Positions 1-33,224 of a stretch of 33,224 nucleotides of DNA are shown here, one piece after another. Numbering within the stretch: position 1 is the first letter of the stretch; the number at the start of each line of letters is the position of its first letter. The DNA is from Minisyncoccota bacterium (lineage in GTDB: Bacteria; Patescibacteriota; Minisyncoccia; Phycocordibacterales; UBA9973), in contig JAGOPB010000003.1 of NCBI GenBank assembly GCA_017992255.1, forward strand, positions 1 through 33,224, in the 5' to 3' direction. The notes under the pieces are model-generated. The model ran no database searches. It worked only from the letters and a program-made list of their open reading frames with translations, and had not been told where the DNA came from. The position numbers and the translations under genes were made by a program.

Positions 1-833
1 CCGAGGCTCATATTTCCAGAAATAACAAAGTGTCCTCCCAGTACCAAAATGACAAGCATTCCAAGATTGGCAACAAATCCTATTACGGGAATCAAAGCTG
101 CAAATAAGTTGAGTATTTTTAGTCCTACATCTCTCGCTTCGGTGTTTGCATGAGAGAATTTTTTACTTTCTTTGCTTTGTGAGTTCAGTACTCGTATCAA
201 CGCTGACCCTAGCACACTCTCGTTTATTACCTTATTGAGCCAATCTATAACTTCCCTACTTTTTGTCATCAATACTCCTACTTTCCTAAAAATTACAAAA
301 AACAAGATACCGATTATGGGAATCACGCACAACACAGCGAGAGCCAATTTCCAATCTATCGTTATCAAGAAAATTCCCGCCCCTACTATAATGACTATTG
401 CCGAGATAAGTGAAGCGATGGCTTGTCCAACAAACATTTTTATTGAATCTATATCTGAGGTTAGATTGGTAAGCAGTCGAGACGGGGTTACTTTTTCGAT
501 AAACTCATAACTTTGGTTTGAAATTTTGTCTGCTATAGTGTTTCTGAGGTCTCTCGCAACTCTTTCAGATGCAATCGTTTGAACTATACTTTGCAGATAG
601 GTAAGTATAAATATACCGACAATTATCGCGCCAAACTCAAACACAAGAGTCCTCATAACAAAAAACTGTTGCATATATGAGTCGATGCTATGAGAAATAA
701 TTTTCGGAATGATAAGCCCTAAACCACTAACTCCAATAGAAAGTAGTGCCAAAAAAACAATTTGTATCACATAAGGGCGAAGTAGAAAAAAAATACTCGA
801 GGTTTTGTTTTTTTTGTAAGTATCATTTTTCAT
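1..833 (-). CDS. ABC-type exporter, transmembrane domain (3' part outside window)
   Basis: An open frame runs on the minus strand from an ATG at 833 to the window edge, about 277 residues, without a stop. After a short polar N-terminus it shows alternating long hydrophobic segments and amphipathic stretches. A region reading SERVARDLRNTIADKIS followed by SRLLTNLTSDIDSIK is typical of the intracellular coupling helices of type IV (MsbA/LmrA-like) ABC exporters, where the transmembrane domain precedes a C-terminal ATPase. The ATPase would lie to the left of the window and is not seen. Substrate (lipid, peptide or drug) cannot be told; such exporters usually work as dimers in the cytoplasmic membrane. 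A TATACT hexamer directly abuts the ATG, so the exact promoter is unclear. Confidence 0.85.
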   Translation of the reverse strand, partial: MKNDTYKKNKTSSIFFLLRPYVIQIVFLALLSIGVSGLGLIIPKIISHSIDSYMQQFFVMRTLVFEFGAIIVGIFILTYLQSIVQTIASERVARDLRNTIADKISNQSYEFIEKVTPSRLLTNLTSDIDSIKMFVGQAIASLISAIVIIVGAGIFLITIDWKLALAVLCVIPIIGILFFVIFRKVGVLMTKSREVIDWLNKVINESVLGSALIRVLNSQSKESKKFSHANTEARDVGLKILNLFAALIPVIGFVANLGMLVILVLGGHFVISGNMSL

Positions 834-1030
834 AGTATACGAATATTTTTCTTTTTGAAGAGAGGTATATTTTTTCTTTGGATAAACTATTCAAAAAATA
901 TATTCCATATCAAATAGGTAAGCATAGTATCAAACATGAGTTTGCATGTCAAAATACTTGGAATGTAGAAACAAAAAAAGGGTGTTTTTTCAGCAAAGAG
1001 TGCGTCAAAAAACGATGAGTTCCCTAATAG

Positions 1031-1114
1031 TGCGCGAGAGAGGACTTGAACCTCCACACCCGTAAGGGCACATCCACCTCAAGGATGCTTGTCTACCAAT
1101 TTCAACACTCGCGC
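1031..1114 (-). tRNA. tRNA-Leu(GAG)
   Basis: The minus strand folds as a class II tRNA: acceptor GCGCGAG/CTCGCGC, D-arm with TTGGTAGACA, anticodon stem CATCC/GGATG with loop TTGAGGT (anticodon GAG), long variable arm with TGCCCTTACGGGTGT, and T-arm GGAGG-TTCAAGT-CCTCT. The discriminator base is A and no CCA is encoded. It lies downstream of rplS on the same strand. Confidence 0.95.
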
Positions 1115-1162
1115 AATTTACTGTGTATGAACAAAGAAATACTAACACTCTCACCCTGTAAA

Positions 1163-1210
1163 ATCAACACAATAAAATCCTCCATGTATGGAGGATTTTA
1201 TTGTGTTGAT
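1163..1210 (-). terminator. Intrinsic terminator of the rluD-rplS operon
   Basis: A 21-bp perfect stem (1163-1183 with 1190-1210) with a 6-nt loop abuts the rplS stop codon. On the minus strand it is followed by TTTT. It is long and AT-rich at its base with a GGAGG/CCTCC tip. Confidence 0.85.
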
Positions 1211-1732
1211 TTATGATGCAGGTTCTTCTTCTTTTGTAGTTTCTTCTGTTGTTGTATCTACAATTCCTTTTGCTACTTCTTCTGCATTTTCTGCGGACTC
1301 GCTATTTTCTATTACTACATCATCTGTATTATCTTCTGTATTTTCGTCTGCGTCAAGTAATTGATTTCCGGTAAATGCCGACATTTTCATTCGTTTTCGA
1401 ATTGCTTTTGCTGCTTTGTCTCGTATGAAATACAATTTGCTTCGACGAGTAATTGATCGTTTAATTATTTCAATTTTTTCTATCGATGGCGAATACAGAG
1501 GAAAAATACGCTCTACACCAACACCGTTTGAGATCTTTCTCACCGTGATAGTTGCGCCAATAGTGGTACCGTGTTTTCGAGCAAGAACAAGACCCTCAAA
1601 TGCCTGAAGACGTGTTTTTCCTTTATCGACAATCCTGATAGTTACCTTGATGGTATCACCTGAGCGGACGTCAATACGCTTTCTTTCTTCCATTTTTACC
1701 GGTGATAACCGGATTGCTGTCGTCGTTGTCAT
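1211..1732 (-). CDS. rplS: 50S ribosomal protein L19 with acidic C-terminal tail
   Basis: Encodes L19, a large-subunit protein at the 30S-50S interface. The first ~115 residues carry the family pattern: RSGDTIKVTIRIVDKGKTRLQAF, the conserved EGLVLARKHG, ITVRKISNGVGVERIFPLYSP and RSKLYFIRDK (given here as separate short blocks). The family is usually about 115 residues; here 173. The extra ~55 residues are strongly acidic and Thr/Glu/Asn rich (DENTEDNTDD, EETTKEEEP), probably disordered. The gene starts 7 bp after the pseudouridine synthase gene on the same strand, so the two form an operon ending at the hairpin at 1163-1210. Identity is secure; the role of the tail is unknown. Confidence 0.95.
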   Translation of the reverse strand: MTTTTAIRLSPVKMEERKRIDVRSGDTIKVTIRIVDKGKTRLQAFEGLVLARKHGTTIGATITVRKISNGVGVERIFPLYSPSIEKIEIIKRSITRRSKLYFIRDKAAKAIRKRMKMSAFTGNQLLDADENTEDNTDDVVIENSESAENAEEVAKGIVDTTTEETTKEEEPAS

Positions 1733-1738
1733 AATGGC

Positions 1739-2500
1739 CTACAGATTAGCATGAATTTGTGCGTTACGCAAGGCCAATTCAAAATCTTCTGGGTAAGGTG
1801 CTTCTACTGTTCTTTCGACACCGTCTGGTGTTTTAAAAGAAACAGACCGAGCATGGAGAGCTGTTCTTTTGAAGCCAAGTATCTGCGGGTTTTCTTTTGC
1901 ATAAAGAGAATCAGAAACTATGGGGTGGTGCAGATATTTCATATGCACACGAAGCTGGTGTGTCCGTCCTGTTTTTGGACGCAGTTCTACAAAGGAATAC
2001 CGTTTCCACTCATTGGATAACGATTCGTCCATACATCGATCAAGTACTCGATACAGGGTCACTGCTTCTCTTTTCTCTCCACGTGCGCCTCTCTGGGACG
2101 AATATGCTCGAAAATCACGTGCACTACGACCAATGGGTGCGTCTATAGTGCCGAATTCTTTTTTTGGATGACCGTATATAAATGCATGATACACTTTGGT
2201 TATCTCTTTATCTAAAAATTGTTGTTTCAAATATAAGAAACATTCTTGCGTCTTAGCAACGATCAATACCCCTGTCGTGTCAGTATCTAACCGATGTACA
2301 ATGCCTGGGCGAATTACTTCTTTTCCTCCTATAACCATTGGTTCTCCAACGGTACGGATAGCAGGAAACTGTTCCGCCAACATATCAGAAAGTGTCATGT
2401 CCGTGTGCTTTCCGTCTGGGTGCACCATTTGACCAGCTGGCTTGTTGAAAACAAAGACATAGGTATCTTCGTAGAGAATTGTAGGAAGTGCGACTTTCAT
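1739..2500 (-). CDS. RluA/RluD-family pseudouridine synthase
   Basis: Isomerises specific uridines to pseudouridine in rRNA or tRNA. The catalytic motif HRLDTDTTG places the nucleophile Asp at about residue 72. Other family blocks are NKPAGQMVHPD near the N-terminus, KVYHAFIYG, and ELRPKTGRTHQLRVHM in the C-terminal half. At 253 residues it is the catalytic domain only; the N-terminal S4 RNA-binding domain of RluD/RluC is absent. The start chosen is ATG 2500, not the longer frame from 2515, because a TATAGT hexamer lies exactly 6 nt upstream and would overlap the longer frame. It heads an operon with rplS. Target site cannot be assigned. Confidence 0.9.
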   Translation of the reverse strand: MKVALPTILYEDTYVFVFNKPAGQMVHPDGKHTDMTLSDMLAEQFPAIRTVGEPMVIGGKEVIRPGIVHRLDTDTTGVLIVAKTQECFLYLKQQFLDKEITKVYHAFIYGHPKKEFGTIDAPIGRSARDFRAYSSQRGARGEKREAVTLYRVLDRCMDESLSNEWKRYSFVELRPKTGRTHQLRVHMKYLHHPIVSDSLYAKENPQILGFKRTALHARSVSFKTPDGVERTVEAPYPEDFELALRNAQIHANL

Positions 2501-2506
2501 AGGGAC

Positions 2507-2512
2507 ACTATA
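2507..2512 (-). promoter_or_regulatory. -10 box, leaderless promoter of the pseudouridine synthase gene
   Basis: TATAGT on the minus strand, followed by exactly 6 nt and then ATG 2500. Transcription would begin at or next to the start codon. This decides the start over the upstream in-frame ATG at 2515, which lies upstream of the expected transcription start. Confidence 0.65.
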
Positions 2513-2564
2513 CACTATATATATAGAAATTAGAAAACTTTAACTCCCCTCGTTTGAAAATAGG

Positions 2565-2581
2565 TTAGTTCGTTTAAGGTG
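2565..2581 (-). repeat. 17-bp tRNA-associated repeat, copy 1
   Basis: CACCTTAAACGAACTAA on the minus strand, starting at the last acceptor-stem base and discriminator of tRNA-Arg(TCT). Exact copies are at 5891-5907 (plus strand) and 7714-7730 (minus strand, 3' end of tRNA-Val). This is a candidate recombination core. Confidence 0.8.
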
Positions 2582-2651
2582 CCCCCGGCAGGAATCGAAC
2601 CTACAATAACGGCTTAGAAGTCCGCAGTTATATCCATTTAACTACAGGGGC
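2580..2651 (-). tRNA. tRNA-Arg(TCT)
   Basis: Minus-strand cloverleaf: acceptor GCCCCTG/CGGGGGC with one G-T pair, D-arm GTAGTTAAATGGATATAAC, anticodon loop CTTCTAA (TCT), T-arm GTAGG-TTCGATT-CCTGC, discriminator A. The innermost anticodon stem pair (A-G) is mismatched. CCA is not encoded; the 3' flank reads CC then TTAAACG. It marks the left border of the accessory island. Confidence 0.9.
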
Positions 2652-2677
2652 AATACGAAGAGGACCACAGTGTACCT

Positions 2678-2960
2678 GTGCGTTTATATTACCACACTCG
2701 AACATTTTTTCGAAAGAAATGAATACCAGCGTTCCCCGCGCACTGAAGCGCCACCACGCGAAGCGCGGTGCTTCTGCTGAAGCAGAAGTGCGGGGAAACG
2801 CTCAATGCAAATGCGGTCTCGGTTTTGCGAAGCAATTTTGCGGGAGGAGGATTCGCAAAACCGAGACTGATTTTTTGAAAAGTTTTTTGGGCTGGGCTTC
2901 CGCCCCGCAGGAGGGTGCGGGAGGAATGTGGGGCGGATTTCTTTTTTTGGCAGGCGGGCA
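2678..2960 (+). repeat. IR-A left arm (283-bp inverted repeat)
   Basis: This stretch recurs as the reverse complement at 5611-5893; both arms are 283 bp and match base for base wherever compared by eye. It is more GC-rich than its surroundings and contains nested small palindromes, such as CTTCTGCTGAAGCAGAAG and an imperfect ctcggttttgcgaa/ttcgcaaaaccgag pair. Open frames in it are the same on both copies and look like by-products of the repeat. It frames the small-gene block 3074-5610. Confidence 0.93.
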
Positions 2961-3073
2961 TTAAGAAAGAAAATACAGAATATTGAAATCTCGGCAAAAC
3001 CGAGATGCCGAAATTAGTTTGTGCTTGACCCACCCTCCCGTTCGCGCACAAGATTGCTCCCTTGAAAAATAAA

Positions 3074-3101
3074 AAAGTCCAATCATTTCTGATTGGACTT
3101 T
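3074..3101 (-). terminator. Terminator of the minus-strand island gene
   Basis: A 12-bp perfect stem (AAAGTCCAATCA with TGATTGGACTTT, loop 4) followed on the minus strand by TTTTTTATTTTTC. It lies 18 bp after the stop of the gene at 3120-3573. Positions 2961-3073 between IR-A and this hairpin hold only a short CTCGG/CCGAG hairpin and no gene. Confidence 0.85.
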
Positions 3102-3119
3102 GAATGTTGAATACCTAAA

Positions 3120-3573
3120 CTATTTTTCCTCAAGACTAGGTATCATTTTTTGTTCTTTTCTGGCAAGCTCGCAAATTTTATCGTATGCTTCCTGCCAAGT
3201 AATTCTTTTGCCTTCCTTAATCCCGTTTTCCTTAAAATATTTTTTGTAGTTTCCATAATCCATATCTTCAAAAAAAAGCTTTGTTGTCTTTTTCAAAAGT
3301 GGCATAAATACCATCAAAGTCAGTTCTGCCTTCAATTGGGGTTATTTCAACAATAAAAATATTTTTGTTTTCTGGGTTTTCAAATTGGTCGTCAAAAAGT
3401 GTTGTGTCAAATGCAATACCGTTTACATCCTTACCAAACAAATCTATTGTTTTTGTAAAGGTTAAAAAGGTTTTTCCATTTGCAAAAGGTATTTTAGCAA
3501 TCGCTAAAATCCATTTAGACAAGTTGCTTTCGTAACTGTCGGTATTGTCGAATTTTTGCTCTTTTGGCTTCAT
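3120..3573 (-). pseudogene. Unknown small protein gene, interrupted by a frameshift at a homopolymer
   Basis: Not recognised. The first frame (3573 to 3268) encodes about 101 residues beginning MKPKEQKFDNTD and ending NKAFF, then stops. The second frame continues the sequence smoothly as EDMDYGNYKKYFKENG to a stop at 3120. The two join if one base is removed from the run of eight A (3269-3276, T8 on the coding strand), giving about 150 residues of mixed alpha/beta, charged, soluble protein without signal peptide. This may be a recent null mutation, a sequencing error, or functional slippage at the homopolymer. It has its own promoter (TTGACT-17-TATAGT) and a strong terminator, so it looks recently functional. 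Confidence 0.6.
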
Positions 3574-3600
3574 TTATTTATTTTTTAATTGTTCCCAGAC

Positions 3601-3646
3601 ACTATAGCATATACTTCTTGACAAGTCAAGCGTATTCTGCTATAAT
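3601..3646. promoter_or_regulatory. Divergent sigma-70 promoters with abutting -35 boxes
   Basis: Plus strand: TTGACA at 3618-3623, 17-bp spacer, TATAAT at 3641-3646. Minus strand: TTGACT at 3629-3624, 17-bp spacer, TATAGT at 3606-3601. The two -35 boxes touch within the inverted repeat CTTGACAAGTCAAG (3617-3630). The left one serves the gene at 3120-3573, the right one the gene series from 3751. RNA polymerase probably cannot occupy both at once (inference). Confidence 0.85.
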
Positions 3647-3750
3647 GTCCGCAGTTCTTTTAAATACTGTTTCTGACCATTTTAGTTGTTTTGGCTTTAT
3701 ACAAGTGAGTATAAAGTAATCAATCTATCCTAAAAATAAAACAATTTAAA

Positions 3751-4209
3751 ATGGAAAAACAAACAAAAAACTGGTGGGTTGTATTTGCAACCTGTAATGT
3801 GCAAACACGTGGAGACTTTGACATGCCTGTAATTTACGACCATTGCAAGTTAGCAAGTGAGTTTGTAACTGAAACAGAAGCCGTTGAATTAGCTTGCAGT
3901 TATGTGGCGATAGTTTGCGGACATGCAATTGGAAAACCGGCACAATTTACTGATGAGCCAAATGAATTTGTACAGAAAATGCTACAAGAAATAAGACGTG
4001 GCATAGTGTACGAAGATGAGCAAAACAGTGTATATGTAGACCGCGATGGTGGTAGTATTAGTTTTGATTGTGCAGGGAGGTACGAAAGTGATTATGGCCT
4101 TTACATAGAGTTTAAAGTGCAATTACAGTGTTTGGACTTTGACGGTAAAAGAAATTTTGCCAAAGAAGTTAAGGTTGCAAGAACGCTTGCAGAAAAACTA
4201 ACCAGTTAG
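3751..4209 (+). CDS. Unknown small soluble island protein (152 aa)
   Basis: Not recognised. It encodes a 152-residue protein with no signal peptide or membrane segment, with pairs of beta-like stretches such as NWWVVFATCNVQ and YGLYIEFKVQLQCLDF and an acidic middle. Four cysteines are scattered without a clear metal motif. It is the first gene after the plus-strand promoter at 3618-3646, with a leader of roughly 100 nt that carries a CTTTATAC/GTATAAAG hairpin and ends AAAACAATTTAAAATGG. There is no Shine-Dalgarno sequence; the A-rich start region resembles Bacteroidetes-type initiation. The stop is followed by a hairpin (4216-4240) that is part of a repeated block. The plain start context and in-frame stop make it a real gene, function unknown. 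Confidence 0.7.
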   Translation: MEKQTKNWWVVFATCNVQTRGDFDMPVIYDHCKLASEFVTETEAVELACSYVAIVCGHAIGKPAQFTDEPNEFVQKMLQEIRRGIVYEDEQNSVYVDRDGGSISFDCAGRYESDYGLYIEFKVQLQCLDFDGKRNFAKEVKVARTLAEKLTS

Positions 4210-4215
4210 GACTTT

Positions 4216-4296
4216 GCAGGAGAGAAAATTTCTCTCCTGCTCATTATTCAGCTCATTAAGAAATTAGTGATCTGATAGTGAATTGTTCTTTCAAAT
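4216..4296 (+). repeat. Repeated post-gene block, copy 1 (hairpin plus conserved 55 bp)
   Basis: A hairpin GCAGGAGAGA...TCTCTCCTGC directly follows the stop codon. It is followed by TCATTATTCA and GATAGTGAATTGTTCTTT, nearly identical to the block at 5045-5122. No T-tract follows the hairpin, so it is not a standard terminator. Probably a shared untranslated or processing element of the island gene series. Confidence 0.7.
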
Positions 4297-4311
4297 TTAA
4301 ATTAACAAAAC

Positions 4312-4512
4312 ATGTGGAAAATATCCATATTGTCGATGTTGGTTTGTTTACTGCTTTTAGTAGCATATTATTTTGGAGGCATTACAGATATGTATGCTTT
4401 TAAGATAATATTGTACACATTTGGAGGTATGTTTGTACTTTCAACTGGCTACGGCATATACGAGCTAAACAAAGACAAGGGAAAAGTCCAAACAAAGCTC
4501 AGTGAACAATAG
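4312..4512 (+). CDS. Small two-helix membrane protein (66 aa)
   Basis: Not recognised. Residues about 4-25 (ISILSMLVCLLLLVAYYFGG) and 30-50 (FKIILYTFGGMFVLSTGYG) form two hydrophobic helices, followed by a charged tail ELNKDKGKVQTK. It begins ATGTGG after TTAACAAAAC and follows the conserved block 4216-4296. Short toxin-like or holin-like membrane peptides look like this, but so do many unrelated proteins; no function is claimed. A longer leader-type gap of about 180 bp to the next gene includes TTGAATTGTTTTAAAA, part of the next gene's leader stem. Confidence 0.6.
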   Translation: MWKISILSMLVCLLLLVAYYFGGITDMYAFKIILYTFGGMFVLSTGYGIYELNKDKGKVQTKLSEQ

Positions 4513-4693
4513 TAACTGATGCCTCTGGCTCTCGTTTGCAGAGAATAACGCAAATTTTAGTTTTAGCGTCTATCAAAAGACAAGTTTCTAAAAGCTCTAT
4601 TGAGTGAATAAAAACTTTCCGTTGAATTGTTTTAAAATGCGCGCTTATGCGGGTATCAATTGTTTTTCTTTAACAAGTTAAAACAATTTCAAA

Positions 4694-5038
4694 ATGGAAA
4701 AAGTAAAAATTTTAGTCTACGAGCACTATATACAGTGTTTTAGTGGAAGTGAACTTGGCACACGCAGATTTGCGGAAGTTTACCAAGAAAGTTTTGTAAC
4801 GGCATTACTTAATTTGGATAATTTATTACCCAAAGATGAGGATGAAAAACAGGCTGAAGATGACTTAAAAAAAGTTGTTGAAAACCTAAAGAACATGCCA
4901 CCTGATTATTACACTGACCCGTGGGGATATACAAAACCCAAAGTGGAAAAATGGAGTATTAGGTTGTATTTGATAAGCGGTTACAAAAATGAACTTGGTG
5001 AATTACTTATTAAAAGTAGTGATGCACAAGTTGATTAA
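4694..5038 (+). CDS. Unknown island protein, paralogue-like to 5229-5531 (114 aa)
   Basis: Not recognised. It begins MEKVKILVYEHYIQCFSG, then TRRFAEVYQESF, an acidic helix DEDEKQAEDDLKKVVENL, and a beta-rich end KWSIRLYLISGY. The first 45 residues share spacing and character with the protein at 5229-5531 (MEKxxILxxEHxxxxxxxG, TR/TL, then a helical stretch), which suggests a duplicated family. The leader 4610-4693 has a closing stem AATTGTTTTAA with TTAAAACAATT around a variable GCGCGC-containing loop; the ATG follows within 5 nt. The stop is followed by the repeated hairpin block 5045-5122. Confidence 0.65.
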   Translation: MEKVKILVYEHYIQCFSGSELGTRRFAEVYQESFVTALLNLDNLLPKDEDEKQAEDDLKKVVENLKNMPPDYYTDPWGYTKPKVEKWSIRLYLISGYKNELGELLIKSSDAQVD

Positions 5039-5044
5039 GAAAAT

Positions 5045-5122
5045 GGGCGAGAAATTCTTCTCGCCCTCATTATTCAAATCATAAAGCAATTTGTGGTTTG
5101 ATAGTGAATTGTTCTTTTAAAA
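5045..5122 (+). repeat. Repeated post-gene block, copy 2
   Basis: Hairpin GGGCGAGAA-ATTC-TTCTCGCCC, then TCATTATTCAAATCATAAAG and GATAGTGAATTGTTCTTTT. This matches copy 1 at 4216-4296 over about 55 bp beyond the hairpin, while the hairpin arms differ in sequence. A third, shorter hairpin of the same type (GGCGAGA/TCTCGCC) follows the last gene at 5548-5569. Confidence 0.7.
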
Positions 5123-5228
5123 AATTTCATTGTTAATTGTTTTCCAGAAGAGGAAGCTACGCGCTTCAAGCTGACAAAAAGGCATGCACTCTTTTGCGTA
5201 TAGTGAAACAATTTAAAACAAATTTACA

Positions 5229-5531
5229 ATGGAAAAAACAATTATTTTAATCGAGGAGCATATTAATGCCTATACCCAAGACGGACACCCCATCAGAACT
5301 CTATCTTACAGAGGATTAAACATCATTGACGAAAATTTTTCTGAAATTATTAGAGAAATAAAAAGAGAAAATTTTACAATGATGCCTATTGATGAAAATC
5401 AAGCATTGGAAAGATTAAAATCAGGAGAAAAAATTGAAATCTCTTGCGGAGATGGACAATACAAAGATTTTTGGATTAAGCCAGGATTTGCAAAAGACAA
5501 TCAATTTTTTATTTTAATTTCTGATATTTAA
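5229..5531 (+). CDS. Unknown island protein, paralogue-like to 4694-5038 (100 aa)
   Basis: Not recognised. A 100-residue soluble protein beginning MEKTIILIEEHINAYTQDG and TLSYRGLNIIDENFSEII, ending in a beta-like FWIKPGFAKDNQFFILISDI. The N-terminal half resembles the preceding gene's product in pattern, not in detail. The leader (about 5130-5228) again has an AATTGTTTTC/GAAACAATT closing pair around a variable hairpin-rich loop (with CGCGCTTCAAGC), and the ATG follows TTTACA. It is the last gene of the series; a palindromic terminator follows at 5578. Confidence 0.65.
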   Translation: MEKTIILIEEHINAYTQDGHPIRTLSYRGLNIIDENFSEIIREIKRENFTMMPIDENQALERLKSGEKIEISCGDGQYKDFWIKPGFAKDNQFFILISDI

Positions 5532-5577
5532 TCAAACAGAAAACTAGGCGAGATAATTTTCTCTCGCCCACATTAAA

Positions 5578-5610
5578 GCCATTCCAAAATTTTGGAATGG
5601 CTTTTCTCTT
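5578..5610 (+). terminator. Terminator of the island gene series
   Basis: A perfect 24-bp palindrome GCCATTCCAAAA/TTTTGGAATGGC (5578-5601) is followed by TTTTCTCTTT and directly abuts the IR-A right arm. Transcription from the plus-strand promoter should end here. Confidence 0.75.
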
Positions 5611-5893
5611 TGCCCGCCTGCCAAAAAAAGAAATCCGCCCCACATTCCTCCCGCACCCTCCTGCGGGGCGGAAGCCCAGCCCAAAAAACTTTTCAAAAAA
5701 TCAGTCTCGGTTTTGCGAATCCTCCTCCCGCAAAATTGCTTCGCAAAACCGAGACCGCATTTGCATTGAGCGTTTCCCCGCACTTCTGCTTCAGCAGAAG
5801 CACCGCGCTTCGCGTGGTGGCGCTTCAGTGCGCGGGGAACGCTGGTATTCATTTCTTTCGAAAAAATGTTCGAGTGTGGTAATATAAACGCAC
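5611..5893 (-). repeat. IR-A right arm (283-bp inverted repeat)
   Basis: Reverse complement of 2678-2960. Its outer end overlaps by 3 bp the start of the 17-bp tRNA-associated repeat and of IR-B (5891). Frames in it on both strands are by-products of the repeat rather than genes. Confidence 0.93.
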
Positions 5894-5907
5894 CTTAAAC
5901 GAACTAA
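5891..5907 (+). repeat. 17-bp tRNA-associated repeat, copy 2 (no tRNA here)
   Basis: CACCTTAAACGAACTAA on the plus strand, at the junction of IR-A and IR-B. The other two copies sit at tRNA 3' ends; here no tRNA is present, as expected for a displaced or copied attachment site. Confidence 0.8.
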
Positions 5908-6035
5908 ACGGCTTTTTGGAAGCCAAGAGGTGGGACGCGCGAGCGCGTCCCACTGTGTTTGCCCTGATTCTGCGGGGGAATGCAAAGAATTCGGCGCGCT
6001 GGCGCGCACTGATTTGTTTTGGAGGAGGAGGTTCG
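5891..6035 (+). repeat. IR-B left arm (145-bp inverted repeat)
   Basis: Matches the reverse complement of 7585-7730 with one single-base length difference in the tip of an internal hairpin (GTGGGACGCGC...GCGCGTCCCAC). It is GC-rich and also holds GCGCGC-rich hairpins. It corresponds to the 3' end of the recombinase frame plus the tRNA-Val junction, but inverted. Confidence 0.92.
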
Positions 6036-6108
6036 TATCAGAATGCAATTTTGACTAATTTGCTTTGCACAAATACAAAAAGAATTTTTACTATGCTATG
6101 ATAATTAT

Positions 6109-6205
6109 GCGGACAATATCATTATCAGTTAGTTAGCAGAAATGGTTATGCTAGAACAATTTTAACTAACGTTGGAGTTGTCCGCCTAGCATAACCATTT
6201 CTGCT
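6109..6205. promoter_or_regulatory. Nested and crossed inverted repeats upstream of the recombinase
   Basis: Three dyads lie in 97 bp: a 20-bp perfect one (6135-6154 with 6186-6205, AGCAGAAATGGTTATGCTAG), an 8-bp one (6109-6116 with 6178-6185, GCGGACAA/TTGTCCGC), and an 8-bp one (6128-6135 with 6163-6170, GTTAGTTA/TAACTAAC). The first two cross each other. This could be an operator, an attachment or crossover site, or a leader RNA structure. The stretch 6036-6108 shows nothing else. Confidence 0.7.
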
Positions 6206-6218
6206 TTTATATGTACTT

Positions 6219-7769
6219 ATGGAAAATAAAAAATTCTTTTTGTATGCTCGCAAGAGTACCGATGTCGAGGATAAGCAAGTTTTGAGTATTGAGGCACAAT
6301 TAACGGAATTGCGCGCGTTTGCGAGGCAAGAAAATTTGGATGTGGTAGAAGAGCTGGTGGAGAAACAATCCGCCAAAATTCCTGGTCGTCCAATATTTAA
6401 CGGAATGATGAAAAAACTAGAGCAAGGTGTAGCTCAAGGAATTTTGGCTTGGCATCCTGATCGCCTCGCGCGCAATTCGGTGGACGGCGGAGCTATTGTG
6501 TACTTTCTCGACATCGGACATCTTACGAGCTTGAAGTTTCCGACATTTTGGTTTGAAAATACATCACAGGGTAAATTTTCGTTATCAATGGCATTTGTGC
6601 AAAGCAAATATTATGTGGATTCTCTTTCCGAGAACACGAAACGAGGACTTCGCCAAAAAGTTAGAAATGGTGATTATCCAAGCCAAGCGCCTGTTGGATA
6701 TATAAATGACTCTCGTACAAAATCTATTGTTGTAGACAAGAAAAAATCTAAAATCATCCGCTTGGCTTTTGAGAAGTACGCAAAGGGTGAAAGTAGACTT
6801 GAGGATATTTCTAACTTTTTGGCGAAGAACAATATCAGTACGCGTTCTGGAAAGAAACTCCACAAATCTCGCGTAACTTTTATCCTCTCCAATCCGTTCT
6901 ACATCGGATTATTCAAATATGGTGGTGAACGCCACGAGGGAAAGTACGAGCCAATCATAACAAAGAAACTTTTTGATTCGGTGCAGTCTATGTTGAAGCT
7001 TCGAGGACGACCCGATAGAAAACCAAAGAATGAGCCACAACCATTTTGTGGCTTACTTCACTGCACCGAATGTGGAATGATGATAACTGCTGAAATCCAA
7101 AAAGGTCATGTGTATTACCGATGTTCTAAAAAGAACAAGAGTATTAAATGTACACAAGGATATATCCGAAGCGAAATTTTGGATCAGCAGTTATCATCCG
7201 AAATACAAAAAGTTTCTTTGCCAAAAGACTGGGCGAAAGAATTGTTGAACATGGCGGAAAAGGATTTCAACAATTCCGCCCAGTCTTTGACTGCTTGCGT
7301 GAAAGAGAATGGTGAGAAAATTAAAAGTATCAATGTGAAGTTAGAGCGACTTCTCAATGGCTATCTCGACCAAGATATTGAAAAAGAAATATATCGAATT
7401 GAAAAATCAAAATTGCTTTTACAGAAGAAGTCGCTCGAAGAAGAAATTGCTACTCTTCCACGCAAGCAGAATGATTGGCTCGAACCATATCGAGAGTGGA
7501 TAAAAGACGCTCAAAATATGGACAAAATTGCTTCTGATTCAGACCTTTTTGCGAAAAAGGTCAAAGCCAAAGAAATCTTTGGCTCGAACCTCCTCCTCCA
7601 AAACAAATCAGTGCGCGCCAGCGCGCCGAATTCTTTGCATTCCCCCGCAGAATCAGGGCAAACACAGTGGGACGCGCTTCGCGCGTCCCACCTCTTGGCT
7701 TCCAAAAAGCCGTTTAGTTCGTTTAAGGTGGGCGATAGAGGACTCGAACCTCTGGCCTTGATGGTGTAA
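6219..7769 (+). CDS. Large serine recombinase whose frame runs through a repeat into a tRNA
   Basis: Site-specific DNA recombinase of the serine integrase/resolvase superfamily. The N-terminal catalytic domain has FFLYARKST with nucleophile Ser13 and the DRLARN motif at 81-86. A recombinase domain follows (about 155-265), then a zinc ribbon with Cys282, Cys285, Cys302 and Cys311, a coiled coil (about 345-410) and KAKEIFGSN. From about residue 456 the frame is read from IR-B and its last ~13 residues from antisense of tRNA-Val (VGDRGLEPLALMV), so the native protein may end near 455 plus an arbitrary tail. Such read-through ends are a familiar sight in CPR recombinases and suggest the attachment site lies at the gene's 3' end. 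No Shine-Dalgarno sequence; TTATAT lies 6 nt before the ATG. It is the likely mover of the island. Confidence 0.9.
   Translation: MENKKFFLYARKSTDVEDKQVLSIEAQLTELRAFARQENLDVVEELVEKQSAKIPGRPIFNGMMKKLEQGVAQGILAWHPDRLARNSVDGGAIVYFLDIGHLTSLKFPTFWFENTSQGKFSLSMAFVQSKYYVDSLSENTKRGLRQKVRNGDYPSQAPVGYINDSRTKSIVVDKKKSKIIRLAFEKYAKGESRLEDISNFLAKNNISTRSGKKLHKSRVTFILSNPFYIGLFKYGGERHEGKYEPIITKKLFDSVQSMLKLRGRPDRKPKNEPQPFCGLLHCTECGMMITAEIQKGHVYYRCSKKNKSIKCTQGYIRSEILDQQLSSEIQKVSLPKDWAKELLNMAEKDFNNSAQSLTACVKENGEKIKSINVKLERLLNGYLDQDIEKEIYRIEKSKLLLQKKSLEEEIATLPRKQNDWLEPYREWIKDAQNMDKIASDSDLFAKKVKAKEIFGSNLLLQNKSVRASAPNSLHSPAESGQTQWDALRASHLLASKKPFSSFKVGDRGLEPLALMV
7585..7730 (-). repeat. IR-B right arm (146 bp), ending in tRNA-Val
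   Basis: Inverted copy of 5891-6035. It is preceded directly by a perfect 8-bp stem (AGCCAAAG-AAAT-CTTTGGCT, 7565-7584) and ends with the 17-bp repeat (7714-7730), whose last bases are the 3' end of tRNA-Val. The recombinase frame crosses all of it. Confidence 0.92.
7714..7730 (-). repeat. 17-bp tRNA-associated repeat, copy 3
   Basis: CACCTTAAACGAACTAA on the minus strand, beginning with the last acceptor base and discriminator A of tRNA-Val. Same placement relative to the tRNA as copy 1 at tRNA-Arg(TCT). Confidence 0.8.
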
Positions 7770-7801
7770 ACATCCTGCTCTACCAACTGAGCTAATCGCC
7801 C
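7729..7801 (-). tRNA. tRNA-Val(TAC)
   Basis: Minus-strand cloverleaf: acceptor GGGCGAT/ATCGCCC, D-arm TAGCTCAGTTGGTAGAGCA, anticodon loop TTTACAC (TAC), T-arm CAGAG-GTTCGAGT-CCTCT, discriminator A, no encoded CCA. Its 3' end coincides with the recombinase/IR-B junction, the right border of the island. Confidence 0.93.
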
Positions 7802-7881
7802 TTTTGCTTTTGGACTTTTCCTTTCCCTTGTCCAACCTGTATACAGTAGCTTATTTTTGTCTTTCTATCAAGACTACCGGT

Positions 7882-8211
7882 TTACAACGATGGATCTTTG
7901 ACAAGTTCTTGTTGTGTAGATAATTCTTGTAAACGAACACTTTTCTTTTCAAAAAAATCTAATGTGTTGGAAAGCTTTTCTTCATCTATCTGTGGTGTAT
8001 CCTCCTCTTGTACCACAAGCGGGAGCGTATCTTTATTTATCGTATAATATAAATAAAAATGAAAAACAACAGAGCCTGTAACTAGAATCCCTGTGCATAC
8101 CAACAACAAACGCCATGTCTTTGTAGGGTCGAGTTTACGATATTTTTTTTCTTTCACCACTACTTTTAAATCATGATGACCGAAAGAGAATTTTGGTATT
8201 TTTATTTTCAT
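7882..8211 (-). CDS. Small bitopic membrane protein in the pilus operon (PilP position)
   Basis: A 109-residue protein with a basic cytoplasmic N-terminus (MKIKIPKFSFGHHDLK), one membrane helix at about residues 34-57 (RLLLVCTGILVTGSVVFHFYLYY), and an acidic, probably extracytoplasmic tail with VVQEEDTPQIDEEKLSNTLDFF. It occupies the place of pilP after pilM-N-O but lacks a lipobox and the PilP beta domain, so it is not called PilP. The start at 8211 makes an ATGA overlap with the pilO stop, which is better than the longer frame from 8268 that would overlap pilO by 60 bp. Role in the pilus inner-membrane platform is inferred from position only. Confidence 0.7.
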   Translation of the reverse strand: MKIKIPKFSFGHHDLKVVVKEKKYRKLDPTKTWRLLLVCTGILVTGSVVFHFYLYYTINKDTLPLVVQEEDTPQIDEEKLSNTLDFFEKKSVRLQELSTQQELVKDPSL

Positions 8212-8765
8212 AATGTTTGATTTGCTGGAATAAAACTTACTACGGAAAATGTGAGCGAGAGTCTCCATTGTGGTAGTGGTGTCAGTACCGACAATTCGGC
8301 CGTTCTTGCAAAAGAGGTACTTTGAATTTTTATTTCGTACGGCAAATTTTCAATGTTTTGTAAAAAATGAAACACTTCCTGATATGTACCGTTGGATTCC
8401 AAAACGACAACGAGTTCTGAATGGGTTTTTTCTTTGCTCTGAGTTTTTGTACTAATCGAGGTAATAGCACTCTCTGTACCGATACGAGTGTCTATCTCTT
8501 CAATTTTTTCAAGAAATTCAGGAGCTCTTTCTTCGTACACAAAATAGTCACGTAATACTGTAGATCGTTGTTTTGTTTCATCAATAAGTTTTTTTTGCGT
8601 CACCACCTCTGTATTTTTTTTATCTAACAACACAATACTACTTTCAATTTTTTGTGTATTTTTTATTTCCTTTTGTAAGAAAAAATAAAACACACTATAG
8701 ACACCTATCAGTATCATGAAAATGAGGATCGAAACAGCTAGATGTATTTTTGTTTGTTTTTTCAT
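8208..8765 (-). CDS. pilO: PilO-like type IV pilus inner-membrane platform protein
   Basis: Part of the PilM-PilN-PilO complex that links the pilus assembly motor to the envelope. The 185-residue protein has a short cytoplasmic start, one membrane helix (residues about 8-30, HLAVSILIFMILIGVYSVFYFF), a coiled coil (EIKNTQKIESSIVLLDKKN), and a C-terminal ferredoxin-like part including SNGTYQEVFHFLQNIENLPY, the usual conserved block of PilO. It overlaps pilN by 4 bp (ATGA) and the next gene likewise. Assignment rests on topology, this block and gene order. Confidence 0.8.
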   Translation of the reverse strand: MKKQTKIHLAVSILIFMILIGVYSVFYFFLQKEIKNTQKIESSIVLLDKKNTEVVTQKKLIDETKQRSTVLRDYFVYEERAPEFLEKIEEIDTRIGTESAITSISTKTQSKEKTHSELVVVLESNGTYQEVFHFLQNIENLPYEIKIQSTSFARTAELSVLTPLPQWRLSLTFSVVSFIPANQTL

Positions 8766-9352
8766 AGTGCTTGGTCTACAGATAGTGAAATACTGAAATC
8801 AATATTTTCACTTTTGGTAAAGTTTGATACCGGAAAATTTACCCCAGAAACTCCTTCTACTGTTTTCAATGTATCTACATACGCCAACAACACAGATCGA
8901 TTTATAGCTACTCCAGATATAGTAACCACTCTGCCAGAAACAACAACGGGTTCCTCCTTTGACTTACCTGATTTCTGTGGAGGTGTAGATGGTACAATTG
9001 ATATATCAGCAATAGAAACTCCGTCGTGGCTTGCTTCAGTAACCATTCGTACATATTCGTTGTCTTGTCGTACTCTAGTATTTGAGTTCAAAAAATATCC
9101 AAGCAATGAGTTTGTGTTGGTGACCACATCTGCATAATTCTCCCCTCCATTTTGAGATATTTTTTCTTGTACGAACTCGAGTTGTGCTTCTACTACTTTC
9201 TCTTTTGTGTGCACTAATATGTATGGCGCAAACAACAATACAATAGAGATTAGTTCTACAACAATACAGAGAGTTAAAAAAACTATAGCTATACGAAATC
9301 GCCAATCAGTAAATTGTATTTCTTTGTATGAAAGTGGTAACAGATTAATCAT
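8762..9352 (-). CDS. pilN: PilN-like type IV pilus inner-membrane platform protein
   Basis: Begins MINLLPLSYKE, the short N-terminal INLLP motif by which PilN docks in the groove of PilM. One membrane helix follows (about 19-46, RIAIVFLTLCIVVELISIVLL), then a coiled coil and a periplasm-type alpha/beta domain with RVVTISGVAINRSVLLAYVD. 196 residues, typical for the family. It overlaps pilM by 8 bp and pilO by 4 bp, so the genes are translationally coupled. Confidence 0.87.
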   Translation of the reverse strand: MINLLPLSYKEIQFTDWRFRIAIVFLTLCIVVELISIVLLFAPYILVHTKEKVVEAQLEFVQEKISQNGGENYADVVTNTNSLLGYFLNSNTRVRQDNEYVRMVTEASHDGVSIADISIVPSTPPQKSGKSKEEPVVVSGRVVTISGVAINRSVLLAYVDTLKTVEGVSGVNFPVSNFTKSENIDFSISLSVDQAL

Positions 9353-10430
9353 ACATTGTATCTCCTAAAGCTAAACCAAACGCCGTTGCGTACAAGATAG
9401 AATCTTCAAACGATATATCCGGAATGATTTTCTTGAAGTCAGTAATATTTTTCCATGGATTTGCTTTTATTACTTTTGTACGCAGTGTTTGTGATAAATA
9501 ATTTTCTATGCCTTTCATATTTGCTTCTCCACCACATAGATATATAGCGTTTATTTTTGGCCGCTCGGAACCATCCTCGTACGGATGCTTATCCCAGAAA
9601 ACATAGTGCTTGTTTATTTCATCTTGCAACGCAGACAACGCTCCTACAATAATCGGCATTATATTTTTACTTTCTTCTGGAGATGTCTCCAGTCCATACT
9701 CTTCTTTTATTTTTTTTGCTTCTTCAGTAGAAATTGAAAATTGTTTCGCTATTGCTTCATTTAAATTGTGTCCTCCTATTTCGATAGTAGAAGTAAACAA
9801 GACAAAACCTTCAGACACAATAGAGATACCTGTACGCGTTTCTCCAAAATCGACAATCATGTACGTGCCCATGTCCCCTTGTGCTATCACCGCTCTGGCG
9901 AGTGCTTGTTCTTCTAATTCAAACGAAGACGGAACAAATGGTGTGTTTTTAAAAGCGTTCAAATAGCTTTCAACGATTTCTTGTTGTACGACGGCGACTT
10001 GTACCACCAGAGAGTCTTTTGTTTTTTTTATAAGATCATAATCAAAGATTGCTTCAGAGATACTGATAGGCACGTGTTCTTCGATCGACAATCCGACACT
10101 TCCTCGTACTTCATTCTGTTTCAATAAAGGCAATTTCAAACTAAACAAATATACCTGTTCTTCGGATAAAGCTACACGAACATTTCGTCGTTTTGCTCGT
10201 GGTGCTAAATTTTTGAGAACGTTTCTAAGAGCAACAATATCAATAATTTTCCCAGATTTTATAATTCCTGCCTCTAGTGCAACACGTCCATATCCTCCTA
10301 AAATCAATTCATCATCTACGTGATCAAAAAAACAATACTTTATAGATCGATCAGAAATATCTAAACCAAGGCTTGGTTCTTTTAAATATTTTGGTGCTGG
10401 AAAAAAACGTTTCTTTGTCTTTACTTTCAT
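9345..10430 (-). CDS. pilM: PilM, actin-like ATPase of type IV pilus assembly
   Basis: Cytoplasmic actin-like protein that binds PilN. At 361 residues it has the FtsA/PilM family length. Visible motifs are LGLDISDRSIKYCFFD (phosphate 1), a long SHS2-type insert (VRVALSEEQVYLFSLKLPLL), MIVDFGETRTGISIV (phosphate 2), GGHNLNEAIAKQF and AIYLCGGEANMKGI (adenosine motif). First gene of the operon pilM-pilN-pilO-7882. TATACT lies 7 nt upstream of the ATG; AAGGA between them could also serve as a weak Shine-Dalgarno. Confidence 0.93.
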   Translation of the reverse strand: MKVKTKKRFFPAPKYLKEPSLGLDISDRSIKYCFFDHVDDELILGGYGRVALEAGIIKSGKIIDIVALRNVLKNLAPRAKRRNVRVALSEEQVYLFSLKLPLLKQNEVRGSVGLSIEEHVPISISEAIFDYDLIKKTKDSLVVQVAVVQQEIVESYLNAFKNTPFVPSSFELEEQALARAVIAQGDMGTYMIVDFGETRTGISIVSEGFVLFTSTIEIGGHNLNEAIAKQFSISTEEAKKIKEEYGLETSPEESKNIMPIIVGALSALQDEINKHYVFWDKHPYEDGSERPKINAIYLCGGEANMKGIENYLSQTLRTKVIKANPWKNITDFKKIIPDISFEDSILYATAFGLALGDTMYD

Positions 10431-10437
10431 GTTCCTT

Positions 10438-10443
10438 AGTATA
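10438..10443 (-). promoter_or_regulatory. -10 box of the pilMNO operon
   Basis: TATACT on the minus strand, 7 nt before the pilM ATG. With a normal -10 to +1 distance the mRNA starts at the ATG. This is one base off the 6-nt spacing seen for most genes here. Confidence 0.6.
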
Positions 10444-10488
10444 CGTGAAGAGTGAGTATTTGTGCAATAAAATTTTTTCTTTTCTACA

Positions 10489-10959
10489 CTACAATCCTAG
10501 TATTTCAAACAAATGTTGGAAAACAGGTTCTTTTATTTCGTGTTCATGCAATGATGCTCGTAAATACATTCGCACGTCTTGTGGTGCTATTTCACTTGGA
10601 ATAGGCAGGGAAAGTATTGGTAGGAACCATCGTTTCACTTCTATCAACAACGTTGGCCCCGTGTACGTATTTTCGTCAACAAAAAAATATTTAATATTTG
10701 AAAAAGAATAGAATACATTTCCTTCATAAATTCCATCTTTGGTTATCGCGTAGTGCACTGTTTGTGATCTCTTGTGCGATAGTACATACAATGTGAATAA
10801 AATAACAAGTAAAAAAATACCAAAAAGTTGGTTTCCAAAAGAAATCGCAACCACTGCCAGTGAAATTAAAATAATACCCACAGCCCAAAACCAGTCCGTG
10901 CTTTTTTTTACAGGAGGCGCTTCGACAACATTCCATTGTAATAATACCTCTGAAGCCAT
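10489..10959 (-). CDS. Two-helix membrane protein, CPR-type conserved hypothetical
   Basis: A 156-residue protein. A soluble N-terminus with EVLLQWNVVEAPPVKKSTDWFW precedes a hairpin of two membrane helices (about 24-63: AVGIILISLAVVAISFG and FGIFLLVILFTLYVLSH), then a beta-rich cytoplasmic-type domain YAITKDGIYEGNVFYSFSNI that resembles a PH-like or bPH2 domain, ending with a helix. The pattern is typical of small membrane proteins found widely in CPR genomes. No function can be assigned. TATACT sits 6 nt before the ATG, so it has its own leaderless promoter. Confidence 0.7.
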   Translation of the reverse strand: MASEVLLQWNVVEAPPVKKSTDWFWAVGIILISLAVVAISFGNQLFGIFLLVILFTLYVLSHKRSQTVHYAITKDGIYEGNVFYSFSNIKYFFVDENTYTGPTLLIEVKRWFLPILSLPIPSEIAPQDVRMYLRASLHEHEIKEPVFQHLFEILGL

Positions 10960-10965
10960 GTTTTT

Positions 10966-10971
10966 AGTATA
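10966..10971 (-). promoter_or_regulatory. -10 box, leaderless promoter of the membrane protein gene
   Basis: TATACT on the minus strand with exactly 6 nt (AAAAAC) to ATG 10959. Confidence 0.65.
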
Positions 10972-11049
10972 TCACACAAATATATTTTTCTTCCACTATA
11001 CGCAAACACAAAGAGTATTTTTGTGTACATACGTAGACTATTTTTCTAG

Positions 11050-11121
11050 TGCTCTCGCCAAGAATCGAACTTGGATCGCAAGCTCCGCAAGCTAGCATTC
11101 TATCCATTAAACTACGAGAGC
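11050..11121 (-). tRNA. tRNA-Arg(GCG)
   Basis: Minus-strand cloverleaf: acceptor GCTCTCG/CGAGAGC, D-arm GTTTAATGGATAGAAT, anticodon stem CTAGC/GCTTG (one T-T mismatch), loop TTGCGGA with anticodon GCG, 4-nt variable loop, T-arm CCAAG-TTCGATT-CTTGG, discriminator A, no CCA. GCG reads CGC. Bacteria mostly use ACG, which is deaminated to ICG by TadA, so this is unusual. Confidence 0.85.
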
Positions 11122-11149
11122 AAATAAACACCTCAGCACACGTATGATA

Positions 11150-11506
11150 CTACCGTACCTTTGCTCCTGGCGCAATCCCCTCTTCCGGTACCAGAAATAT
11201 GGGTTTGTCTTCTCCCACTGCCATAAGCATTCCCCTTGATTCAAACCCACGAATTGTTCGTGGTTCTAGATTTACCACAAAGAGCATAGTCTTGCCTACC
11301 AGAGTTTCAGGTTCTATATACCACTCTCGTATAGCAGAGAGTATTTGTCGAGTTTTTTCTTCACCAAAGTCAATTTCAAATCGTATTAGTTTATCAGAGT
11401 CTGGGAGTGCTTCTGCGACAACCACTCGCCCGAGTCGCATGTCGAGCTTTGTAAATTCACTGTAAGTGATCGTCGTTTCTTCTTTTTTTATTTTTTCTTC
11501 ATCCAT
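11150..11506 (-). CDS. Stand-alone tRNA-binding OB-fold protein (Trbp111/MetRS C-terminal type)
   Basis: 118 residues. After a charged start (MDEEKIKKEETT) the whole protein is one EMAP-II-like OB fold: FTKLDMRLGRVVVAEALPDSDKL (start of the fold), LIRFEIDFGEEKTRQILSAI, and the signature NLEPRTIRGFESRGMLMAVG followed by a VPEEGIAPGAKV end. This domain is found C-terminal in bacterial MetRS, in Trbp111 and in CsaA, and binds the outside corner of tRNA or acts as a chaperone. Here it is a separate gene, 16 bp from ruvX. Whether it partners a short MetRS cannot be seen. TATACA lies 6 nt before the ATG. Confidence 0.9.
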   Translation of the reverse strand: MDEEKIKKEETTITYSEFTKLDMRLGRVVVAEALPDSDKLIRFEIDFGEEKTRQILSAIREWYIEPETLVGKTMLFVVNLEPRTIRGFESRGMLMAVGEDKPIFLVPEEGIAPGAKVR

Positions 11507-11512
11507 GAGTGC

Positions 11513-11518
11513 TGTATA
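11513..11518 (-). promoter_or_regulatory. -10 box, leaderless promoter of the tRNA-binding protein gene
   Basis: TATACA on the minus strand, then 6 nt (GCACTC), then ATG 11506. It lies between the ruvX stop and this gene, so this gene can be expressed apart from ruvX. Confidence 0.55.
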
Positions 11519-11522
11519 TATA

Positions 11523-11963
11523 TTATTGTTGAGTACTGCTAGTGTTGCTACTCTTTTTCTTATCTAAATATCTCTGTAACAGTATTTGTGCTGCTTCGGC
11601 GTCTATGTGGTCTTTTGTATTCTTTTTTTCTTTTCGTTCACTTCGTGTATCATTTCCAAATTCGCGCAAACGAGCTTCGTGCGAAGTAAGTCGTTCGTCG
11701 ATTTCAAATACGGATACTTTTTTTTTCAATTCTGAAACAAACTCTTTTCGTGGTATTTCCAATGCGTTGTCTTGCCCGTTTGAATTCTTTGAAATACCGA
11801 TGACAACCTCACCTATATCTTCTGTTTTTAGTACTCTGTCTATTGATGCAAGGTACCCTGCTTTCATCTCTACAATACCATATGAAAAAGCTATCGTCTC
11901 ACTCTCATCCGAGATAGCGAGACCTATCCGTTTTGTTCCATAATCAATCCCAAGAATCCTCAT
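11523..11963 (-). CDS. ruvX: RuvX/YqgF, RNase H-fold nuclease (putative Holliday junction resolvase, 16S pre-rRNA processing)
   Basis: 146 residues with the family signature: RILGIDYGTKRIGLAISD at the start with catalytic Asp7, EVVIGISKN, FEIDERLTSHEA with the second acidic residues, and DHIDAEAAQILLQRYLD with the third catalytic Asp. The family matures 16S rRNA 5' ends and was proposed to cut Holliday junctions. A short Ser/Thr/Gln-rich tail follows. The start at 11963 gives the canonical N-terminus. A weak TAGGGT hexamer lies 6 nt upstream. Confidence 0.95.
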   Translation of the reverse strand: MRILGIDYGTKRIGLAISDESETIAFSYGIVEMKAGYLASIDRVLKTEDIGEVVIGISKNSNGQDNALEIPRKEFVSELKKKVSVFEIDERLTSHEARLREFGNDTRSERKEKKNTKDHIDAEAAQILLQRYLDKKKSSNTSSTQQ

Positions 11964-12037
11964 ATGTGTACCCTATCACATTTGTGCTTGAGCCTCAATT
12001 CTGGTACTATCGTCATGTTCGTAAAAAATGGATACTG

Positions 12038-12122
12038 GGAGGCGTCGCATAGTGGTTTAGTGCACCTGTCTTGAAAACAGGAGTGCCGCAAGGTACCGTG
12101 AGTTCGAATCTCACCGCCTCCG
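12038..12122 (+). tRNA. tRNA-Ser(TGA)
   Basis: Class II tRNA: acceptor GGAGGCG/CGCCTCC, D-arm CGCATAGTGGTTTAGTGC, anticodon stem CCTGT/ACAGG with loop CTTGAAA (TGA), long variable arm GTGCCGCAAGGTACC, T-arm GTGAG-TTCGAAT-CTCAC, discriminator G, no CCA. It marks the left border of the GIY-YIG/RT/copper region. Confidence 0.95.
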
Positions 12123-12184
12123 CCTTCGGTTCGCAGTAGCGAACCTTCGGCGTGATAATATCCGCCAGAAGGTTTGCGAAGGCG
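12121..12184 (+). other. Nested hairpins at the 3' side of tRNA-Ser
   Basis: An outer pair CGCCTTCG/CGAAGGCG encloses a perfect hairpin GGTTCGC-AGTA-GCGAACC and a second pair CTTCGGCG with CGCCAGAAG. It may be an end structure of the tRNA transcript or a recombination scar beside the tRNA. No T-tract follows. Confidence 0.6.
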
Positions 12185-12210
12185 ACTTTCACAACATATA
12201 CTAATAATAT

Positions 12211-12444
12211 ATGTACTATATTTACAGTTTAAAATGTAAAGATGGTTTTTATATAGGATGTACAGATAATTTAAAAGACAGAATTTCAAGACATCAGAAA
12301 GGAAATGTCCCAGCTACATCCAACCGTCTTCCCTTAGAATTGGAATTCTATTTTGCTTTAAAAGATAAATATAAAGCTTTTGAGTTTGAAAAATATCTAA
12401 AATCTGGTTCTGGGAGAGCATTCGTTAAAAAGCATTTCACCTAA
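12211..12444 (+). CDS. GIY-YIG domain protein (UPF0213/YhbQ-like)
   Basis: 77 residues, the size of the single-domain GIY-YIG nuclease family. The motif appears as YYIYSLKCKDGFYIGCTDN, followed by LKDRISRHQKG with the catalytic Arg, and the C-terminal FEFEKYLKSGSGRAFVKKHF with the metal-binding Glu. Such proteins are DNA nucleases or repair-associated, but the cellular role of the small ones is poorly defined. TATACT is 8 nt before the ATG. It lies between tRNA-Ser and an RT remnant, so it may belong to a mobile region or be a normal CPR gene; both are common. Confidence 0.88.
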   Translation: MYYIYSLKCKDGFYIGCTDNLKDRISRHQKGNVPATSNRLPLELEFYFALKDKYKAFEFEKYLKSGSGRAFVKKHFT

Positions 12445-12567
12445 TAATTTAGTATGGGTGTCCGATGATTGGGGTACCTTGCATGAAACGATACCATATT
12501 TAGCCTATAAACATAAAACAAAAAACTCCCCAAAAGGAGTTCTTTGGCAGAGTAGCAAACGACCTAG

Positions 12568-13143
12568 AAATTTTTTGCAAGCATTGACCATGGAACTTTG
12601 TTCAAGATTTTGGAGCGCCACATAGAAGACGAAGAAATGCGCTGGTTGATACGTCAGGTCGTCAAAAGCTTTCATACGACGCGCGGGGGTGTGGGGCTAC
12701 CGCTTGGCAACCTGACGAGTCAGTTGCTCGTCAATATTTATATGCATGAGTTCGACATGTTCGTAAAACAAGAGCTTCGCGTTAAATACTACATCCGCTA
12801 TGCCGACGACTTTGCGATTCTGTCCGACGATAAGACATATCTTGAAACCATGCTATCCAGAATCGGTGATTTTCTGACGGATCGGCTGAAACTCTCACTT
12901 CATGAGCATAAGGTGTATATAAAGACATTCGCCTCGGGAGTTGATTTCTTGGGGTGGACGCATTTCCAACATCATCGAAAGCTTCGTACTACCACGAAGC
13001 GTAAAATTATCAAAAAGATGAAGGGGTATCCAAAACCTGAAACCGTGAATTCGTATCTCGGACTGTTGGACCACGGGAATACCTATAAAATCCAAAAGCG
13101 GTTGGGGTTGGTGGGTGTGGATGAAAGTGACAGAGAGGTATAA
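12568..13143 (+). pseudogene. Reverse transcriptase, 3' part only, DGR-like
   Basis: The readable frame begins KFFASIDHGTLFKIL just after an in-frame stop (12565) and runs to 13143. It retains RT core motifs: SIDH region, GVGLPLGNLTSQLLVNIYM, the catalytic IRYADDFAIL and FLGWTHFQHH, and ends with SYLGLLDHGNT. LGNLTSQ fits the xGxxxSQ motif that separates diversity-generating-retroelement RTs from the QGxxxSP of group II introns and retrons. The expected N-terminal third is missing, and the DNA before it (12445-12567) reads as unrelated sequence, so the gene is broken or 5'-truncated. No template/variable repeat pair and no Avd gene were seen in the window. Confidence 0.75.
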
Positions 13144-13349
13144 TTTTTTATGCGTAATCTGTGTCACTTTTGTCACTTTTTGATTCGCTCGAGATGCGTC
13201 GATTTTAAATCTGAAAAAATGTTAAAATGACCTTAGAAGGCTTGTAGGGGTTTAGTTCTAACACGACGCCCTCCGCATTGACAACCTGTTAGTTTTGATG
13301 ACCCATTTAGTTATGTACTAAGTGCGACCCACAAAGCTTCATGTTGTAG

Positions 13350-13379
13350 AAAAAAGAACGACAGTTGTCGCTCTTTTTT
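13350..13379 (-). terminator. Terminator of the copper operon
   Basis: AAAAGAGCGACA-AC-TGTCGTTCTTTTTT on the minus strand: a 14-bp stem with one G-T pair, A-rich before and T-rich after, directly downstream of the cupredoxin stop at 13381. The stretch 13144-13349 has no gene; it contains GTCACTTT twice and no structure I can name. Confidence 0.85.
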
Positions 13380-13380
13380 C

Positions 13381-13782
13381 TTAACTGAAATCTATTTCAA
13401 AATTATACATCCCCATACCACACACTCCTTGCAATGGTTCGCCTGCTTTGGGAATTCCAATATCTATAGTTTCCTCTCCTGTTTGAGTAAGTATCTTTTG
13501 AAATCCGATTGGGCGAATCACAAGCGACGCTGAACAGTCATAGGTGCCATTGGTCTTTACGATCAGTTTAGTTGGGATATCTGCTTTGGCAGTAGATACT
13601 TCTGGGAAGTAACCTCCTTTTGCATCAATTGTTATGTATTGAATTCCATCTCTAACTTCTACATTTTGTACTTGTTGTGTCGAAGATGTGTCCGAATTCT
13701 TTGTTTTTGATCCACCAATAAAAACGATGCCAAGACCGATAACTAGAGCGATAGTAATAATAATTGAAGCAGTTTTGTTCAT
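13381..13782 (-). CDS. Membrane-anchored cupredoxin-like protein
   Basis: 133 residues: an N-terminal helix (about 5-24, ASIIITIALVIGLGIVFIGG) acting as signal anchor, an S/T/Q linker, then a cupredoxin-like beta domain. Seen in it are YITIDAKGGYFPEVSTAKA, a strand pair with TKLIVKTNGTYDCSASLVI, and a C-terminal GVCGMGMYNFEIDF. Cys in both places plus nearby Met could bind copper, although the classical His-Cys-His-Met set is not complete. It is the last gene of the copper operon (csoR-copA-14839-13801), so a periplasm-type copper-binding role is likely by context. Confidence 0.75.
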   Translation of the reverse strand: MNKTASIIITIALVIGLGIVFIGGSKTKNSDTSSTQQVQNVEVRDGIQYITIDAKGGYFPEVSTAKADIPTKLIVKTNGTYDCSASLVIRPIGFQKILTQTGEETIDIGIPKAGEPLQGVCGMGMYNFEIDFS

Positions 13783-13800
13783 AAAGTAATTATATCAAAA

Positions 13801-14814
13801 TTAAATATTAAATAGCGGATTAATAATTCCTAACCCAGCAAGCCCAGCGAGTAACGCAAATATACCAAGACCTACGACAACAACTCCTGCAGATTTAAAG
13901 AATAATGGTGCATGTTTACCATGCGCAAATGATACAGATCCAAATGATAGGAGAGCAAGCATTGGTAAGGTCCCGAGGGCAAATGAAAGCATGATCAGTA
14001 ATCCTGATAGGAACGATCCACTTGAGAGTGCTACGACTTGCATTGCTTGAGTGAATCCACATGGCAGAAAAAAAGTACCAACACCAATGAGCATTGGTGC
14101 AAAAGTAGAATGTTCGACTTTTCTAAAGTACGCAAAGATTCCTGTTGGTAGGGTCACTTTATTTTTATTCATGACTCCTGTTAAATTTAATCCAAGCAAG
14201 ATCATCACACACGAAGCAATAATTCCTAATATGGAAGATATCGTAAAACTCACACCAATAGCTTCACCGAGTAATCCGAGTAATCCACCAAGAATTGCAA
14301 AACCAATAAGTCTACCTCCGTGGAACAACACGAACTGTCTCTTGCTTGTCTTTGTGCTTTCGTCCTGAGCTACTTTTGCTGACAATGAAAGTATTAAACC
14401 ACCAACAATTGCTAAACAGCTAGAAACTGAAGCAATGAGACCTATTATAAAGCTTGTTACAGATGTAGTTTTCCCGCCTATGCCAAGATTTAAAATACCC
14501 GACTTTTGCAACATGAAGAATAAGATCAAAAAAACAAGACCGATTGGTATCGCTTTCCATATAACGTCATCTGATTTCTTTTCTTGAATGATTTTCTCGA
14601 CTGAGAGGGTGTAACCATTTGCCTTTACTTTTACATTTAGAACTTGTGCTATCGCTTCAGGACTCTGATCGCTCTCTGCTTCAATCGTGACAGTTTCTTT
14701 TTTAAGATCTACGTTTGAGTTTTTGATAAAATCCTGCTCGCTTAGAATATCTTCTATCAAGATTTTACATGATGCACAGTGTGTTCCTGTTACATAAAAT
14801 TTGTAATTTTTCAT
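13801..14814 (-). CDS. Fusion of a heavy-metal-associated domain with a SafE/DsbD-like membrane domain
   Basis: 337 residues. Residues 1-72 are an HMA fold with the metal-binding THCASC (Cys13 and Cys16), close to the CopA N-terminus. From about residue 88 there are about seven membrane helices, with SSCLAIVGGL and FFLPCGFTQAMQ as paired Cys-containing helices. These are typical of the sulfite exporter TauE/SafE or UreH-like DsbD_2 family, known from copper loci. It probably handles Cu(I) at the membrane, or moves reducing equivalents for copper proteins; the sequence does not decide. Packed in the copper operon, 24 bp after the His-motif gene. Confidence 0.82.
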   Translation of the reverse strand: MKNYKFYVTGTHCASCKILIEDILSEQDFIKNSNVDLKKETVTIEAESDQSPEAIAQVLNVKVKANGYTLSVEKIIQEKKSDDVIWKAIPIGLVFLILFFMLQKSGILNLGIGGKTTSVTSFIIGLIASVSSCLAIVGGLILSLSAKVAQDESTKTSKRQFVLFHGGRLIGFAILGGLLGLLGEAIGVSFTISSILGIIASCVMILLGLNLTGVMNKNKVTLPTGIFAYFRKVEHSTFAPMLIGVGTFFLPCGFTQAMQVVALSSGSFLSGLLIMLSFALGTLPMLALLSFGSVSFAHGKHAPLFFKSAGVVVVGLGIFALLAGLAGLGIINPLFNI

Positions 14815-14838
14815 TTTTTTTATAAGTTACTATTTATT

Positions 14839-15309
14839 TTAATCATAGCTGAGCACTATCTTGTCTCCATCTTTCATATAATAATTACCAAAATCAAAGT
14901 TATCTACACCATTTACCGTCATTCTTATATTTGAACCGAAAGAGTTTATATCCTTATTCCAAATTTTGAAAAACTCACTAAGTTTTGTATCTCTGCCTCG
15001 GACTACTGATGAAAACTCCAAATGGATAACTCCTAACTGTGCATCTTCGTCGTGAGTGTGAATTGGATTATGAACCGCACCAAGTCCAATGTTTGCGGGG
15101 ATTTCTACTTTTTCTCCTTTTATATATATAGAAAGCTCAGGATGCCAGTGAATTCCGTTTCGAGAAATTATTTCTGATTCATAAGGATTTTCCACACTAC
15201 TAGATGAGGGTTTGTCTGAATATACGAAATAAACAAAAACCCCAATGACTAAAATGGCTAGTATCCATATCCAGATATTTTTATTATTTTTCTTGTGCTT
15301 ATTTTTCAT
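14839..15309 (-). CDS. Membrane-anchored protein with His motifs (putative metal binding)
   Basis: 156 residues: a very basic start (MKNKHKKNNKN), one membrane helix (about 12-31, IWIWILAILVIGVFVYFVY), then a domain with NGIHWHPELSIYIKGEKVEIP and GAVHNPIHTHDEDAQLGVIH. The HWH and HTHDE clusters look like metal ligands in a small beta domain facing outside. Such proteins are known as uncharacterised neighbours of copper genes. It lies between copA and the HMA-SafE gene. Copper binding is inferred. Confidence 0.7.
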   Translation of the reverse strand: MKNKHKKNNKNIWIWILAILVIGVFVYFVYSDKPSSSSVENPYESEIISRNGIHWHPELSIYIKGEKVEIPANIGLGAVHNPIHTHDEDAQLGVIHLEFSSVVRGRDTKLSEFFKIWNKDINSFGSNIRMTVNGVDNFDFGNYYMKDGDKIVLSYD

Positions 15310-15333
15310 AATTAGCTTTGCATAAGTGTTCCC

Positions 15334-17655
15334 TTATAATTTCTTCGTTTTAATTCGTAATGAATTCGACACCACTGATACGCTTGATAGAGCCATTGCC
15401 AATCCTGCAAAGACTGGATTCAAGAGCCACCCGAAAATCGGATAGAAAACACCAGCCGCAAGGGGGATTCCTACAATATTGTAAATAAACGCCCAGAAAA
15501 GATTTTGTTTAATGCCCCTCATGGTTATTTTCGAAAGATGAATTGCCTTAACAATCTTCGAGATATCTCCACCAAGAAGTGTAATACCTGCTGACTCGAT
15601 AGCTACATCGGTGCCAGTACCCATAGCAATGCCCACATCCGCTTGTGCAAGTGCTGGGGCATCGTTCACGCCATCACCAGCCATTGCTACGATTTTACCT
15701 TGTAGCTGAAACTCTTTAATTTTCTTGAGTTTATCCTCTGGCATAACATGAGCAACAACTTCATCTATCCCCACAAGAGAAGCTATATAGTTTGCGGCTC
15801 TTTCATCATCTCCTGTAAGCATCACTATTTTGATTCCCAGTTTGTGCAAATCTGCGATCGCCTGTTTTGATTCAGCTTTTACTTCGTCTGCAACCATAAC
15901 AAATCCAAGCACTTTTTCTTTCGTTCCGAGAATGACGGGAGTTTTTCCTTGCTCGGTGAATTGATCGATTACTGATGCATCAAAGACTACTCCGAGGTCT
16001 TTGATGAGTTTAGTGTTGCCGACATAATATTCAGTACCATCTATAGTTCCTCGTAATCCTTTTCCTTGAATGCTCTCAAAGTTTGAGACATTTTTTACTG
16101 CGATGTTTTTTTCTTGTGCGTACTTTACAATTGCGTGAGCGATGGGATGCTCTGATTTCTTTTCCAATGATGCAAGAATTTCTATCAGTTCGCCGTCATT
16201 TTGATTTGATAGATTTTGTATATCTACAAGCGTTGGTTTACCGATAGTGATCGTGCCAGTTTTATCTACAATGACTGTATCGACTTTATGAAGTTTCTCA
16301 AGAGTTGCCGCGTCTTTGATCAGGATTCCTTCTTTAGCTCCTTTACCTACTCCTACAATGATTGCTGTTGGCGTAGCAAGACCAAGTGCACATGGACAAG
16401 CAATAACAAGTACTCCTACGAAAGAAACTAAACCATAAGAAAGTGTCTGCGAGAATCCTAGAGTTCCAGTACCAAATATAAGCCACGAACCTAGTGTTAG
16501 AAAAGCAATTACCAATACGATAGGGACAAATACGGCGGATATTTTATCTGCGAGAGCTTGAATCGGTGCTTTGGATCCTTGCGCTTCTTCCACCATTTTA
16601 ATTATTTGTGCAAGTAGAGTTTCCGATCCGACCTTCGTCGCTTTAAATGTAAATGATCCAGTTGTGTTTATCGTTCCTGCCACGACACTGTCTCCCATTT
16701 TCTTTTGTGCGGGCATCGGTTCTCCAGTGACCATTGATTCATCGACATATGAGGAACCTTCTGTGATTGTGCCATCAACAGGAATCTTTGTGCCAGGCTT
16801 CACGATAATGAAATCGCCGTGCTTGACTTCCTCAACTCTAATTTCCAGTTCCTTTCCGTCACGAATAACCAATGCTGTTTTTGCTTGAAGGTTTAGGAGT
16901 TTTTCAATAGCATCACCAGTTTTCACTTTTGATCGTGCTTCTAGATATTTTCCAAGTGCAATAAAAGTAATAACTACAATCGTCACATCGTAGTAGGTAT
17001 GCTCTACATTTATAAAAGGAGCGAGTGACTGTTCAAATGCGGTAATCGCAAAACTATACAAATATGCGGCGACCGTACCAATACCGATAAGTGTGTCCAT
17101 GTTTGCTTTGCCATAGCGAAGAAAGCGGTAAAAGCCGAGAAGATATGGTTTGCCGACTACAAAGAGAGTATAGGTTGCCATGAGAGGCAGTAAGTGATGA
17201 AAAAATTCCTTGATAGTGTAACTCATAGCAGGGACTGCATGATATTGCGCTAGGATATCCCAAGCCATGACAAAAATACTGAAAATAGCGAGAGGGACTG
17301 CTGACATAACTTCTGTTTTCATATCTTTAATTTCAGCCAATTTTTCAGCTTTGGACTGGTTAAGACCAAGATGCTCTGCATGTTCGTTCTCACTCATCCC
17401 CATTTCATTTGCGGTCATCGAATGAGAGTTGTGATCCATTGGTGCAGGAACTACTAGAGAGTATCCTAACGGTTCTAGTTTTTTATTAAAAACATCTGGG
17501 TTTGTTTTTGATTCATCAAAGGAGATCTTTGCATTTTCAGTACCATTGTTTACAGATATTTCTTCTACGCCATTAATTTTTGTTACCGCTCTTTCAACTA
17601 TGCTCGCACATGAAGCACAGTGCATCCCTTTTATTCTATACGTTTTTGTATTCAT
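15334..17655 (-). CDS. copA: Copper-exporting P1B-type ATPase
   Basis: Exports Cu(I) using ATP. 773 residues with all key motifs: one N-terminal HMA domain with MHCASC (Cys13/16), a His/Met-rich linker (about 73-97, MDHNSHSM and ENEHAEH), TGEPMP at 310-315 (actuator), the membrane ion site CPC at 420-422, phosphorylation site DKTGT at 464-468 (Asp464), HP at 503-504, GDGVNDAP at 660-667, and YN plus MxxSS in the last two helices (725-726, 754-758), which mark the Cu(I) subgroup. Eight membrane helices are visible. It begins 3 bp after csoR and is therefore under CsoR control. Confidence 0.97.
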
Positions 17656-17658
17656 AAA

Positions 17659-17922
17659 TTATTTTCGCTTAAGCTGATACACTTTTAAGATTTCTTTAGT
17701 TGCGACCTCGACTTTGCCACTTTTAATTTGACCAACAACACAATGACCGAGGTGACTCTCAAGGAGAATATCCTCAATACTTGAAAGACCTTGTTTTACG
17801 GCAGAGGTTTGGGTGATGACATCGATACAGTACTTTTCCTCTTCAATCATTTTTTGAATACCTCGAACTTGTCCTTCTATTTTTTTGAGCCTTGTTATGA
17901 GTTTTTGTTTTTCTTTATGCAT
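17659..17922 (-). CDS. csoR: CsoR-family copper-sensing repressor
   Basis: 87-residue four-helix-bundle regulator. The ligand set of CsoR is present: Cys32 (EEKYCIDVITQ), His57 and Cys61 (ESHLGHCVV). LITRLKKIEGQVRGIQKMIE is the family's N-terminal helix. Cu(I) binding releases it from a pseudo-palindromic operator. The start chosen is ATG 17922, because the longer frame (from 17964) would be translated from the operator itself. TATAAT is 6 nt upstream of the chosen ATG. First gene of the five-gene copper operon. Confidence 0.95.
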   Translation of the reverse strand: MHKEKQKLITRLKKIEGQVRGIQKMIEEEKYCIDVITQTSAVKQGLSSIEDILLESHLGHCVVGQIKSGKVEVATKEILKVYQLKRK

Positions 17923-17924
17923 AA

Positions 17925-17956
17925 TGCTATTATACCCCCTAGGGGGTATAATAGCA
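17925..17956. promoter_or_regulatory. CsoR operator: 32-bp perfect palindrome over the csoR promoter
   Basis: A perfect palindrome centred on TACCCCCTAGGGGGTA, the G-tract form known for CsoR-family operators. The minus-strand -10 TATAAT (17934-17929) is inside it and the -35-like TTGCTA (17957-17952) overlaps its right end with 17-bp spacing. By symmetry a TATAAT also faces right. Binding would block the polymerase directly. Confidence 0.88.
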
Positions 17957-17968
17957 AGTTTCAAAATG

Positions 17969-18420
17969 TCAGTTTACTAGAGTAATCTTTTTTTCCTTCA
18001 ATATCAATCTGCTCCTCAAATGTCGCATAAGTTCTCGCTTCTCTAGCGGTGTGCCTTCTCTCAGCACATACTTGGCATACTCTCTCGTATTTACATCATC
18101 CTCGTTGATGCTGTATTTCGGCGTGCCTTTAGTTGCTAGTTTTTGCAATCTGTTAAATCGCTTGATCTCTTCTTCAAGCTTGATTCGCATACCTAATTCA
18201 TTGATGCTTACCTTATCGATTACTTTGAATAGCTCCTCGATCAGCTCTTCTTCTCGTATATATTTATTCTTGCAATTTCTATCCTTTGATTTAGAACATG
18301 AGTAGTAGACATACTTGGCAGTCGTGCCGTCTTTGAGTTCCTTGTACTTCTCCTGCGCCGTTATTCCTGACTAGCACATTCCGCAAGTAAATATTTTGGT
18401 AAATACGAACTCTCGATTTT
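17969..18420 (-). pseudogene. Decayed serine recombinase, C-terminal remnant
   Basis: Reading the minus strand gives EFVFTKIFTCGMC, an in-frame TAG (18373-18371), then SGITAQEKYKEL and YVYYSCSKSKDRNCKNKYIR. This is the zinc ribbon of a large serine recombinase (CxxC ... CxxxxxxxC). It is followed by the usual helical end EEEIKRFNRLQKL ... LREGTPLEKRELMRHLRS to a stop at 17969. Further upstream (to about 18445) fragments are readable only with frame changes. The catalytic N-terminus is gone. Its presence at the upstream edge of the copper operon suggests an old mobile element brought the operon or inserted next to it. The stretch 18446-18612 shows nothing. Confidence 0.8.
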
Positions 18421-18612
18421 CTCAACCTTACCCTAGTGATGGTGCGCAAATATCTTGGCGTTACAACTACATCATACTATAAACACAATTAAAGAAGTGT
18501 TGAACTTCAAATATTTGACTTTTGTGTCTACTGCAAAAATGTCTACACGATTTTAAAATGTGCATTGTAAAAATAAAAAGAATTTTGTAAAAAAATAGTA
18601 TGCTTGAATACT

Positions 18613-18640
18613 TTGAATAATACTGATTTTTTGATATACT
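18613..18640 (+). promoter_or_regulatory. Promoter of the META-domain gene
   Basis: TTGAAT at 18613-18618, 16-bp spacer, TATACT at 18635-18640. The ATG is 8 nt further, so the mRNA would have at most a couple of leader bases. Confidence 0.6.
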
Positions 18641-18648
18641 AAAATTAT

Positions 18649-19548
18649 ATGAAAAAAATAATTCCATTTATAGTTCTCGCTCTCATTGTTGTTGTCGGTA
18701 TCGTTTATATGAACAAAGACACAGATACAGTACAAGAAATCTCAGCAAATGATTATAAAAATATCACGTATAGTATTGACGGAAATGAAGTATCACTTGT
18801 CGACGGAGTATCAGAGGTTGAATCTGCTCCGGGATCATCTTCAAAAATAGTCACTACCTATTTTGGTAACGAAATAGAAAAAGATTTCAACGGTGACGGC
18901 AGAGAAGATGTTGCTTTTCTTGTGACACAAAACACAGGCGGTTCAGGAACATTTTTCTATGTAGTCGGAGCTGTTAATACTGAAAAAGGATATGTAGGCT
19001 CTCAGGCCGTACTTCTCGGTGATCGTATTGCTCCACAAACAACGGAGTCAGGTCCCGGAAATTCTATACTCGTCAACTATTTAGACCGTGCACCGGGAGA
19101 ACCTATGACAGAAAAGCCTTCAGTTGGTAAGAGTATACAACTACTTCTCGATACCGACACCATGCAATTTGGTGAAGTGGCGCAAGATTTTGAAGGTGAA
19201 GCAGATCCAGCTCGAATGACTCTCGCTATGAAAACATGGAAATGGGTAAAAACACAGTACTCAGACGATACTCTAGTTGAACCTAAAAAAGATGTGTTCA
19301 CTCTTACTTTTACTGAGGATGGAACATTTAACGCAACCACTGACTGCAATACCATAGGAGGAAAATATACATCGACAGATTCAGCAATGACGTTTAGTGA
19401 CACTGTTTCTACACTGATGTATTGCGACGGCTCCCAAGAAGCAGATTTCAATTCAATGCTAACAAATACTTCAGGGTATATGTTCACTTCTAAAGGTGAG
19501 CTTGTTTTGACACTCAAACTCGACAGTGGGTCTGTCTATTTCAAATAA
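18649..19548 (+). CDS. Membrane-anchored protein with META (HslJ-like) domain
   Basis: 299 residues. The N-terminal helix (about 4-21, IIPFIVLALIVVVGIVYM) anchors the protein; no lipobox Cys. The middle part has DFNGDGREDVAFLV, a calcium-loop-like FG-GAP-style motif common in CPR exported proteins. The C-terminal ~100 residues form a META domain: TWKWVKTQYSDDTLV, FTLTFTEDGTFNATTDCNTIGGKYT, and DFNSMLTNTSGYMFTSKGELVLTL. META domains occur in the heat-shock protein HslJ and are linked to envelope stress; a precise role is not known. It is a single gene with its own promoter and terminator (19599). Confidence 0.82.
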   Translation: MKKIIPFIVLALIVVVGIVYMNKDTDTVQEISANDYKNITYSIDGNEVSLVDGVSEVESAPGSSSKIVTTYFGNEIEKDFNGDGREDVAFLVTQNTGGSGTFFYVVGAVNTEKGYVGSQAVLLGDRIAPQTTESGPGNSILVNYLDRAPGEPMTEKPSVGKSIQLLLDTDTMQFGEVAQDFEGEADPARMTLAMKTWKWVKTQYSDDTLVEPKKDVFTLTFTEDGTFNATTDCNTIGGKYTSTDSAMTFSDTVSTLMYCDGSQEADFNSMLTNTSGYMFTSKGELVLTLKLDSGSVYFK

Positions 19549-19598
19549 AACTAGCATAAAAGAGTTAAAAATCCTCTCACACTACTCGTTTTTGTTTC

Positions 19599-19640
19599 AA
19601 ACACCGATCTTTCTAGAAGAAAAATCGGTGTTTTGTTTTG
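19599..19640 (+). terminator. Terminator after the META-domain gene
   Basis: AAACACCGAT (19599-19608) with ATCGGTGTTT (19624-19633), followed by TGTTTTG. A T-rich tail supports intrinsic termination. It lies just upstream of the next gene's promoter. Confidence 0.8.
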
Positions 19641-19664
19641 TTTTCCAAAAATGCGAGTCTCTTG

Positions 19665-19670
19665 TATACT
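19665..19670 (+). promoter_or_regulatory. -10 box, leaderless promoter of the 419-aa gene
   Basis: TATACT, 6 nt (GTACAC), then ATG 19677. This argues against the alternative TTG start at 19638. Confidence 0.65.
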
Positions 19671-19676
19671 GTACAC

Positions 19677-20936
19677 ATGAATATTTTTGAACAACACAGC
19701 CCTTCCATAGAGCGCACGCACATAACACTCGAAGACGGTGACAAAGAGCGTTATGGGCTCTCTGGTGACGAACTTCGTGACGCCATGTCGGCTTACAACA
19801 AAAGTGACAAATCAGGACTGCGTCCCAATAGTGAAAAATTTTTACTTGAAGAAAAAAGAAGAGTATTTCAAATACAACAAGAAAAAGAGGCTCGTGCACG
19901 TATGAAACAAGAAAAAGAAGAGGCCGATGAAAAAGCACGATTTATTCCAACGAATTCTCAAGTTATTATAACTGCTCCGCATGTTGTCGGTGCAATAACC
20001 ATTGAAGAACCTATAAAAAATACAAAACATGTGCCGGTAAAAAATATTTTTGAAGAACCAGAAAAAGTATTTTTGTTAAAAAAAATGCTGTCCTCGGTAT
20101 ACGCACATAGACCAAATCCCCAAGATTTTGTTGGAGCAATGCAAGGAACTCCATTTGAAAAAAAATATTCAAAAAACGCAATAGCGAGGGATATAAAAAG
20201 ACGTGAAATCAACCAAACGATGATGGATATGGACAGTGGGCAATTCGGTAAATCATTTAAAGAAAAAAATGAATCAAATTTCTTGCACGGAGAAATGCTC
20301 CAACTCATCATTATAGATCGCATGAATGCAGGATGGATACCAGACATGAAGGCTATTATGACCTGTGATGTAGACGACCACAGTGCTGGGATAGACGCTG
20401 CGGTGCAATACAAAAAAACAGCATACTTCGGCATGTCGTTTGATATGACTATTTCTGAAAATAAAGAGTTTGTTGAAAAAAAGATTCAAAAAAATTGGGA
20501 TTTTTATATTTCCAAAGGGTTTATTCCGTATATAAAATATTATCAAGATCCTGAAGATCCGTCGATAAAAGGGATGCGTTCTATGCCAAAATTTATAATT
20601 GGTGGCTCTCGAGAAGACCTAGAAAGACTCTCTAATGCATATGTCACTGACCGTTTAGATTCTATTGAGCACGATCCATTGTTGTATACCATAATTGCTC
20701 AAATAGAAATTCAATTACAAAAAATTCTTACTTTTTACGAACTTCATGATCATGCACCCCAGGGCACTATTCATTCTTCGTATCTAGAGTACTCTCGCTT
20801 TGCGCGATTTTTTGAAAAAATAAAAGCATCAATCGATTTTGATAACCAAAAAAATAACACCACTATACAAAAACATCTTCAAGAAAACACCCTGTACAAG
20901 ATAGTAAAAGAATACACGCCGATAATAAACAAATAG
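19677..20936 (+). CDS. Large CPR-type conserved hypothetical with an acidic DxDD-SAGID motif
   Basis: 419 residues. A helical, highly charged N-terminal region (about 55-90, EEKRRVFQIQQEKEARARMKQ and similar) precedes a mixed alpha/beta core with IMTCDVDDHSAGIDAAVQYK and AYFGMSFDMTIS, then a helical end. The DDxxxGIDAAVxxxK pattern recalls (D/E)xK nuclease cores, in which acidic residues and a Lys lie on adjacent strands; this is only a resemblance. The protein type is, from memory, widespread in CPR genomes and uncharacterised. No signal peptide or membrane helix. Start chosen by the leaderless promoter at 19665. Confidence 0.7.
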   Translation: MNIFEQHSPSIERTHITLEDGDKERYGLSGDELRDAMSAYNKSDKSGLRPNSEKFLLEEKRRVFQIQQEKEARARMKQEKEEADEKARFIPTNSQVIITAPHVVGAITIEEPIKNTKHVPVKNIFEEPEKVFLLKKMLSSVYAHRPNPQDFVGAMQGTPFEKKYSKNAIARDIKRREINQTMMDMDSGQFGKSFKEKNESNFLHGEMLQLIIIDRMNAGWIPDMKAIMTCDVDDHSAGIDAAVQYKKTAYFGMSFDMTISENKEFVEKKIQKNWDFYISKGFIPYIKYYQDPEDPSIKGMRSMPKFIIGGSREDLERLSNAYVTDRLDSIEHDPLLYTIIAQIEIQLQKILTFYELHDHAPQGTIHSSYLEYSRFARFFEKIKASIDFDNQKNNTTIQKHLQENTLYKIVKEYTPIINK

Positions 20937-20966
20937 CTTTTAAAAAACAATATGCGAGGAATAATC

Positions 20967-22016
20967 TTATGGTTTTGGATACGGAAATAGGTCAACGAGT
21001 TCGCCCGAATAATAAAATTCTTCTCCTAACTGTCCAAATGTATATGTATTTCCTTCGATAGTCACTGGTGCTCCGCCTGTCTCTGGCACTGCATGTGGGT
21101 TTGATTTATCAAAACCCAAATTAAAAAGTGTCACGAGTACGCCAGGATTGTCATCTATAGGAAACCCTGCAGTGCTCCACGCTTGTGTTATCTGTTTGAT
21201 ATATATAGCCGTATACAAGTATTGATAGTAATGGTCATCTGGATTGGTCAAACGATCAAAAAGTACACTATCGTGGTTTTCTTGCGATTCATACAGAATG
21301 AGTTGTGCTGTATCTTGTCCTGTGTAATACACGGAGGATGGATCGTTTGCGTACTGCTCTATTCTCACTGCTGTGTCTGGTTTTATTCCTGTAACACCTA
21401 GAGAAAACTGCGACATAGTGCCGAGTATTTTTAATGGTTCAAAATATCGTTTAAATGATTCCCTGTTGGAACTAAAAAAACGAAGTTGTTCTGGCACCGC
21501 TGCTGCAACAATAATACGAGCAGGCACTTCGGTTTCAAGAGATACTCGAGTAATAGTTTCTAGGTCTTTTGGGAAAGCACTTTTGAGTGTAGCCCACGGT
21601 GATGTTTCTGCCCACTCAAAAGCAGACAGCTGTGTTTCACTTTTTATAAATTGCGACGAGACTAAACATCGATCGTATTGTTTCAAAATATCTGTCCTAT
21701 AAAAGCGCCGTGATGCTATGGAAAGCATCATCGCAAGCAACTCTCCGTCTCCTGTCCGTGTATACACATCCAAATATGTAGAAGCAGAAAGAGGTGCAAA
21801 ACTAGATAAAACTCGTATTTTACACATCACCACATTTTTCGAAGTATCTTCTTCGTGCTTTGTATATTCCTGAAAAAAACTATTACGTTCGGTTGTAGAT
21901 CCTCTAACCGAGAAAAGTCCCACCTGTTCACCTATAAAAACAAAGGTAAACAAACCTCCCACAAGAGCAAAGAGTAGTATTGTTATTTTCGCTGTAGTAT
22001 TCCAAACCCTTTTCAC
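20967..22016 (-). CDS. Membrane-anchored protein, possible lysozyme-fold (lytic transglycosylase-like)
   Basis: 349 residues from a GTG start. One N-terminal helix (about 9-32, ITILLFALVGGLFTFVFIG) anchors a long outside domain. The central block SLETEVPARIIVAAAVPEQLRFF, then SQFSLGVTGIKPDTAVRIEQY and later YLYTAIYIKQITQAWS, resembles lysozyme-like or DUF1402-like enzymes. In those a catalytic Glu follows a helix start and SLG(P)xGI(M/K)P recalls the goose-type/transglycosylase family. Glu in VPEQLR is the candidate catalytic residue. Cell-wall remodelling would fit, but this is a moderate guess. The GTG start is set by TATACT 6 nt upstream. Confidence 0.55.
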   Translation of the reverse strand: MKRVWNTTAKITILLFALVGGLFTFVFIGEQVGLFSVRGSTTERNSFFQEYTKHEEDTSKNVVMCKIRVLSSFAPLSASTYLDVYTRTGDGELLAMMLSIASRRFYRTDILKQYDRCLVSSQFIKSETQLSAFEWAETSPWATLKSAFPKDLETITRVSLETEVPARIIVAAAVPEQLRFFSSNRESFKRYFEPLKILGTMSQFSLGVTGIKPDTAVRIEQYANDPSSVYYTGQDTAQLILYESQENHDSVLFDRLTNPDDHYYQYLYTAIYIKQITQAWSTAGFPIDDNPGVLVTLFNLGFDKSNPHAVPETGGAPVTIEGNTYTFGQLGEEFYYSGELVDLFPYPKP

Positions 22017-22022
22017 GAGGTG

Positions 22023-22028
22023 AGTATA
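22023..22028 (-). promoter_or_regulatory. -10 box, leaderless promoter before a GTG start
   Basis: TATACT on the minus strand, 6 nt (CACCTC), then GTG 22016. It shows that the spacing rule holds for a non-ATG start. Confidence 0.65.
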
Positions 22029-22055
22029 CCAAAAAATATTTTAAATAAAAGCTCT

Positions 22056-22313
22056 TTATTTACCTGCCCATTTCTTGAGTTCTTCATAGACGACACTTCC
22101 ACATAAGTATGTCTCAGTATCGCTGTTCCAAAAAAATGGAACTCCTCCGCACTTACTGCCCCCGTCTAATGTTTGGAGTTCGGCGCTATTTTCCTTATTG
22201 TGCCACACTTCCTTTTTTTCAACGACAAGAGAAAATTCTTTTTCCAATTTTTCTATCAACGGGTGCATTGCTATACAATGCGGACATTCTTTTCCATAAA
22301 ATTCGTAAAGCAT
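22056..22313 (-). CDS. Thioredoxin-fold protein, CPHC motif
   Basis: 85 residues: MLYEFYGKECPHCIAMHPLI with the redox CPHC at 10-13 (the DsbA dipeptide PH), and GGVPFFWN with the cis-proline. It ends with a helix. No signal peptide, so it probably works in the cytoplasm, or is secreted by an unseen route. Extra Cys in KCGGVP and YLCG are unusual. It starts 1 bp from the stop of the Gmad2-like gene, so they are co-transcribed. Confidence 0.82.
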   Translation of the reverse strand: MLYEFYGKECPHCIAMHPLIEKLEKEFSLVVEKKEVWHNKENSAELQTLDGGSKCGGVPFFWNSDTETYLCGSVVYEELKKWAGK

Positions 22314-22314
22314 A

Positions 22315-22821
22315 TTATTGTACTGTTAGTGGTATTATAATTTCCGACACAGGACCTCCTTCACCCTGAGAAGGATCTTCTTCTGTAACAACAAGAGTGA
22401 GCACAGTTCCTGATACCGGAGGTGTTGCTGGTACCAATGTACCAGAAAAGTGTACCGGTCCTGTCGTCATCCACTCTTCACCGGTATCTAAATGTCCTGT
22501 AGCAATAGTATTTCCATTTTCATCTTTCAGTACTGTAGTCCCAGCGACTGCTTCAAATATTGTCCAACTACATCCCAATTGTATCGCGTTAGTATTGTCT
22601 ACCGTTGCGGTAACAGAAAGAGGAAACGATATTTCGCTATTGTACAAAGGAGTGTCGACGGTCAAACCACATTCCGAGACACTCTCATTTTCAGGTATTT
22701 CTATTTCGTTTTGATGAGAATCTTCAGTTACGAGAGGTGCGGATACTTGCTTCTTTGCTAGCACGATTACAAGCAAGACTATGACTATCAAACCAATACT
22801 GATTGTTATATTTTTTTTCAT
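22315..22821 (-). CDS. Membrane-anchored Ig-like Gmad2-domain protein
   Basis: 168 residues. N-terminal helix (about 5-22, ITISIGLIVIVLLVIVLA), a polar linker, then a single beta-sandwich. SECGLTVDTPLYNSEISFPL opens the domain, CSWTIFEAVAGTTVLKDENG is the middle and TGEEWMTTGPVHFSGTLVP matches the WMT...F.A.L signature of the Gmad2 domain known from GerM-linked and exported Gram-positive and CPR proteins. Likely on the outer face of the membrane; ligand unknown. Operon with the CPHC gene. Confidence 0.75.
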   Translation of the reverse strand: MKKNITISIGLIVIVLLVIVLAKKQVSAPLVTEDSHQNEIEIPENESVSECGLTVDTPLYNSEISFPLSVTATVDNTNAIQLGCSWTIFEAVAGTTVLKDENGNTIATGHLDTGEEWMTTGPVHFSGTLVPATPPVSGTVLTLVVTEEDPSQGEGGPVSEIIIPLTVQ

Positions 22822-22827
22822 TGATAT

Positions 22828-22833
22828 ATTGTA
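22828..22833 (-). promoter_or_regulatory. -10 box, leaderless promoter of the Gmad2-like gene
   Basis: TACAAT on the minus strand, 6 nt (ATATCA), then ATG 22821. A weaker hexamer than TATACT, but at the same spacing. Confidence 0.5.
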
Positions 22834-22873
22834 TGTATGCTATTTTATAAACTACTTTTTCTTACTATACAAT

Positions 22874-22907
22874 AAAAACCTCACCCTATACACAAGATGA
22901 GGTTTTT
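22874..22907 (-). terminator. Terminator of rpsT
   Basis: AAAAACCTCA (22874-22883) with TGAGGTTTTT (22898-22907) and a 14-nt loop, then TTATTGTA on the minus strand. Seven bases downstream of the rpsT stop. Confidence 0.8.
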
Positions 22908-22913
22908 ATACAT

Positions 22914-23165
22914 TTATTTTATCAACCGCGCCATCCGAGACTTTCGACGAGATGCTGTGTTTTTTTTGATGACACCTCTCTTTGCTGCTTTGTCGATAGC
23001 TTTGTATGCAGATGCGAGCATATCTGCACCTTTTTTCTTGTCTGTTTTAACCGTTTTTTCCATTTTTTTAACCAGATCTCGCATGTTTTTTTTACGGATA
23101 TCGTTAGTTTTCTTTTTCTTTATTGAACCTCGAAGTGCTTTTTTTGCTGAGGCGGTAATAGGCAT
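22914..23165 (-). CDS. rpsT: 30S ribosomal protein S20
   Basis: 83 residues, the usual size, three-helix bundle with very basic composition: MPITASAKKALRGSIKKKKT start, then NMRDLVKKMEKTV, and the end DKAAKRGVIKKNTASRRKSR, which matches the S20 signature (HKNxAARxKSRL). Binds 16S rRNA early in 30S assembly. It does not show the leaderless promoter; AAAGAAAG lies a few bases before the ATG and a hairpin sits about 40 bp further upstream (23206-23238), which suggests a leader with regulation. Confidence 0.93.
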   Translation of the reverse strand: MPITASAKKALRGSIKKKKTNDIRKKNMRDLVKKMEKTVKTDKKKGADMLASAYKAIDKAAKRGVIKKNTASRRKSRMARLIK

Positions 23166-23205
23166 ATGCTTTCTTTATGTATTAGTGCTGTTAATTGAAA
23201 AATCT

Positions 23206-23238
23206 AAGTGTGTCTCCATCGATAAGTGAGACACACTT
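23206..23238. promoter_or_regulatory. 11-bp hairpin between rpsT and ruvA
   Basis: AAGTGTGTCTC and GAGACACACTT with an 11-nt loop. It lies in the divergent gap between rpsT (minus) and ruvA (plus), 41 bp before the rpsT ATG. No T-tract on either side. It may be part of the rpsT leader RNA, or a DNA site. Confidence 0.6.
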
Positions 23239-23307
23239 TCAATGGATATGATTATACTATCAGAAAATATCTATTTGGCAAATGATAAGTAGACACGCTC
23301 TACGTGG

Positions 23308-23313
23308 TATACT
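23308..23313 (+). promoter_or_regulatory. -10 box, leaderless promoter of ruvA
   Basis: TATACT, 6 nt (TTGAAC), ATG 23320. It excludes the TTG at 23314 as start. No good -35 is seen. Confidence 0.65.
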
Positions 23314-23319
23314 TTGAAC

Positions 23320-23898
23320 ATGATTCATTATATCCGAGGAATATTAATACAAAAAAATGAACGCTTTATTGTGGTTGACGTACACGATATTGGATACAAA
23401 ATTTTTGTCTCCAATGACACAATGCTCGCAATAGGACAGGTGGATACATCAATATTTTTGCATATATATGAAATCATCCGTGAAGAAGCGCATGACTTGT
23501 ACGGCTTTGTAACAGAAACAGAACTCAATTTTTTTGAAATGTTGCTGAGTGTTTCAGGTATAGGACCAAAATCTGCGTTAGGAATATTGAATGTTGCACA
23601 ATATGAATCACTTATAAAAGCTATTGCTTCAAACGATACAGCCTTTCTGACCAAGGTCTCTGGTATTGGTCGCAAGACAGCAGAAAAAATAGTACTTGAA
23701 CTACGCGACAAACTCGCAGCACACAAACACGAAGGAGACGAAGGTTCTCTTCGCGAAGAAAGTGACGCAGTGGAAGCACTTCATTCTCTTGGTTATTCGG
23801 TTGCAGAAGCTCGAGATGTGTTAAAAAAAGTATCCGATGACACTATGGACACAAATGCACGCATAAAAAAAGCATTAAAATTACTTTCCAGTAAATAA
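23320..23898 (+). CDS. ruvA: Holliday junction branch migration protein RuvA
   Basis: 192 residues. Binds four-way DNA junctions as a tetramer and loads RuvB. Domain I (1-62) has MIHYIRGILIQ and GIGYxI-like HDIGYKIFV; domain II has the two helix-hairpin-helix motifs VSGIGPKSALGIL and VSGIGRKTAEKIVLEL; domain III (from about 145) is EESDAVEALHSLGYSVAEA. Length fits the family. The start is set by the promoter at 23308. Confidence 0.97.
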   Translation: MIHYIRGILIQKNERFIVVDVHDIGYKIFVSNDTMLAIGQVDTSIFLHIYEIIREEAHDLYGFVTETELNFFEMLLSVSGIGPKSALGILNVAQYESLIKAIASNDTAFLTKVSGIGRKTAEKIVLELRDKLAAHKHEGDEGSLREESDAVEALHSLGYSVAEARDVLKKVSDDTMDTNARIKKALKLLSSK

Positions 23899-23954
23899 AA
23901 TTATCTTCAAGATCATTATACCTGTGTTACTGGTTTACCATCCAAAAAAAATGA

Positions 23955-23960
23955 TATACT
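23955..23960 (+). promoter_or_regulatory. -10 box, leaderless promoter of gene 23967
   Basis: TATACT, 6 nt (TTAAAT), ATG 23967. Confidence 0.65.
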
Positions 23961-23966
23961 TTAAAT

Positions 23967-24521
23967 ATGAATGAATTAAAGATATTTGGACTTATACTTC
24001 TCGGATTATTTGTTGTGTGGGTGTTTTTGGGTGGAAAAGAAAGGTACGAAGCTGACCCATCTCAGCAAGGTGTGTTTATAGAGCCTCTAGCCCCTGTAGG
24101 CACCGGGGCAACGTATGGACCATCAAATAGTTCGAGTGGGTTTACTCCCCCTAGTACATGGTTGCCAGTAGAAACAGAAAAGTTTTCCGTGTATCTACCC
24201 TATGGGTGGAAATTTGAAGAACTTCAAGGGGTTGATTCATATGTCGGTAGATTTACCAACGGGATCACAACCTTTACTTTTGACTACGGTAGGTATTCTA
24301 CACACATTATTCGTGAAGGTGATGAACGCTACACCACAATATATGAAACTATTGATCGCAAGAACGCAGAGCTTGTACGACCAAAAACAACCACTGGAAC
24401 TATTACGGGAGTATATATTGATCACGGTGATGAAGACCTCACTATAACAGGAAACTCGCTTTCTACAGCAAACCAAGATCTGCTCTTTAATATAGCTAGA
24501 ACTGTCGACTTTTCTAACTAG
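23967..24521 (+). CDS. Membrane-anchored hypothetical protein
   Basis: Not recognised as a named family. 184 residues: one N-terminal helix (about 5-21, KIFGLILLGLFVVWVFLGG), a Gly/Ser/Pro linker (GATYGPSNSSSGFTPP), then a beta-rich domain with FSVYLPYGWKFEELQG, VGRFTNGITTFTFDYGRYS and a C-terminal TANQDLLFNIARTVDF. Domains of this kind (PsbP- or DUF1795-like, with a YxxPxGW motif) occur in exported bacterial proteins; the YLPYGWKF block is the best hint. Probably extracytoplasmic. Role unknown. Confidence 0.72.
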   Translation: MNELKIFGLILLGLFVVWVFLGGKERYEADPSQQGVFIEPLAPVGTGATYGPSNSSSGFTPPSTWLPVETEKFSVYLPYGWKFEELQGVDSYVGRFTNGITTFTFDYGRYSTHIIREGDERYTTIYETIDRKNAELVRPKTTTGTITGVYIDHGDEDLTITGNSLSTANQDLLFNIARTVDFSN

Positions 24522-24551
24522 AAAAATATCGCTCCAGTGTCTGAGATACTT

Positions 24552-25031
24552 TTATCGATCAAACAATCGATACAACACGATACCAGTAGCTACAGAAACA
24601 TTCAGCGATTCTTTTTTTCCATTCATGGGTATCTCGAGTATGTGGTCAACTTTTTTCAGTATAGATGCAGGGATACCCTTTGTTTCACTCCCTAAAATAC
24701 AAGCAGAAAGATTTGCTGGAGATACTTTTTTATAATCTTTCGAATCTTTTGCTTGTTCTATTGCATACATTGAAAAACCGTCTTTCTTCAATTTTTTCAT
24801 AACAGGTCCTATGGTTTTGAAATATTCCCAAGGTACTGTTTTCTCAGATCCCAGTGCTGTTTTTGCAAAATCATTTCGCAGTCGTCCAAACCTATCTACA
24901 GGTGTTGGAGTTTCTCCTACAAGGTAGATAGTATCTATATCAATAGCGTCTGCTGTGCGAAAAATAGCACCCGTATTGTAGACGCTTCGAATGTTGTGCA
25001 ATATAAGTATCCGTGTATTTTTTTTACTCAT
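24552..25031 (-). CDS. SpoU/TrmH-family RNA 2'-O-ribose methyltransferase
   Basis: 159 residues, a minimal SPOUT domain without the N-terminal RNA-binding extension. All three motifs are seen: motif 1 LHNIRSVYNTGAIFRTAD, motif 2 ACILGSETKGIP, and motif 3 EIPMNGKKESLNVSVATGIV with the Asn that binds SAM in the trefoil knot. Target may be tRNA or rRNA; not determinable. The start at 25031 gives the canonical MSKKNTRILILHNIRS; TAGTAT lies 8 nt before it. The longer start at 25049 would lie on the promoter. Confidence 0.9.
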   Translation of the reverse strand: MSKKNTRILILHNIRSVYNTGAIFRTADAIDIDTIYLVGETPTPVDRFGRLRNDFAKTALGSEKTVPWEYFKTIGPVMKKLKKDGFSMYAIEQAKDSKDYKKVSPANLSACILGSETKGIPASILKKVDHILEIPMNGKKESLNVSVATGIVLYRLFDR

Positions 25032-25102
25032 ATACAAACATACTAGCATATCACTAAGGGTCCCTTATATGTAATTAAAAATTGTTTTACTTCTTCTGTT
25101 TT

Positions 25103-26077
25103 TTATGTATATGCTCTTACAAACGAATCATCTACATGTTCATACAAAACTCCTTCTCCTTTATTTGTTTCTATGAATTGACTAGCGAATGTAATAATAC
25201 GTGCTTCAGTGTCTTGTATAAACGGTACCGGTGAGACCCAATCAATCTTCCCATTTTCATAATCATACACAAACAAGCCAACAGAGAACACACCATATTT
25301 TATTTTTTCATCAATAACTTTATTAACCTCTCGACCATTTATTATTCCCAATAATTTCCCTTCTCCAAGATCAATAAAATTCTTTGATAAAAAAGGTCCA
25401 GGAGATGCATGTCCACCAATCCAAAAAATTCTATGTTCTTTTGGATGAAATACCGTTTCTCCATATTTCCAAGGTTTACCCATGTCTGTTACAATAGTAA
25501 TTGTAACGACTGAATAAGTGGTATCATTTTGTCTATCTCTTGATTCAATTAAATTATAACGAAAACCTTTTTTGTTTAAAGGTGCAATAGAAATTTCTTT
25601 GGCACTCATTGTCCCGTTATCCATAAGGACAGGAGGCGTCATTAGAAGACAGTGTAAGTCTTTTCCAACAGCATGACCTAAGTTAATTTCTGTTTTTTTA
25701 CTTTTCTCGTTTGGTATGAAGGGTATCGTAAAGTATACATGTATTAAACCTGTATCTTTGTCTTCCCAAATATCTGGATCTTCTAATCCGATACATTGAT
25801 AACCCTTGGGGGTTATTTGATTTATTATTTCAGTTTCGTTTTTTATTTTTAACTTTTCTCCAATTGAATAGTTTTTCAGAGAATCACGTTCTATCGTGTA
25901 AAGCTCACTTCTGTCTATATAACCCTTTACAAAAATATTCCCTTCACGGCTTGTTATACAGCGAATTATTCCATCCTCGTAATTCTTTTGCGGATTAAGC
26001 GTAATAGCCATAACATGTTTGAATATTTTGTTATTTTCCAAAACCCTTCCCACGTGTTCGGTGTAGTATTTTTCCAT
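25103..26077 (-). CDS. Five-bladed beta-propeller protein, GH130/GH43-like
   Basis: 324 residues, start at 26077 because TATGAT lies 6 nt upstream; the frame extends to 26233 but the extra part overlaps the promoter. Beta-propeller motifs: GLEDPDIWEDKDTGLIHVYF (the catalytic-type Glu-Asp of the xEDPxI motif of glycoside phosphorylases GH130), GHASPGPFL, and GVLYEHVDDSFVRAYT near the end, with propeller blades between. GH130 enzymes split or build beta-mannosides; close homologues in CPR genomes are uncharacterised. Cytoplasmic, no signal peptide. The exact reaction is unknown. Confidence 0.7.
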   Translation of the reverse strand: MEKYYTEHVGRVLENNKIFKHVMAITLNPQKNYEDGIIRCITSREGNIFVKGYIDRSELYTIERDSLKNYSIGEKLKIKNETEIINQITPKGYQCIGLEDPDIWEDKDTGLIHVYFTIPFIPNEKSKKTEINLGHAVGKDLHCLLMTPPVLMDNGTMSAKEISIAPLNKKGFRYNLIESRDRQNDTTYSVVTITIVTDMGKPWKYGETVFHPKEHRIFWIGGHASPGPFLSKNFIDLGEGKLLGIINGREVNKVIDEKIKYGVFSVGLFVYDYENGKIDWVSPVPFIQDTEARIITFASQFIETNKGEGVLYEHVDDSFVRAYT

Positions 26078-26083
26078 AGTCAA

Positions 26084-26089
26084 ATCATA
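26084..26089 (-). promoter_or_regulatory. -10 box, leaderless promoter of the propeller gene
   Basis: TATGAT on the minus strand, 6 nt (TTGACT), ATG 26077. It moves the start 156 bp inward from the longest frame. Confidence 0.6.
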
Positions 26090-26276
26090 ACATACTACAA
26101 CTATTGTTTTGAGTTTTAAATTTGTCCGCTGGGCAAGAATCGCCTCTTCCTCTGGTCGAGATGCACTATTTTTACAATCACTTTGTTCATTAAAAATAGG
26201 CACCTTCGGTTCGATTTCTATGGTCGAAAACATACATCAAAAATATCAAGCAGAAGCTTGAGGTTTTTGATATATG

Positions 26277-26349
26277 TCCGCTCGGCAGGAATCGAACCTG
26301 CGACCATCTCCTTAAAAGGGAGCTGCTCTACCAGCTGAGCTACGAGCGG
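26277..26349 (-). tRNA. tRNA-Lys(TTT)
   Basis: Minus-strand cloverleaf: acceptor CCGCTCG/CGAGCGG, D-arm TAGCTCAGCTGGTAGAGCA, anticodon stem CTCC/GGAG with loop CTTTTAA (TTT), T-arm GCAGG-TTCGATT-CCTGC, discriminator A, no CCA. A CAAAAATATCAAGC/GCTTGAGGTTTTTGATA inverted repeat (about 26237-26273) lies just 3' of it and could act as terminator. Confidence 0.95.
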
Positions 26350-26558
26350 ATGTACAACATAGGTAACCAATAAAAACCCTGAAAATATAACACTATTGAA
26401 CCCTACAGTCAATACAAAACAAAAAAGATGTAGTTCCTAACTATAAACTAAAAATCTTTATACTAAATACAGTACTTGGTGAACTATACCTTAGAAACAA
26501 AAGTATGGAAATATGAAAGTTATCCACAGTCTGTGCTTTATAATTTAAAAAATGAGGT

Positions 26559-26564
26559 ATAATA
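26559..26564 (+). promoter_or_regulatory. -10 box of the putative ncRNA
   Basis: TATAAT with a probable start near 26571. The -35 is unclear. The region 26350-26558 holds only an AT-rich stretch with TTATCCACAG (26521-26530, a match to the DnaA box consensus) and no gene. Confidence 0.55.
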
Positions 26565-26570
26565 CTATCG

Positions 26571-26837
26571 AAGCATTTGAAACGTATTTTCAGACCCAAG
26601 CTACCCAGCTAAATTGGGATACGTACTAGGTTTTTGAAAAAACGTAGCAACAGATAGATACATAGGAATCAGGGCCTATATATACATCGACTGTTCTTTA
26701 TACACGTTCGACTTTGAACGTAGTGCGAAAGCGAAGTATAACCGCTTTAATAATTATTAATTGTTATACACACAGCCAAAGGGCCTCGTGCGTATCTTGG
26801 ATCATCGATCAAAGACGCACACGAGGTCCTTTTTTTA
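26571..26837 (+). ncRNA. Putative structured non-coding RNA, about 265 nt
   Basis: A 470-bp gap without convincing frames holds a TATAAT promoter at one end and a strong terminator at the other. In between are pairable segments: CGTAT...ATACG enclosing CCCAA...TTGGG, and ACGTTC-GACTTT-GAACGT. I compared it by eye with tmRNA, RNase P RNA, SRP RNA and E. coli 6S RNA and saw none of their fixed motifs (tRNA-like ends, GAGGAAAGTC, GGTCAGGTCCGGAAGGAAGCAG). A divergent 6S RNA cannot be excluded. No gene follows on the same strand, so it is not a leader. Confidence 0.5.
26779..26837 (+). terminator. Terminator of the putative ncRNA
   Basis: AGGGCCTCGTGCGT with ACGCACACGAGGTCCT (2-nt bulge, one G-T pair), an inner GATC/GATC pair in the loop, then TTTTTTT. 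It lies 35 bp before the holA stop on the other strand and may also stop transcription from there. Confidence 0.75.
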
Positions 26838-26871
26838 TTGTACAAAATTTTTCAAAGTGAAAGATTTTAGT

Positions 26872-27528
26872 TTATTCAGGTAGTTGCAATACCCATGATT
26901 CCAGTGCGAGCATAGAATCTTTTCCTTGTATGCGCGTTTGTGGTAAAAGCAATGCAAGTGATGCAGACAATCGTTCAACCTCATTTTTTGAATATGGTTC
27001 ATATTGACCCTCGGCAAGCATCGAACGTAAACGAGAAAACAGTCTCCCCACAACAGCCTCTGGTTGCTCATGTAGACTCATAGATATCAAAAGCTCCTGC
27101 CACACACGAAATTTATTTTTTCTTGAAAACGCATTACAAATAGCAAATGCGTTGAATGTACTATTTTTTTTTTCTGTACGCTTTTTTAATTCAAAAATTT
27201 CTGCTCCACTTTCTTTTACCTCTAATAACGCAGTTCGTAGGTGAGACTCATCCAAAAGAAAAAAAACGGTATCAGATTCGTTTAGCATGTTCCATATAGT
27301 TTTGCTATACTCTTCTACTAGTTCATGAGCCATGTCTTTGAGGAGTACTATTTGTTTTTCGTTAAAAAAACTGTTTGATTGGTGAGCTCGTGTTTGAAGT
27401 TCGGATAATGACGGAAAAATTTCTATCACATGAAACTGTAACGCTGTTTTAGGAAATTTCTTCAGTAATATTTTTTTTACTGTATTTTTCCGCTCAGTTG
27501 CCGTGGCTCCATATATAACAATAAGCAT
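26872..27528 (-). CDS. HolA-like DNA polymerase III delta subunit, short form
   Basis: 218 residues, against about 340 in E. coli HolA. The pattern is of the delta family: LIVIYGATATERKNTV at the start (no functional Walker A), FPSLSELQTRAHQSNSFFNEKQIVLLKD as the loader interface helix and strand, DTVFFLLDESHLRTALL, then helical C-terminal domain with AFAICNAFSRKNKFRVWQEL and MLALESWVLQLP. It should load the sliding clamp with DnaX. Motifs are weak, so the call is by overall pattern. It follows the ICMT-like gene by 2 bp (operon). Confidence 0.65.
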   Translation of the reverse strand: MLIVIYGATATERKNTVKKILLKKFPKTALQFHVIEIFPSLSELQTRAHQSNSFFNEKQIVLLKDMAHELVEEYSKTIWNMLNESDTVFFLLDESHLRTALLEVKESGAEIFELKKRTEKKNSTFNAFAICNAFSRKNKFRVWQELLISMSLHEQPEAVVGRLFSRLRSMLAEGQYEPYSKNEVERLSASLALLLPQTRIQGKDSMLALESWVLQLPE

Positions 27529-27530
27529 AC

Positions 27531-28028
27531 TTATATTCGTACTTTTTTCAAGTATTCTACATACACACTTCCGTACTTTTCCAATAATCTTTTTTCTTCA
27601 CGAGGTAAAAAGAAAATTCGGGAAAAAGCATATGCACAAAAAGTAATAATAACAACTGACAATGAATTTAAAAATAAACCCAATCCGACGACCAGCAAAA
27701 ACAACCCAAGGTGCGTCGGTGCTCGTGTATACCGATATGGACCACAAAAGAAATCTATCACGGAAGGCTCTTTACAGTTTCTTTTTACAGCAGTGGTTCT
27801 CGATGTTTTTTGTGCCCACACAATGAGAGCCGATCCTCCTGCCAAGAAAATAAATCCGAGTATTTGCAAAAATTCTGATGGAGCTATTTTCCAACCAAAT
27901 ACTACATCAAGAAAAAGGCCGACAACCATTCCGGCAAAGTAGACGAGATATGAATACGCAAGGACCTGATGAATAAGTAGAGATTCATTTGGTACACAGA
28001 CGTTTGGTGATTGTGATGATTTTTCCAT
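27531..28028 (-). CDS. Isoprenylcysteine/phospholipid methyltransferase-like membrane protein
   Basis: 165 residues, about four membrane helices. The C-terminal signature GPYRYTRAPTHLGLFLLVVG and later REEKRLLEKYGSVYVEYLKKV (conserved E..L...G..Y..Y) fits the ICMT/PEMT family that uses SAM. Substrate in bacteria is unknown; lipid methylation is possible. One of the few genes here with a real Shine-Dalgarno: GAGGAG about 8 nt before ATG 28028. Head of an operon with the holA-like gene. Confidence 0.8.
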   Translation of the reverse strand: MEKSSQSPNVCVPNESLLIHQVLAYSYLVYFAGMVVGLFLDVVFGWKIAPSEFLQILGFIFLAGGSALIVWAQKTSRTTAVKRNCKEPSVIDFFCGPYRYTRAPTHLGLFLLVVGLGLFLNSLSVVIITFCAYAFSRIFFLPREEKRLLEKYGSVYVEYLKKVRI

Positions 28029-28073
28029 AGGCAGCTCTCCTCGGAGATACTTTTATTCTACACTACTTACAGA

Positions 28074-30536
28074 CTATTTCAACTCGTTTTTGTGTTGCGA
28101 TAACTTTCTATCGACAAGAGTTCCATAACTCTCGCCCACCGCCACTCCAACTATCAATGGAACTGATGTTTTTCCTTTTAAGAATTTTTCTGGCACCACG
28201 TGTTCCATTTTTGATTGAGCCTGTAAAATAAAATCATTTACTATCTCATTTTTTACTTCGTACACCAATTCATCGTGAACCTGCATGATCAATCGTACTG
28301 AATCCCTCCACCCAGACGCCGCAATAGCTTCATCAACGTGCAACAAGGCGAGTTTTATAATATCAGCTGTTGCCGTCCCTTGTATTGGGGCGTTGATAGC
28401 CATACGCTCCGCAGTCGCTCGTATAAAAGGTATACGAGAGGAAATATCTTTAAACATCCGACGTCTTCCAAACAATGTTTCTGTATATCCGTGTGTTCTT
28501 GCAAACTCTCGTGTTTCTTCCAAATATTCTGAGAGTCTAGAAAACTGCAAAAAATATGCATCATAAAATGCTTGTGCTTCAGACCTATCTGTTCCAAGAT
28601 TTTGCTTCAGCGCACTGACTCCCATACCATACAAAATACCAAAATTGATAATCTTTGCCCTTCTTCTCATTTCGTACGATACCTCGTGCTCCTCTACGCC
28701 AAAAACGCGCGCAGCAACAGCTGAATGCACATCTTTTCCATCATTAAAAATTTGTAATAATGTTTTATCTTGTGACAAAAGAGCAGCGACACGAAGTTCA
28801 ACTTGAGAATAGTCAAATGATACGAGACTACATCCTTTCTCTGCTATAAAAGCGTTTCGAATATTTTTTCCTAATTCGCTTTTTATAGGAAGATTTTGCA
28901 TATTAGGATTTTCAGAAGAAAACCGACCAGTCACCGCGCCTCGTTGGTTAAACCGAGCGTGTAGTCTTCTGTCTTTTCCTACAAGTTTTGGGATGACATC
29001 TATATACGTTGATAGCAATTTCGTTATTTCTCTATATTCCAATATTTTTTCAACTATTGGATGCGTTCCTCGTAGTTTATCTAGTTCACTTTCTCTGGTG
29101 GAGCGGGCACCGCCTGCTGTTTTTTTTAGTTTAATTTTCCCTTCTGGAATAAGGGTGAGTTCATCATACAGTACATCTCCAAGTTGTTTCGGAGAGCTAA
29201 TATTGAATTCGTGTCCGGCTAATTTCCAAATATCTTTTTGTAACTGTGCTTCTTTTTTGTGATACTCTTTTGACAATGAATCCAAATACTGCACATCAAG
29301 CAAAACCCCGTTAGCGCTCATTTCTTTTACCAATGGTATTAAGGGAAGTTCTACTGAATCGTACACAAAAGAAAGATTGCTTGTATGTATCGCGTTGACT
29401 ATTTTTTCTTCTGCTTCTTTGACATTTTTTGCACCAGCAAAATGAATCACATCATTTTTTTGAATATCCGTTTTTGTAGAATCCAGCAACCACAAAGCGA
29501 GCGCAAGTCTTTCAAATTTCTCATCATCCAAAACAATGGTCTCCTCTGGTTGTTCTTCAACAAGAGTTTTTGTTTTTATATTTTTTGAAATCGTTGTATC
29601 CGGAGCACTAGCGTTGAAAACTTTTTCAACTCGAGGAACTAGTGATCGGAACTCCATTTTTATGAGAAACGCACGTATGTCTTCTATACGTACACCTTCT
29701 CGATAAGTAGTGACTGGTAATGAAAAATCTATTGGCGCATCCAAACGGATAGTCGCAAGCTCTTTTGAAAAAAAAGCTTCGTCTTTGTGTTCTAAAAGCA
29801 GTTTTTGTATTCGTTCAGTTATCCCGACCACCTTGTATTCTTGTTCATTTTTTTCCAAAGCCACAAACATTTTTTCTATTGTCTTGTATTTTGTTATCAA
29901 AAGAGTTGCTGTTTTATCTCCTATACCAGGAACCCCTATGATATTGTCTGATGGGTCTCCTCGAAGACCTTTATAATCTGGTAGTGAACGTGGAGAAAAT
30001 TGATAGCGTTCGAGCACTGTTTTCTCATCATAAAGTACTGTGTCGTTGATACCCTTACGCAATGTAAAAACTTTTACTCTTTCTTTATCAACAAGTTGGA
30101 GCGTGTCCATATCTCCAGTGACAATAACTATCTCCAATTTTTTTTCATTTTTTGTTTGTTCTACTATTGTTCCTAATATATCATCTGCTTCAAATCCCGG
30201 ATAATCATACAGCGGAACTGAAAAAGCACTCAACAAATCTCGCGATGTTTTAAACTGTTTTACCAAAGATTCATCTGCTTGTCCTCGTCCTGCTTTGTAG
30301 TTTGTATACACATCGTGTCGAAAAGTCCCTCCTGGTAAGTCATACGCTGCCACTATATAGTCAGGTTTCAAATCAGTAATCGCTTTCATAAGCATTGTGG
30401 CGATACCATATAACGCTCCTGTTGGTTCCCCTGTCGTGGTGGTAAATTCCGGCAACGCATGATACGCACGATGTATAATAGCGTGCGCGTCCAACAGTAC
30501 GAGTCTTTTCTTTTTTACTGGGGTGGCAACTGACAT
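28074..30536 (-). CDS. polA: DNA polymerase I (5' nuclease plus polymerase, no active proofreading)
   Basis: 820 residues from ATG 30536. N-terminal 5'-3' exonuclease domain (about 1-285): RLVLLDAHAIIHRAYHA, YDLPGGTFRHDVYTNYKAGR, FEADDILGTI, GDMDTLQLVD, and IIGVPGIGDKTATLL. The middle (about 310-400) is a shortened, degenerate 3'-5' exonuclease region without the acidic catalytic set. The polymerase A domain is complete: TGRFSSENPNMQNLP, motif A SFDYSQVELRVAA, motif B RRRAKIINFGILYGM, motif C MQVHDELVYEV. Removes RNA primers and fills gaps. The start is chosen by TATACT 6 nt upstream; the frame to 30551 overlaps the promoter. Confidence 0.97.
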   Translation of the reverse strand: MSVATPVKKKRLVLLDAHAIIHRAYHALPEFTTTTGEPTGALYGIATMLMKAITDLKPDYIVAAYDLPGGTFRHDVYTNYKAGRGQADESLVKQFKTSRDLLSAFSVPLYDYPGFEADDILGTIVEQTKNEKKLEIVIVTGDMDTLQLVDKERVKVFTLRKGINDTVLYDEKTVLERYQFSPRSLPDYKGLRGDPSDNIIGVPGIGDKTATLLITKYKTIEKMFVALEKNEQEYKVVGITERIQKLLLEHKDEAFFSKELATIRLDAPIDFSLPVTTYREGVRIEDIRAFLIKMEFRSLVPRVEKVFNASAPDTTISKNIKTKTLVEEQPEETIVLDDEKFERLALALWLLDSTKTDIQKNDVIHFAGAKNVKEAEEKIVNAIHTSNLSFVYDSVELPLIPLVKEMSANGVLLDVQYLDSLSKEYHKKEAQLQKDIWKLAGHEFNISSPKQLGDVLYDELTLIPEGKIKLKKTAGGARSTRESELDKLRGTHPIVEKILEYREITKLLSTYIDVIPKLVGKDRRLHARFNQRGAVTGRFSSENPNMQNLPIKSELGKNIRNAFIAEKGCSLVSFDYSQVELRVAALLSQDKTLLQIFNDGKDVHSAVAARVFGVEEHEVSYEMRRRAKIINFGILYGMGVSALKQNLGTDRSEAQAFYDAYFLQFSRLSEYLEETREFARTHGYTETLFGRRRMFKDISSRIPFIRATAERMAINAPIQGTATADIIKLALLHVDEAIAASGWRDSVRLIMQVHDELVYEVKNEIVNDFILQAQSKMEHVVPEKFLKGKTSVPLIVGVAVGESYGTLVDRKLSQHKNELK

Positions 30537-30542
30537 GTAAAG

Positions 30543-30548
30543 AGTATA
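30543..30548 (-). promoter_or_regulatory. -10 box, leaderless promoter of polA
   Basis: TATACT on the minus strand, 6 nt (CTTTAC), ATG 30536. Confidence 0.65.
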
Positions 30549-30568
30549 CATCTATCAAACAATATATT

Positions 30569-30593
30569 AAAGCATGATCACATATCATGCTTT
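30569..30593. repeat. 10-bp inverted repeat upstream of polA
   Basis: AAAGCATGAT-CACAT-ATCATGCTTT, just upstream of where the polA -35 should lie. It could be a regulatory site or a weak terminator for the Cas2-like gene; no T-tract of note follows. Confidence 0.65.
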
Positions 30594-30616
30594 CGTACTT
30601 TTGTACACTTTTTCAT

Positions 30617-30654
30617 ACTGTCTTTCTATTTTTTAACTGTCTTTCTATTTTTAA
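30617..30654. repeat. Two tandem 19-bp repeats
   Basis: ACTGTCTTTCTATTTTT(T)A twice in tandem (30617-30635 and 30636-30654, second copy near-exact), between the inverted repeat above and the first long palindrome. Confidence 0.7.
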
Positions 30655-30666
30655 AAAGCACCTACC

Positions 30667-30714
30667 CCAACCATAGCACTTTCGTGACGGCCGTCACGAA
30701 AGTGCTATGGTTGG
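30667..30714. repeat. 48-bp perfect palindrome, downstream of the Cas2-like gene
   Basis: Each 24-bp arm reads CCAACCATAGCACTTTCGTG then ACGG, and the right half is its exact reverse complement; centre GG|CC. The inner 40 bp match the palindrome at 31284-31333 except in the ninth to eleventh bases, where both arms changed together. On the minus strand it is followed by GGGTAGGTGCTTTTT, a poor T-tract for termination. Confidence 0.9.
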
Positions 30715-30746
30715 AATGAATTTTGATGTCGTACGTATTCTACGGT

Positions 30747-31262
30747 TTACAAACGTAGCGTGTGCATTTTTTTTGATTGGAGAACTTGGATATATTTTTG
30801 GAGTTTATGTTTTTTTATTTCATCAATAAATTCTTTTGGAAGTGGTCCGTATCCAGACCATACACTTTGTTGCATTTTAGTAAATCCCCACAACTTTAGT
30901 TGTGACCGTATCCAATGTCTCATACCACGAATATTTTCTGGAATATCAAACATAATAATAAGCTGGATATTTTTATCCACAACGGGACGTTTACTATTTG
31001 GTAGTAAATGCTTCACAACAAATTCACGATCTTTGAGCATGACGGTTTCTCTATCATATTTGATATATCCTTTCTTTTTTAAACGAGAGAGTTCAGTATT
31101 ATAGGTTGCCTTGTTTTTATGATAGCGAGACGCGATGATATCATACAACGCTTGTCGTTGTATCTGCATTGATCCACAAGAAAGTAATTGAGAAAGTAGT
31201 GTATCACCAAATGATGGATTGGCTAGCTCTGCGTACATGTTTTCGTACATGTCTTCTTCCAT
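30747..31262 (-). CDS. Cas2-like/PaaX-like protein with winged-helix N-terminus
   Basis: 171 residues. An N-terminal helix-turn-helix (about 20-80: QIQRQALYDIIASRYHKN, ATYNTELSRLKKKGYI) is joined to a ferredoxin-like fold with LIIMFDIPENIRGMRHWIRS (about 101-120), LKLWGFTKMQQSVWSGYGPL and a last helix. FDIPExxRxxRxxLRxxLxxxGFxxxQxSVW is the joint signature of Cas2 and of the Cas2-like domain of PaaX regulators. As no cas1, CRISPR repeats or other cas genes are visible, it is probably a DNA-binding regulator or a nuclease of another system. It has a leaderless promoter (TTGCTA-17-TATACT-6-ATG), and the -35 lies inside the upstream palindrome. The two flanking palindromes are the striking part. 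Confidence 0.8.
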   Translation of the reverse strand: MEEDMYENMYAELANPSFGDTLLSQLLSCGSMQIQRQALYDIIASRYHKNKATYNTELSRLKKKGYIKYDRETVMLKDREFVVKHLLPNSKRPVVDKNIQLIIMFDIPENIRGMRHWIRSQLKLWGFTKMQQSVWSGYGPLPKEFIDEIKKHKLQKYIQVLQSKKMHTLRL

Positions 31263-31268
31263 ATATCA

Positions 31269-31297
31269 AGTATATAAAATAAATACACCCATAGCAA
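31269..31297 (-). promoter_or_regulatory. Promoter of the Cas2-like gene, overlapping a palindrome
   Basis: TATACT at 31274-31269, 6 nt to ATG 31262, and TTGCTA (31297-31292) as -35 with 17-bp spacing. The -35 lies in the left arm of the palindrome 31284-31333, so a protein bound to the palindrome would block transcription. Confidence 0.65.
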
Positions 31298-31333
31298 CTT
31301 CGTGACGGCCGTCACGAAGTTGCTATGGGTGTA
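31284..31333. repeat. 50-bp perfect palindrome upstream of the Cas2-like gene
   Basis: Each 25-bp arm begins TACACCCATAGCAACTTCGT and ends GACGG, and the right half is its exact reverse complement; centre GG|CC. Shares CCATAGCA, TTCGTGACGG and the centre with 30667-30714. On the minus strand it is followed by TATTTATTTTATA, so it could also terminate the tsaE transcript. Confidence 0.9.
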
Positions 31334-31342
31334 GAAACCATT

Positions 31343-31438
31343 TTTAGTTATATTTTATTTTTAATTTTATTTCTACTTTTATTTCTTATTCTACTTCTAG
31401 TTCTAGTTTTGGTTTTGGTTCTGCTTTTACTTTTACTG
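31343..31438 (-). repeat. Degenerate hexanucleotide repeat
   Basis: On the minus strand the tract is AGTAAA, AGCAGA, ACCAAA, ACTAGA, AGTAGA, AATAAA and similar, 15 units of pattern A-N-Y-A-R-A with six-base period. All purine-rich on one strand and pyrimidine-rich on the other. It lies between tsaE and the palindrome. Frames across it (poly-Leu on plus, Ser-Lys/Thr-Arg on minus) are by-products. Confidence 0.75.
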
Positions 31439-31492
31439 CACAGGGTGTGTCTGATACAAATTTGGAAAAATAGAAATTTATTTTTTTACACT

Positions 31493-31921
31493 TTATATGA
31501 TAAGTATTCTTTTTTTCTCATCTAGGTGTTCTATCGTCACTCCGAGCACCTCGTCTGGAAGTACGCTCTTTATTTTCTCTGGCCACTCTACGACGACAAG
31601 ATTTCGAGGATTCTTTATGACACTATTCCATCCTAGTTTTACTATTTCTTCAGGGGTTTCCAGTCTGTACGCGTCGATGTGAACAAGTGCATCAAAATCA
31701 TTATGAATAACTGCATAACGTTTCATGATAACGAATGTAGGAGAAATCATCGTCTGTTCGATACCCAATATTTTGCCAATAGTCTGTGCCAGTGTTGTTT
31801 TGCCAACGCCTAAATCTCCTGTGAGACACAGTATCGTGGCAGATTGTTTCTGTGTTGGCATCGAATGAAGTACCAACTTTGCAATCTCGTGTATCTGATC
31901 TATAGTAAATTCTTTCCTCAT
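31493..31921 (-). CDS. tsaE: TsaE, ATPase of the tRNA t6A modification complex
   Basis: 142 residues. Walker A GDLGVGKTT at 35-43, switch/ISPTFVIMKRY, HIDAYRL and the C-terminal VVVEWPEKI (Walker B-like WxE) are all TsaE signatures. It drives TsaBD turnover in making N6-threonylcarbamoyladenosine at tRNA position 37. The start is ATG 31921 (MRKEFTIDQ) as TATGCT lies 6 nt before it; the frame to 31972 reads through a hairpin and is rejected. Confidence 0.95.
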   Translation of the reverse strand: MRKEFTIDQIHEIAKLVLHSMPTQKQSATILCLTGDLGVGKTTLAQTIGKILGIEQTMISPTFVIMKRYAVIHNDFDALVHIDAYRLETPEEIVKLGWNSVIKNPRNLVVVEWPEKIKSVLPDEVLGVTIEHLDEKKRILII

Positions 31922-31927
31922 GCGCCC

Positions 31928-31933
31928 AGCATA
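31928..31933 (-). promoter_or_regulatory. -10 box, leaderless promoter of tsaE
   Basis: TATGCT on the minus strand, 6 nt (GGGCGC), ATG 31921. The upstream terminator hairpin (31935-31969) covers the place where the -35 would be. Confidence 0.6.
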
Positions 31934-31934
31934 C

Positions 31935-31969
31935 CATAAAAAACACACGCAGTGCGTGTGTTTTTTATG
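31935..31969 (-). terminator. Terminator of the surface protein gene
   Basis: A 16-bp perfect stem CATAAAAAACACACGC/GCGTGTGTTTTTTATG with loop AGT; the T-run is inside the stem on both strands, so it may work both ways. 31 bp after the stop of the gene to its right. Confidence 0.85.
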
Positions 31970-32000
31970 CAATCGAGTTTTGTACTCGAAATGAAACTAC

Positions 32001-33224
32001 TTAGTGAGGCAAATCATTCACTGAGCGTGATTGATATGGCGCACCGTGTGTCGGCACGAAAGGAACCACTGGAGTTCTTCGTGACATACTTCTCGCAACT
32101 GCAATAAGAATCACAATCAAGAGAAGTATCAGAAGCCATCCACCAAAGGTGTTTGGGAAAAATCCGTTTCCAAAGAGTGCAAAACCTGCAAGTGAGCTAC
32201 CACAACGAGTCATATCATGTATCTTGTACGCTATAGCATCTTCTTGTCCGAGTGTTGACGAGTATGTGTACGCCATCACAGCTGTTGCTACCAATATATC
32301 TTCATCGATTGCTCCACGAGTTACTTCTCCTGAGATAAATATATCTCCTTCTTGGTTTACCGCAACATCGTTGAGTTCTACAGTCAAAGTATTGTCGGTT
32401 TCACTAAAGATTCCATTTGAAGCTTTTCGAAACGCAATATCCTGAGGCAGAGTAACTCGCAATATCACGTCTGTGAGTGTTCGTCCAGAAATATTTTTGT
32501 AGTGTACAGTGTAGTCGTTTATATCACTTGGACATGCATTGTCATATGGAGAGGTTATCTCGAGCATGAGTCGTGAGTTTCCAGTTCCTGTCCCTACGTT
32601 AGTGACAGTTGGACGCACATATACAGGTGGATTTGGGTTTACGGTAGATACTGTTCGGAAATTGAGCACATCACCACACATAGAACCTCCAGTGTTTTTA
32701 GCACATGCACGGAAGTAGTATGTTGTATTTGCCGAGAGTCCGAAAATACCATTCACAAAAACTTTTCCATCACCTATACCGAGTGTTTGGTCTGCAGTAC
32801 GGAAACCAAGTCCGTTCGTTGTTCCCCATTCAAACCATCCTGTAGTCCATGTATTACCATCACTTGAAAGTAATCCATTTAGTGCTGCAGTTGAGCCAGT
32901 GACTGACGTAGCAACAGTCGTAACGACATACGGTAAAAGGTAATCCGTTGAATCTGGAACAGAAATACCTCCACTAGTAGTCAAACACACAGTACTTCCT
33001 GTTGATGTCACGCCAAGATTGTTTTGAGCAAATGCTCTATAGCAATACTGCGTGTTCGGACTTAATCCTGTAATACTTGCTGATAGTGATTGTGGAGAAT
33101 AGAAAGTATTTGAAGATGTTGTAAAATTGAAATCATAATTTTTACCCCACTTGAAATATACATTCGCGTACGATGCACTAGTACCGATCGCATTGAGCGA
33201 GCCGTTGAGAGTAGCTGATGTAGT
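32001..33224 (-). CDS. Large surface protein, C-terminal part: fibronectin III-like repeats, DUF11-like domain, C-terminal membrane anchor
   Basis: The frame is open to the window edge (408 residues seen), so the start lies outside. Two FnIII-like repeats with the pattern STAALNGLLSSDGNTWTTGW ... FEWGT and LSANTTYYFRACAKNTGG are visible, each about 90-100 residues, with paired Cys (YCYRAFA, VCLTT; RACAKN, MCGDVL). They are followed by a DUF11-type domain (DYTVHYKNISGRTLTDVILR, and SNGIFSETDNTLTVEL), a helix WLLILLLIVILIAVA near the end and a basic stop-transfer SMSRR with a Pro-rich inside tail. Such proteins form cell-surface or S-layer-like fibres in CPR bacteria. Partner and binding target unknown. 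Confidence 0.85.
   Translation of the reverse strand, partial: TTSATLNGSLNAIGTSASYANVYFKWGKNYDFNFTTSSNTFYSPQSLSASITGLSPNTQYCYRAFAQNNLGVTSTGSTVCLTTSGGISVPDSTDYLLPYVVTTVATSVTGSTAALNGLLSSDGNTWTTGWFEWGTTNGLGFRTADQTLGIGDGKVFVNGIFGLSANTTYYFRACAKNTGGSMCGDVLNFRTVSTVNPNPPVYVRPTVTNVGTGTGNSRLMLEITSPYDNACPSDINDYTVHYKNISGRTLTDVILRVTLPQDIAFRKASNGIFSETDNTLTVELNDVAVNQEGDIFISGEVTRGAIDEDILVATAVMAYTYSSTLGQEDAIAYKIHDMTRCGSSLAGFALFGNGFFPNTFGGWLLILLLIVILIAVARSMSRRTPVVPFVPTHGAPYQSRSVNDLPH

Follow-up and report, generated by a model that had tools for sequence, protein, structure and literature searches.

A gene encoding a winged helix (wHTH) and a Cas2-like domain, bracketed by two perfect palindromes in a 33,224-nucleotide stretch of patescibacterial DNA (the window), is apparently one copy of an undescribed family of tiny, seemingly mobile units in ultra-small Patescibacteria. 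The explanation preferred here, with a probability of roughly 0.6, is a family of small selfish or mobile modules found across the Patescibacteria, each about 0.6 kb long and composed of an autoregulated wHTH plus Cas2-like gene and two copies of its probable own dyad site. There is good evidence for mobility of the module, and circumstantial evidence that the Cas2-like protein drives it.

Layout of the module in the window

Table 1. Positions of the module, its promoter-like sequence, and the flanking host genes in the window.
Feature	Position	Strand	Size	Description
Downstream palindrome	30667..30714	.	48 bp	Perfect, 24-bp arms; family-wide paired site
Upstream palindrome	31284..31333	.	50 bp	Perfect, 25-bp arms; overlaps the gene promoter; family-wide paired site
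wHTH + Cas2-like (PaaX_M) gene	30747..31262	-	171 aa	Pfam PaaX_M 4e-12, AlphaFold2 model, structural matches
tsaE	31493..31972	-		Host gene flanking the module; Pfam TsaE 1.3e-31
polA	28074..30551	-		Host gene on the module's other flank; Pfam DNA_pol_A 5.3e-133
Promoter-like TTGCTA-17-TATACT	31269..31297	-		-35 inside the upstream palindrome arm; consensus match only

Both palindromes in the window are 100% complementary and have no loop, and shuffling the window 100 times produced no perfect arm longer than 10 bp, compared with the 25 bp observed; the sequence-only reading, which had described two perfect palindromes of 48 and 50 bp around a Cas2/PaaX-like gene, was correct in this respect. 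Between the palindromes, the Cas2-like gene is the sole gene with a family assignment. The two palindromes differ from each other at two adjacent positions per arm within a CTT/ACT triplet and in their outermost 4–5 bp, yet each of them stays perfect. In several palindromes (window, L057, L016, L061, and L071), the outermost 4–9 bp differ between the two ends of one element and yet pair within each end, and hairpin-templated copying during replication or repair could be the source of such end-specific but paired bases. The 18-bp centre of the palindromes occurs only at these two places of the window in the 0.70-Mb genome when up to two mismatches are allowed, and a second, broken module, likewise bracketed by palindromes, is present on contig 3 of the same genome. 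As a candidate order-wide repeat, the 18-bp core was rejected, since a search of 297 genomes returned a handful of scattered matches with one or two mismatches, comparable to the reversed-pattern control. Rfam microRNA matches to the palindromes were also discarded; all of them lie below the curated thresholds and are artefacts of perfect hairpins.

Other palindromes and repeats were observed in the same genome. A 54-bp perfect palindrome (G000:C20:776-829, equivalent to L285:776-829) contains TGTTTCACGTGAAACA, a sequence resembling a parS site. The palindromic core CTATTATACCCCCTAGGGGGTATAATAG occurs twice, at 17925–17956 of the window and at G000:C9:33104-33131; the window copy is located at the start of a CsoR-like gene adjoining a copper-type ATPase and may be a copper operator. 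In addition, positions 2689–3051 and 5544–5882 of the window are near-identical inverted segments near a serine-recombinase-like ORF (6219–7769).

Encoded protein

In addition to its Pfam match to PaaX_M, the window protein has a match to Cas2 (TIGR01573) that falls below the cut-off, and the profile matches of its relatives include PaaX_M in 72/72 and CRISPR_Cas2 in 66/72. The AlphaFold2 model, based on a 72-row alignment (mean pLDDT 85, pTM 0.53), has a winged helix and, after it, a ferredoxin-like domain of beta-alpha-beta-beta-alpha-beta topology. Its top structural matches are E. coli PaaX (residues 17–171, Z 8.0, with an rmsd of 11.6 that indicates a different relative placement of the two domains) and Cas2 chains (about residues 97–171, VIA Z up to 7.8). 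The fold was assigned from the sequence matches to PaaX_M and CRISPR_Cas2, because a Z near 8 alone could reflect a common arrangement. The C-terminal ligand-binding domain is absent: the protein ends at residue 171, after PaaX_M, and the match to E. coli PaaX (305 residues) stops at chain residue 180. Asp106 is invariant and may have a structural role. No nuclease or transposase motif was recognized in the Cas2-like protein, and no transposase family is listed among the profile matches of 72/72 relatives. Relatives were not found in viral contigs, phages, or plasmids, and the PADLOC output was limited to weak matches, to Cas2 and once to a candidate defence system (PDC-M19A, E 0.003), with none for two cargo genes.

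Family-wide pairing and architecture of the sites

Among homologous genes of Patescibacteria, 64 of 107 have a matching site on both sides, compared with 10 of 482 control ORFs, and homologous Cas2-like genes thus do carry paired palindromes, as the link between gene and sites proposed from the window alone had implied. The pairing threshold was the 99th percentile of a null in which the upstream flank of one locus was compared with the downstream flank of another, a null that is conservative because related elements share sites; the remaining genes (43/107) fell below this threshold. Most of the shared sites are palindromic (50/64). Their arm sequence varies among loci but is matched at the opposite ends of each element, and paired sites also flank distant homologues in a phylum-wide sample.

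A common site architecture was recognized in 76 paired elements (median dyad-to-dyad distance, 562 bp), comprising an 8-bp core, a spacer, and 7-bp half-sites located 11–17 bp from the dyad. Self-complementarity by distance from the dyad was 0.70–0.97 at 1–4 bp, 0.61–0.78 at 5–10 bp, 0.80–0.95 at 11–17 bp, and 0.30–0.40 from 22 bp outward. Because the half-sites keep their distance whatever the spacer sequence, a two-fold symmetric protein is indicated, and the architecture, which is similar to the PaaX operator, is suggestive of a footprint left by a symmetric dimer. The compensated differences seen in the window pair are genuine there, but they do not extend to the family as a rule: at positions where the two sites of an element differ, the paired state is kept in both sites in 53/373 cases versus a background of 26/327 (76 elements), and since this is only somewhat above background, strict compensation is a trait of the window pair. 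The proposal that compensated change reflects selection on palindromy alone was not upheld, because the paired positions conserved in the family are those of the core and outer half-sites, with weaker pairing in the spacer.

A perfect TATAAT is found at 28/76 upstream sites versus 4/76 downstream sites, and at the upstream sites it is located 14–50 bp inward of the dyad. As the upstream site overlaps the promoter, the Cas2-like gene is likely autoregulated. Of the two roles that the sequence-only reading had envisaged for the protein, autoregulation fits this overlap, and copying or moving of the sites fits the dispersed cognate solo sites and the empty and filled insertion sites described below.

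Insertion and probable mobility of the modules

The tsaE–polA gap measures 944 bp in the window, with the module inside, versus −29 to 77 bp in 18 of the 27 loci with both genes; in other relatives with a wide gap, the insert consists of other genes, which makes the gap a general hot spot as well. In the tmk–secY gap of G370, a 684-bp module is flanked on either side by an exact 40-bp copy of the tmk 3′ end, and the uninterrupted, single-copy site is present in about ten relatives. The same gap is filled independently in other genomes, by Cas2-like modules (G367, G368) or by solo palindromes (G377, G406). In G392 (L197:1-1363; G392:C6:30444-31806), a mazF-like toxin–antitoxin cassette (named by eye) without a Cas2-like gene lies between two repeats, each composed of a palindrome and a 41-bp secY end, and is possibly a non-autonomous unit. 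Between rpsG and fusA (named by eye), a module is present in L335 and absent in L334, where a related module lies about 1 kb away; no clear target duplication was found for this insertion.

In several comparisons, homology between elements ends with the palindromes. Between L047 and L051 it spans palindrome, gene, and palindrome and ends there, the immediate flanks being unrelated, and among L064, L125, L050, and L057 it starts and stops at the palindromes; the module common to L138 and L140 is far more alike than the adjoining kinase gene. Only 9 of 85 element pairs at 55–65% protein identity share a neighbour, whereas tsaE at about 35–49% identity keeps polA nearby in most loci, the tsaE–polA pair being the fairer control because the control neighbour genes are biased towards shared context. 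A search for target duplications over 91 elements was mostly null, the window copy included, and besides the 40 bp of G370, the only exact long duplication found, it yielded one other significant case, in L058, with an uneven placement (19 and 254 bp). No genome was found to contain recent, near-identical copies by which the exact ends could be fixed, and the best protein identity was 60% (G370).

Two further observations concern the insertion sites and their contents. In Nomurabacteria, insertions or solo palindromes recur in three gaps between conserved genes, tmk–secY, rpsG–fusA, and pyrE–pyrF. At L009:2060-3092, a beta-lactamase-family gene is situated between a third palindrome and a Cas2-like module, which suggests cargo or a co-regulated gene.

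Copy number and solo palindromes

Copy number reaches 19 in one genome of roughly 0.6 Mb, which also has solo palindromes cognate to its elements. When G370 was scanned with the sites of the elements that it carries, 38 matches of at least 80% identity, falling at about 20 distinct places, lay away from any Cas2-like gene. Shuffled palindromes (90) gave no match, and sites taken from elements of other genomes (41) gave two, both from close relatives of a G370 element. About eight of the G370 solos lie between convergent genes, several solos start 2–10 bp past a stop codon, and others lie at the starts of zinc-ribbon paralogues (L160 and L173; contig 3, 9473–14806 and 48530–51948), where an operator role is possible. 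In the genome of the window, a looser scan covering 97% of the sequence found one solo site (G000:C25:7239-7280, 33/38 identical), which is located upstream of dapF (named by eye) and beside a tRNA-Thr gene. No Cas2-like gene adjoins this solo site.

Proposed mechanism

We infer from the site geometry and the fold that the protein recognizes the palindromes: the Cas2-like domain would dimerize over the 8-bp core, and the two winged helices would touch the half-sites 11–17 bp on either side. Binding at the upstream site may then repress the gene's own promoter, which does overlap this site. Binding at both ends could pair them, and the protein may thereby favour the copying of the DNA bounded by the palindromes, or its insertion at a new place, frequently directly after the end of a gene and sometimes with a target duplication of about 40 bp. 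Solo palindromes could arise by gene loss or by mobilization in trans. Specificity would change quickly, so that each element comes to have its own arm sequence at both ends. An observation that speaks against this model of mobility is that other genes have such a site at their start in several cases (zinc-ribbon paralogues in G370; dapF in G000, with the site upstream of it), as expected of operators. A further step, tentative and on balance unlikely, would be to regard the modules as transposable elements of a new class, whose only encoded mobility protein is a Cas2-like dimer fused to winged helices. This dimer would recognize ends that are dyads and possibly act in hairpin form, and insertion would generate duplications of about 40 bp.

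Alternative explanations

A reading that is possible, although not probable, is that the gene encodes a horizontally transferred PaaX-like autorepressor with two operators, one at the promoter and one downstream for looping or read-through control, and a small regulon at the solo sites, the whole moving by ordinary transfer and recombination. The operator of PaaX is TGATTC-N27-GAATCA, and PaaX represses its own promoter (PMC9493321). The module protein is closest in fold to PaaX over its whole length and shares with it the N-terminal wHTH and the Cas2-like central domain (PaaX_M), and, as predicted from sequence, the widely spaced dyad operator geometry at the promoter and autoregulation (PMC9493321). 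The promoters overlapped by upstream sites, the solo sites at gene starts, and the L138/L140 module, which moved along with upstream flanking DNA, are also as expected of an autorepressor. Unlike PaaX, however, the module protein lacks the C-terminal ligand domain, its site is present on both sides of its own gene, and the module is multi-copy and variable in position. An autorepressor would leave unexplained the matching downstream site in most members, the eight or so solos between convergent genes, the homology ending at the palindromes, the 40-bp target duplication, and the 19 copies in a single 0.6-Mb genome.

It is improbable that the module is cargo of another enzyme, moved by an integrase or recombinase in trans or by illegitimate recombination at gene ends, with the repeats as attachment or repair scars and the palindromes as marks of hot spots. 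Such passive movement would be in keeping with the lack of a recognized catalytic motif in the protein, with the acceptance of unrelated genes by the tmk–secY and tsaE–polA gaps, and with G424 (L209; G424:C60:45900-50248), in which an ATPase-like gene, with no palindromes, sits between duplicate copies of 41 bp from the secY 3′ end, so that long duplication may be a general insertion route in these bacteria. However, cognate solo palindromes are specific to genomes with the matching gene, and the ends of each module match each other, features of which a passive cargo has no need.

A pair of ordinary hairpin terminators (the alternative named in the sequence-only reading), serving the gene and its neighbour respectively, is a very improbable explanation: both window palindromes score as terminator-like, with weak T-containing tails, but the upstream palindrome sits between promoter and start codon, the sites of other members are often imperfect in the spacer and would form poor RNA hairpins while core and half-sites remain fixed, and terminators fail to account for matching pairs that differ from locus to locus.

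Comparison with known systems

The module shares with CRISPR Cas2 the ferredoxin-like Cas2 fold and a conserved Asp, and an insertion with duplication of tens of bp, as in G370, recalls repeat duplication; in contrast to Cas2, the domain is fused to a wHTH, the immediate neighbours are tsaE and polA and not cas1, and palindromes bracket the gene. Casposons are mobile elements that are linked to a CRISPR adaptation protein and encode Cas1. The module resembles them in linking mobility to such a protein, but in the window it consists of a single Cas2-like gene with no Cas1. IS200/IS605 elements are tiny and have palindromic ends and a ferredoxin-like core in their protein, all of which are seen in the module, but no Y1 transposase domain was detected in the latter. 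Insertion of IS200/IS605 elements is not accompanied by larger target duplications (PMC2817692).

The system most similar in function is RAYT/REP, the transposase of which is unrelated. In the RAYT (TnpA-REP) system, as here, a gene lies between two palindromes, cognate palindromes are dispersed in the same genome, and gene and palindromes change together (PMC2817692); the palindromes flanking rayt genes also change yet stay palindromic (PMC2817692). The module protein, in contrast, is a wHTH plus Cas2-like protein in which no Y1/Transposase_17 (PF01797) domain was detected, and the modules have few copies per palindrome, far below typical REPs, many lineages per genome, and largely symmetric sites. 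Membership in RAYT/REP, one origin suggested for the window palindromes, therefore fails, as no Y1 transposase domain was found and the relatives uniformly match PaaX_M. No earlier description of such modules was found in the open-access full-text literature (most subscription papers and bioRxiv lie outside this search), and the novelty of the family is judged from these failed memberships, the comparison of domain content, and a literature search limited to open-access papers.

Biological meaning

If the preferred explanation is true, the modules would be selfish DNA of a widespread, unrecognized class, residing in bacterial genomes that are among the smallest and putting a CRISPR-type fold to use outside CRISPR. 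The Cas2 fold would then move or mark DNA in the absence of Cas1, with a bearing on the question of how Cas2 came into CRISPR adaptation, and the more tentative view of the modules as a new class of transposable element would, if true, provide a Cas1-free precedent for the Cas2 fold in DNA mobility. Each element would combine a protein with its probable site, so that a code from wHTH to half-site could be read from genomes, and many genes of Patescibacteria annotated as PaaX or Cas2 may need to be renamed.
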